Below, piece after piece: positions 1 through 64,000 of a DNA stretch of 64,000 nt (positions are counted from its first letter, which is position 1; each line of letters opens with the position of its first letter). The notes below the pieces were generated by a model. That model saw nothing but the letters and a program-made list of their open reading frames with translations, searched no databases and was not told where the DNA came from. The DNA lies in assembly GCA_016748015.1 (NCBI GenBank), contig JAAOMT010000523.1:1443462-1507461 (forward strand), written 5' to 3'. A program made the position numbers and the translations under genes. The stretch is from Geosiphon pyriformis. Taxonomy: Eukaryota > Glomeromycota > Glomeromycetes > Archaeosporales > Geosiphonaceae.

Positions 1-845
1 TCTATTGGAGTAATATCAGGACTTTGTGCTGGCCAAGGAAGTAATTCAACATTTGAAGAGGTAAGAAAAGAACGCGCGACTTTTGATGTGTGGATTGGTG
101 CATTGTCTTCCTGAAAAAAAAACTTTTTTTAGCTTTTTTTGCATGAAGTTTTACCGTAGGAATTGCATAATTAGCCAAGGTTTCGCGGTGTATAACTCCA
201 GTAATATGACCAACCAAAGAAACTAAAGGACCCAAACCAACCCATGAAAAACATCCCCAAAACATGCGACCAAAGCTTTTTCTAACTGTGGCTGCAATAC
301 AATCCTTATGAAACTCTTCGGAAGGTTTACGCCATACACGTCCAAATCCTGTAGTTCTAAATTGTGTATATGTAGATTCATCTGACCAAAAAACTCGTTT
401 AAAATCTTCTACTGTCCAATTTTCATAAGTACGAGCCCATTGTAAACGTTTTTCTTTATTTGATTTGGAAATTAATAGCTTGAGACGAGGAATACACGAG
501 CGAAGTCCTTGAGCTAATCCATTTCGAATAGTTTGTATAGAAATAGATTTGTTGGTATCTTTAATAAAATTTAATCGTATTTGAGAAAGAGATTGGCGGC
601 GGGTTTCTTTATTCTCCATTATTGAATATTTGAGTTGTTCACGTGCGCGTTTGTCAAGAATTTGTGGTCGGCCCGTTCGTTTTTTAGGAAGTTTTTTTTA
701 GCTCGTATGACTTCCATACACGTATTACAGAAGAACGTGAACATCTAATAGTCGTGGAAATCTCACTGTTTGTATGTCCTAACTTTTTTGCTGAAATAAT
801 CCCTCCTTTTTGGTATTCAGAAAGTTCTTTTCCAAGACATATTTG
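1..845 (-). pseudogene. Tc1/mariner transposase relic, truncated by the window edge
   Basis: This is a DDE transposase of a Tc1-like element, read on the minus strand. The order is a helix-turn-helix part (about 845-690), a KKRTGRP linker (about 690), a second DNA-binding part, then the catalytic core. The first catalytic Asp is in FWSDEST. WGCFSWVGLGPLV follows, then QEDNAPIHTS, and LPWPAQSPDITPI runs off the left edge just before the expected final acidic residue. At least two frame breaks are visible. One is in a run of A near 693, between the first HTH and the GRP linker. The other is in a run of T near 113-128, just before QEDNAPIHTS, so the open frame of 205 codons ends in the wrong phase. 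The copy is therefore dead as sequenced. Its outer end is probably the terminal repeat at 1031-1058. The left end lies outside the window. Confidence 0.88.
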
Positions 846-1030
846 ATGCGGTAAATTTTTTCACAAGAATGTTTGATATTTTATATATACACATATGATT
901 CACTGTTGTGTTTTACAAGGACGCGATTTATGTTAATTTGTAGATTATAACTATAAGTAATTATAAAAAAAATTATGGCTTAAATTGGTAATGGTATTAC
1001 AATATATAGCCTTTTTTATATATTATATTA

Positions 1031-1058
1031 AGTGTCCAATACTTTTTATACCCCCCTG
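1031..1058. repeat. Probable terminal inverted repeat end of the Tc1-like element
   Basis: The sequence runs AGTGTCCAATACTTTTTATA and then CCCCCCTG, followed directly by TA. Read inward it starts CAGGGGGGTA and continues to a TATTGGACACT block. Ends of this kind, with CAG next to a TA target and a TTGGACACT block inside, are typical of Tc1/mariner elements. It lies about 190 bp upstream of the decayed transposase at 1-845. The partner repeat would be left of the window, so the assignment is inferred from motif and position. Confidence 0.6.
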
Positions 1059-1060
1059 TA

Positions 1061-2240
1061 TATGCAAAAGAAGTAACATTTTTAGAGAACTAGTTTTAAT
1101 CCTTGAAACATTGAAAACTTTAATATGGAATCGCTTACTTGGAGTTTTAATAACTTTTCTAGCTAGATCTAGGAAATGGGAAAATCCGATCCAAAAATTA
1201 ATTGAAAAGGTTTCAATTCTGGTTATCTCCCTTCTTAAAGTTTTGGAAAATTCAAGTTTTTTTTTTAGTCATGTAAAACAAACGAAAATATTTACCAATA
1301 AATAAAATAAAAATTTCTATCTGAAATACTTTTGGAACTTTTGGATTTTGAAGTGATCAAATTTATTACATGTTTCATAAAATTGAGGAATAAAAAAGTT
1401 TCGTTAAAAACTGTCTTGCTTTCATAAATTCAAAGAGATTTAATTAATCTTTATATGTACAATCATATTTTTATCTATCATTTATAATTATTTTAAAAAT
1501 ACAAAACTTCATACTAGTTTAAAATATCAATTTTATTTTGGTATGGTGGATAGTTTACCTCTTATTTTTTCTTCTCTTTAAGTCAAATAAGCTTAGATTT
1601 TTTTCATATACATTACATTTCTTTTATATCATTTAACTATAGCATTTTGTATTTGTTTTTTTGAGTTAATATGTTGAGCTTTTTATTTTTTCATTTTATT
1701 AATTTGTTTAAGAATATTTAAAGTAAAATTTTAAATAAATAATTTTAAAAATAATATAGATTCCAAATTAATTATATTCATTTTAATAAACAATATAATT
1801 AATATTATATTATTTAATATTAATATTGTGTTTATATGTGTTTGGTAAACATTTTCATCACTTTTTAAATTATGTGAGAAAAAATATAATTAAATTTATT
1901 TGATAATTTTTAATTCATTCTATTAAATTATTTTACATTGATTTTTAATTAATGTTTTTCTATCAAATAACAGTTTTTGGATTTCAAATGAAATTTTGAA
2001 ATTTTTTTTAAATAATAATAATAATGATATAAGAAAATTACTCATAAATTAAATCATTTTACATTTACTTAAAAAATATCAACCAAATAAAATTTAAATT
2101 CTGTTGATACTAACCAAATGTAAATGAAACAAGAATTTTTTTTTGCAAAGTAATATTTTTAGTAGTCATTAACCTTCCATAGAAATCTTTTTGATAAATA
2201 CTTTAAAAGTTTTTTAGAACTCGAATCCCCTTTATTACAA
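1061..2240. other. AT-rich intergenic DNA, no gene seen
   Basis: Very AT-rich sequence with long homopolymer runs. A 106-codon open frame overlapping the element end (985-1305) is hydrophobic, low in complexity, starts at TTG and crosses the terminal repeat, so it is not called. Nothing else could be supported. Confidence 0.6.
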
Positions 2241-3100
2241 TACATCGTAAAAGTATTCGATTTCCATAACTTCATAAATAGGTAAAATAAATGATTTTTT
2301 TTTATTTGATGGTCATGGAATAACATTATCATTTTCCTTCTTCCAATGAGCCACTTTTTTCGAACAACTCATCTTCCTACAAAACTCACTCTATAGAATT
2401 TTTTCCTAAAAAGCATATTAACAGATGAAAGAAGATCTTGTAGTTATAACCATAAAATTAGCATTGATATTGTGTTGGAAGCTAATCAGTCTATCAAAGC
2501 CTGAAACTGAAAAAATCCCATAATTAACTTTTAATGGGTGCTTTACAGACCTGAACAATTTTATTCGTTCAAGAAATTGTCAAACTTTTAATTTTGATTG
2601 GTTTAGAAGAATTTAATTTTATCTGAAAATATAACTTGATTCCCAGTCAAAATCTTTATAATTTTTCCCTATTGTAAACTTTTTTCTTGTATTTGTTTGT
2701 GAATAAAAGTTTGGAAAGTTTAGTCATATATTTACCCTCACCTTCATTTAAACGTTGTTGAATAGTGTCCACACTAATGTCAACCTTTTGTTTTTCATTC
2801 CGTTGGTATATCAGTGGCGGTTAGATTAATTGCTTTTTTTTGCAAGTTGTACAATTTTGACATCTTGGTCTGGGGTTATAATTTGGTTTCAGCCAGACTT
2901 TGGTTGGTCACTTAGGTCTTTTCCTCCCACCTTTTCTAGAATCGATGTAATTTGTTGTAGCTTGAAGTCCAAGTGTTGGGCCTTTGGGATGTTTATTTAA
3001 AAAACGATTTTTCTTTTGGAACTTGATGATCATAAAAAAGGTGTGAATGATTTACAAAGAGCTAATGGGGGAGGTTTGGATACTTTTGCGGTTCACTGTA
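2241..3100 (-). mobile_element. Strongly decayed Tc1/mariner element
   Basis: On the minus strand, translation in changing frames gives Tc1 transposase pieces in the right order. These are RKRPK followed by a linker (about 2940), LTATDIPTE (about 2820), SVDTIQQRL (about 2760), a KLSK..FTNK..KKVYN block (about 2700) and a WDFFSF piece (about 2515) matching the usual W-G-C-x-S position. Many stops interrupt it. The right end at 3073-3100 (GGTTTGGATACTTTTGCGGT then TCACTGTA) looks like a Tc1 terminal repeat. A diverged inverted partner, TACATCGTAAAAGTATTCGA, lies at 2241-2260. The total of about 860 bp is short for a full element, so internal deletion is likely. The family call is reasonably safe and the ends are inferred. 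Confidence 0.6.
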
Positions 3101-3506
3101 TTTCACCAATCTTTTTAAATTTACGAAAAATGTCTGTTTTACGATTAAATCTAAAAGAAGCGAATTGTCAAACCCAAGTAGTGTAACCAAATAAAGCTTC
3201 GCATAAGTCCGGGGTTTTTGATAACAGAAAACTTATTGCCACTTTTTCTTTTGCTCTGAGCCAAATACGAATATCAGATAAATCTACTAAGATTGCGTTT
3301 GTTTTAACCATTTTTGGTAAGTTTTGTGACGGTAAAAATGGAAGGTAAGTGGCTGAGCTCTAAAAAAAAATTCTTGTGTATTAGAGAGTTTGCGCTACAA
3401 TGATTTCTTTGTAAATTTACTTCTAGCAGTCCCAAATGGAATTCCTTGTAGTACAGAGTTTGCGCTACAATGATTTTCTTTGTAAATTTATTTCTGCAAT
3501 TGGCTA

Positions 3507-3873
3507 GTGATGTCACCTAATTTTAATGCAAACGCGTATCAAATCTCCGAGAACTTGACTTTTGACAGCCTGCGAATGGCTACACTTCTGCTACTACTTC
3601 ATAAGCGTCAACAGCAACTGGCCATAACAATGAAGACAATATTTGAACCTGAACGTCCATTGATTCCCAATACGAGACTTGATCTAAATGCACTTGATGA
3701 GGGAACGTGTGTAGCATTTTTCCGGTATGAAGATTAAAGTTTTATATGATTAATGTGACAATAATGTTTTGAAAAGTATATTGAAGATAGATTCAACAAA
3801 ACACAGATAGAACAACTTGTTGAACACTTCCGAATTCCATCAGTTAGTATAGTGAATGCTTATTCACTAACAA
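3507..3873 (+). pseudogene. N-terminal fragment of a PIF/Harbinger-like transposase
   Basis: The open frame 3507-3737 encodes 76 codons that include an acidic LDLNALDEGTCVAFFRYED end. After a gap with stops, the downstream frame reads DRFNKTQIEQLVEHFRIP. An F-R-F-x-K-x-x-I-x-x-L-x-x-x-L-x-I-P stretch of this kind is the usual start of the Harbinger DDE transposase core. A possible intron (GTATGAAG to the AG before ATAGATTC) could join the two, but the phase could not be settled. No DDE catalytic residues follow: the right terminal repeat comes about 190 bp later. This is read as the remnant of an internally deleted transposon. Confidence 0.5.
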
Positions 3874-3997
3874 TAAAAATGGTCCAGTCTTAAAATAGGT
3901 TCGAGAATATCTCTCTAAGGTTTGGACATATTGTAAGACATACCTTGTCAGCTTTTGGGCTACAGATTGCAAAAAATTAGATAACAAAAATCTCTTA

Positions 3998-4037
3998 CTT
4001 GTACAAAGAATTCCGGTTTTAAATTTCTTTGTACAAG
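3998..4037. repeat. Perfect hairpin inside the Harbinger-like element
   Basis: CTTGTACAAAGAA (3998-4010) and its exact inverse TTCTTTGTACAAG (4025-4037) flank a 14-base loop. It sits in the right sub-terminal part of the element, where transposase-binding inverted motifs often occur. Function is not known. Confidence 0.6.
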
Positions 4038-4131
4038 CCACAAATTTGTGGCTACAGGTAAATTTACAAAGAAAATCATTGTAGCGCAAACTCTCTATTA
4101 ACTAATAATTTTTTTAAAACTTATCTTTGAA

Positions 4132-4930
4132 ATGCCGACTTCAAAGCAAGAAACGCAACGGCAAGTCGTATTACATTTTTGGAAGCAAGGAATACGAAAG
4201 GCGAAAGAAATACAGAATAAAACGAATATACCCCTTTCTACAATCTATAATATCCTCGAAAAACTCAAAAAAAAAAGAACAATAAAGCATACAACTGGTA
4301 ATGGTTGGCCAAGAAAGATTATGGGAAATTTTTCGAAAGTATTAGTGCAGATTATTCGTAGAGATTCCTCAGTTTCGTCTAGATATTTAGCAATAAAGTT
4401 GGCTAAGAAGGGAATAAATATTTCTCATGTTACTATTCAAAACCATTTATCCAATCTTAATTATAATAAAAGTCTTCCTAGAGCAACTCCAATGCTGACC
4501 AAAGAGCATAAGCGAAAACGTGTAGAATGGGCCAAAAAACACCGGAACGACGATTGGAAAAGAACAGTTTTTACTGACGAAACATCTTTTCAACTTTTTC
4601 AAAACACGGTAAAACGTTGGCATAAAGGTACTCGACCAATTCGTCCTATGCCTAAAGATCAAACAAAAATTCTCGCATGGGAAGGGGGGGGGGGGGTTTC
4701 TACGAAAAAGGAAAGACTAGTTTATTCTGTTTTGTTCAAATAATGAATGCTAATTTTATATAGATATTCTTTGTAACCAATTACCTGAAATTAGAGCAAT
4801 GCTGGGGGATAATTGGCGATTCTAACTAGCAAGCTTGCCAAAGAATTTATTGGTGGGGTGGCCATCTAATAGTCCCGACTTAATTGGGTTAGTAGGACAA
4901 TGAGGCGGCGTTGTGAAAGAATTTCCTATA
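4132..4930 (+). pseudogene. Tc1/mariner transposase relic
   Basis: The first 203 codons are open. They start MPTSKQETQRQVVLHFWKQG, an HTH of the Tc1 type, and continue with LSTIYNILEKL, a second DNA-binding half with HVTIQNHLSNL, and the first catalytic block RTVFTDETSFQLF (about residues 144-156). The frame then leaves the family at a run of ten G (4684-4693), just after the KILAW position. Downstream, shifted and stop-interrupted frames give DNW (where the second Asp block D-N-D-P-K-H should be), LASLPKN and WPSNSPDL, the usual stretch before the final acidic residue. The copy is dead by frameshift, substitution and stops. No convincing terminal repeats were found. It belongs to a different Tc1 subfamily from the copy at the left edge. 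Confidence 0.82.
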
Positions 4931-5101
4931 TGGTATTTGACTTTCTAATAATAGTTGTTTTATGTAATTTGGTACATTAGTTAAGACATAGTAATTATTT
5001 TTATATTTCCAATTTTTTCTTAACAGACTGTAATTCACACCTCAAGCTTTGGTTTATCCTGTGAAATACACCATTTTAAAGATATAAGCTAAATTGAAAA
5101 A

Positions 5102-6870
5102 ATGAAATTTCCGAAATCTATAAATTTTCTTTGTACTCTAACTTTTCTTCACCCGAAATTGTTAATTTCTGCTGAAATTCATCCTGAGCCACGATATTCT
5201 CATACCGCATCTCTCATAAAAGATAAAATATATTTTATAGGTGGTCTTATCCAGTCTAATATTTTTTCTTATGATAGTTTTCGTTTAGATATAACTGGAG
5301 CTGCTCAACCATCGTTTCTGTATACCCAAATCGATTTCCGAGGAATAGAAGACGGTTCAGCGAGTGTAGGAGATAGTGAAAGGATTTATTTATTTGGCGG
5401 CAATCAGGTTGTATTTAATTATTATGATAAATTTAAACAAATGAGAAGTATTTATAGTTTAGACATATAAAATTTTAAATATATTTTAGCAAACAGGCCC
5501 ATCAAAAGATGTATTTGTCCTGTACACAGATCTTAACTTGCCCAAGTGGGAAAAACTTCCTTCATCTTCTCTCGACACCAATGAAGGGAATTGGTTAACA
5601 CCTCGCACGCAATTTCAATCGGTTGTGAATAAAAGAGGTGAAATATATATGTGGGGTGGTCTTTCACCAAGTAGTGAAAGTGACGTGGACGGAAAAATAT
5701 ATAAATTTGATAGTGCGAGCCATGCTTGGAAAATTACGTATGTAAATAGAGAGTTAAACCTTGCAAAAAATCCTGTGCGATTTGGACATACGGCAACAAT
5801 TTTACAGGATGGACGTATTATATATATTGGTGGAAATGTCCATAATACCACATCCCAAGCACCACGCCTAAATGATGTCAGTATGAGAATAGAATCAAAA
5901 CATTGAAAATTTTTAGCTTTCAAATCTGACAATATTCTTTATTTAGATTTTGATCTTTGATACAGTGATTTTAAAATGGGATAATGAGGTAAGCTATTCG
6001 TAAATCCAATGGAATTAGTAAAAACAACATTAAAATTAGCTTTTTTTTTTACAGATTACAGACAGTAGTTTTGGCCCATGGGATCTTGTTGCTAGATGGC
6101 ATCATTCAGCCGTCTTAGGTATCTGAAATTTCTATTTTTTCGACTCTTAAATTTAGAAAAATCTTTGAAATGACAACTGATTCCTAATTTTCAAAATATA
6201 TTTCAGCCCCTAACCAGTACGATATTATAATATATGGTGGGACTGGATTGGAGGGGGCTTACTATCAATGATCAGTAATACAAATTCATTGCTAGTATTA
6301 GATACAAGAGATTTTTCATGGTCGGTTCCCATAATTGATGGTTTTACTCCTGACCCTATACCATCTAGACATACAGCTACTTTATATAAGAATTTTAGGA
6401 TTGTGACATTTGGTAAGGAGATTTTATGTTCTGAAGATAAAAATTCTTGATCGAAAATTAACTAATTTATAATTTTTGCCATTCCAAAAATATCAGGCAT
6501 TAGAAATCATACCGCGAGTTCAGAGCTAAATATCCTCGACCTATCAAATAATCGTTTCACCTGGTTTAAGGGATCTATTCCTCCTTCTGATCCTAATCAT
6601 AATATCAATATTGTGGTTTTGATTGGTGCAATCGTTGGCGGTGTAGGCGTCTTGATCATTCTAGGCGTAGCATTTTATTTGTTTTACATCCGTAAAATTC
6701 GTAAAGCAACAAGAGGTATTGAAAATGTAAGCGAAGTAGTTAATCCAAGACCAACGTTTCCTTCGGCTCCAATCATTCAACATAATCCCATGTATGATAA
6801 TCTATCTCAACGGTTCCCGCAAGGAAACGCCCCTGTTGGAAATAGGTATTATGCTAGACCAAACTTTTAA
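5102..6870 (+). CDS. Kelch-repeat membrane protein, six exons, one frame break
   Basis: Exons read 5102-5407, 5490-5876, 5947-5988, 6055-6118, 6207-6412 and 6497-6870. Introns are GT..AG and 66-88 bp long. The N-terminus is a signal peptide (MKFPKSINFLCTLTFLHPKL). Kelch strands follow: RYSHTASLIKDKIYFIGG, ERIYLFGGN, EIYMWGGL, FGHTATILQDGRIIYIGGN, WHHSAVL and RHTATLY. A transmembrane helix lies near the end (VVLIGAIVGGVGVLIILGVA), followed by a short basic, proline-containing tail. The kelch part would form an extracellular beta-propeller, and the partner is unknown. Exon 5 is broken: after IIIYGGTG the frame runs into a stop, and the following strand LLVLDTRDFSW is one base out of phase. The break lies near a GGGGG run around 6253. 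It is either a sequencing error or a real lesion. Family and topology are secure; function is not known. Confidence 0.82.
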
Positions 6871-7254
6871 CTAAATTTCCTCAGAATAGCCTTTGGGATC
6901 AAGGAGTTTTTCGGCTATTCTGTCGTTTGCCATGATACCTATTGGTTTATTATTTTTAGTTGGTCTATATTCTTGTTGGTCTATAACGAGGAAACAAAAT
7001 ACCAATAAATTCTGATTCTGATAAGAACTATTGGTTGGCAACTCGGATTCTTTTTTAAACAATTTTACTGCTTCCTTGCCCAATAAAAATTCTATCTTTG
7101 CTCTCATCTCCTTGACCATGTCGCCAATCTCGATTCAAGTGGCTTCATCCATCGCTTGAATATCGTTAGACAACTTGGCTTTGGTGGAGATGGTTATCAC
7201 TCCTGTTAAAACTTCCCGAGTTAAAGGTAGGCATTTCTTTGCCATCGTTTTCAT
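6871..7254 (-). pseudogene. Small unknown protein with an in-frame stop
   Basis: Read from ATG at 7254 (MKTMAKKCLPLTREVLTGVI) to TAG at 6871, this frame would give 127 residues, but TGA interrupts it after DIQAMDEAT, about residue 40. The rest (82 codons from a later ATG) contains EMRAKIEFLLGKEAVKLFKK and IMANDRIAEKLLDPKGY. It looks helical and charged. Composition and codon use resemble real coding sequence more than the neighbouring DNA does. It ends exactly where the kelch gene ends on the opposite strand, with no gap. I do not recognise the family. It could be a decayed transposon-borne gene. Confidence 0.4.
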
Positions 7255-9493
7255 GTAATTTAGCAATTATCTTTACTCTTTTATGCAATGATTTTGTCTT
7301 GATTAGATTGTATTTTCTCCTTGTTTTCAGCAAAGTTTCGGCCTACCTCATACTTATATTTATATGGCACCTTCGTGGAACCATAATTTTCATTATATTT
7401 AGGAACAACTCTGCAATAGAAATTTTGAGGGATATTTTGCGCAGCCAATTCCCCTTTTTGGGATCATTTCAAGAACCAAGAACCAAGAAAAATGAAAAAG
7501 AATAGAGAATTATAAATTGCCAGTTTAGGGCTTACTGTTACTTATTCATATCATTATACAGAGATACCCTATGTCGTTACTACCCTTTTGTTTTTCTCAT
7601 TAAGAATACATCAAATTCAAGAACCAAACTTATATATGCTCATTTTTTTCATAGAAAAGTATTCTGTGCCCTGAAAATGAGGGTATTTTCCTATGTCAAC
7701 CGGAGTTATAAGACTATCTCTGAAATAGAAAAATGGTAACACGAATTATTTTATATGTATTGACACACACTTCGCCTGAACCCATATGATGTCGCAATTT
7801 TTGGAGTCGCCAATGGGTGACCATGGGAATCAATAAGTGCGAAATAATGGAATAGAATCCAAATTTGTGGTTCACTGTCAATGTATAGAGCGAGCAGCAT
7901 TACGAATTAATAATAATAATTAATTTTCTGTTTACTAACATATTGCCAAAGTCCAAATTACTATCGATATTAGTGTAAGACTCCTAGGTCTAATTAAATG
8001 CAGAGCCGGTGTTGAAGCTCACTGATATAAAATCAGTACATAGTGAATGTAGCAAACCTGCAAAATAAATTATATTATCCTTCTCATTAGCAACGATCTC
8101 TATATCAGCATCTTGTTTATCCTTTCGAGAATTGGTTCTTCTTTCCTCGTGCATCATTAGCTCGATCAGTGAATATTTTTTTAAAACAAAAGCAATTAAA
8201 CGATCTCTAGAGTGGGAAGTCTTCAATTAAGGTCGGCCACCGATTGATAGCGACTCGCCATAACTAGCTTCCGACAGGTCCCAACCCTGCCGCAGACGCC
8301 TTTCATGTCAACAAACCCCACAATAGTTCTGCGCAATGAAATCAGCCGGCCACCGCTCGATGGCAACTCGCCATAACTGGCTTCCGACAGGTCTCAACCC
8401 TGCCGCAGACGCTTCTTCAATGCTCACCAGAAACTACTGCTAACCTTCTTGAGAATTTTTATAATTGAGCCCACCTAGTGATAAAAGAAGGAAGTGTTCA
8501 AGAACTAAGTATATCAAGTGCGGGAGTAAAGAACGCAAAACGTGTGCACGCACAATCTAGAACTCAATGAATTGTGGAGAAGGCAATTATTATTGAATGC
8601 GTACTCTGGAGGCACAAACGTTTACAGCGCGTTATCTATCGCTGGTCGGAGCAAAGGTAAAAGCACAAATTGTGGAGAAGGTGATCAAAAAACAACCTAT
8701 CAGTTGTCATGTTGCCCGTGAACAAATCTAAGCACTAATGGCGATTACGTAATTTCATTCAAAAACAATTACAACCTAAAAAAGAATATTTTTAACACGT
8801 GCCTGCAAGTCACCATGTTTTTATTTAAATTTTGTTTCCTATGAATTGCTTTTATCAAAAGAAATTTAAAGTATTGCAAAATTCACCTAGGAAAAAGTTG
8901 TTTTTGGTCTTAACTTTTAATTGAAAGTAAATTTCGCAAATAGCTTCTCATGAGTTCTTTTTTGAGGAGCTAAGCATAAATAATAAACGCTATCACTTAA
9001 AATCTTGTAATTATGATTCAATCCTATTTTAAATAAAGATAACCTAACATCTTGCCAATCTAAATATATTTTCTTCGAGGGCTGACAAGGCCATCCGTGA
9101 TGAAGAGATTTTAAAGTTTTAATTCCGAGCATGCCATTTATTATATTTTCAGAAGGAAAAGTCGCTCTTAATTTGTTTGCTCTCTCGTTCGTTTAATGAG
9201 TCCTTCAAAAGGGCTCGAACGTGTGAAACCAAAAAAGATGGAGAAAATTGCCGAGTTAATAATCGTTGAGATTGAGGGCCCATTTCAAAACTTTCCTATT
9301 AAAATATTTTGAAATAGGAATTTCTTAGCGAAATTCTGGATAATTATAATTCAATTTTCACTTATTTCGAAAAAGCAATTGCATTTCTTTTAATCATTCA
9401 TTGATGATATAAAACTCTAAAATCTATAAAAGCAACTATAAAAAGACAGTAGAAATCGTTTACTTATCATGAATGAATGAATGAATGAATTAA
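7255..9493. other. Intergenic stretch with repeat fragments
   Basis: No gene could be supported. At about 7855-7878, CCAAATTTGTGGTTCACTGT resembles the Tc1 terminal repeat at 3073-3100 and may be a solo end. A duplicated GC-richer block lies at 8232-8422 (own entry). Around 8575-8700 there is GC-richer sequence in which the phrase TTGTGGAGAAGG occurs twice, perhaps more decayed repeat. 9474-9503 is a (GAAT)n/(TTAA)n microsatellite that runs into the stop codon of the next gene. Confidence 0.5.
8232..8422. repeat. Two-copy direct repeat, GC-richer than its surroundings
   Basis: Copy 1 (8232-8307) and copy 2 (8345-8422) share about 75 bases with few differences. Both contain ACTCGCCATAACT, GCTTCCGACAGGT and CAACCCTGCCGCAGACGC. 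The period is about 113 bp. The repeat is clearly richer in G and C than the flanks and has no open frame that survives. It is probably part of an unrecognised dispersed element. Confidence 0.8.
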
Positions 9494-10651
9494 TTAATTA
9501 ATTAAACCACCTATTTCCCAATAACCATCAAATTCACCTTTTTTAAAAGCGCTCAGGAAGCATCTAAAAGAATAATGAAGATCTCGTGTAAAAGTCCAGT
9601 CTTTGATTCCGGAATATATTCTTCCCAATGTCATTAAACTTTCCCCATTTCCTCCAGCGGCAGACTTTTTATACCAATAGAAAGCTTTCATCAAATCTCG
9701 CTTGCAACCTTTTCCGAATTCATAAGATTCTCCTAATTTATTTTGCCCATCAACGTCATCATTTAAAGCTGATTTCAGATACCAGTAATGAGCCATTTCT
9801 TTATTTTGCTCAATCCCAATTCCTCGACTGTAACAATAGGCAAGATTATATTGACCACATTCATCACCAGCCTGAGCTCCCATTTGATACCAATAAACAG
9901 CCAGGGAATTATCTTCTAGGACGCCAGTGCCGTCTTGATAACAGCATCCTACTGAATTGTAAGCCATACTATTTCCAGCTCGTAGAGATTTTTTAAACCA
10001 ATAAAATGCCGTTTCATAATTTACTTCAACTCCAGTTCCGGCATGATAACAATGTCCCAGATTATATTGACCAGTGGTGAATCCTTGTAGGGCACTCTCG
10101 GTAAACCAATAAACGGCCAATTTTAAATCTTGTTTTATCCCTGTCCCATCTCGATAACATCTACCGAGAAAGTTTTGACTATAGGCATCACCTTCGTTTG
10201 CTAATATCGTATAATATTCAAATGCTTTTTGAAAATTTTTTTCGGTCCCAATTTCATATTCATAACAGAAGCCAACCAAGTTTAATAATTTTGGTGTTTG
10301 TTTTGCTTGTTGATGCAACTCTGCGAAGAATTCTGGGAGTTGAATCTGCATATTTCGATCATTGATCCATTGAATTATTTTTGGTGGTAGTTTTGGAAGA
10401 TAGGTTCCTTGTTCAATCCAATTAAAAAATAATTTAGAAACATCTTCTATCAGAACAGTATTAGGATCAAGTTTGGAGCTCATTTTTGAACCATCTTTAG
10501 TTGGAGCAAGGTAAGATTGATGGTAAGAAACTGGAGTCAAAATTTTTCGTTCCATATCTTGATTATTAGGGGTAGCCGTGTTTGGGATTGGAATCAATTG
10601 GTTTTTGGATGAAATAATCGGAACAGGCTCTCCTAAATCATTTGGGTCCAT
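9494..10651 (-). CDS. SEL1-repeat protein
   Basis: A single exon of 385 codons starting MDPNDLGEPVPI. Residues 1-65 are polar and probably disordered. Residues 68-120 form a helical segment (EDVSKLFFNWIEQG..LPKLPPKIIQWI) often seen ahead of SEL1 arrays in these fungi. From about residue 122 there are seven SEL1-like repeats of roughly 36 residues, with the usual L-G-x-C-Y-x-x-G-x-G and A-x-x-W-Y-x-K-S-A pattern. Examples are LGRCYRDGTGIKQDLKLAVYW, LGHCYHAGTGV and LGESYEFGKGC. SEL1 arrays are alpha-solenoids that bind other proteins, and no catalytic domain is present. It was probably once, or is still, related to the kinase-SEL1 proteins of this lineage, such as the gene at 28650. Its stop codon lies in a TTAA/GAAT microsatellite. 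Confidence 0.92.
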   Translation of the reverse strand: MDPNDLGEPVPIISSKNQLIPIPNTATPNNQDMERKILTPVSYHQSYLAPTKDGSKMSSKLDPNTVLIEDVSKLFFNWIEQGTYLPKLPPKIIQWINDRNMQIQLPEFFAELHQQAKQTPKLLNLVGFCYEYEIGTEKNFQKAFEYYTILANEGDAYSQNFLGRCYRDGTGIKQDLKLAVYWFTESALQGFTTGQYNLGHCYHAGTGVEVNYETAFYWFKKSLRAGNSMAYNSVGCCYQDGTGVLEDNSLAVYWYQMGAQAGDECGQYNLAYCYSRGIGIEQNKEMAHYWYLKSALNDDVDGQNKLGESYEFGKGCKRDLMKAFYWYKKSAAGGNGESLMTLGRIYSGIKDWTFTRDLHYSFRCFLSAFKKGEFDGYWEIGGLIN

Positions 10652-10916
10652 TTTTCATTTTTTGATAAGTCATTAAAAATTAGGGAATGAAAAGAGTGTT
10701 AATATATTTTCCTATTGTTTGTTGTGCAATTATATCATCACAGTATGCTGATCAGTAAATGCAGAGATGGTCTATATTGAAGCTTAAAAAATTTTAATTT
10801 TCAAAGGTCCAAATGATATACCATTATTTAATCTGATTAGTAAATTAAAAAACGAATAAAATTTGTATTCTAAAGGGTTGCAAACACTTTTGATTTTTTT
10901 TATCAACAACAACATC

Positions 10917-10967
<51 letters not shown>

Positions 10968-10989
10968 TATAATAATAATAATAATAATA
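10917..10989. repeat. (AAT)n microsatellite
   Basis: About 73 bases of nearly pure AAT/ATA triplets with one interruption, upstream of the SEL1 gene at 9494-10651. A strand-slippage site likely to be polymorphic. Confidence 0.95.
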
Positions 10990-13386
10990 CTTGTATTTGA
11001 TGTTTAATGAAAAAATTGTCAATATTTAATTTTTTAACATAATCTGTAATTGCAAAAAAATTTTATTTTTAAAAGAGTTTTTTTTATGAATTTATATGTA
11101 ACAGATAAATATGAATCAAATGAAATATTATTGATTTAAATTTAAAACCATTAAAAAGATTATAGATTAGAATCATAATTTTTTATTTTTAGACCAACTT
11201 ATGTTTTTACGTGAATCATTGAATAAAAGTTTTTTTGTAAGATATTTTAAATAATTTATACATTTAATAAATGTATAAGGTTCGAATATTAAGATTTTAC
11301 CTTTTGATCTAAAATCAAACAAGATTAAATTATCTTTTAGGGCAATGATCCGATAATCTTTCCTGTGAGTAACAGGAAAGATTACCAGAATGTTAGAAGA
11401 TAAAGTTACTAAAGATTATAAAGATTTTCCTAAATTAAAAAAATGGGTCAATATGGTTGCACCTATTTATAATAAGTTGGCTGTTATGGAAGCGCAAATT
11501 GATTGATATCAAAAAATTCAAAACTTTATATGATATAGTAGAAAGCAACAGATTATTTTGATCTTTTATAAACTATAGTGAAAAAAATTTCTATTTATCA
11601 AAGTCTCACTCAAAAAACAACAAAAAATCTAGGAAAAAAAATTACCTTTGTTTCCAATGTGGGATAATTGCCTAACGAATGACAATCACTTTAGATAACG
11701 GGGGACGCTTTCCTGAATTGAAATGCCGATTATGTCATCAACTTTTCAGCAAATACAATGTATGTTGCAGATTCGAAATTATCTGATGAAACTAGACAAT
11801 CAAACAAACTAAAAAGTAACAATCAAAGAACCTTCACCTGTTTCTAGCATCGAAAATACCTCCAAAAATTGGATATAAACAAGATAATTAAATACTCGCC
11901 AAGCACATCTTCGAAGAAGTTTGACTTTTGAAAAGAGTGAGGTACATTTTTTTGAAGTTCATTATAATGAAAAACTATTACATCAATTGTAATTTCTTTC
12001 ATTAAACTTCCTAACAGCTTTATCAAACTGTTTCGGAAAATTCGGTGTAGAGATCCTTTGATAATTAGAGTGATACCCAACAAAATGATATCATTAATTG
12101 ATTTCTCTCTATTGATTTAAGAGTGATATAGTAAAGAAAAAAGTTATTATAACTTAATACTTATTGTTTTGTCTTTTCGATGACTTCAATTTTAACTCAT
12201 TTAATTAAAATTAAAAAATTTTTTAGTCTATATTGTTTTTATTTGTAAAGCTTTCTTGAAATTCCCTACATTATAACATGTCTCAAATAATACATAAAAC
12301 CATAGATGCTTATGGGAAAATTTTCAATAATTGGTTAGCCAAATGTCTTATTAATGATAAGGATTATTTTTTAAAAATTTGTTTCTACAAGATTACAATA
12401 ATAAACTCCCTTTTAAACCTAAAAAAATGGGATACAAACAGCATTTATAGCGTTATTTTATCTTCCTTTTAACAACAACAGTGGTTTGATAATCTCCGAT
12501 TTGTGAATATATCAACTGACTGTGGGATTGAGAAGGTGAAAAATAATAATATTCCCAAACAGAAATTTCATATGCTTTGGCAATTATAAATTTTTTCAAT
12601 ATTCTCAAATAGATCCCCAAAAACTTATTTGTATAATATTAGTGATAGTAAACTACTAAATGTCTTTAGCAAATAAAACATAGTCTGAATAAATTTTGCT
12701 CTTGAATTCTACTTGAAATCACGTTTATAATTATTAATTTCATTTGTCAAAATTATAGTTTTACATCAATTTGTTTTAAAAAAAAAAAATTTAAACGTGA
12801 AAAATCGTTTATGATTAAGAAAAAATTTCTCTTTAAAGATATATAACCAGTTTTTTAACAAACATCTTTTTCCAATCTTTGAAGCACTACTAGATGCTAA
12901 TCCAAAAATTTACCGAGCGATAGGCGAAAGTTGGAAGTATCACCATTATGATAAAAAACTAGATGTCAAGAGTCTTCTGGGTGATACTGACTAATCATTC
13001 ATGCATCAAAATTGTGATATCATATTGAGACGCTAAAACTTCACAATTCTTTTCTTAAATTAGCTTCATTAAAACTTGCTTTTTTACTATAAAACTAATT
13101 GATTGTTAAAGATTGTGAAACATGCAAGGCTTTTTTCAACCAGTTTAAAACTTGATGATAAGCTAATAAGTGTAACCCCGAGTTTTTCAGTTTAAAATTT
13201 TTTTAATGAATATTAAAAACTTTAGATAAAACTTTTATTAGAAAAATGAATTGAAAATTTTAAATCTAAGGCTTTGAAAGATAATCAACTGACCAGTTGG
13301 AGAACGATATAAATTTGTGTGCCAAAAATTTATTTTTTTACGTCCCTTTGACCTTTTAAATCAAAAATATAGACAGAATCAATAAA
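10990..13386. other. Intergenic stretch with short open frames of doubtful meaning
   Basis: AT-rich. A 38-codon frame at 11390-11506 (MLEDKVTKDYKDFPKLKKW..) and a 49-residue open stretch near 12846-12993 (FNKHLFPIFEALLDANPKIY, then SWKYHHYDKKLDVKSLLGD) look less random than their surroundings and may be remnants of decayed genes. No family is recognised. The 64-codon frame at 12278-12472 is low in complexity and not called. Confidence 0.35.
11355..11383. repeat. Perfect 11-base hairpin
   Basis: AATCTTTCCTG and its inverse CAGGAAAGATT are separated by 7 bases. It stands alone in intergenic DNA. No adjacent gene explains it as a terminator, and it may be part of a decayed element. Confidence 0.6.
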
Positions 13387-15798
13387 ATGCTTTTGGTGCA
13401 AAAATTTTCTTTTTTTAGTTTACTTCTATTCCTGTATTCTCAATATGATGTCAACTCTATGCCGCTTTTTGAGGAAGATGGATTTGATTCTTATTTTCGA
13501 ATGACCATAATTCATACCAATGATGTTCATTCACGTGTAGACCAAATCAATGAAGCTGCCACAGATTGCACTCCTGAACAATTCGCTAAAAGTCAATGTT
13601 ATGGCGGAACAGCTCGTCATAAAACTGTCATTGATCGATTACGAAGAAGAGGCAAATTCTTTTCTTTGTTGATGGATGGTGGTGATGAGTTTCAAGGTGA
13701 GCGGTTCAAGTGACTCTAACTTCCCATTCAAAATTTATAAAAGTTTCAGCTAATTCTTTATAAATTTGCAATTAATTAAAAAAGGAACCATGTTTTATAC
13801 TTATTACAAGGTAAGGAAAAGTATTTTCACATGATCAACTTTTTGTTCTAGTTTAAAGAAGATCCTTTTACAATATTCTTATCTACCTTAACAAGGGAAA
13901 TGTCACATCTCAAGTGATGGTAAGTTATTACTTGTCGCTTAGATTTTAAATATTCATTTGTATCTTACTAATAATTTTTAATGTTTCCTATAGAATCTCC
14001 TCGGATATAACATAACGGTAAATATTTATATCACTTTCTTTTATTTTTGATCGATTGCTTCTATACGATTGATCTCAATTCTATTTTATATAGGCCATCG
14101 GTAATCATGAATTTGATAACGGTCCTGATGTCTTGGCTGAACATTTTAAACGGCTAAACGCTTATATCGTATGTGCGAATATTGATGCCAGTAAAAATCC
14201 TAACCTCGGACAGTATATAAAACCGTATCATATATTTGAAGAATATGGTATCGCAGTCATTGGATATATTACGAAGGTATCAATCACAATTAGGTTCTCT
14301 ATGAATTATCCGGACTTCAGATATTCACTAAAATTTTCATTTCTTATGAGTTTAGACTGCCGGTGGAATTTCGAATGCTGGTCCAACATTATCTTTCAGT
14401 GATCCTATTCCAATCGTTCAAAAGTACGTTGATGAACTTCACGCCAAGGGCATCAAACGGATATTGACCCTTTCCCACAATGGTTATGATCAAGACAAGA
14501 TACTCGCAGCAAATACGCACGGTGTTGCCGTACATGTTGGTGGGCATAGTCATTCATTTTTGTCGAGTAGAGTCGATGATGCTAATATCGCGGCAGGTCC
14601 TTATCCAACTATTATTAAAAATGCTAAAGGTGAAGATACTTTGATAGTTCAGGTATATTTCATATTTAAATCGAATATTATAAAATTTTATCTGTATCAT
14701 TAAACTATAGTTATTGAATGTTCAATTTTAGGCTTTTTGGTCTGGAAAATATATTGGCCATTTAGATATCGTCTTGGATTCTCAAGGAAAGGTAGTCGCT
14801 TACAGAGGCGAACCTATCCTTATCGATCAATCAATTCCTCAAGATTTATACGTGAAAAAGCTTGTTAGCGCTTGGCGAAAACCTTTTGATGAACACAGCA
14901 AAACCGTAATTGGTGAAGCACAAGATAACTTTGATCAAACTAGATGCCAAAAATTCGAATGTGAGATGGGTAACCTTGTTGCTGATTCTATGTTATGGGC
15001 GAGATCGAAAAATAGCGATGTAGTTGCTGCTTTCATCAATTCTGGTGGTATACGTGCAGGATTGTTAAAAGGAAATGTTACCATTGGAAATACTGTGACC
15101 ATCTTGCCCTTTGGAAACCGTTTAGTTGAAATCAAGCTTTCAGGGCAAAATATTACGGATATGCTTGAGAATGTTGTTGGTAGAAAGGTTAACAAAATTT
15201 CGGGGAAGCCAGTGACAAGCTTCATTCAAGTTTCTGGAATTCAGTTCCAGTATGATTCGTCGAAAGAAATCTATAAAAGAATAGTAATGGTTAAAATCTG
15301 GGATCCTACCCTCAAACAATATACTTTGATTGATCCACTCAAAATATATACAATTGTTACAGTGGATTTTACTGCAAGAACTGGTGATGGGTATGTAATT
15401 TATTTCAAAGAAAAAAATGGCCCACTTCAAAGTTGGTTTATTGTATTTTCTCTAAAATTTATTTTGTTTCTTGCAGCATACTTCCATACCATATTGGAAA
15501 CTTGGTTCGATTCGAGGATGATGCTGTGACGTTGCAACAATTTCTACGGAATAAAACGATTATAAAACCTTATTTGAAGGAGCGAATTAGTGACATTTCG
15601 TCAAAAGTTCAGATCTTTCAAGTTCTATTACCGGGCACCCCATTACATTATGCTTACACGAAAGCAACCAGCCCCATTGATGTGGAACTGCCGTCACCGA
15701 AACATTATAAAAATATTCTCTTTAGCCAAAAATATTCTCAAGTGACTGTTCAGTTTACGAATTTGGTTTCTTTCTTTAAAAATAAAAATTATACATAA
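13387..15798 (+). CDS. Secreted 5'-nucleotidase (metallophosphoesterase plus C-terminal domain)
   Basis: Eight exons: 13387-13696, 13785-13810, 13896-13919, 13994-14017, 14094-14276, 14356-14652, 14732-15390 and 15477-15798. All phases agree and give 614 residues. A signal peptide (LLVQKFSFFSLLLFLYSQYD) comes first. All metal-binding motifs of the family are present: IIHTNDVHSR (D-x-H), LMDGGDEFQG, AIGNHEFDNG, LTLSHNGYD and HVGGHSHSFL. The C-terminal nucleotidase domain has FINSGGIRAG and a TARTGDG turn before GILPYHIGN. Enzymes of this type remove the phosphate from extracellular AMP or other nucleotides, so a role in purine or phosphate scavenging at the cell surface is likely. Exons 2-4 are very short (24-26 bp), which automatic predictors may miss. 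No C-terminal hydrophobic tail for a GPI anchor is seen. The gene looks intact. Confidence 0.95.
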
Positions 15799-16954
15799 TC
15801 AAGAGAGTCTATTACTACTGGGGTTGATTAGAGACCGGTAAGATTTACAAGCGAGACTTCAAGATTTTTTAGATGAAAATATCATTACAAATAGATTTTA
15901 TACAATTTATTGTATAAGATTTTTAAAGAAACTTTTGTCGATTCGTGTATTAGAGCGAATCACAACAAGCGCTAATTTATTTATGCATTAATTTTTTGTT
16001 TTAATATTTCGCGGGATTTCACTCAAAATTCTAGAGCAAAAATAGGTTATTTCTAAAGGATTTTGGGAAATATTATATTTTAACCTAATTTTCAAAATAA
16101 TTCTTAATTGTGGAAAGCTACTGATCACTGATTTTTAAATAATATCATATGAACAATCTTGATTTTTCTTTGACTTTAATTATAACTGTCTTGTTGAAAA
16201 TATTTTTTCATTTTCCTCTGACTTATTATCAAATAGCCACAAAAATATAAACTAATCTTATTCAACTGTAGAAAACGCGTGACATTTAATATATATATAT
16301 ATTTATTTATATTTAAAATGATATTATCAAGTATTTTTCCTCATACACGTACATAAAAAGATGTGATACAAACAGAATCCCTTCAAAGATATTTTTATCT
16401 TAAATATTTCTTAGAAATTACAAAAAAGATTAGTTATTATTATTTTTTAATGCTTTTAAAAATTTTGAAAGTGTAATATATATATATTTTTTTGTAATAC
16501 ATGTTATGTATTGGAAAATATTTGTTTTTTCTCAGGTTGGTTGTTACTCTCTTTTCCAAATAAGAACATAAAACTTTTAAAGCAAAGATTAGACTTTTGA
16601 ATTTTTTTTACTAGCCTATTCTTCACTTCGAAATTTATAGTTTATTATTGGCCCAAAAACTTTAATTTTTTCGAATACCTTTTCATCTTATTAGATTTTT
16701 TGGATATTCAATTTTGAATTTAACTAAAATATTTAATTAAATATTATTATCTATTTTGTTCTCACCCCAATAATTCTAGTATAAAAATTTCAAATCAAAC
16801 ATTTTATTCTAAAATCCAATATCGTGAAAATTCCAACTTCTTTCAGTTCATTTGTCATATCAAATATTTTTAATAAGATACACCATTTCCTTCTGATGTA
16901 CACTTTTTAACATTTCTTCAAACCTTTTATTATTTCACGTCAAGCTCTCTTTAA
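15799..16954. other. AT-rich space between convergent genes
   Basis: Lies between the stops of the nucleotidase (+) and the tetraspan gene (-). It holds short (AT)n runs near 16290 and 16478 and otherwise nothing recognisable. Confidence 0.7.
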
Positions 16955-18000
16955 TCACTTAAGCCTATAAATAACACTCTCAACAAATTCCTTGACAAGA
17001 ATTGCCAATCCAATGGAAAACACTGACCAGAATACACTTAAATAAATCAAATCTGTGGCTACGATTGCAGCATAGCTGAATTGTGTTAAGCCGAGAAAAG
17101 CCAATGAAATACAATATGTTAATAATGAAGCAATTCTGAAAGCTTTTAAAAAGTTTGGCTTTGAGAAATCGGAGGTGAATGGAAGTGTAATTAGCGAAAG
17201 ATAGTCTTCTTTGCCTGAATTGAATTTAGAAGTCAGATAATTACAAATTTAAAAATCAAGAGGATATAGCAAATATTAGGTGACTTTTCAAAAAAAAAAA
17301 AAAAGTAGGCCTACCAAAAAAGACACCGAAAACATGAAATTCCGAAAGTTGCCAAGCATAAAGTTCAAGTGCCGCTCTACTTAAACCAGCACGTGCTAAC
17401 AGATCCAAAAAAAAGAAGAATGCTAGTGCAGGTTGCGTCCATGATGGGAAATCTGAATCGTTTAACTAAATTAAAAAATGATAGGAATTCACACTTTTGT
17501 CAAAATATTACTTCAGATATTTAAAAACTTCCTACAAGCAATTCAAGAAAATGAAAAAAAATACCAACATCAGGGTACGCCAAATTTATCAAAATACAAT
17601 ATCCGATTAAATAATATGCATTAGCTAATGTCCAAAATATCGAATGAAATTCCGAAATAAGTGAACGATCGCCAGAATAAATTTGAACTAAATCAACTGG
17701 AGTTTTTGGAGAAATTGATGAATTTAATATCCCGTCAAAATTTGTACGTTGCTGATAATCTGGGATATTGATTGAGGTATAAGTGTAAGGGTTTGTTATA
17801 GTTGTTGTCGTTGTTTGTGGAGTTTGTGATGATTCGAATAGTGCTTTGGAGTCAGGATTATATGGTGGGGGTGGTTCGGATGGTTGAGAGGTGGTAGTAG
17901 TAGTGTTTTCCATTGAATCTATAAAGGTTTTGGGGACAATGAAAATTTTTGAAGGAATGTGTAAAATTGGAATATTTTCCAAAGACCAATCTATGTTCAA
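16955..18000 (-). CDS. Tetraspan membrane protein with a PPPPY motif
   Basis: Three exons on the minus strand: 17569-18000, 17315-17465 and 16955-17214. Phases fit and give 280 residues. The cytosolic-looking N-terminal half is rich in Thr, Ser and Pro and carries SQPSEPPPPYNPDSK, a PPxY motif of the kind bound by WW domains of Rsp5/Nedd4-type ubiquitin ligases. Four hydrophobic segments follow: FWTLANAYYLIGYCILINLA, PALAFFFFLDLLARAG, IASLLTYCISLAFLGLTQF and YLSVFWSVFSIGLAILV. The first donor site is the less usual GTTGGT, chosen because it keeps the phase with exon 2; a GTATTT alternative three bases downstream gives the wrong frame. I do not recognise the family. The PPxY motif suggests regulated endocytosis or adaptor binding, which is inference. 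Confidence 0.78.
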
Positions 18001-20902
18001 GTAACTGATTTAACAAAACGGTTTTTCTTTTCTGTCAAATGATCTTTTAAAAGAATTTATCAAATATTTATTATTGATTTTAATTGGTTTCTCTTAAATT
18101 AAAATGTTGCACACAAAAAAGTCGTACATCGTGGTTTCAAGTTACCATATGGGAAGTAAAAATGCATAATAAATGTGTACCAATAAATTATCATCGGGGG
18201 TAACTACAAACTGTTCTAAACCTTATGAAGCCCGCAGTGGTGAGATTGTTGATGAAAAATTTTCGGTATGGAATGATCATGTCTTTCCTTTAAATTTGAT
18301 ACATGGCTGGAATTCCAATTCGTTTTCTCTCTGAGTGTGATTTATTAATACCCTTAAATTCTCTGAATTTTTTTGAGGTCATTGTGACATCAATATTAGT
18401 TTGATATATGATTTGATATCATAATTTAACTGAAGATCAAAACTCAACAAAACGTTTCACTCTGAAAATGACCTCATATTTAGAAGAACCTGTTCTATAA
18501 GATCTGCGATGTGTCGAAAAATTCATTATTTTTTTATCCCTAAGATACTTTATGCTCTCGAGCAAATAGATTACATCTTTGACTAGTCTAAACTAATTAA
18601 TTTTCAACTTTGAAATCACGAATCAGAGGTAACGCCCCTTTTTTATAAATTTAGAAAATTAAATTTTATGATTAAATAGCGGCTCCACCTCGTTGAAATG
18701 TGTTTTTTTAATGAAAGGAAATTCTGGCCTGATGAAGTCTTAAAGAAAAAAAATGCTCGCTTCGACATGCTTTCGTTTTATTCACTAACTCATATGTTTG
18801 CTTGATACATAAATGACAGATCAATGGCCAATAAAAAATTTAATTTAAGAAATTCAAGTTTCAATTGGAAATTTGCTATTTTGTACCATCCCAATATTTA
18901 TGAAAATATTTCGAGGGTCGTAAGCTTTTTGTCTTTTGTACTGAGTCGAATCTAACTTTTATGTATTAAAAACTCAATTCACTTAAGATTCTATAGTTGA
19001 ATCTCAATAGAGAAACTAAATTCGAGTGACGCCCATTCTGAATCGGTTAAACTTTCATTTGATGTTATTGCAAAAAAGGACCGCAAAGACATCATGTTTT
19101 TTACAATGCATTACTTTCTGTTTTTTAAAAAAAGAGTGCTTCAAGAGTTTTAATTAATTAACTTATTATGAAACTGAAAATTTTTGCAGAGTAATGGTTT
19201 CACTAACCAGTTATTTAGTAGTGACGTAAAATACCCCACCTCCTATTTGTCTGCATATCAGGCAACCGAGTAACTTGGCGTGTCATCAGACACCTTTGTT
19301 GCCCTTAGGCAAGAAAAAATCACGGCTGTGACATCTCCATCTGCCACTCGTCTCAACGATATCCTTTCCCTTTTCCTGAAGTAGCTTCGCAAAATGCAGC
19401 CCCACCAGCAAGAAGCGTTACCCATATGCCTGTGTTTCTAACCTACAAACTCCTAACTTCAGACGATCGGGACTTAAGGCCTTATCGGAACGAGCAAGTC
19501 GCAAAGTAGTCTCAGAAATGATAATCATCCATCACAACCGTCTCTGCCGCTTTTATTTTTGACCTCCTCCAATTGATATTCTCCCTTCATTCATGATCCT
19601 CTTCAATGAAACCTCTGATGAACAAGAACTTTCCCAAAATATTCTTGCCGCAACACTGTCTTCATCTACAGAATCTAAGGACGGCAAGCAGCTAAATACA
19701 GAAGAGAGCGCAGAACAAGCAAAAAACGCAATACCAAGATCACCACAACGGCAGCATGCAACCAGCGACAAGGTTCAGGAAAAACTTTCAATCGTACGTT
19801 ACTGGTAACACAACCACTTTTAGAAGCAGTTATTGAAACAAAGGATGAGCTTGGCGACATTTGACTTGAATACTATAGTCGAGTGAAATAAAATGCTAAA
19901 GAAGCAAAATGGCATTACAGAAAGAAATGGGGGAAGCCTATGGAGCTTCGGCTATCTAGGGCAAAGAAAAGTCCGCGAAAATAAGAGGATACTGGGGCGG
20001 GACAGGTTAATAGGAACTTTTACTTTATACAGAGATAAAATGGACAACATTATTTTTAACTATCCAGTTTATAACTTTAAATATTTTTGTTTCTGAACAT
20101 TTTCGCGGTTATGGTTCCTCCTTTTTCTGCTTGGGTAAGATCTATTGGACGACTCATGATCGCGGTAAAATCAGAAATTTCCATAATTAAGATATAAGTT
20201 TCGTGATATTCTAATAATCTGTCCCCGCCCAGTAGATCTATCCATGCGGCTTCTATTAATCCTGGCGTTCGCGATTCTATGACTTGACAAAGCAGTCTTA
20301 CATACTACGAAGGATTGTGCGCCTGCAAAGTGAGATCCACAAAAAGGCAATCGTTTATTATCGCGCCGTTTGAGGTGTCAGACATGACTATGCGGAAAAT
20401 GATATGCTGGAGACATTACCATTTATGTCAAGTTCGGATTGCCAAGGGCAAGGAATTAGGGTGTTTTCATCTAAAATGAGGCTCATAATCCAAAAAGTCA
20501 TTGGAGGGTTGGAAATGTACAAAACGCTAGAATTGCCGGCTTGTAATGAAAATGACTTTCAAGGAATCCTCATCCAGGCAATAGTAGTTTTACTTAGCAA
20601 TGCTTAATACTACTATTTATGCCTCAATCCATCTATAATTAATAGTTTCCTATCTAATTTATTCATAATTTAAGATTAGGATCCACAAGTAAAAAAGAGA
20701 ATTCTCGCAAAAAAGCTATCCAAACATGATTTTTTGAAAAATTTTAAACAACACAATAATTTACGAAATTTTATTGGACGATGAAGAGAACATAAATTTT
20801 CGTCAAAATCAATTTATTAATGGATGGCTATTTTTGCTATGTTGGCCCCAGCTTGGAATCCTTGATAAGCGTTTATTTTATCGTTCAAAGTTTGATGGAG
20901 TT
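18001..20902. other. Intergenic; includes a GC-richer block of unknown origin
   Basis: 18001-19190 is AT-rich without a supportable gene. About 19200-20610 is clearly richer in GC. It contains several overlapping short open frames on both strands (for example 19593-19808 and 20404-20607), broken by stops in every frame. This looks like an old repeat or insertion of unknown class. A fragment reading LLVTQPLLEAVIETKDELGD near 19795-19860 appears protein-like, but no family is recognised. 20610-20902 is ordinary AT-rich sequence downstream of the lipase-like gene. Confidence 0.45.
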
Positions 20903-22460
20903 TCACATTCTCCAAATTTCACTCCAAAATATTTTTCGGATTGCAGAGTATTCTCGCCAAGTTTTTCTGGCCTGGCAAATAAATTATTACATCCCTATGT
21001 TGAATAAAATTACAAATTCAATATCATTCTTGTCTCATTTCAATTCGTAAAAATTCACTATACTCACTGGACTTTCTAATTCCCCATCATTAATCCCCGG
21101 GCATTCATACAAAGGTCCATTTACTTGGCTTACCCAATACTCTTGTTTTGGATGCAGATAATTTCGGAAGCGTGGCAATGTTGGGAGAGTTTCTGTAAAG
21201 AAGGTAAATCGATAGACTAAAGGTCTTTCTTGAAAGGATAGTCTCTGATTTACCAATTGGGCAAAAGCTTTATTGCCAATTCGTGGAAGACTATATGTAA
21301 AAACAGTAATTTGAGTACTAGGAAATTCTAGCTTTAGGGCAAGTGCTGTGAATATTGCATACGCTAGAGACGAAATATTAGATAATTAATAAACATGTCA
21401 ACAATAAACTAAAGTTTGGAGGATAAATTCGGAATGTAATATTTACCGCCACCAATATTTAGACCGGCTAATCGAATGGGCTTATTACTGTCAGTCAACT
21501 CTTGCACTATTATTCTCATCTCATCCAAAATTCGATCAGATGCTTGTTGATAACGATTCCAAAGCCCCTGATGCACTAAAACTCCGATTTCGTTCAGGTA
21601 AGGTATTTGAACTGAATATTGAGAATTTTCAAGGAACCCTGCAAGCTTAGGAAGCGGGTCGCCAGGGAATAATATCAAATTTTCTCTTTGCTCTTTTACT
21701 GAACTTTCAACTGATCCAAAGTATGCTGTTTTTTAGAAAAAGGAAGTTTAAGAAGGCTCGTTCATGTGAATGGCATGAGTAATAGAGAAATACCTTCAAT
21801 AAATAACGAAAAATTCTTTTGTTTTTCTTTGCATTGAAGATCCCAGAGGGCCAATGTATATTTTCGAAAGAATAGCACCAAGTCTGCGGATTGAACTAGC
21901 TTTCGATATTCAGGATCCGCAGAACCGAAAGATGAGTTGAACCTCCAGTTTCGTAGAAAGTCTTCTTCACTTATTGGGAATGATGGTGGACTAGAGGCTC
22001 CTGAATCGGAACTTGAGAGTTGGGAATTCAAAGGTTCAGAGAGTGAAATTGTGGATTGATTATCAACTTCATCTGAAAATTTTGCTTTGTCAGCCAAAGA
22101 TAAAATGGTTTGGGTTTCCTCACTTGGAGTGTTTGGAAATTCATTAAATTCATTGTTAAGCAAGGAAAGATTTGTGTCTAATAAAGGAGCTTGTGAATCG
22201 ATGGATTGATTGTTCGAAGTTTCAGGCAGATCATTTAATTCAGCGGAAAGCGAATCAGGATTATTAAGGCTTGCTAATATTACTTCCTCGGGATTTTTTA
22301 GCAAGTCAAATGTGTCAATCTCCTGGCGTTTTTGGAAAAGCTCTTGTTCATGTATGCTAACATTATTTAAAGGTTTTATTGGTGTGGGATTGATAAAGGG
22401 AAAAAAGGTGAACAAAAACAGGAAGGATGCAAATTTGTGTATGAAAGCTCTTGGGAGCAT
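20903..22460 (-). CDS. Class-3 lipase homologue lacking the catalytic serine
   Basis: Exons 21794-22460, 21447-21725 and 21068-21363, plus a probable short last exon at 20903-20971 (or read-through to a stop at 21035). The start MLPRAFIHKF is preferred to an upstream ATG at 22502 because it opens a signal peptide (FASFLFLFTFFPFINPTPIK). A long acidic, Ser/Glu-rich stretch precedes the lipase domain. The domain has all the family landmarks, but the nucleophile elbow reads RLAGLNIGGG where active paralogues in this window read VGHSLGGG, so the Ser is Asn and the His before it is Leu. TYSLPRIGN replaces TYGQPRIGN, and the Asp region reads FFTETLP instead of SNDDIP. The late His (YLHPKQEYW) is kept. 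The intron positions match those of the paralogues at 33114 and 34819. Probably a catalytically dead secreted protein, perhaps binding lipid or competing with its relatives. Confidence 0.82.
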
Positions 22461-22937
22461 TTCGATGAGTTCAAGATATTTGAAATGGTTATAGGATTGC
22501 AATTAAGAAATTTATTTATTTAAGAAGGGAATAGCATTTACATGTGACCCAGAGAATTATAATTTTGAAACATTCATTATTTTGCCCTTGCAATCTAAAT
22601 ATTGAAATCAGCATACGTAAATATCAAATAATTCGGAATATAGGTGTGCCGGATGGATTGTAATATGACAATAATAGATCTCAAGGCTCCATCAAGCAAT
22701 GCCAGAGAAAAATCCCCGAGAGTCATTTTCGTCTATATCTATTATAGTCTTACAATTTCAGCGTTTATATATCTTAGATTCTCTGATGTTTTGGATGTTT
22801 CCACACCAACTGCGAAAAATGAAATTAAATAGTAAAAGTTAATAAGAATATATGTTTAATAATTATAAAAATATTTGATTTAATACAATAATACAATAAT
22901 ACAATCATAACTTTTAAAAAAATTACATATAAAACTA

Positions 22938-22995
<58 letters not shown>

Positions 22996-23505
22996 TAACA
23001 TTAAATGAATTTTTTTATTTACTATTCATTTATTTATTAACTTTTTATTATATTATTATTTTGTTCAAAATTTTTTAAACTTTAAATATATTTCTAATTA
23101 AAATATAAATTAATAATTTGACTCATTTTTAGAAAACTGTTTTTTAATATTATTTTGAAGAGTAATTTTTAAAATTGAAAGTTGTAAAAATAATAATAAT
23201 ACAAAGTTACAAAAAATTAAAATAGTTATAAATAATTACAGTAATTATTACAATCGTAGTAATTTTATTAGATTCCAAAAATAATAGCAAATAATTTTAC
23301 AGGAAATTGGTTAAAAATATTTTTAGGCGTGTTAAGAAGTGTATTAAAAAAAATGTTCCATGACTTGTTTATTACCTATGGATTATTTGATCGGCTTGGC
23401 AGAATTTAACTAGGGCTTATATAGGAATTCCACAGTTGCTCTACTAAAAATTTAATTTTCTTCTGATGATAGAGAAATACAATTTGCAAAAACAAAAAAA
23501 AAAGG
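22461..23505. other. AT-rich intergenic DNA with an (AAT)n tract
   Basis: Upstream region of the lipase-like gene. It includes a pure (AAT)n microsatellite at about 22938-22992. The open frame 22644-22832 has no recognisable family and is not called. Confidence 0.65.
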
Positions 23506-24390
23506 AAATGGCAGAACCTCCCTACTTATCAATAACTCAAGAAGTCAGAACTGATAAGCTAGATTTGGAAAGTCATGAAATGTTGCATTCCCAGAGACTT
23601 GGTATCAAATAATAATGTTCAGATCGCAAAGAGAGCCGAATTAGAAGCATTTGCTTATACATCGAACAGAAACCTGAAATTCTTGAAATTCGCTGGTGTG
23701 GAGAATGACAAAGATTACCTAGACAATGTGTCTGACCTAACAGAATTGAGCGAAGATGGTAGGTAAATTTATATTTATTGCTCCTTTCTAGCATTTCTTC
23801 TATCAAATTGTTTTGAATAATATCTATAGCTACAGCAGATGATGCGTCACTTGAAAACAAGGTTTATCGCGAGTCTATTGAAGCCGTTGACAGTGACGAT
23901 AATGATTTCACCGATAATGAATGGGAGGTTTAAAAAAACTATTATTGAAAAAAATAATGAGATAACCCTATTATCAAAATTTTAGTAGCTAATTTTGAGG
24001 ATAATACGGAAACATCAGTTTCGGCCTTAGAAAAGGTAGAAAGGATTTTGTGGAAAAGCTGCCAAAACTTCTGAGCCTTGTATGAAAATTCGGAATCACA
24101 TACTCAATTCCTGGATAGAAAGGAAGCCAGATTATGTTACCAAGACAAGTATTCAAACAGGTTTGAAGGTAGTTTCAAAATGAAAATTTTCAATTACTTT
24201 TTTACCACAATTTATTCAGAATTGTGGTGATGTGAATGCTATCGGTCGAGTTCATACCTACTTAGAAGTAATTGGGGCAATTAATGTTGGGAAAGTTTTA
24301 ATTCCTCCTAAAACAAGACGACCATATCAAAGACGACAGTATGAAGAAACCGTGGATGGATTTTATGAATTTGGAAATATCCGTAATTGA
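23506..24390 (+). pseudogene. SWIRM-domain protein gene, broken
   Basis: The 3' part is convincing. One exon reads KIRNHILNSWIERKPDYVT (about 24080-24168). It ends at a GTAGTT donor and continues, after an intron ending in TTCAG, with [20 protein letters not shown] and a basic tail [20 protein letters not shown] before TGA at 24390. The D-V-N-x-I-x-R-V-H-x-Y-L-E-x-x-G-A-I-N signature is that of SWIRM domains in chromatin proteins such as MYSM1. Upstream, acidic segments (NVSDLTELSED, then SLENKVYRESIEAVDSDDND) look like its N-terminal part. The frame breaks near 23608, where MAEPPYLSIT.. runs into TAA, and again near 24050, where ALEKVERILWK leaves the frame. Expected role: nuclear, histone or DNA binding. 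As sequenced it is not intact, unless unseen splicing rescues it. Confidence 0.6.
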
Positions 24391-25252
24391 AAAGGCTATT
24401 TTGATGATAACTAAGTCCAGAAGGGGTTAGTTGAATAACTCATTGAATCTTCTGCGAATTTTTTTAGATTTTTATAGAATGTAAATAAAACAAGACACAG
24501 ACGAGTTCGTGATGGCTTAGGGAGATGGTATGTCAGCGTGATTTCAAAAAATATTTGATAGACATACGAAAGATGTTTGTTTCTCTTTTATTTATTCTTT
24601 TGTCATTTGTCAAGAAAGATCTTTATAATGCTAACTTTAATGACCGTAATCAAAGCCCAAGTTTTAGTTTAAAATTCTTTTGATCTTATTACAATATAAC
24701 ATGAGCTCCAACTGCAATCCTCTTGATTACTCCTGCGAATTCAGATTCATGGGGCAAAATGCGATTCAGAAGCACGCGCAAGCAACGTCGGGTTAATTAT
24801 GAGGAAATATCCACCTAATTTCTTCGTGATCCTCGCATTTAGTAGTTGAAGCAGAACTTCTCAAACTTTTCTTATAAATATTTGATCATCAATTAAAAGC
24901 GGTTTTGCTCCAGTAATCAAAGAGGAAGTAGAAAATCTTACAATGTCAAGGATGATATTTATGAAAGAAATTATCCTGCCGATTTTCAGTTGCTTACTGC
25001 TTCAACAGTAATGAAAGTAGCAGGCAAACAACCCTATGATTTGGATCTTTATTCTCACAAAGTCGAAGAAAATACCAATTATGAAGAAACCGAAATAACA
25101 CCTTTTACCACACATGAAAAAGGTCCTTCTGCTCTTTCATCCTATGCTTATTGTCAATTAAAAGAATATTTTTGACAATGTTGAAGAAAAATATGAGGCT
25201 AACGTGATGCGCAACAATAATTAAATTTTCCTTAGAGGTAGATTTCAATTTC
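24391..25252. other. Intergenic with scattered protein-like fragments
   Basis: Short stretches such as KTRHRRVRDGLGRWYV (about 24490), RSTRKQRRVNYEE (about 24752) and NYPADFQLLTASTVMKVAGK (about 24971-25030, in the open frame ending at 25175) look like coding relics. They lie on the same strand as the SWIRM gene and could be further decayed parts of it or of a duplicate. No intact gene model could be built. Confidence 0.35.
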
Positions 25253-26035
25253 CTATAATAGAAAAGCACACTTGGAAAATAGAGACAACATTTGAGACAA
25301 TTCGTTTCCATTATTTGAAGGTATAACATTATTTGTGGGATTTTTGTTGCCATTTGCATTATTATTAATATTTGGGTCTGCCATAACTTTAGGACGTGTG
25401 CCGCGATAAATCTTCGAGGCTAACTTTTCATCGTGGTTGCAATTAAAAAATGTCATTTTTCCGGTTGCTACCCTATATATAATCATCCCAAAACTGTAAA
25501 TATCGGTTGGAGCAGATCTGGTTCCTCCTATTAAAATTTCTGGGGCAAGATATGGCAAACTGCAGCTTGTTCATTCCAATAGAGTCTTAAGTCCCGATAA
25601 TTTGAAATTGATACCTGACCTGATATCGTCGAAGAATTTCAAGGTTGAAAATTGTGTGAGGAGTTGCTTTCGTCGCTCGAAATCTTGTTCTTGCCTTGCA
25701 CTGGAGGCACAGGGGGTGATATCAACATTTGAGAAGTTTTACTAAATTTTTCCCTGCGTTCTGAGATTCATTGACAGGATAGAAACAGCCAATATCATTT
25801 AAATACAAATAACTGGGATGTTTTAGATTAAAAATTATTGTTTCCTTCGTGTAGATTGCCATGAATTAATCCTGCACTATGAAGGGCTGATAATGCAATC
25901 GCAATTTCATACAGAATTTCAAATTTCTTCATTCAGCTAATTTCATGGAACGGCAAGCCAGCCTCCATTACAAGAATGAAATTTTTAGTATTAGGTTCTG
26001 GAATATCCCATAGCATAATGGAGTATGTCTCCGAA
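25253..26035 (-). pseudogene. Protein kinase relic
   Basis: Pieces of a kinase domain of the type expanded in mycorrhizal fungi appear in order on the minus strand. They are EPNTKNFILVMEAG (about 25985), IALSALHSAGLIHGNLHEGN (about 25890-25850), KLSGLKTLLE then a stop (about 25610), and an open 101-codon end starting MPYLAPEILIGGTRSAPTDI and continuing IYSFGMIIYRVATGK and HDEKLASKIYRGTRPKV. The catalytic loop reads H-G-N where active kinases have H-R-D, so the catalytic base is lost. The DFG region is also unrecognisable, an in-frame TGA precedes the APE segment, and the last third of the domain is missing. Dead as an enzyme and as a gene. Confidence 0.75.
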
Positions 26036-26449
26036 TATTACTTCTCTGGAATAGTTTAGAATCCTCAAGACACCACTAAAGGAAAATTTTTTTACTCTGA
26101 ACGTATCATTTAAATATACGATATTTACTTGAAAGAGGACTTGTCTTCAGAATATTTGGAGTAGGATTACTAATACCTATACGAGTTGTGGTATGCGGAT
26201 TTGCAGGCCTTGCCTTTGCACAAGTATTTAATTGCAGACAATCATCATTCTTACCGTCATCCCTACCATCATCATTCCCACTGACTTAACTTGTAAAACA
26301 TATTAATAAAAGAATCAATTTTTGTCACCAAGTCCCTATAAATCAGTATTCAGCAAACGTGAAAATTTTAATCTCTTCCTCTCCTTTGCCATTGACGCTA
26401 TTTTGATTATTCTTATCTTCCCCATTATATTTTCCTTTTATTGTCGTCT

Positions 26450-26775
26450 TCACTGTCTTTATTATTGTCATTACTGTCTTTATCATTATTACTGTCTTTA
26501 TTATTGTCATTGTCTTTATTATCGTTTTTGTCTTATCATCATTATCTTTATTATTATCATCTTTGCGATATCCTTTTTTCAATCACTGTCTTAATACAAT
26601 TTGGATTATAAAAGTAACCCTTTACTCTCTCTTTTTTTTTCTCAAGCTAGTTTTTAAAAATGTTAATTCCACTACTACTACCACCATCACCACTACTATT
26701 AGCACCACGACCGCCACGGCCACCACCACCACCACCACCACCACCATTGCTACCACCATCCCCACTACCACCGTT
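26450..26775. repeat. Low-complexity tracts beside the foldback element
   Basis: 26450-26560 repeats a degenerate TGTCTTTATTATTGTCATTA-like unit. 26670-26775 is (ACC)n/(CAC)n, interrupted. Translations of both strands are long runs of one or two residues (for example Thr-rich at 26563-26817) and are not genes. Confidence 0.85.
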
Positions 26776-26793
26776 AAGCAAAAAGAAAAACAC

Positions 26794-27569
26794 AGCAGCT
26801 CTTTAAAATCCTATTGAAATAAACAAGTTGCAGAATGGTCTCAAAAATTGTGGTTACCCATTATGATTGACTCTGCTGCTTCACTTTCAACTTCTTTCAA
26901 CATGTCTTCCTTTTCTATTTTGTAAAATTCATGGTTTTCTTCAACAAATCAATCTCCAATAAATATGAGCTGGTCAAGAATATTTTTGCCAGCAACAGTG
27001 GAATGCAAAGATGATGAACCAAATTGCAAAAAAATGACAATTCATAACAAACACCAAAAAAACAGAAAAGATTCTCAATCGCACATTTTAAAATATATTC
27101 AAATTATCTTTAAAAACAACTTTTAAAGTAATGAATGAGATTGGCCTGATTTGCTTTTAAAACAGTAATGGGATGGAACAAAAAACGTCAAATCAGAAAT
27201 CAAAATGGTATTATTGAAAGAAGCCTATAATTATTCAACAAAACAACTTCTTTTCAATGATAATTTAGCTATTTGGGTGAACAAAAGTTTTGTAGAGCTG
27301 TTGTTCAGTTGAGCATGCTTTTATAAGTTTGTTTAGGTTTATTTATATTTTATTGTTCATTATTTTTGCGTTCTACTGTTGATGGCAAGAATATTCTTTA
27401 CCAGTTCATATGTATTGAAGGTTGGTTTATTGAAGAAAATCTTGAATTTTGCAAAATAGAGAAGAAAACATATTAAAAGTGAAGCAGCAGAAACAGTTAT
27501 AATGAATAACCACAATTTTTGAGACTATTTTGCAACTTGTTCATGCCAATAGGGTTTTACAGGGCTGCT
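26794..27569. mobile_element. 776-bp foldback element with long inverted repeats
   Basis: The outer ends are AGCAGCTCTTTAAAATCCTA on the left and, read in reverse complement, AGCAGCCCTGTAAAACCCTA on the right. The match continues inward through AACAAGTTGC, CTCAAAAATTGTGGTTA and CTGCTGCTTCACTT, then a TTCTATTTTG.AAAATTCA block and a GAATAT.TTGCCA.CAACAGT block. The arms are at least about 230 bp each with roughly 80-88% identity by eye. The middle is AT-rich without a transposase frame. No target duplication was evident next to (ACC)n on the left and GTTGTT on the right. It is non-coding and would form a very large hairpin. The transposon class is unknown. Confidence 0.75.
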
Positions 27570-27615
27570 TTTGTTGTTTAAAATTTTCTTTTTGCTTAAG
27601 GGCGGTAGTGGTGAT

Positions 27616-27620
27616 AGCAA

Positions 27621-27652
<32 letters not shown>
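27616..27652. repeat. (GTA)n/(GGT)n microsatellite
   Basis: About a dozen GGT and AGT triplets in a row just outside the right arm of the foldback element. The short open frame across it (27571-27810) is not called as a gene. Confidence 0.9.
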
Positions 27653-28080
27653 GAATTAAATTTTTAGAAACTAGCTTTAATTATACTTTGCAACAACTAG
27701 GATTCTTAATATTCCAAAAATATTATAAAGCAAAACTTAAATTGCCTAAATTTCTCAAATTTATTCTTAAAAAAAGTTGTTTAATGTGTAAAAAGCAAAA
27801 TATTCTATAATTTTATTCAATACTTGAACTTATAATACTTTAAAAAATTCTTTGGGAATATTTTTGATTGAGGATTTTATTTTGGAATAAATAAATGCAT
27901 CTTCCTTTGAATATGATTTTTAGGCGAAAAACCTATTCTTTCAACTATTGTAAAAAGTTTTGCTCAATAGTAAAATATGAAGTGATAATACAAAAAAGAT
28001 ATTGGAATATTGCTTGGAAATTTAAAGGTCATTTAAAATGAATAATTTGATTTCTTAATCTTTACAGAATTATATTAATT

Positions 28081-28545
28081 AAGAGAATTTGAAATATACG
28101 AAAGAAATTGTCATCACACTTGAAGAAAATGACAAAAGTCAATCGGAGGTGCAATATGGAAAAAAGTTGATAACAAGAACATTCACAATAAATACATGTA
28201 TTAAATTGTGTTATTCTCAAAGAAAAAATATTGCATGTGGTCAGAGCTGCAAGCGTTTTCTCAAAAATCAGGAAATTTCTGGATGATGTGGATGTACATA
28301 AAATTATGGTCATTTACTTGTATAATTTGTACAATATTCTTTTGTTCTGATATAATAAAGGATTTAGGTTCAAATATTAAAAAATTTATTTTTCTTAACA
28401 GAATGATTTTCACTTATAAGTCTTTTTTAGGTTTTACTGAAAGACATTTCGGGACCTTGCAACCGAAATGATGCAGTGGCACTGTGCGACTTACTTGCAC
28501 AAAGGAAATTGGCTTCAGAACGAGTATCAGCATACAAAGGATGTT
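28081..28545 (+). other. Possible exons of an unrecognised gene
   Basis: Three protein-like stretches lie on the plus strand just upstream of the pseudokinase gene. They are KYTKEIVITLEENDKSQSEV (from about 28092), KEKILHVVRAASVFSKIRKF followed by LDDVDVHK (about 28220-28305), and, after a TTTTTTAG acceptor, VLLKDISGPCNRNDAVALCD then LLAQRKLASERVSAYKG (about 28432-28540). Composition is typical of real protein, while the gaps are AT-rich and intron-like. The phases could not be joined with confidence and no start codon was found. I do not recognise the family; it may be a decayed gene. Confidence 0.3.
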
Positions 28546-28649
28546 TTTTACTTAAATAATGTTTCCCAACTTTGGTTTTCAGAATATCTTGGTAAAAGAA
28601 GTTTAAAAAAATCTCCGTTTATTTCAAGACGAAAAAAATCTTAAAAACA

Positions 28650-31121
28650 ATGCCGAAGCAGCACATTCCCCGAAAAGCGTCTCAATCAATTGACGGATAT
28701 TTGACGCCACCTGTGGATGAAAAGAATCCCATATTTTCACAAATGCTTGATATCACTGGAACTACAGTTGTTACCATAGATGCTACTGTCAGCACGGCAG
28801 GAAACTTTATGGGAGTAATGTCAGCTGTTGGCAGTGCTGCTGGTCAAGTTGGAGCGATGGCAACCTTCGCTACCTTTGTTCCTTTAATTTCAGATGTTTT
28901 AAGATTGGTCGAAGGAATGGTACAACTTTACCAACAAGCCGAACACAATAAACGTATATGTGGTGTACTATTGGATCGTGTATTCGCAGCCGAAGCAGCC
29001 GTGAAAAATTTGCAAGTTCGAAAAAATGAACACATGGATTTTTTCAAAAATAACGAAAACTATCGAATTTTTCAGAATTTTCGAAATAATATTGAGAAAA
29101 TAAAACGATTTATAGAAGACATTTCACAGATTAAAGGGTTGCGCAAATTCACTCAAGGATATTTACAAGCTAATGCCATTAAGAAAACTTTCAAAGAACT
29201 TACAAAAGAGTTTGATGGCTATATGCAAACGTTGCAATTTACAATCACTATCGAGATTCATGCACAACAACAGAAAGATGGTGAGGTTTTGGATCAAGAT
29301 ATCAACGAATTAAAGCAAGTAAGTACTCTACGTATCATGCTAGATTAAACATTTTTTATTATTAGTGATGAATGATTAATAGTTACTTCTCTTAGTACCT
29401 GAGCGATATAGAAGGTGGAATTACGGATATACGCGGAGATATTTCTCTTGCTATTGAGAGGATTGATCTTTTGGCTAGGTTGTTCCTTAAACAACCTCCA
29501 GAGCTGTCGAGTTCGTCATCACTCCCAATCTCCACTGATCAACCTCTTGAAATCTCCGCCTTTACACCTCCAGAAAGTCAAAAGGGTAAAGTACAGAAAC
29601 GTATCAGGAAGGCGGATTATGAAGAGGCTGCTTTCAAAGAGCTTACTTTAGAAACGTTACCCCATGATATTTACACCCAAGTCACAATTCTCAAGAAACT
29701 GCAAGATTCTAAAAATATAATCAGATTTTATGGTCTGGCAAAAGAAAATGAGAAATTATATTTGGTTACGGAATGGGCTGAGCACCGAAGTTTGAAAGAA
29801 TATTATACAAATTATTCGAACCTTTACGATTGGAGAAAGAAAATTGAGTTTGCCCTTGACATTTGTCGTGGTTTGAGCTTTCTGCAAGCGGTTAACATCC
29901 TTCATCATGATATTCGAAGCGAAAATGTACTCGTCCTTCAAACCGGGAAGGCAAAAATCGCTAATTTTGGGTTATCACGTGGGTTCAGTCAGGCCACGAA
30001 AAATATTGCAGCAAATGTTGAGAATGTTCGTTATATGGCTCCTGAAAAAATAATTGATCGTAGATATCGTTATGATTGCAAATGTGAAATTTATAGGTTT
30101 GTTATTTTTAGCTCAAGTCTTTTTGTTATTGTTGTTGTTGTTGTTGAACAAGAAATTGAACATGGACAAATTTATTCCTTTCATATTTTTACAGTTTTGG
30201 AATGCTTTTATGGGAGATTTATGAAAAGAAAATTCCATATAGTAATATTCTTAATGACATAGTGAAAATTCGGGAAATCGTGGTAAATAAGAAAATGCGT
30301 GAAACTTGGACATCCCCAAATACTCCGTCCGAATACAAGAAGGTTTATAATCAGGGTAAGATTTTTGTGAAAAATCTTTTTGAAATTTTCAATGATCAAC
30401 TTTAACCTAATTTTCCCATTGTGAAATAGCTGTCCATGATGATCCCAGTCTGCGACCATCCATTTCAGATATTTTCAAAATGTTAGTTCCTCTTTGGAAA
30501 AACGTTCAGCCACCCCCATCACCGAGAATGGTTCCATTAAGGAATAATTCTCAATTTTCTGAATCAGAAAAAGGTGATAGTGATAATGAAGGCGATAGTG
30601 ATGAAGATTGTAGCATTGAACCCCCAAGGATACCTCTACAAGAAGCAATTAGGGAACACAAAAAGAAGGATGGAGATAAAAAGAAAGCATGGGATGCTTT
30701 TCAATATTATAAAAATATTGGAGATATTCAAGCGAAATATTGGGTTGGTTACTACCTTTACTATGACATTCTCAAATTTCCTGAAACAGAGTATAGTAAA
30801 GAAGAACGTCTTCAAGAGTCAGCTAAACTTTTCAAAGAAAGTGCCGATGAATGTGGGATGCAGGAAGCTCAACTTCGGTATGGTTATTGTTTATGGCATG
30901 GTCACGGGGTTGAGAAAGATATACCTGAGGCAATTAATTACTTTGAAAGGTCAGCTGATAATGGAAATGCTACGGCTATGTATAATGTTGGAAATGTTTA
31001 TTACAACGGAATAGGGGTTGAACCTGATATTCAAAAAGGGGAACAATATTTAATCATGGGTGCTTATAATGGACAACCGAAAGCGAGAGAAATGTGCGAT
31101 GAGAAGGGAATCAAATTGTGA
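28650..31121 (+). CDS. Helical bundle - pseudokinase - SEL1 protein (MLKL-like order)
   Basis: Exons 28650-29318, 29396-30096, 30195-30355 and 30430-31121, phases consistent, 740 residues. Residues about 25-245 are helical: an Ala/Gly-rich stretch (VSTAGNFMGVMSAVGSAAGQ), then VPLISDVLRLVEGMVQLYQQ and later helices. This resembles the N-terminal four-helix bundle region of MLKL-like and fungal HeLo-like proteins. Residues about 285-545 are a kinase fold: AAFKEL (ATP-site Lys), NIIRFYGL, ILHHDIRSENVLV (H-H-D for H-R-D), then KIANFGLS, where NFG replaces DFG, and VRYMAPEKI, IYSFGMLLWEIYEKKIPYS and a late LRPSISDIFKML. No glycine-rich loop is visible. The metal-binding Asp is therefore absent and the domain is probably a pseudokinase. 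The C-terminus has SEL1 repeats (LRYGYCLWHGHGVEKDIPEA, VGNVYYNGIGVEPDIQKGEQ). It is likely a signalling or membrane-acting protein; a cell-death role is only inference by analogy. Confidence 0.88.
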
Positions 31122-32571
31122 AGCCTGTTAAAATTATAAATTAAATTAATGTTCAATACGAATTCGTTTTTGGGAAATTTTGTACTAAATGGATTGTTTA
31201 CAAAAAGTATGAATAGAATCTAGTCTTGTGTAAATTATATAATTTATTAATATTATGCATGTATAAATTCTCAACTCCAAAGGTAGTTTCGATTGTCAGT
31301 TTTTTAATTTCCTGTAATTCTTTTGATTTTGACAAGAATTATTAATAGCCTAATTAAATAGTAACTTGAAGTGTGTGTTAACTTTTATCATGAGTAACAT
31401 TGTATATTTTCAAAGCTTCTGTATTTTTCTATTTTGAGTTTAAATAATTTTCTTTCAAGAAAAAAATAATTTATATTGAGAATTTTTTGTAAATCTTTTT
31501 CATGTTTTATTATTGATTAAAAATTTGGTTTAACGTCAACTTTTTTTATCTCTTAAAAAGAATAAAATACTATTTGATGTTACAGCATCATTGTTATAAT
31601 TTTTATTATTATCATTAAATTTTAAAATAACAATAGATGAAGCGATTAAAATATTGAAGAACGTGATAAAAATGTAGTAAATTCATTAGATTTAATTAAA
31701 AGTCACTTTATTTACATTGAGCAAAAATTTTGAGTAATTAATTTATAAATCTTTTTAACAGAAAAAATGTATACATTTAATGTGTACCAATCGAAATAAA
31801 TAATTTCTGAAACATTTTCTCCTTTGTTTTAATATTTCAAACTTTTCATATTTAACCAAAAAAATATTGAACTTTTCTTCATTTAATGTCAAAGATTTTG
31901 AAGTTATTTCAAATAAAATATTTAGTAAAAATTATTAGCTTATCAAAAATTATTTAAAGTTGATAAATTTTATTTCTTTTAAAAATTATTTCAATAAATA
32001 AGAAATCTGTAGATATTTAGAAACCTTTTTTTTTAATACCAAAATATTTTTATGATTTCATGTCTATAATCGTTGAATAACAGAGAAAATTTTTATATTT
32101 ACGTTATTTTTGTCTTTTAGGTTCGTTATCACAGAAAAACGCAACAATTAACAAAAAATTAAATTATTTTAAAGATTTAAAAATAAAAAGCAGTACTATA
32201 TATGTAAGTCTTATTTTTCATATGTTACTATATATATTTTTTAATAAAAGTATTTTTATAATAATATTATTTTTAAAAGTTAAAAATTAGATATATAAAT
32301 ATTAGAATAATTTTCTTGAATTGAATAGGAAACATACTGAATCTTTTCTTTATACATAAAATTAAATTAGATTATTAATATTATAACTAATAGTTTATTT
32401 CTAAAATCTTTTATTCCAAGCAAACAATAGTTTTTAATCTAATAAATAAAAATTTGAATCTAAAGAATCTTATACACTTATTTAACATCTAATTTATAAT
32501 CTTACTTTATAAGGCTAAAATTTTAGATACTCTAAAGTTTCTTTAGAAAATTTTAATTTGAGAAAAAGATG

Positions 32572-32647
<76 letters not shown>

Positions 32648-33113
32648 ACTTTTAAATTGAAGGTTTCACTTTTGTCCATTTAGAATAATCAATATTTTTT
32701 GAGTTTTTTGATTAATATTTTTATAATAATTTGAAATTATTACTTTTCGATTCAGCATGCTCGTTAAAAATATAAATTTCGAAAATTTTTAACCTGAACT
32801 ATTCTCTAAATTTTGAAATAATCTAAAAATTTTAAAAATGAACTAATTTTAGACCTATCAAGTTATGTCACAGATAAAAAATGTCTTTATAATCAAAAAG
32901 ATTTTCCGAATAGATAACCTCTAAAGATTGAAACAAAATTAAAAAAAAACAATGATGCCAAATGGAAAAAAATATTTACAAATACTTATGATAATTGTGT
33001 TTGTAGAGATTTGTCAAATTCAAGTGTTTTTTGAACATCATATCAAATTGAATTTCAGAAAGTTCATTTCGCATAAAAAAATTGATACAAAAGACGAAAA
33101 AATTATTTAAAGG
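31122..33113. other. AT-rich gene-free stretch with a 70-base A run
   Basis: No coding sequence was seen on either strand. It is composed of A/T runs throughout. The notable feature is the A tract at 32577-32646 (own entry). The last hundred bases lie upstream of the lipase gene at 33114. Confidence 0.75.
32577..32646. repeat. Uninterrupted run of 70 A
   Basis: Positions 32577-32646 are all A. The sequence before it has no open frame and no recognisable reverse transcriptase or processed exon, so it is not clearly a retroposed poly(A) tail. It could equally be a slippage-expanded homopolymer or an assembly artefact. Confidence 0.9.
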
Positions 33114-34631
33114 ATGCCTAACCTGAGTCAAAACCTACAAAAAAAGTCAATCATAACAAAAATAGACTTATACCAAAAACTATTAATCACCTTACTCTTT
33201 TTACTATCCCTTTGGACATGTGGAAAAGCTTTACCAGCTTCAGAGTTCTTGAAGTTTGATGAAAATAATAAAATTCAAGAGCTTTTTCTTCCTGAAGATG
33301 ATTCAAAGGAAATTTTTTTAGATCAAAAGAATTTTATCTCTGCAACCGAGGAAATTCAAATACCTAATACGGAAAATGAAGCATGGATTGAAAATAAATT
33401 CCTCGGATCAATCTCATCAACTGATGTGACTTTGGAACAAGATCAAATGAACTTTGATAATACATCTGATTACAAAGAACTTACTTTTCTCTCGAATTCA
33501 ATTTTTAATCCGAATTCTGGAAATGAATTTGAATTTGAAACTGTAAAAAATAAAAATTGGGAAAAAACTCTTCAACCATTAACTTCTAATTTATTCCAGG
33601 AATATATTTTTAAGAAAAAGGACATTAATAGTGCTTATATTTTAAGCCAACTTCGTCTATCCGCTAGATATGCATGGCTCGCATATTGCCTTAATAGTGG
33701 GAATGAAATTTCTAAAGAAGTTTATGGTGAATATAGTGAAAAAGCTCCAAAAATTTGATAAAATTTTCAAGCACTCATTTCAAGTATTTCGCTTACAAAC
33801 TTAAATTTATTAGTTCGATCGGACAGGGAATCAAGAAATGAATTTATCTTTTATTTTCGAGGCGAAGAGAAAAATCTCCAATCAATCTTGCAAAATAATA
33901 CCCAAACAGCATATCAACCTGCTAATTTCTCTATTCATGGTAGTGTTCGTTTAATGGTTCATGCAGGCTTGTTTAACAAATTTAAGAAAGCTCGGAAGAT
34001 TTTCTTGGAAATTTTAATTGAACTTTTAGAAGAAGGATTGATAAAATCGGCTATTATTGTAGGGCACAGTTTAGGAGGAGGTATTTTCTAATATTACAAG
34101 TTAAATGGCTTTTAAGAATTTATCAATTCAATTCAATTCTTAATATCCAATAGTATACGCCACATTTGCAGCTCTGGGCCTAAAAGAAATTTCTCCAAAA
34201 ACTTCAATTACTCTGTACACATTCGGGGAACCTCGTATTGGAGATCGTAATTTTGTGAACTACTTTGAAAAAACATTTAATCAAGATAAAAGATCGGTCT
34301 ATCGTGTCACGCATTCTAATGACGATATTCCATTATACCCATCAAAGGAAGAAGGATATGTACACCATGAACGAGAGTATTGGATTAATGGTCAGAGTAC
34401 AATTGAATGTATTAGTGAGCCTGGGGAAGAAAATAAGGTATTTTTAAATCCTATATATCAATGCTCTTGTTATCTTGGTCTTTTAATGAGATTTTTTTTA
34501 TTTTTCAATACCAGAATTGCATAAATGGTGTTTCTCGACCAGCACATTCTTCTTCACTTAATGGAAATATAATAGTTTCCCACGCTGGGCCATATTATGG
34601 TTTCTTAATGAATGGGAGGTGCATTATCTGA
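33114..34631 (+). CDS. Class-3 lipase, secreted, catalytic residues present
   Basis: Exons 33114-33726, 33814-34080, 34154-34437 and 34515-34631; phases fit and give 426 residues. A hydrophobic signal sequence (LLITLLFLLSLWTCGKALPA) lies about 24 residues in. It is followed by an acidic, low-similarity stretch to about residue 180. The lipase domain then starts with LRLSARYAWLAYCL and has the oxyanion strand FIFYFRGEE, the nucleophile elbow VGHSLGGG, VYATFAAL, TLYTFGEPRIGD, THSNDDIPLYP with the Asp, GYVHHEREYWI with the His, and a C-terminal NCINGV..HAGPYYG. It should hydrolyse acylglycerols or related esters outside the cell or in the secretory path. The donor of exon 1 is GTGAAT. It converges with a paralogue on the other strand, with 187 bp between the stops. 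Confidence 0.92.
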
Positions 34632-34818
34632 AATTAAACAAGAAAATCTTCATGGGAATGCGCCGAAAATTCAAGAAAAGAAATGTTTTTTAAAATTGAA
34701 AAATTCCCCGGACCACTTTCTAACAGTGACCTTATTTTAAAGAAATCAAATTTCACATGGCAAAAATTAGCTCATAAATGTTTACATTCTAAATTTATTT
34801 CAAGAAATGATGTATATT

Positions 34819-36331
34819 TCATGTGATGCATGAGCCCATTGGAACCCCATAATATTCATTTATTTGGTCATTTAAGACATTATTAATTTGCAATGAACCC
34901 TGACTTGTTGTTTGAAATTTATAACTGTTTACACAATTCTGTAAAAATATTAAAAAATAAAACTAAATAAAATTTAATTATTCTTTACCAATTCAAAGTA
35001 GTATTAATATTTATAACACATTACCTCATTTTCTTTTACACTGGTACTTATACATCGATATGTCTCTTTACCATTTAGGAAAAATTCTTCAGAGTGATGT
35101 TTGTAATTTCTTTCGCGTTCTGGTATTAGAGGTAGTTTATCGGATAACTTTGTCATACGATATATATTTGGATTATACTTTTTGCTAAAAACACTGTCAA
35201 CGTAGTTGGCAAATTCTACGTTGCCTATACGAGGTTGACCATAAGTGTACACAGTAACTTCTCTTTCGGGATAAGCCTCTTTGAACGATAATGCGCTCAA
35301 AACTGCAAACACTAGTAAAAAATTTCTTTGTTTGAATATTCGATGAGATTGAAATATTTTATTATCATAGTTCATATCGATATGAAGTAAAAATGACCTA
35401 CCACCGCCTAAGCTGTGCCCAACGAAAAAAATTGACATGTCACGATTTAACTTTGAAATCTTTCTTGATAAAACATTAATCAACCTTCCACGAATCCATA
35501 AAAATTCTTTGTAAATTTCTCTATGAATCATGGCGTCTTGAACTCTTCGACCTTTCCAAGTTATGTAAAACGTTTGACGGTTATTTTTAAATAAATTGGG
35601 TAAATCTTTATTGTTTCCTCGAAACACAACATTTATACTGTTAATATCTTCAACATCTATCTGAACTTATTTTTTGAAAAAGTGAGTTTAAAATAAGACT
35701 TGATTTCTAGGTGACAAAATAGTTAAAATCCGAAGCTTCTCTTACCATCTACTCGATTGGATAAAGAAATGATTTCTTCTTTTAAACAATATATATACCC
35801 TGCGTATTCGGCATACTTGCGAATTTTCCATAGTGTTTGAACATCATTGACAAGCGATGGTTTGAATGCATTTTTTCCAAAATTTACTATAAGTTCAAAG
35901 AGATTTTTCCAATCTTCGATAGTAAATTCTCGCCGAGTATTTCCCAAAATATCTTCTTCCTTTTTCAGAATCTTATCAGAACCAGGTTTAATATTAATTG
36001 ATTGGTTTTCTGGCAGATAAGAAATATCTGAATAATCATTTTCGATATTTTTTGTAATGATTGATGTGTCTTGAAATATTGAATCAGAGTTCATTTGAGT
36101 AAGATCTTTTTCAGCAGATAACACTTTTGAATCATCAAAAGATTTTAACACTCCTTGAAGCTCTTCCTGTTCTTTATATATGGTCAATGTTGGTTCTATA
36201 CTACTAAACTTTCTTTGTGATGAGAATGGTTCCTCATTCAAAAAATTTTTAAACGCATGACTTATCATAATTTTTGAAATAATATAAATCAATGTAATCC
36301 ATAAAAATATAGTTGAAATTTTTTCGTTCAT
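34819..36331 (-). CDS. Class-3 lipase, paralogue of the convergent neighbour
   Basis: Exons 35746-36331, 35402-35665, 35025-35311 and 34819-34938; phases fit and give 418 residues. The start at 36331 (MNEKISTIFLWITLIYIISK) is chosen because it opens a signal sequence; the frame stays open upstream to 36538 but only through low-complexity codons. A Ser/Glu/Asp-rich stretch is followed by the lipase domain: IRKYAEYAGYIYCLKEEI, NVVFRGNN (oxyanion strand), FFVGHSLGGG (nucleophile elbow), YTYGQPRIGN, TKLSDKLPLIP (Asp) and NYKHHSEEFF (His). The last exon gives NCVNSYKF.. and ends YYGVPMGSCIT, not the usual H-x-GPYYG. Intron positions and phases match the other two lipases in the window, so the three share an ancestor. 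Probably an active secreted lipase or esterase. Confidence 0.9.
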
Positions 36332-36811
36332 TCTTTTTCTTGTTAAACTCCTTTTTCCTTTTTCCAAAATATTTAAATAAGATAATTTTAAAGGAATGAT
36401 TTTTTGGAAAAAAAAATAACTTGGTTTTTTTTTTTTCGGTACAAAATAGAATAAGATATTATTCTTAATGAGTAATTCATAAGAAAGTAAATTAGAATGC
36501 TTATCAATTATATATTTATTTGTTAATAAATCTTTCACCTATCTTTTTTCCGATCTATCACTGGTTTTTGAAACTTATAAAAAAAGAAATATTAATTCCT
36601 TAAAAAAATTTTTTACAAAAAAAAAAAAAAGCCTGAAATGTACAAAGATTAATAAAAAATTATTTTTAAAAAAAAAAAAATTTTTCAAAAAAGTTAAAAT
36701 TGATTGTTTTTTTTTCAAAAGTTTCCTTTATTTGGAAACAAAATCAAAAGATCAGAATTTAGGTTTATTCAATATTTAAATAACTGTTTAATGAAATTAA
36801 AATTCATGCCA

Positions 36812-36843
<32 letters not shown>

Positions 36844-37564
36844 CAGTTTGAAGATTTTAAAATAACCAAAAATATGGAAAAAAATGATATTATAATAAAA
36901 TAAATATATGATTTAATAGATTTCATAATATATATATATATATATATATATTTATTTAATGGTTTATTAATTAATCTACCCCCGAAATTACAGTCATATT
37001 TGTATTTTTCCCAAAAAGAAAAGCAAATTTTTATTTTTTTTACCATAAATTAAAGAATTAAGGTAAGCTAGAGATAATATTTTCGGATTGAAAAATTTGA
37101 AATTAAAATTATAATGCCTTTAATATAATTTTTTGATTTATATGTTATAAAATATTTTTTTTAAAAAGGTCTAATATTATTTCAAATATTTGCATTAACT
37201 CCAACATCCAAAATATTTATTCACAAATCCTGTCATTCAAATTAGAGAACATTTTAATAAAGGAACACAGTTATTTAATTAATCAATTTGCTATGAAATT
37301 TGGAAATGACAAACCAATTTATATACTTGAAATTAACTTTCTTTGCATGGAAATGGCAAAAAAAAACAATTTTAATCCAGAATGTATATCGAAAAGGATG
37401 ATTGATTTTCAAAAAAAAAAAATTATAACCCGAGAATTTACCTGCATGTTCTATTTAATATTCTTTGATCCTACTTTATTTCATCATGATTTGTAAGTCT
37501 GACTATTTACATTTATATAAACTTAATAAGTAAATGAACAATTAAAGTAAAAATGATACCTTAC
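36332..37564. other. AT-rich intergenic DNA with microsatellites
   Basis: Contains A and T runs, (ATT)n at about 36812-36843 and (AT)n at about 36927-36951. The frame 37293-37496 is lysine- and asparagine-rich, unsupported, and not called. Confidence 0.7.
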
Positions 37565-38680
37565 CTATTTTTTCTGGTCAGAATTATAACCACTAATATC
37601 CTCTTTTGTAGACCAATTATTCGATATCTGACCTTTAAATCCCTTTGCCTTCAACCTAGGATCACGTCCAGCAGCAACATTTCTTCTATTCAACTCTTTC
37701 ATTCTATTTTCTTCTGTACAAAGATATATTAATTGCGCTAGAAGCTGTTTTTGTTCTGTATTTAATAAACTCTCAAATTGGTACAATAATTGCCGAAAAT
37801 GAAGTGAGCCACTATTAGAAGCAATTTCAGGCCATTGTGAAATTTCTCCCATTGTTTTTTTACCCTGATCATTGAGAGACACAATTGAGCCAGAAGGTTT
37901 ACCCTCTCTGCATTTTACTATATTTGAACTTGCTTGTAATCTGGCTGAAGTTGATGCTGGTCCTAGTGAAAGTTTTCTTCTGAGTGCACTGAGTTCGCGA
38001 ATCTGAATTTCCCGAAGGGCTGGATACTCTGGTCTTGTTTTTCTCTTTAAATTATCAAGCTGCTGCCGAAACTGAAACTAATTGGAAAAATTAAATAATT
38101 GGCAGGTTAAACAGAATTATCCTCTCTTTCTAAATTTTAAATGTCGAATCCCGTTTTCCTTATATATTCTACTTCCGATTAATTGATTATTCAATTCATT
38201 TTACTTCCAAAGACTGACCTGCAGATATTCATTAACCATTTTTTGGCTTTTATTGCCTCGATTTGAGTACTCTTTGACCACATCTTTTACCGCTGATATA
38301 TTTCCCACACCTGAATTACCAACTGTTTCCATCTCTTTTGTTAAAATTTTCACTACATTTTCATGTAGAATTAAATTTTCTAAAAGGTTTTCTTTCGATT
38401 TCACATTTAAACCATTATTAAATTCAAGCCAAAACTTTTTGTGAAAATCTTCTACTTCGGCGGCTTGTCTTTTGACCAAATTGGAAATGTGTTTTAAATG
38501 AAGCTTTTTCAAGAAAGGGAGACGCCTTTGACAAAAATCTGCCTCTGACTCTTGTATTACAGGTTCACCCCTCCGTCGTGGTTGACAACCTGGTGCATAA
38601 GGAAAGCCATCTTCAAGGCTTTTTTGTGCCAAAGAGAAAGAAGATTTCACCTTTGATTTAAGATTGTGTCGACCCAACAT
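37565..38680 (-). CDS. Unrecognised helical protein, two exons
   Basis: Exons 38219-38680 and 37565-38071 join in phase at a CAG/GTCAGT donor and a TTTCAG acceptor, giving 322 residues. The sequence is charged and mostly helical. It starts MLGRHNLKSKVKSSFSLAQK, contains YAPGCQPRRRGEPVIQ and RQAAEVEDFHKKFWLEFNNG, and after the intron FRQQLDNLKRKTRPEYPALR and FESLLNTEQKQLLAQLIYL. Heptad-like spacing suggests coiled-coil segments. There is no signal peptide or membrane segment, so it is probably cytosolic or nuclear. I do not recognise the family. A short upstream segment (FKFNWDLTDKYPEM, about 38735-38780, ending at a GTAAGT) could be an extra 5' exon, but the phases could not be joined. Confidence 0.75.
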
Positions 38681-41600
38681 ATCAGATGAATGACAGATGA
38701 ATTAAAATTTTTAACTTGAATACTCATGACTTACATTTCTGGATATTTGTCTGTTAAATCCCAGTTAAATTTAAATTCCTAGAATAGAATATTTTAGAAA
38801 GGTTATTGATATAAATCATTAAGAAAGTTATTGTAGCTTACCATATTTCAGTGTGCTGTATATATATATTCACACTTTTTGTCACAGTTTCAGCAAGAAA
38901 GTTCCAAAAAAGAAAAAGGAGTGAATTGAATGATTGCTTTCAACTAAAAGAAAAACTGTTCAGCTGTCCCTTTTATAAACCAATGTAGAATCATCTTATT
39001 AATTATCTGACAGGATCTGTCTTAGAATGATATCGAATACAATCAATAATTCATCATCCATGGTGATAAAAAAACTAATATTAGATAGATGTCAGTAAGT
39101 TAATGCAATTGATAACGCTAATTTCTATGTAAAGAACTTACTTATTAACCATAAAATTGAGCATTTTCCAAGTAATGGGTTAAAGAGCTAAAAAAAAAGC
39201 TTATCAATTAGTACATAAAAATAGAGTTTAGTAATAAATCCTTTTATGTTTGAGCTTTATCATGTGAAGTAATGATCAATTTAAAAGATCCGATCCTTTA
39301 TATTACAATATCAATATTTTGTAAAATACAACCTTCTGCTAATTAAAGAGTCAATTAAAAATGAAATAACTGATAACTTTTAAAGTCTTTCTCTCTTCAT
39401 TATAAAGAACAAATTAGTATTATTATTATTATTAAAACATTCTTGCAATTTTAGTAGAAATTAATTGTAAAGTTTTTTTGGGTTATTTTTCCTAATAGTG
39501 ATGGTACGAATTCAAGTATCTCCTATTTATAAAAGATAGAACTTTGAGGCTCTGCTTGCCAATTTGTCATTCTACAAGTGTTAAAAATCCTGAATCCAAA
39601 TCTGTAAACATTGTTTATACAAAATATGGAGTATAATTTATTGATGATTTGTATATACATGTATTATATTGATAAAGACAATTACTTTGACTAAAGAAAT
39701 TCAATTAAAAGCTAAAATATATTTTATTAAAGCAATAGTATTTACAATTTTGGTAAATTATTTTTATTCATTAAAAGTTACAAAGCTTTTGAAACAATAT
39801 ATTCAATAAAATATTTAAATGTTTTAATTTTGGAAAAAATTGCTATTGACAGCTTTTTTGAATAAAATTTCATTTAAAGTTATAAACCAAATTGGAAAAA
39901 ATTGACAAATTTTGCAAGAATTGCCACTATTAAAGCTAAATTTTGAATTATAGTTATATTAATTAAGCAAAATTTTTAAAATAAATAATGATAACATTAA
40001 AAAAATTTTAAAATGCAAACTTTACACAAAACAGATTTATATTGTTCTTAAAAAACTATGATTTTCACATAAATCTATTTGGATTTTAAAAAAGCACTAA
40101 ACATTATTGTTAAAAAAATACAAGAATATCAAAGAAAAAAACACATTTAAAAAACAATAATTGTCCAAAAATAACCAATTTCTTTCAATTGTACTTTTTT
40201 TTTTGCAATTAAAAGTTTTGCTGTATTTATACTTTTATATGTTCCTTGATTAATTTGCTTTTATAAATAATGTATAAGCTTATGTTATACAAAATCTGCA
40301 ATTAACTTATTATATCAAATTTTTGTTTTAATATGTATTTATTATAATAGTTATCTTCTTAATTATTTATGTCACATTAATAAATATCTTATTTTTATAA
40401 TTAATTTTTAATCTAGTTATTGATCAAGTTTAAATATTTTTACAAAAAAACTGAAAAAAGGTTTTCCAATATTATTTAGACATTTTAATAATTTAAATTT
40501 GTAATAATAAAGATATTAAATTAATGAACATCTATTTAACAAAACCTAAGATTGTAATAAGTCTAAATTTTTATGCTAAGCTTTATATTTTTCCGGTACA
40601 AGACGCATGAACAAGCGCTAAGTCGTCCTTCAATCAATACTTATTAGGTTCTTCATTTTACTAATATAAAAAAGTGTTGGTTTGAAGTTTACATAAAAGG
40701 TTTGCTTGTAAATTTCCATGCTTTGGATATTTATAAATAGATTTCGAAGAACAAAAAACAAAGATTTTTCATGTGCAACTTGTTTATATATCTTCCATTC
40801 GGAAAATAATTAAATTTTTTATTTTACTTTATTTTATCAAGTATCGCCAATTGAGAATGGGTAAAGCAAGATTTTATAATAACAGCGATTATCAAAACAT
40901 AATATGGGGGAACCGAGATATTAACACAGTTAACTTTGAACAAAGATGAAATGAAAGGAATAATATCCCTTCGAAAAAAAATTAAAAGAATGGTAATATA
41001 TAAATAATAGAATGCATCGTTACTATTTTTATGAAAAATGAGATCTCAAAATTAATCTCCCTAGAGAGTTAATTTAAAGTTTTTCATTTGAGATTTAGGA
41101 TGATGTCGCCGAATAAGGTTTTGACTGATCTTGGAGTGAGGACAATAGCACCCTGAGGTATTGATATTTCAATAGTCAAAAAAGATTTAACGCTTCAAAA
41201 GTTTGAGACTGTCGCAATGTTAGATTTTATTTATTTTATTCTATTTTAATAAGAATTCAAAAATAGCATTAACTGAACTGTGATAGTGATTCAATCTTTT
41301 AATTTTTCCCTCGGAGGCTTAATATTTGAAACAACCAAAAAAGGCTTCAAAAATAGGGGATTTGAAACAGCAACTAGCTCAGCATGACATAACAGTTGCA
41401 TGCATAACCTATAAAATATCGAGAAAAGACTAAATGCTATTCAAGTAACTACGTCGTTATCGTTTCATGATCTACAGTAAAAGATGCTTGACGCCCAAAA
41501 AGCTCTGTGAAATTCGAGACAATCATCTCATTGCTTATGCAAGCTTGCCACTGTGTAAATAATAATCTTTGACTTGTGAAAATAGCTAAAATAGTAAAGA

Positions 41601-41887
41601 CATTGTTCGGAAATAGGGAAAATACATGTGAAGGTCCGAAAAAAACGTGATAACTCAATATCTGCATATTTTTCGCCTAACAATTAAACAACTTCCCTTT
41701 TTTTCGAATTTGGATACGAGCCCTAGTTTTTTCTGCTAACTACCTTTAACCTATCTTTGTTCTATTGCAGACAGTTGTATATTTAGCTTCCATTTTCTTT
41801 CGTTTTTGGTTTTATGGAAAGTTTTTTTCAAATTGTGAACTTGTGAAAAAATAGACATCTAAGCAACTTAATATTTCAAAAGTGAAC
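38681..41887. other. Long AT-rich intergenic stretch
   Basis: No supportable gene. The first 200 bases may hold 5' leader exons of the gene ending at 37565. The rest is A/T-rich. A small open frame at 41449-41667 is in the orientation opposite to the downstream gene and shows no family features. Confidence 0.6.
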
Positions 41888-42397
41888 ATGGAAAGGAAAA
41901 CAATAAAAAAGATTTCGATAATTTTTTTGGTTTGGGTGTTGTTTCCATTGGTTTCGTTTGCGACAGGTATCTCAAAGACAGAGTTGTTCAATAAAAATTC
42001 CCAAGAAATTTTCAGAGACATAAACCTAATTCAATTTTATCTTTCATTTGAATCTCCCAGTTCTCTCCTACATTGTTACATGGTGTTTTTACATTCTTTA
42101 CGGTGGGTAATGCTGATGATGCAAATAAATTGGGAATATATTTAAAATCAAAAGATAATTTCAAAACTCCATTATATTCCGAAATTTTAGCAAAAACTGA
42201 TGCACCAAAAGGCCAACCACTTGTTCCTTTAAGTCCTTGGAGAGTTTTTAAAGTCACCCTCTATGTTCTCGCTTATGTCTATGAGAATTTGACGGGACCT
42301 TTCATACCATCGATTGTTCAATATATTTGGCATAAGTTATCATCTGAACGAAAGAAGACTACAGTGAAGTATGGAATTTATTGGAGTTAATCTATAT

Positions 42398-42436
<39 letters not shown>

Positions 42437-44175
42437 TATAGCTTATATTATCAAATTGATATTTGAAATTCATATTTTAATCAAAGGAAAAATATTCGAT
42501 ATGGTATACGACCTCGAAACTTTCTGGACGTCTACTCACCAGATCGTGTCAGTACCACAGTTCTCAAAAATACTAAAGAATTTTCCCAGAATGTTTTTCA
42601 TGCGGCTTCTACCAATACGTCCCCAATTTCAAATTACTCTCAAACGAGCGATTCTTCTGTGATTATTCTTATATGTTCATCATGGAATTCAGGTAAGCAG
42701 GAAATTAATATAAGTGGTTAGATACGGTATATGATGATAAAACGGTCAAAAATAATAATTTCAACTTGTATTTTGAAAGGAAATAAGTCAACTTGCATGC
42801 CGGTAGCACATAATCTTCAAAGTCAAGGCTATGTAGTAGTCGTTCCAAATATCACTTTATATCCTCAGGTAAAAAGAAAAAATAATTATCATCTCTTCAC
42901 ATATTATTTCGTAATATCAATTTAAAAATTATTTCCAAAATCTTCTGCAGGGAAAAATTGCCGAAATGGTATCGGACGTTCAACAAACGATAAATTGGAC
43001 TCACTCAAATATTCGGTAATAATTTATTTAATGTCTTTACCATACTTTGTATTTACTACTAAACGATTCCTTGAAAACATAGACAATTTCGAGGTGATCC
43101 ATCACAAATATACTTGATGGGTCATTCGGCAGGAGCCCTTTTATCAGCTCTGACAATTATTCATGACGTATGCGCTAGATTGAATGTACTGCCATTGAAT
43201 AATTCGTCTGTTAGGATTCCACATTGGAATAACGCGCCAAGGTCTTTAGCCCCCAGAGTCCAAGGATTAATTTTGTGAGTCTCAAATATTTTGTGTCATA
43301 TACTCGAAAACTATTTATACTGATTTAAAAAATCCTAGATTTTCAGGCACTTATGACGTTACTGATCATTACGCATATTTACATCATAAAGGTAAATTTA
43401 ACGTGACACGAAAGGCAGTTTATCATAAAAATATAAATAATAAAATTTTGTCTCGTCTCAATAATCCTTAGGCCTTGAACAAGTTCACGCTCTTCCTCGT
43501 GTCATGGGTAACGGTTCCTTTTTAGATTGAAATTCAATTGCCTAAATAACCCGACTAGTGTCTCATCTTGGAAAGTTTTTATTTAAAATAGGCAATACTC
43601 CAGGATCGTTCGTCCAATGTTCACCAATGTACTTGCTAGATCAAGCGTTGAATCGAGTTATGGATCCTGATCGTTTGAAAATGATGTTACCACGCACGGT
43701 TGGACTGATTCATGGTGCTAAGGTAATTTTATAATTCCAATTAATTTAATTTGTATTATTAAATTTATAACCCTTTTCAAAAATCAACCATATTCCAAAT
43801 CAGGATCACTTCAATCCCCCGACATCAGCCCAAAACTTTTTCGAATTACTCGTGAAAGCGGGGATTCCAACAGTAAAAGTTAAGATCTACGCCGATCACA
43901 GTCACATTAGTCCGAAAATCGATCTTATTGTCCCGACGAAACGAATATGTGTTCTCCTTTTGGAAGATGTCAAAGAGGTTTGTAAAGGAAGTGCAGGTGT
44001 AGTTATGATGGCCAGTGGTAAATTACGTGAAAAACACGAGGAAGACGAGCATCAATTCGGATCTCAAAGTCGTCGAGTTTCGTATGACGAGAACCAGGAC
44101 GAGGGATTGAATATGATGCGGGATAGGGATAATGGAAAAGTTTCGGGTGGACGTCCCGTTTTAATTACTGCTTGA
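41888..44175 (+). CDS. Alpha/beta hydrolase of the ICME/carboxylesterase type
   Basis: Starts MERKTIKKISIIFLVWVLFP, a signal peptide or anchor. The 5' exon junction (41967 to about 42120) is unresolved because the phases of two candidate introns do not agree. From there the exons are clear: up to 42385, 42487-42692, 42780-42868, 42951-43015, 43083-43274, 43339-43391, 43472-43507, 43592-43722 and 43804-44175. Motifs: LDVYSPDRVSTTVL, GYVVVVPNITLYPQ, then INWTHSNIRQFRGDPSQIYL, MGHSAGALLS (nucleophile Ser), FSGTYDVTDHY, GLIHGAKDHFNPP (Asp) and YADHSHISP (His), a complete triad. Overall it resembles prenylcysteine methylesterase-like and kynurenine formamidase-like hydrolases; the substrate cannot be told. 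Nine small introns, one with (TTA)n. A polar C-terminal tail of about 60 residues is unusual for the family. Confidence 0.86.
42400..42434. repeat. (TTA)n microsatellite in an intron
   Basis: About 35 bases of pure TTA repeats inside the intron 42386-42486 of the alpha/beta hydrolase gene. Confidence 0.9.
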
Positions 44176-47100
44176 AAGTCCTTAGATAATCTTGTCTTCG
44201 TTTTATTTTGATATCTTAATTTTGAAAATTAAGCGACAAAAAAAATTGGTAGCGGAAGAATTCAAACATATTTTTTGATTTTATCCATTTTTAATGGTAC
44301 TTCTGAACATTATCAAGATTTTTCTAATTTAGCTTTAAATGCTTTTGAACATCAAATACAACACAAATACGATTTGTTTTCAAATAAATTAATCAAGTTG
44401 GACAATAATCTTTGTTTTTTAGAAAATTTCATGAAGAAAACGTAAAATTTACAGTTGAAATTGAAATTCATGCAAAATTTACAAATCAAACATAGGGAAA
44501 ATTATGCATTTTCAATAGATATAGATAAAAGTAAGCAATTATCTTAAAAATAAACAACCTTTCGAAGTTGATGGTGTAGAGGGTTACTTATTTTCAGGAC
44601 ATTGTGTCCTTAAGTTATAAGGAAAATGAAAAACAATTTGAATAGAATTACTTGATATATTAATATTAGAGTAAAAATTTAAAACCAGTTTATTAATTTA
44701 TTTTTTAAAAATAAATGTCATAAATAAGAAACTTGAAATTAAACTTTTAATTTATTATTATTATTATTATTTTGCTTAATAAATGGTAATATTTTTTGAT
44801 AAAAATGGTAATAATTAATTAAAACTGTTTATATTGAGCAATATAGCTAAATACTTATTTCTATTTAATTTGGCAAATGTTTTATTGTTATTATTGTTTA
44901 AACCAGGAAAAAAGCTGTTGTTTATATCCAAAATAGTACTAAATATTATATTGATTTTGGTAAAAAAACAATATATAAAAAACAAATATGTTATTTTTTA
45001 AAAAAAAATAAGTTTTAAAATAATAACAAAAATTTATAATTTCTAAAAAATTATATTTATTTAATATTATTAATTATTTTTATTGTCCAAATTTTAAGAT
45101 AAGTTAAGATTTTATTTAAAAATTTTTTAATATTGTAAAAAATCAAAACATTTGAACAGTTAACAATAAAAAAAATGTTTATTTTATAACTACTTTCAAA
45201 AATTATAATACAAAAATATTAACCAATTTATTTACTCAAATTTCTGAAATAAATTAAATTATTAATATTCAAGTTTTTTGTGAGATATATATATATATAT
45301 ATGTTATAACTAATATTTTCATTTAAGACTAGATCCTACTTTATACAATATATTTTTGCCATATTTAAAATTAATTGGTTATTTATGTTTTTTGTTACAA
45401 TTAAAATTTTTAAATATATAATACAGTGCTAAAATCACAGCTCTGAATTCAATTATCATAAAAAATCATTGTTATTAAAAAATGTAATATTTTATCTAAA
45501 TTTTGAAAATATATTTTAGCTTTTTAACTAATATTTTTTAGTGCTAAATTGTTTAACTGATTTACTAGTATAAACTCTGAATTTGCCAAATAAATTGACC
45601 GATTTTTTTCAGATAGCAGCGATAACACTATTGTGTTTTATAACATCATAATTAAGTACAAAATGTTCTAAGCTATTATAATAGTCCATGTAATTTAACA
45701 AATATTCATTATAATTAATGTATCAAAAATTTACTGAACTCCTTAAACCAACTTTATTTATTTTCTGAAGATAACTTAACTCATTACTTTCTCTTTCTTA
45801 TTCAATAATTGATTAGCATAAATCACATTTCAATGCTTAAGATTTTTCACATTCTTTGCCCAAACATTAAAACTAAAATTTTATATAAAGATTTTTAGCT
45901 TAAAAGACAAGAAAGCTTCTAAAACTTTGTTTTAAACATTAATTTAAGAACTAAAAAATCAAAAAATCAATTTAAATGAAACCAATTTTTATAATTCTTA
46001 AATTTATTTAATTTGAAACAAAATTAAAAAAATACTCAAAAACTTTAATCCACTTAAAATAGGATTAAAATAAATTTTTTAAATAAATTTATGAAAAAAA
46101 ATATATAAATAAAACGAATTAAGAATTGGATAAAATAAAATTTTATTATAATTAAATTTTTTGAAAAATCCAAATATTTTGATTATTTAATTATTTTGTT
46201 TATAAACACATTTAAAATTACCATTAAATCTTTGATTAAATACTTCTTGGTTTTTATTTAAAAAATATATCAAATAACTTGAATATTTATTTTATTTTTA
46301 GCAATAAAAAATTGTAAATAAGAAAATTTTTATTATTATTGATACTTGATAACTGTTTTTATTTTATATTATTTTGTTTTAATTGTTAGTTATATATTTT
46401 TAGATATGTTATAAATTTTCTAAAATGTTAAACGTAAAAATTAAATCATTTGAAAAATATCAAATATCAAATATCAAATATCAAATAATAAAAATATAAT
46501 AAGTAATTTGATTTTTTCAAACATTATCAAATTAATACTTAAAAAATAACGTCATTGAGAATTTACAAGATAACTAAAATTATGGTTTTTTTTTGGCATT
46601 TATTTTGATAAAAGCAAAAAGAAAAAGGTTTTTATTTTATTATTTATTAAATCAACATTTGCAAAAAACAACTTATTGTTATTTATTTGTAAAAACATTA
46701 AAAAAATAACTTATTTTTATTTATTTGTAAAAAGATTAACAAAAACAATACACCAATTGATAAAATAAAAAAAATTGTGAAAAGATAAATACAACAAAAA
46801 ACTTTTAGATTAGTCTGTATTTAATAAGATTATATAATATATTTAAGTAACTTGATAAGAAATGGAAAACTATTTCAATTAATATATTGGAAAAAAATGT
46901 CCACAAGACTTAAATCTTGCATTGAAAATCTAAATCAAAAAGAAACTTTATTCTATTTATAAATGGAGTTTTTTGATTCCGCTGGCTGGTAATGCGACTT
47001 GAATTAATAATAGCAAAATGGTGATGCATGTGGCTTGCGAGCTACCCAAATTTCTGATTACCATTTCTCGGAGCTTTCAATCCCAAAATTGTAAACTTGC

Positions 47101-47737
47101 AGCGGAAATAAGCTGAAAAGGAAATTGATTGAAATGATTTTTAGCTAAATTTGGAAATCGAACAATAGTTCAATGACGAAAATTTCGTGTTTCACCAAGG
47201 CTTTTTATGCGGGCGTATAAAATTACAAAAATCCAGCATTTCGCGTGACGTGAAAGCAAGCAAACGATGATATTTCAACATAGAGAGGTACAAATATCAT
47301 AACTCTTATAACACTTATCTATTTTCAAAAAAAATAAGAAAAAATAAAAAAAAAGCAAACTATTTAAGAAAACCAAGAAATATACATAATTTTTTTTTTC
47401 GAATAACTACAAGGGGAGGAAAATAAACAAAAATTATGATTACAAAATTTTTCAAAGATCCAAGAATCTTTTGACAAAAAAACTAAAAGAGATTTTAATA
47501 TATAACCAGATTGAGTTTTAAAGTTCTTCAAAATGGAATCTTTTTAATAAATATTTTTTTTTGAGCACGGATGCTTTATATGTTTTGAATTAAATGGTTT
47601 CATGCAAAATTAATAAAAATTTATGTGGAAGCCCTAATCAGACTTTTGAATGCATAATGAAAAAATGATTTCGTACTATCGCCATGAGAATCCAAATTTG
47701 AGTTCAACACCTAGTCTTAAACTAATATTCTTCAAAA
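44176..47737. other. AT-rich intergenic stretch between convergent genes
   Basis: An open stretch near 44290-44445 (NGTSEHYQDFSNLALNAFEH.. to FLENFMKKT) looks somewhat protein-like but has no start or family. There is a tandem repeat at 46457-46484 (own entry), (AT)n near 45285 and (ATT)n near 44755. Otherwise nothing was seen. Confidence 0.55.
46457..46484. repeat. Tandem 7-base repeat (ATATCAA)x4
   Basis: Four perfect copies of ATATCAA followed by a partial one, in gene-free AT-rich DNA. Confidence 0.9.
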
Positions 47738-48503
47738 TCACCTTTTGAGTCGGTCAGTGACCCATTCCCGTAATATCTCGCTTTCACGTTGAAAACGATC
47801 ATCGAGAAACGCAAAATACAATTGTCTTTGATCTTTGTTAATCGAGTCATGTCGATTTTCGTATAACTTTTCGGCCCATGAACTTTCAATTTTTGTGGTG
47901 ACTACGCGCAATTCGTAGATTAAGTAGGTATTTATCAGCAGCATGACTAATAATCCGATAACTATGAATGTACTATGGGTGGGCAGTGAAACATTGTGTA
48001 AAAAATCCATAATCGAATACTGAGATGGTAATGAAAAATTAGTTGATAATGTTTCGAATGATCGTAATCCGAAAGAGACGCCTTTTGATTTTGGTGAGGT
48101 GGGTGATGATAATGCAGATGATGACAATGATGGCATTGATTCAGGAAGTAATTTTTTGTTAAAAGATATTGGAGTATTAACGCTGCGAGTAGGATTTACA
48201 TTTTTCGATCGAACTATCGGATTCTGAGTATTGCTGACAAAAATTTCGCGTCCCAGTTGCGTGTGGGTTTCAGCATCAGAGTTATACATGTTGGAAGCTT
48301 CGGCTTCTAAAATTTCATCGATAACGGGGACTGATGGATCATCGTGAAATTCGGCTGGATGAGCCGTAATATATTTACGCACAGTTTCGGCTAATGAACC
48401 ATAAAATACTGATTGTCCTTCGATGGAAGCCTTTTCAATTGGGTCTAAAGAGAGATGGGGTTTTAGTTAAATTATGATAACCTTGGAATTTTATCGACAA
48501 TTG

Positions 48504-48539
<36 letters not shown>

Positions 48540-51215
48540 TATACTTTTAAGCCAGCTTGATTTATTCCATTCAACCGCACAAGTGATGATAACACGAGAT
48601 TGATTTTTCCCGGCCCACATGATACATATTCTAGTTTTGACATTGAAGGCGTTACCAGAGGGAACATCCGGGGTAGTGGTGGTACAAACTGTTGTTACGT
48701 AACTGAAAAGAATTTATTTTTCAGATTACAATTAATCTCAATTTGAAAAAGAAATTCAAAATTTTAAAAAACTTACTTTTCAAAATCACGATGAAGACAT
48801 TCTTCTTCAAATAAACATTTGGTACGCTTGGGACCAATTGAAAAGTCCAGTTTCTTCATATAAGAAGATGAACGAGTTAAATGCCCGCGATCTGCTTCAG
48901 CCCATTCCCCAATTTGTACTTCTAAAAAAGAGAAGAATTTTAGCCGAATGATTCCATGAAATTCGATAATTTTAAAATTTTTCGAATTGCCTACCAGTCG
49001 CCTTTTCAACATTCAACAAGAAATCTTGAAAGAATCCACAAGTAAAAAGCAAATTATAAATTTTTTCAACACTTCCAGCAAAAACGGAGTCTAACGCGGT
49101 GTTTGAATAGTGATCGTTTGTATCGAGACAATGACAACTGGTCGGCTGTCTTGATTTCTTTACGGGGTTAGTGGATTTATTTGAATGTCTTTTTTTTGGA
49201 TGTATAATTGGTCGAGGTGAAAGTTCTGAATTCATGGGTGTTTGAGCCAAATCTTGGGATGTTGAACGATGTGGTGCTTCAATTTGAGGTGATGGTGGTG
49301 GTGATTTATTGTCGTTGGTACTTTCAGAGATATTACCTTCGCGACGAGTTCGATTTTTGATATTCAGACGTGGAAATAATTTCTTTTTTCCAAATAATCG
49401 TTTCGTACCTGTATTAAAATTTTATTTTTGAATACATACAAGCCAACCTGAAAGGTGATAATTGAATTTGAAATAAGAAAATTTACCATCATGATCTTCA
49501 GAGCAGTAATCATCCTCTGTGCCCGAAACCTCACTTAATGAATTTTTTTCTCGCTTATATGACTCGCTACGATATAGTTTACACTCAGGTCCGGGGGCGA
49601 AAGAAATTTGTGAGCCCATCGAGGGATGTGAAACTCGCCATAATTTATTCAATAAATCATAAACAGAGTCACGCGATAATAAAGAAGCGAAGAAAAACTA
49701 TTTGTGATGATAAAATATAAATAAAAAGGTCGCGTAAATAAATTGATCGACAGGAGTCTCGAGAAATGTACCTTAAATTTGAAACGTACCTTCTGCGTTA
49801 AAGTAGATATCAAGATCGCATTTGGAATAATCAAGGCACTAGTTTTCTTTTCGATCGAGACAATATCCGAAAAATCGATTATTACGTCTGTTGTCCAGCC
49901 GAAAATATTTGCATGAAAGCAAATGTGTTGTAAAGTAATATACATTCTTCCTTGTGCCAATATTTCTCGTTGCAATGCACAGCGGTAGTCTGTCAAAATA
50001 TTTTTTTGAATATAACAAAGTAAGGGAAAATGATACAAAGAATGAGGCCAAATCATACCTACCATTAATAAGATACTCATCAGATGGTACTGAATCAAAC
50101 AAAGTATGATAAGCTTTGTTGCGTTTTTGGCTTGTAACCACATACGAAGTTAAAACTGGTGTGCCATCGGACAAAACAATCGACAACGAGGCATAATTTC
50201 GTTTCTGTTTTTTTTTAGTTTGAGCTTCTTCTGGATGCTTTGCTAGAGAAAATCGATAGTTGGAAGATTTAGAAAGTCGTGGTGTCGATGTAGTTATTGG
50301 GGGTGCTTCAGTTATTTGATTCGCATCTGTTATCATTGTGGGTAAGGTATCCTCATTTTTTAAAGGTAAAGTAACATTCTCTCCAGATTCAATAAAACTA
50401 GTTGGTTTCATGAATACAGGATCATGAGCAGGAGCAGGAGCAGGAGCAGCAGAAGCAGAAGCAGAAGCAGAAGCAGAAGTAGCAGTAGCAGTAGCAGTAG
50501 CAGTAGCAAGACTAGAATTTTTATTGTCAGTGGAAGGAGTTTTAAAATTTTGAAATTTCATAGCATTGATTGATGGGGGGAAAGAGATTCTTGTCATTGA
50601 TACTGTTGGTGATGATGCAGCACTATTTGACGGAGTTGCAGACGACACAGCAACACTAGAGCGACGACGATGAGAAATTGAAGTTTTGCGATGTAATTCA
50701 TCACTAATTCTTGAGATCAAACTATTTCGCTTAGATTTTCCCGCATCTTTTCCTAAACTTGTCGTTGTCCAATCAAAATCTAATGGAATTTCCAATGAAT
50801 TCATTTCTATGTTTGAGAAAGAAATTTCACCTCTTGATAAAGAAGATGAATTTATATGATTTTCACTTGATTGTTGTTGTTGTTGTTGTTTATGAGTTGT
50901 GGGAGAATTGGGATTTGTTGAAGAAGATGAATTCGGCTTATCGTCAGGAGGCGTTTCTGGTGCCTCAGAATTTGATAAAAAATAGCTCGGGGAAGTTGGT
51001 GATGGGATGATATCTTGTTGAGACTTTTTAGCTGCGTTAGGTGGGCTTGGAGGTGGAGTTGAAGCAGCATCAATATGGTAAGAAGCCGCCGAAATATTCT
51101 CGGAATCAGGGAAACCTAATGGTATTTCAATTGATAGGTTTGGGATTATTTTGGTACCAGTAGTCTTTAATCTGGAGTTCTTTCTTGGTGAAGAAGTAGA
51201 CAAAGATACTAGACC

Positions 51216-51259
<44 letters not shown>

Positions 51260-51401
51260 TAGGTGATTTTGAAATTTTTGGTGATAAAGGAGTGGAGTGC
51301 CTTTTTGATGATGATGATGATTTTTTAGTAGTTACAGTCCTGTGTTGATATTGATTCTTTTTTCTTGGACAGGTGAACCTTGGCGTCATTGTTTCAGACA
51401 T
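47738..51401 (-). CDS. GRAM-VASt sterol-transfer membrane protein (Lam/Ysp2 type)
   Basis: Seven exons: 50063-51401, 49790-49989, 49487-49697, 48995-49408, 48777-48921, 48545-48702 and 47738-48444. All phases agree and give 1057 residues. Residues 1-420 are low-complexity (Ser, Thr, Pro, Gln) and phosphosite-rich. A GRAM domain follows at about 425-545: HTLFDSVPSDEYLIN, then CALQREILAQGRMYITLQHI and the typical FHANIFGWTTDVIIDFSDIV. A basic linker leads to a VASt domain (about 655-860): DSVFAGSVEKIYNLLFTCGF, IGEWAEADRGHLTRSSSYMK, CLFEEECLHRDF, then VEWNKSSWLK. A transmembrane helix (FIVIGLLVMLLINTYLIYEL) lies near the C-terminus, followed by a helical tail. Proteins of this order sit in the ER at contact sites with the plasma membrane and carry sterol through the VASt domain. 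The gene looks intact. Several microsatellites lie in exon 1 and in intron 6. Confidence 0.93.
48503..48539. repeat. (AAT)n microsatellite in intron 6 of the GRAM-VASt gene
   Basis: About 37 bases of pure AAT repeats near the donor side of the intron 48445-48544. Confidence 0.9.
50426..50508 (-). repeat. Coding triplet tract in the GRAM-VASt gene
   Basis: Repeated GCAGNA/GCAGGA hexamers translate, on the minus strand, to alternating ATATATA, SASASA and APAPAP. This is a slippage-prone tract inside the disordered N-terminal region, where length changes in multiples of three are tolerated. Confidence 0.85.
51217..51262 (-). repeat. (AGT)n tract coding for poly-Thr in the GRAM-VASt gene
   Basis: About 46 bases of TAG/AGT triplets encode an uninterrupted run of 15 Thr near residues 48-62. 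The opposite strand gives an artefactual poly-Val frame. Confidence 0.9.
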
Positions 51402-54400
51402 TTGATTTAAAAATTCATAATAATTAACAAAAAGAATATTTAATAGGAATTTTTTGAAAGAACAGTTAACTAAATATGAAAAAGGAAAAGTTTTTTAAAT
51501 TTTGTTTTGGTTATCGTTCTTTTTTTTGAACCCTTTGGCAAAACAAGAAAATTTCAAAGTTTCTTTTTTTACAAGAAAACTTTGCAAAGAATTCAATGGA
51601 GGAAATGAATTTTTTGGGGACGATTGTTAAATAATTAATTTATCGATCGTCAAAACGTGTGCAAATGTTAATAAAGTTTATAATCTCTTGAAGATTATGT
51701 TTCTTATTATAATTAAAAAACTTTGCTGAATAATTCTTTTCCGAAAAAAAATCTTTTGTGCCAAGGGTTGTAGTTGGGAAAGGGGATGATGTCGTAAATT
51801 CTATCAAAATTGTGTATATGAAAGAGTTACTGTCGGCAGCAGTGCCAGAAAGGGACCATTATATAAACGGGATGTCATGCACATCAAAATTTGAGCGATG
51901 ATCAATGCTGGAATCAAAAGTACCAACTAATTGTAAGCTACTATTTTAAAAATGAAATCGATTGAACGTTTACTAATTTATTAATTTAAGATTTTCTAGT
52001 GGGATAATCTTTTTTTTTTACTTAACCCATTATCAAATACCAAATTGATTGGTATTGAAATAAAAATTTAATAGATACGTATGATGACATATTCTTAATG
52101 ATGTCGTTACTTACGGAATATTTTCTTCGAAAGTGCTGGGAAGGGACTTATAGGAACTAAGAATAATGTGATTAATAGTCACGGTTAAACTTTTATTCCT
52201 TTTAGACAGTGGAGGCCATTATTAAGGCTTAGTTAATATTTGATCCCGATTTTTGAAAAGAATCGAAAATTTTAAAATATTGGACTTGATTGATTCCCCC
52301 TTATTTTGAATCAGTTTAAAATTAAAAAATTTTAAAGACTTTTTGAATGATAAAAATCATTTAAATTATAATTTATAATTTATAATTTATAAAATAATAT
52401 AATAAAATAAAATAAAATATAATAATGTATAGGGATATTAAAGAGTTGCATATTTATTGCGATGATGCAATTTCTCTTTGGTAAATTTTTTTAATATAGA
52501 AAGATGAAGTCAGTTATACTATACTACTACATCTATTTAGTGATGGTGGGTTAGGGGTAAAAGAACGAAAATTAAAAATTTGTTAAAATAATGAAGCAGC
52601 TTAAAGTTGAAAAAAAATTTTTTAGTGTCATTATTGATTGTGGCGTTTACATTGTAGGGAATGTAGATCAGTCTTTTATTGTATATAATGAAAACAAATC
52701 AATTCTATTGATTTGTTACGACGACGACGACGACGGATATAAGTATATGCAAAAGGTTAAAATAATTACAGATCATCATAATCATCATCAACATCATAAA
52801 CATGAGTCAAATTTAATTCAAAATTTTTAGGTCAAAATTTTTTTTGAATAATTCTCAAAAGCTTGGTTTTAGAGAAATTGGGAAAATGTTACTAAACTTA
52901 CTAAGGTAAAGAAAATCAATGAAAATTTTCACGGATAAATATTACAAATCTAAAGTGACAAAAGAAGTTTCCAAATTTGTTTCGGAAAAGGGTTCCAAAA
53001 TTAAATTAAGAAATTACCAAGCAAAAAGTAATTATCTTGTTAAAATTAATAGAACCCATTATTATTGTCAATTTCTAGTTTAATACTGATTAGTAATTAT
53101 ATTATGGTTATATAAAGTTTGAAAGTAGAAAGATATTCTCGATAAAAAAAAAAATTGGGGGATTTGAATCTTTCTAAAATCTTTGTCCAAGATGAAGTAT
53201 CCACAAATAATTTTGAATTTGTCATCTTTTGCCAAATTAGTTTTGAGATAATCGATTTTGGTGGAGGTTTGAACTATTTTAAAATAAAAATATCTAAAAG
53301 TATGATATGAATGTTCTGACGCAAGTTTTATATCATCAATTTTAAGCGGGCGTTTTAGATTGATAGAAGGACATAGTTGATTTTTTTTTATTTTATTTTA
53401 TTTTATTTTATTTCCTTGGCAACTCTAATTTAAATTAATCCAGATTCAATCAGAAACTCCTCGATTCTACTCTTTTTTTAGTGAAAAAAAAATTTTTCGT
53501 TATATATTTTTCAATTTTAGAACTCTACCGATTTATCATCTATCTCCGTATATGAAATAAAATGACTAGCCTCTATTTCGGAACTACTAAATTACCCATT
53601 TGTTTTGCTGATCTCCCGAATAAGATATTCACAGGACAATAACTGCGCATAGTCAGAAATCTGTTTAATAGTTAGGCTAGAAAATCTTATACTAACTTTA
53701 TTTGAATGATTAGAGTTAATAATATGTTAATTATTTTGATCCACGAATTCAAAAACGTTATTTTATTAATAATTAATAACTTAAAGCAGCCTAAAGAATA
53801 AGCGGTGAAATTTAATTTTTGCTAACAATAAAATGATTTGGGCACTTTACTAAGTTCAAATATTTCAACTAATTGTTATAAAGATATTACTACTATTTAT
53901 TTATAGAAACTAAAGGTTGTTTTTTTTTTTGTTTTTTTTTTGTTTGATTGATTGTTTGATTGATTGTTTTGTTTGTTTTATCATTGTCGCAATGTGATAA
54001 ATGATCAATGATTATCATCTGATAAAAGAACCATTTGATGAGTAATTTAATAACTGATGAATGAAAAACGCATGTTATCATAAATTTTCGAGTATTATCT
54101 CATGTTTTAATTTAAGCATTCTTGAGAACTTTTTTTTTAAAATTTTTTTTTAGAGCATATAATAAATAATTGACAATTTTATATATCAGAATTTATTTAG
54201 TCACTAAGCTCATTAGTTTAAGTCTTTGAAACAATCAGCTGATAGGAAATTGTAAAATGTATACAAAAATTTTAAACATTTATTCAAAAATATTAAGTCT
54301 GGAAACTTTTATTTTAAATCTGTTAAATTTATATCCATTTTCGGCTCAAGATTAAATTTGGAATTCAATATTTATTTTAATGACACAAAGCTAATTGGTT

Positions 54401-57400
54401 AGCTTAAATTTTCATTTAAATAAATAAATAAATAAATAAGTAAATAAAAGGCTGATAAACCCATATCGAGCTGGATCATCTAAAAGGATTATAATTATTT
54501 TGGTCCGAATAAAGTACTCTTTGTGCTTTAGAAAAAATATTGAATTGGATTTAGAAAAATTTTCTTTTTTTTTTTTTAAGATGGTTAAGGCAATTATAAC
54601 AAATGAATTTGAAAGACAATGCAAAATAAATGAATTTGAAAGAAAATGTACAATAAAATGACTTTTTGAAAATCTCATGCTTATTATGATTAACCAAGAA
54701 TTTTTCTTAAATTAATCATTTGATTTGTCATTTAGGAAAATTCGTCACAATTCACTTCAATTTTTAATCCCGTTTTTGCTACGTGCTATCACTCAATATT
54801 GTTGACACAGTATCTTTTTCACAGTCATTGATAAAATATCAATTGTTTTTTTTTTATTTTTGAACATACTAAAAAAAGGTTAGAGTGGGTAAACATTTAA
54901 AAAACCTTAAAAAAATAAAAAATGCTACACCATATGATAGGCAATTGTTTATTTAAGTTATTTCGGTTGATTTTTGAACCGTTAAAAGGCTCATTGTAAC
55001 GCTATATCGGGTTAAAAAAAATTTTCGGGACATTTTTAGCCGAAAAACTTGTAAATTTGATTGTTTTAAAATTAAAAGTCAAATAGAATCCGGTCTTTTT
55101 AAATTTCTTTTTTAAAAAAATTAAGTAAAGCTTGTAATCAGATTTTTCGATTTGTTAAACCTCTTTTTTTTCTTGCCTGCTTAAAAATTAATTCTTTTTG
55201 TAACCAAAATATTTTGAGTTAACTTGATAAAAATTCAATTGAAAAATATTGTGAAAGGTTTAATTTATTCAATTTGAAATTAATTTAGTTGAAAAATATT
55301 CATTTAAAAATACATCTGCTATTGAGTTTATTGACTTTAAAAAAGTACTTTATATTTTATTCTTCAAATCAATGATTCATCTTTAACAGGAAATACCAAA
55401 AAAAAAAGTTCAAAGGCTTTTTTAAAAAAGATTTTTTTTTAAATTGAAATTTAACATATAGTATTATTTAAAATTTAAAAGATACAATTTTTTAATTGAC
55501 AATCCTTTTTATTTCCTCAGATCTTAAACTTGAATCTAGATTTTAACTTTAGTAAAATTATTATCCAATTTTAAAATACTTGGTGAATATTCAAATAAAA
55601 ATGATAAAAATTTAATCCTAGTTAAAAAATCTTTAATTACAATTATTTAATAATTTAAAATTTATTTTGAAATCTATTTTTTTAAATAAAAAAATGATAA
55701 ATATAACATTTAAAATAATTTAATTTCACTTAAAACTTTTAAAATCAATGCTCAAAATGGTTGATAAAAGTAGGGCAATTAGTCTAAAATGTTGGCTCTC
55801 TTATTTAGCATGAATTTCCTTTTGAGAAACTTTAACCCTTTGTAATGTTTATTTCATTTATTAAAAATGAGGCGTTATATAGATAGAAAAATTTTATGAT
55901 CATATTTTTTCACAAGAAAGCGTTTAAAATTTGAATTAGATCAACTTATATCGGCACCAAAGCTATTTTATCATTAATTTTAACCTTCCAAATTCAAATG
56001 CTGCTCAATGAGAAATGGCTAATATCTCATTTTCATTTATAAAACCAACAAGCGCATTTCGGGTATTTTTTAGATCTTAAAAAAATTTTTTCCCCCAAAT
56101 ATTTATATGACGCAAGATTTTTTTAGATCCTAGAGCTAGATTAATCGTCTGAAATAATGTACTCATAAATCAGTTCCAAGAATAGGTAAATTTAATGAAA
56201 TCAATTATTATTTTATCAGCTAGAAGCTTTTTTTTGACTGATAAATATTTACCAATTTATTGAATGTTTCTATGCTCACAAGCTTTTGATAAAATCATTT
56301 TTGTCTTTGAAAAGAAAAATGGTTAAATGATCTTTTTACCTAAACTTTTGAAATGAGCTTTTACAACTAAAATAATTGAACTTCATAAATCTAAATATCT
56401 GAATATTCCCTCAAAATAATAGAGCAGCACCTTGAAATTATCATCAATTTTGAATTTTTATTTTATTTTGAGATCAGATAAAAGACATTTGCATCAAAGG
56501 TTATTTGAAATTTTAATATTTGCTGTTTAATTTTATCCCATTCAAAAAATTTAACCAGTATGAAATAAATTTATAAAATTTTTTTCAAAATGTAAGCTTC
56601 ATTGATCTCAAAACATGTGTAAAAGATTTTTAGAAACTTTAAATTTTTATGTAAAATAAAGGTAAAGAATTTGGAATGTTACAAAAAATAAAATATGAGT
56701 TATAAAATCATAATATTTTCTTGGTTCTGTATAAAATTAACCAAATGAACAGACTCAAAAATGAAAATAAAAAAGTTAAAAAAAACTATTTCTCTTTCTT
56801 AAAAATTTATGAGTAAAGAATAAAAAAGAAGCAATTGTTTATTATTTAATAAAATAACAACATAAAAAGCTCTTTTAGCTATGAAGATAGCTAACAGAAT
56901 ATATGAAAAAAATATTTTTCTTACCTATAACAAATACAAAAAAATATATTTTGTGGCTGGTGGTTTTCTTTTAGTTAAAATGCCATCAAAATAACACAAT
57001 AATAAATCTTTTCAAAATTCTAAAAAAAAGCTTTTTTTGGTATTTTTCAAACCATCAGTTTTACGTTCTTTGAAAACTCTGAACTTTTTTGATATTGTTT
57101 TAAAGTTTACTTTTTTTCTTTAAAAATATGGCTTTGGTTTTTGCTACTATTAATCGCAACAATTAGTTCCAATCCAGCTGTAAACAATAGGGTTTTCTTT
57201 AATTTAAATAACAATAGCAATTGGTTATATTACTTAATATAACTATTTTTTGATAGATTATTATTGGTTATAAAAATTAAACAAATTTTGTTTGAACATA
57301 TACTCAAATCTAATTATAGTATACTTTTTGTATAAAATTTGTATTTTAAAATTTTTAAACATTATTTATAAGGTTGAACTTGTTAAATTTTTATTATTAC

Positions 57401-59312
57401 TTAAAAATCGAAAATCTGTTATGGCTTTAGTTTTGTTTTTGCTCTTATTACTGCTGTTTTTATAAGTTTTTTTTGATAGATTTATTAAATTTTTTTGAAA
57501 TATTAAGTAAAGTTATTACTATCAAGTTAATGTTTGTTAACTTATAACAGTTTATTTAAAACTTTGAATTTGTTGACTTTGTTTTTGCTTACTGATTAGT
57601 TCTGGTAAAAAAAAAAATGTTAAAATTTTTTTGAATTAAAAAAAGATATTTTTCTTAAAAAATCATTTTAAAATTAAGTTAAACAATTTTTTATTTAATT
57701 GTACAGCCTATAAAATTAACAATATAATTATTCAGATACATAATTAAACATGTTTTATTTTTAGATTACTTGAATTATACTATTATTTTAATTTATATTA
57801 TTATTAACTTAACAGTAATTAATAATTTTACAAATTACATTAATTATTCAATTATTATTAACACAAAGTTTCAAATTTTTATATTAATTATTACAAATAA
57901 TTTATATTAATTCACAAGTTTAATTAAATACTATAATTAATTTATACAATATTCTAAAATATGTAACACTAAAAATTTCAAGTAGTTCAAACTAAAATTT
58001 AAAATAGTTTAAACAAATTTTAAGCAGTTCAAATAAAATTTCAAGTAATTTCAGATAGTTCAGATAAAATCTAATTAATTCAAAATAATATTTGTAAAAA
58101 TTTACTAAAATAATAAAAAGTTTTACTGAAATTTACGTTCATTTCAAAGAAATTCACCAGAATTTTTACGAACCTAAAAATGGTAAACATAATATTACAG
58201 ATTAAAGCAACATACTAACAGATAACAAAAAAAAGATTATTGTATAAAAATAAAAGTAATCAAAAGAAAATAATATAAAAAAGCAAATTGAATGAGAAAA
58301 TTGATTCGATTAATATAATTAGTCTTATAAAATTACAGTTGCGAATTTTTTCAAAAAATCTGAAGGTTAAAAAATAATTTATATTATTAACAAAAGATAA
58401 CACAGCTAATTATAATTATATATTTAATTAAAGCTTTTAAAAATTTAATAATATGTGTTATTGGTTTTTTTTTAAAAAAAAATAGTAATTTTTGTTCTAA
58501 AATATTTAGATCAAAAAATATAGAAGAAAATTAGATTATTAATATTTAGATAATCAGATATTTTTTTACAGCTTTAGAAAGTTTTATTTCTATATTTTCT
58601 AAAAAAAATAGTCAATCCAATTAATAATTGAATTACTAATCAAATTATTAATTAAGTCAATAATCAAATTAATTACTAATTTTAAAAATAAAGTAATTAA
58701 AATATGTAATATTAATAGCTATTATATATGAGTCACATAATCAAAATAAATACTATATTAAATTGAAAAAAAATAACGTTTTATGGTTATCATATGAATA
58801 AATAGAATGTGATTAATTATATTCATTTGAATTTAATGCTCAAAAATTGAGAAGTCAATTATTTTTTCAATAGAAAAGTAAAACTTTTCAGGAAAGTTAC
58901 CGATTTTGCTTACTTAAAACGTTCCAGTATTAAACATATTTTTTGGTAATAAAAACATAATTCTAAATAGTTTTAAAAAAAATTAATTTTAATTTTGAGT
59001 TTTAAGAAATTTTAAGTTTCAAAATTTTATGTGCTTATTTTGTACAGAAAATTTAAATTTTCAAATATATCTTTTAATATGCATTAATGAGTGTAACTCA
59101 ACCGCTATCTACCTACATATATAATATATACATTTTCTATAATCAACACGGCTCATGCCACCTGGTGTTAATTATTATCCTTATATGAATGCTTGGAATA
59201 AATTCGCATTTATCTTCAAAGAAATTTTTCAATGTTAAAATATTATTATAAGACAATGACTATTTGGTTTTTTCTTTCAAGGTGAATAAAATTGGTAGAA
59301 TGTGCATAAAAT
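51402..59312. other. 7.9-kb gene-poor AT-rich stretch
   Basis: The first 500 bases are the upstream region of the GRAM-VASt gene; TTATATAAA near 51860 is a TATA-like site but too far away to assign. No gene could be supported on either strand. Small frames at 52591-52830, 53893-54081 and 54412-54678 are low-complexity. Simple repeats are (TTTTA)n at about 53381-53412, two copies of TGTTTGATTGAT at about 53940-53965, and (AAAT)n at about 54416-54440. Confidence 0.65.
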
Positions 59313-60255
59313 TTAAACTTGGTCAAAATCCGTTCTTTCTATCATCCCAGTGCTAAGAACTCCTCGTTCTCTAATAGAATCGGAATCACACATTATTCTA
59401 CGGTAAATAATAATTTTTCTCACCCATTCAACAAAATTTTCAGAAGGTGGTGCTGCTATTATTACTAAAAACGCACTTCTCAGAACGGCATCGAGAGAAT
59501 CTATAACAGATCTAAAATAAGGCTGACTATCATTAATTATAACACAAGATAAATATAAACCTAGATAAAAAAGGGATATGAAGAATATGCTTGCCATATA
59601 CCAAGTAGCAACAGCGGTATTTTGTGGATCCAAACTTTTTTTTGTGGTCGAAGTTTTCGCTATAGGATTCAAATGTTGGTAAAATATCGGATAAAAGGTA
59701 TATGTATAAGTAACAAAAATAGTAACCATTCCGAGAAATCGATGTGTGTATACTTTTAGATATATAGCGTGCTGAATTTTACAAGCTATTGTTAGCATAG
59801 TAAATCCGACACATGAGACGTTAAAAAGTAATATTAAAAGAATGCTTATTTTAAAAATTATATTATTCCATTTGTCTTTCAGATAAAACTTTCGGCCCAT
59901 TTGAAGAACCATTATTGATATCGTTGTGGTGTAGATGGCATAAACGGCATTTACTCCAACTGCCCTCCATTTATCAGCGGATAAAATACCCCCTTTTAGC
60001 TGAATAAAGACTCGCAATACCATTAAAAGACATATTAAAACATTGGCTAGGAGGCTAGGTTTTAAAAATTAAACATAGAATTGAATTACTTATATTTTAA
60101 ATAATTATTTGCAAAATTTTATAAAATTTTATAAATTACCAGGTTATTCTTATCTTTGTATAATTCAGAATACAATGGTAAAACAATATCAATACAAATA
60201 TTATGCTGAAAAACAATCCAAACGCAAGAATGCAAACTTCGAATTGCAATTCCAT
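59313..60255 (-). CDS. Putative 7-transmembrane protein
   Basis: Exons 60140-60255 and 59313-60054 join in phase (donor GTAATT, acceptor ACCTAG), giving 285 residues. The start MELQFEVCILAFGLFFSIIF opens helix 1 directly. Seven hydrophobic segments can be counted: ILAFGLFFSIIFVLILFYHC, LLANVLICLLMVLRVFIQL, AVYAIYTTTISIMVLQM, ISILLILLFNVSCVGFTML, FLGMVTIFVTYTYTFYPIFY, WYMASIFFISLFYLGLYLSC and VLRSAFLVIIAAPPS. A charged cytosolic-looking tail follows (VRKIIIYRRIMCDSDSIRER). This topology fits a receptor-like protein with a very short N-terminus. I do not see the conserved motifs of a named GPCR class, so ligand and coupling are unknown. The gene appears intact. Confidence 0.75.
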
Positions 60256-61660
60256 CTGGGATATATTGGATGAAAACCTATGAAAGCCGAAAAATTTGTA
60301 GATGTGTAAAAAGTGAAAGAAATCATTGATGATTTAGAAAGATTGGTACCCTTTATAAAGAATTAATTCGAAGATGCAATGATTAAAATTAAACTGGACT
60401 ATAAATTTTTTCCGAGTGCAACTGCAACAAGAATTCCTTACGAATCGTTTCTTGCATTATGTCATCTTTATAAGCTATCCAATCATCGCCTAGGAATAAT
60501 CTATTCGCATGAGCGGATCTTCCCGTTTAAATTTCTTGGTCAACTCTAATGATCAAATCATCTATCCTAAAAATATAGTTTGCAATACTGTGTGTTACAA
60601 GATTTGGTTTCCTAAATTACCAAGTAAGCAGGAGGTCTGACAAACCAAAAAGTTCTACCTGCAGCAATCGCGATCTAATATAACAGAAATAGTTTATGCC
60701 ACCTAAAATAAATTTAAAAATCTGATCTCCCATCGTATGTCACAAAATTGATGATATTTTTTTTGAAAAACGTTCTCACCCTTGACTCAAATGGCAATTC
60801 TAATCATCTATTAGAGAGTGTGGAGGCTTCTGATTATAATTTTTTTCAAATAAATCTCCATCCATCTAATGTAAAATTTTCATATGGAAAAAGTATAAGA
60901 TAAAGCCGAAAACCACATTCTGCTAAATATCTTCTTCTTAGCTTTTTAGATTGGCAATTCAAAAGCCACCAAAGGCAATGATTCCCTTTTAAATAATCTT
61001 TGAAATGCGTCATACAAAATGCACTATATTTTAATTCTTTGAATTGTTAGTTATCAATTCAATTAAAAGAAAAGCTTTCTAAAAAGCTTAAAGATGCGAT
61101 TTTATATATCCGGTGCCCATAATTAATTTTTAGAGTACATATAATCTGTTTTGGTGGGAGACTCTGAAATTGCATGCCTAACAAGTTTGAACTCTCAATA
61201 TTATTTAATCTCTTTTCTGATTAAAATCCATTACATGCATGGTTGTTTGATGAAAGATGGCCTATATACTGGGTATGATTTTAATAATTCCACCTATTCT
61301 TTTTATGAACCCTTTTTAAAATTAATTTCTCTTAATTGATAACGAATATACCGACAGGCAAGAGAATCTTCATCAATTATAATAATAAATTATGTGAAAA
61401 TTCCCTCTAAAAGAGTGCTTGATGAAAAGACCAGAAATTTTGCTCAGCAAAGATTCATTCATCGGTCATGAGAAATATGAAACTCCAAAATATTGTATTT
61501 GCAAAAAATGCAAAGCAATATCATTGGTGTCAAAAAATGTCACCAGATACAAATGTGACAAAAAAGCTTAACGATCAACAGACAAAAGTACCACATATTA
61601 AACTTTTTCATTTTTTACCCATTTGATAGACTTCATCTCCAGTATTTCCAAAGCAGAATT
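60256..61660. other. Intergenic with decayed sequence
   Basis: Minus-strand translation near 60390-60530 gives GRSAHANRLFLGDDWIAYKD and then DIMQETIRKEFLLQLHSE, which looks like a decayed protein segment of unknown family. The small frame 61151-61339 (+) is not supported. The rest shows nothing recognisable. Confidence 0.4.
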
Positions 61661-61674
61661 AATTTGCAGCGTTG

Positions 61675-62360
61675 CACATAATTCAAGGAGCGTAGCAAGC
61701 AATAGTTAATCTACATCTGAGTGAGGGTGAACATTCAGTGTCACAATTAAGTAAACTTACTAAACTACCTACCTACGATACAAAGAGAATATTGCACAAT
61801 TGGCAGACATTTAAAATTACTTGAATATATGAAAAACCCTATCACTTATTACATCAATGCTTACGAAATTTTCAAAACAGAAATGTGATTAAGGGGCCAA
61901 ATTTCAACTTGCAACGATAATTGAAGAAAAACTCTATTTCTGATGAAAGAGCATTTCAATTGTTCCTAAACACAATTGAACATTGGTAGAAGTGAAAATG
62001 TCCCATTTAAAAGATCATACAAAAATTTTTTGCATGGAGCGGTTTTTGTATGAGGAAAAATTTATTTTGTTTCGGCATATCATGGATATTAAGTCTTACG
62101 TTGAAATTTGCAACTGCATTTTGGGAGGTTAATAGGATACTTTAGAAGAAGTGGCACTATCAACAAGATAATAATCCCAAGCATACAAGTTGAATAGCTA
62201 AGACGTTTCTTGCGAAAATGTACTCAAAGTACGGATCTAAATCCTATTGAAAATCTGAATGCAATCGTTAAATATGAAGTAGAAAACGAATGAGGCAAAA
62301 CATGAATGAATATTGGAAAACCTATTTAGTAAATTCAATGTCGTGATGTTGCGCACTGTA
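61675..62360 (+). pseudogene. Tc1/mariner transposase relic, heavily decayed
   Basis: Pieces in order on the plus strand: HLSEGEHSVSQLSKLTKLPT with RILHNWQTFK (first HTH, about 61700-61815), SDERAFQLFLNTIEHW (first Asp block, about 61938-61989), FAWSGF (about 62025), WHYQQDNNPKHTS (second Asp block, about 62150-62190) and STDLNPIENLNAIVKYEVEN (final acidic block, about 62225-62290). Frames change and stops are frequent, so it is dead. The LNPIEN signature is unmistakable for Tc1. A possible right end at about 62656-62676 (TTGCAAAACTTTTGCACCGT) resembles Tc1 terminal repeats; no partner was found on the left. Confidence 0.78.
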
Positions 62361-62851
62361 TATTCCGCATGAAATATTATTTAGTCTCAATGAATTTAGA
62401 AGCGATCATGGGCTGCACCTCTTAAATTTAAAATGGGATTATAAAATAAGGTTTTGACCAATGTAATTCTTGAGTTTTATATTAGTATTTTTTATATGAA
62501 AATAATATTATAAGCCCAAAAACAATTTTAAATCACATTATTAAATATTTGAAACTATATATTTATTTAACATTTTATTATAACAATCAATTTCTATATT
62601 CTGAATTTTTTAATTTGATTTTTTTAGCATTATGTATTGGCGTATTCTGTGTATATTGCAAAACTTTTGCACCGTATAATAAACGCATACTGTACATCTG
62701 GGTCTATTCATAAATGATTAAACTTTAATTCTCACACGTGAAGAAATTTCGTGCTATCATGATATTTGATATAAAGAAGGAAATGTGAGTTGTGTGAAAA
62801 GATTTCATTTTTCGAAGAGATTTCTAGTTTTCGTGATATTTTGGCTTCGGA

Positions 62852-63902
62852 ATGAAATCATTTCTAATATTTCAAATTGTTCTATTTGAGGCTGTCATGG
62901 GTTTTGAATTCATTTCAAGGGTTAATGCACAATCGACAACAGCATTACTAAACATATCATCACATCATCATGCGAAAATTCATTTTTAGTAGTAACATTA
63001 GTTCATTAACAAAATGTCAAATCCCCTTCATGAAAGAAAATAATTTAGCACAACAACAAGCTTCAATCTCTTCATTTTCCACAAAATTAAAAAAATTGAG
63101 AATTAGCACCGATAATTTACTCATATATATAAATTACTCAAAACCTATTTTGAATGATAATGTAACAGAATCAGAATTGGCTCAATTTTGTTCCAAACAA
63201 CAAATTTCCGAAAAAGGACTTCGATAAATTATGGGAACCACATCAGGAATGATTATAGAGCTGAAATTGAAACTGGATCAGATATCTCAGATTTTTGTGC
63301 TAACGTATTTAACTGGAGGTGTGTATCTAAAATAAATAAAAATTTTTAAATTCATGTTGGAAATTAATTTTAATTGATTCATAAATTTAAATATTCTAGA
63401 TTATTGTATATTACAGGCAACAGCCTACACCCAACCATTCACTATCTTACCAAACCCTTCTGCCGACATCACGTTCATACCACCTGATGCAATGATATCT
63501 TTACTCAATAATAACACTACAAAGATAATTACCCCAGTCCCTGAAAATATTTTTTGTGACAATTGTTATTTAAAAATTGCAGATATATTTTTCAACTGGA
63601 CTTTAACCTTTTCCTTAGATATTAAATTTCAATCAAAAGGTAATGTTTTGTCGTTTGAGATAAAAGCATTAAGGGTGTTGAAAAGTACGTTATTGATAAA
63701 GTGTGGTGAGAAGTCGATATTCAATCTTGGGGGCCAGAGTGTTATAAGAACTAGGAAGAATGAGACTATTGGTGAAAGGGAAAATAAATCTATAAAGAAG
63801 AGTAAGGGAATAAGTGAGAAGGTTCCGGAAAAAGGTTTTATAAAAATGTTATCATTAATTTTCGTCAGAGATTTATGGTCATTTTTTCTAAGAACTTTTT
63901 AA
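62852..63902 (+). CDS. Putative secreted protein, gene structure unresolved
   Basis: ATG at 62852 opens a signal peptide (MKSFLIFQIVLFEAVMGFEF, then ..VNAQSTTALLNISS), but this frame stops at 62991. A second frame (62970-63227) and a third (to 63902) follow. The last is convincing: ATAYTQPFTILPNPSADITF, IPPDAMISLLNNNTTK, then VPENIFCDNCYLKIADIFFN and LTFSLDIKFQSKGNVLSFEI, with a basic tail. It has a C-D-N-C pair and several N-x-T sites, fitting an extracellular protein. Introns probably lie between 63230 and 63420 (acceptor candidates TCTCAG, TTACAG), but no phase-consistent model linking all parts was found, so a frame break near 62985 is possible. Family and function are not recognised. Confidence 0.45.
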
Positions 63903-64000
63903 GGGTGGAAAAACTTTTATTCGAGAAATCTAGACATATTTGCTCTATTTATTAATAACAAAGAAAATATTTTTATTTCGTATAATCAAAAAACTTGAAA

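Follow-up and report, generated by a model that had tools for sequence, protein, structure and literature searches.

A gene of the fungus Geosiphon pyriformis combining an MLKL-like N-terminal bundle, a pseudokinase and SEL1 repeats, and its family

Does a gene of Geosiphon pyriformis encode a protein built like MLKL, and do its bundle and its kinase half share one origin with the corresponding parts of MLKL? The question is raised by a locus in a 64,000-nucleotide stretch of DNA from this fungus (the whole stretch that was analysed, called the window below), which a first-pass annotation had read as one intact gene for a helical N-terminus, a pseudokinase and SEL1 repeats. Copies in the same genome are cited by working labels, and published papers from excerpts.

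Gene structure and copies in the genome

The gene at 28650-31121 (+) is intact, with three short GT-AG introns and 740 uninterrupted amino acids (Table 1). The four phase-consistent exons of the first-pass annotation were recovered as this spliced frame, and intron positions are common to paralogs. The intron at residue 224 (phase 0) has the same position and phase in L023-L028, the intron at residue 457 (phase 2) is also found in L024, L025, L027, L028, L030 and L040, and the intron at residue 511 (phase 1) in L023-L028 and L040. As all three recur at the same position and phase in several paralogs, the gene model is not a chance assembly. Junction 457 is missing from the gene models of L023 and L026, L030 has only this junction in common with the window gene and L062 has none, and in the frameshifted L031 the junctions are at 228 (phase 0), 457 (phase 1) and 511 (phase 0).

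Table 1. Features of the window gene, with one open frame of the C234 sibling for comparison
Feature	Position	Strand	Description
Exon 1	28650..29318	+	residues 1-223: N-terminal extension and MLKL_N-like helical bundle; open frame, donor GTAAGT
N-terminal extension	28650..28892	+	residues 1-81, before the MLKL_N match; hydrophobic end with PL[IML]
MLKL_N-like bundle	28893..29264	+	residues 82-205; PF22215 sub-threshold, family profile leads to MLKL
Intron 1	29319..29395	+	phase 0, after residue 223; place and phase common to L023-L028
Exon 2	29396..30096	+	brace-like linker and bulk of pseudokinase
Brace-like linker	in exon 2	+	residues 224-285, motif IEGGITD, from alignment A1; 'brace' suggested by position
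HHD replacing HRD	29903..29911	+	residues 393-395; sequence
NFG replacing DFG	29963..29971	+	residues 413-415; sequence
Intron 2	30097..30194	+	phase 2
Exon 3	30195..30355	+	pseudokinase C-lobe
Intron 3	30356..30429	+	phase 1
Exon 4	30430..31121	+	pseudokinase end, acidic linker, SEL1 repeats, stop
SEL1 repeats	30864..31079	+	about residues 656-727; PF08238 E 1.1e-17, two stretches; best stretch 656-690 from Pfam, remainder drawn by eye
C234 MLKL_N, glycine-rich loop and VALK	L063 1084-1806	-	one open frame; HRD and DFG next in spliced model

The gene belongs to a family. In the genome searched (124.7 Mb, 406 contigs), exon 1 gave 14 matches at E-values up to 0.01, and the MLKL_N profile (PF22215) gave 7 at E-values up to 0.1, four of them above the cut-off. 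Manual grouping resulted in 13 loci (window, C250, C399, four at C303, C402, C203, C219, C284, C234 and C107); in an additional copy, L040 at C402:65 kb, only the kinase and SEL1 part was seen. Wherever spliced models cover both, the bundle precedes the kinase. The four C303 copies (L025, L027, L029 and L031) span about 121 kb (about 21.6-142.3 kb), two of them degraded, and suggest birth-and-death turnover.

The window gene could itself be a decaying copy of an expanded family, without selected function; we consider this very unlikely. Four of the 12 aligned kinase rows contain stops or frameshifts or are fragmentary (L026, L029, L031 and L040), as decay would have it, and L023 has one stop, at a junction judged to be mis-modelled. 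Against decay, all 740 codons of the window copy are read without interruption and its splice sites are standard, and dN/dS is below 1 for close paralogs. NG86 values among L025 (modelled up to residue 683), L027 and L028, three copies whose models are free of stops and frameshifts, were 0.43-0.47 overall, which argues for constraint on these close paralogs despite the lost catalytic Asp; pairs with the degraded L026 gave 0.53-0.65, and the window gene was too diverged to compute.

Elsewhere in the window, two open frames, 2-697 (-) and 4102-4743 (+), each contain a Tc3-type transposase HTH domain, and there is a match to a 5'-nucleotidase C-terminal domain at 14732-15529 (+) and one to a class 3 lipase at 35004-35666 (-). 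A 551-aa open frame at 49839-51494 (-) overlaps 27-base and 3-base tandem repeats and had no Pfam match at E 0.001.

The N-terminal region and MLKL

On its own, the window sequence matches MLKL_N below the cut-off of 27 bits, both for exon 1 taken by itself (E 8.8e-4, 19.2 bits) and for the whole protein (E 0.0062, 16.5 bits). The MLKL-like N-terminus that had been proposed emerges at the level of the family. A profile of ten N-termini from the one genome (alignment A1: window, L023-L028, L030, L062 and L066) was compared with PDB sequences, counting matches up to E 10. Matches 1-7 of 16 were all MLKL (E 7.5e-13 to 6.8e-10), and the eighth was a LINE-1 ORF1 protein (E 7.6e-4). Nine of the ten A1 members matched MLKL_N at E-values up to 0.1 (best E 2.8e-13), and every other listed Pfam family was matched by at most two. 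C250 bridges the window gene to MLKL_N, as it matches exon 1 with E 8.6e-28 and MLKL_N with 36.7 bits, above the cut-off. Via the family profile, these sequence comparisons support homology of the window bundle to the N-terminal domain of MLKL.

The strength of the match depends on which members are included. With a control profile of five window-like sequences (window, L023, L024, L025 and L028), MLKL still took ranks 1-6 of 13 PDB matches, but only with E 0.0013-0.029. The strong E-value therefore leans on the sequences that were left out, namely L026, L027, L030, L062 and L066. Presumably L062 contributes most, as its own MLKL_N match has an E-value of 8e-13.

The N-terminus reads as helical, as the first-pass annotation had it, and Gly, Ala and Ser together make up 35% of residues 36-90. 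Small-xxx-small periodicity in the window protein was not significant, being reached in 9% of 2000 shuffles. A hydrophobic stretch directly precedes the first MLKL helix, with PL[IML] in 7 of the 10 A1 rows. Its 19-residue hydropathy maximum in the window protein is borderline (1.56 at residue 69, compared with 1.37-2.15 over the 8 rows measured), and we regard it as a candidate membrane element. Single-sequence structure models were poor (mean pLDDT 48.9 and 57.3), with no MLKL among the 50 matches listed.

MLKL and HET-S/HELL had both been suggested for comparison. The excerpts of PMC9815663 and PMC12881547 assign HeLo/HELL domains (HET-S, HELLP) and basidiomycete MLKL-like N-termini to one bundle superfamily with MLKL. 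HeLo (PF14479) and PF17111 were not among the 9 Pfam families listed for the window protein at E-values up to 10, in a listing from which HMMER filters drop most weak matches, and neither had a match genome-wide at E-values up to 0.1. NACHT and NB-ARC likewise had no genome-wide match at E-values up to 0.001. As the genome was searched exon by exon, the absence of these four domains is not proven. By profile, MLKL is therefore the closer comparison: the MLKL side of the suggestion is borne out by the family profile, and the HET-S/HELL side found no HeLo or PF17111 match in protein or genome.

Motifs and origin of the kinase half

The kinase domain is of TKL type (Pfam PK_Tyr_Ser-Thr, residues 299-528, E 7.5e-40). 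HHD and NFG replace HRD and DFG, just as the first-pass annotation had read them, and a glycine-rich loop, also reported as missing, was not seen by eye in the window kinase domain. The catalytic-loop Asp and Asn are kept in HHDIRSEN. By eye, the beta-3 Lys may correspond to Lys304 of the AAFK motif, and Gln takes the place of the alpha-C Glu.

Loss of the DFG Asp is a property of the family. Of the 14 family kinase domains examined (12 aligned rows, L066, and L063 of C234), only that of C234 keeps this residue, and the other 13, window included, lack it. The residue in its place is Asn in 11 of the 13, again including the window; L029 is degraded, and L024 has Gly if read without gaps (the aligner instead gapped L024 and brought a later Asn-Phe into register). 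HHD is found in 12 of these 13 domains, that of the window among them, and L062 has HKY. As to kinase loci L032-L061 (n = 30), a recognised motif was present in 21, either HHD with NF (seven loci, all family copies) or with the Asp kept (14 loci); the other nine had no recognised motif, and three of them are family (L034, L038 and L044). At the 20 kinase loci away from MLKL_N loci, 14 motifs were recognised and 14 of 14 keep the DFG Asp. Judged by motif in this one genome, the family kinase is a pseudokinase, as had been claimed for the window protein. The kept catalytic-loop residues and the possible beta-3 Lys could also belong to an unusual active kinase that binds Mg via another residue; this is very unlikely, as the DFG Asp is replaced and so, judged by eye, is the alpha-C Glu, as no glycine-rich loop is visible, and as the beta-3 Lys of L027 and the catalytic Asp of L062 are replaced as well. 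A weak translated match to the pseudokinase at 25430-25552 (-) of the window (43 aa, E 0.032) is perhaps a kinase fragment or due to chance.

C234 differs from these copies. Its MLKL_N match reaches 37.2 bits, over the cut-off, and the same 240-aa open frame contains a glycine-rich loop and VALK. Together with HRD and DFG, these motifs mark it as an apparently kinase-active sibling and a candidate partner of the pseudokinases. The C234 kinase ends in L069, and by eye no SEL1 was seen there in the three open frames of at least 60 aa.

Searches with the kinase half gave a less uniform picture than those with the bundle. For the window pseudokinase, the first 7 of 548 PDB matches were MLKL (best E 6.3e-26), with ITK close at 4.5e-24. 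For a profile of seven family kinases, chains of 7t6f, EGFR, BRAF and CTR1 ranked above MLKL (2e-42), 7t6f and EGFR each being matched over two domains; we take the 7t6f tyrosine kinase chain to be JAK. For the sister pseudokinase L066, FAK was best, and no MLKL was among the best 60 matches listed.

Kinase trees, sampled without RIPKs and plant MLKLs, depended on the comparators. With JAK as the only other outsider, human MLKL joined the fungal pseudokinases (92/93, flagged as long branches meeting), and did so again when L062 was omitted (87/79); in the latter tree, placement of MLKL with other fungal kinases was rejected (p-AU 0.027), as was placement of the pseudokinases with C234 (p-AU 0.045). 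When BRAF, CTR1, SRC-ABL, FAK and EGFR were added, human MLKL left the fungal clade for the animal and plant kinases (68/50 for the parting branch with L062, 89/86 without), and the fungal pseudokinases adjoined the active TKL-like kinases of the genome. These larger trees did not reject the union of MLKL and the fungal pseudokinases in a single clade (p-AU 0.435 and 0.273), nor did they reject MLKL with animal and plant kinases (p-AU 0.225 and 0.287). The clade of the fungal pseudokinases is well supported once L062 is omitted (100/97.9; 81/73 with it), and the C234 kinase groups with active fungal kinases (100/98 without L062).

Overall, the bundle is MLKL-related, and the pseudokinase may be shared with MLKL or independently acquired. 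Independent assembly, by fusion of an MLKL-type bundle with a fungal TKL kinase whose catalytic residues were lost later, is a substantial possibility, though short of probable. The positions of MLKL and of the fungal pseudokinases in the larger trees and that of the C234 kinase, which is also encoded next to MLKL_N, point this way, and a fusion of separate origin has a precedent in wheat Pm13 (PMC10951266, excerpts). Evidence to the contrary comes from the trees with fewer comparators, in which human MLKL falls into the fungal clade, and from the common clade that the larger trees did not reject. Independent assembly concerns origin rather than mechanism, and is compatible with an MLKL-type mechanism too.

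SEL1 repeats, proposed mechanism and known systems

In the window protein, Pfam places SEL1 repeats after the kinase domain, and the two stretches detected agree with the two or more repeats that had been noticed at first. Elsewhere, SEL1 repeats act as docking modules, and by analogy such a role is plausible here. They are very common in this genome, with at least 150 matches (150 of 150 scored, from 1991 first-look candidates), and need therefore not imply a death pathway. A separate 386-aa open frame of the window (9494-10654, -) has SEL1 as its sole Pfam match (six repeat stretches, E 7.7e-57). In the C399 paralog (L024), a repetitive Glu-rich, acidic tail (L024:4183-4881, +) replaces the SEL1 repeats that other members carry.

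We think that the window gene probably encodes an MLKL-type fungal protein, in which an MLKL-homologous bundle, a brace-like linker, a TKL pseudokinase switch and a SEL1 solenoid would make up a membrane-acting executor. The architecture, the N-terminal homology via the family profile and the loss of the DFG Asp in most members are observed, and each functional step is inferred from MLKL and plant MLKLs. The release of the MLKL bundle by its pseudokinase on a signal serves as a model by analogy (PMC12881547, excerpts). Most likely, as in MLKL and plant MLKLs, the pseudokinase would be a switch that holds the N-terminal bundle. The state of this switch would be changed from upstream, perhaps by an active kinase or by a SEL1-docked protein; the protein would then oligomerise and the bundle engage the membrane, which would kill the cell locally or send a signal at the membrane.

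Instead of an executor, the protein could be a signalling scaffold, its bundle oligomerising or auto-inhibiting, its pseudokinase and SEL1 repeats docking partners, and the membrane left untouched. The abundance of SEL1 in the genome, the borderline hydropathy of the window protein and the acidic tail of L024 are all in line with a scaffold; we nevertheless hold it to be rather unlikely, as every strong PDB match to the family profile is MLKL and the hydrophobic stretch is present in all 8 rows measured. A bolder variant of the executor model is a necroptosis-like circuit independent of NLR and HeLo proteins, in which active MLKL_N kinases such as C234 act on pseudokinase-SEL1 executors and the executors acquired and inactivated their pseudokinase separately from animal MLKL. 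We regard this circuit as doubtful; if it exists, a membrane bundle came under the control of a pseudokinase on more than one occasion.

The executor model invites comparison with known proteins. Animal MLKL (PF22215 and a TKL pseudokinase) has the same order of bundle, brace and pseudokinase, a homologous N-terminus and a lost DFG Asp. Unlike it, the window protein has C-terminal SEL1 repeats, a longer N-terminal extension and many copies, and we know of no RIPK3-type partner for the fungal protein. Plant MLKLs and wheat Pm13 also combine an MLKL N-terminal domain with a kinase, which Pm13 keeps intact, as the C234 sibling appears to; the excerpts of PMC10951266 do not mention SEL1 for them, and assign the Pm13 kinase to a plant receptor-like kinase group. 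Among fungal proteins, the basidiomycete MLKL-like forms have an additional N-terminal helix too (PMC9815663 and PMC12881547, excerpts), some HELL domains occur on kinase or pseudokinase proteins (PMC12881547, excerpts), and a Basidiobolus MLKL, ORX91397.1, is named in the excerpts of PMC11476962. HeLo/HELL effectors are characterised by a C-terminal amyloid motif; the C-terminus of the window protein is formed by SEL1 repeats.

The closest published description is in PMC8778642, whose excerpts report that the MLKL class (TCDB 1.A.105) is expanded specifically in Glomeromycotina, that its members possess Sel1, and that homologs of the family were found in this group alone. Domain combination, fungal group and family expansion are the same as here, and the window gene is therefore of an already published kind; catalytic motifs, gene structure and an active sibling are not described in the excerpted text. 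In a search that left most subscription papers outside, no other publication was found that combines MLKL, Sel1 and fungi. As far as the excerpts of PMC8778642, PMC12881547 and PMC11476962 show, what is new is the family-wide pseudokinase signature, together with a gene structure shared among copies, a sibling whose kinase is apparently active, and the lack of HeLo, PF17111, NACHT and NB-ARC matches in the genome.

In the excerpts of the literature cited, fungal cell-death systems are mainly of the HeLo/HELL and NLR types, and a 2025 review calls for wider study of fungal HeLo/4HB proteins (PMC12881547, excerpts). A full MLKL architecture with a kinase inactivated in most family members, in a genome with no HeLo, PF17111, NACHT or NB-ARC detected, would make it possible to test directly whether membrane killing gated by a pseudokinase is common to this fungus, animals and plants or has re-arisen outside the latter two.
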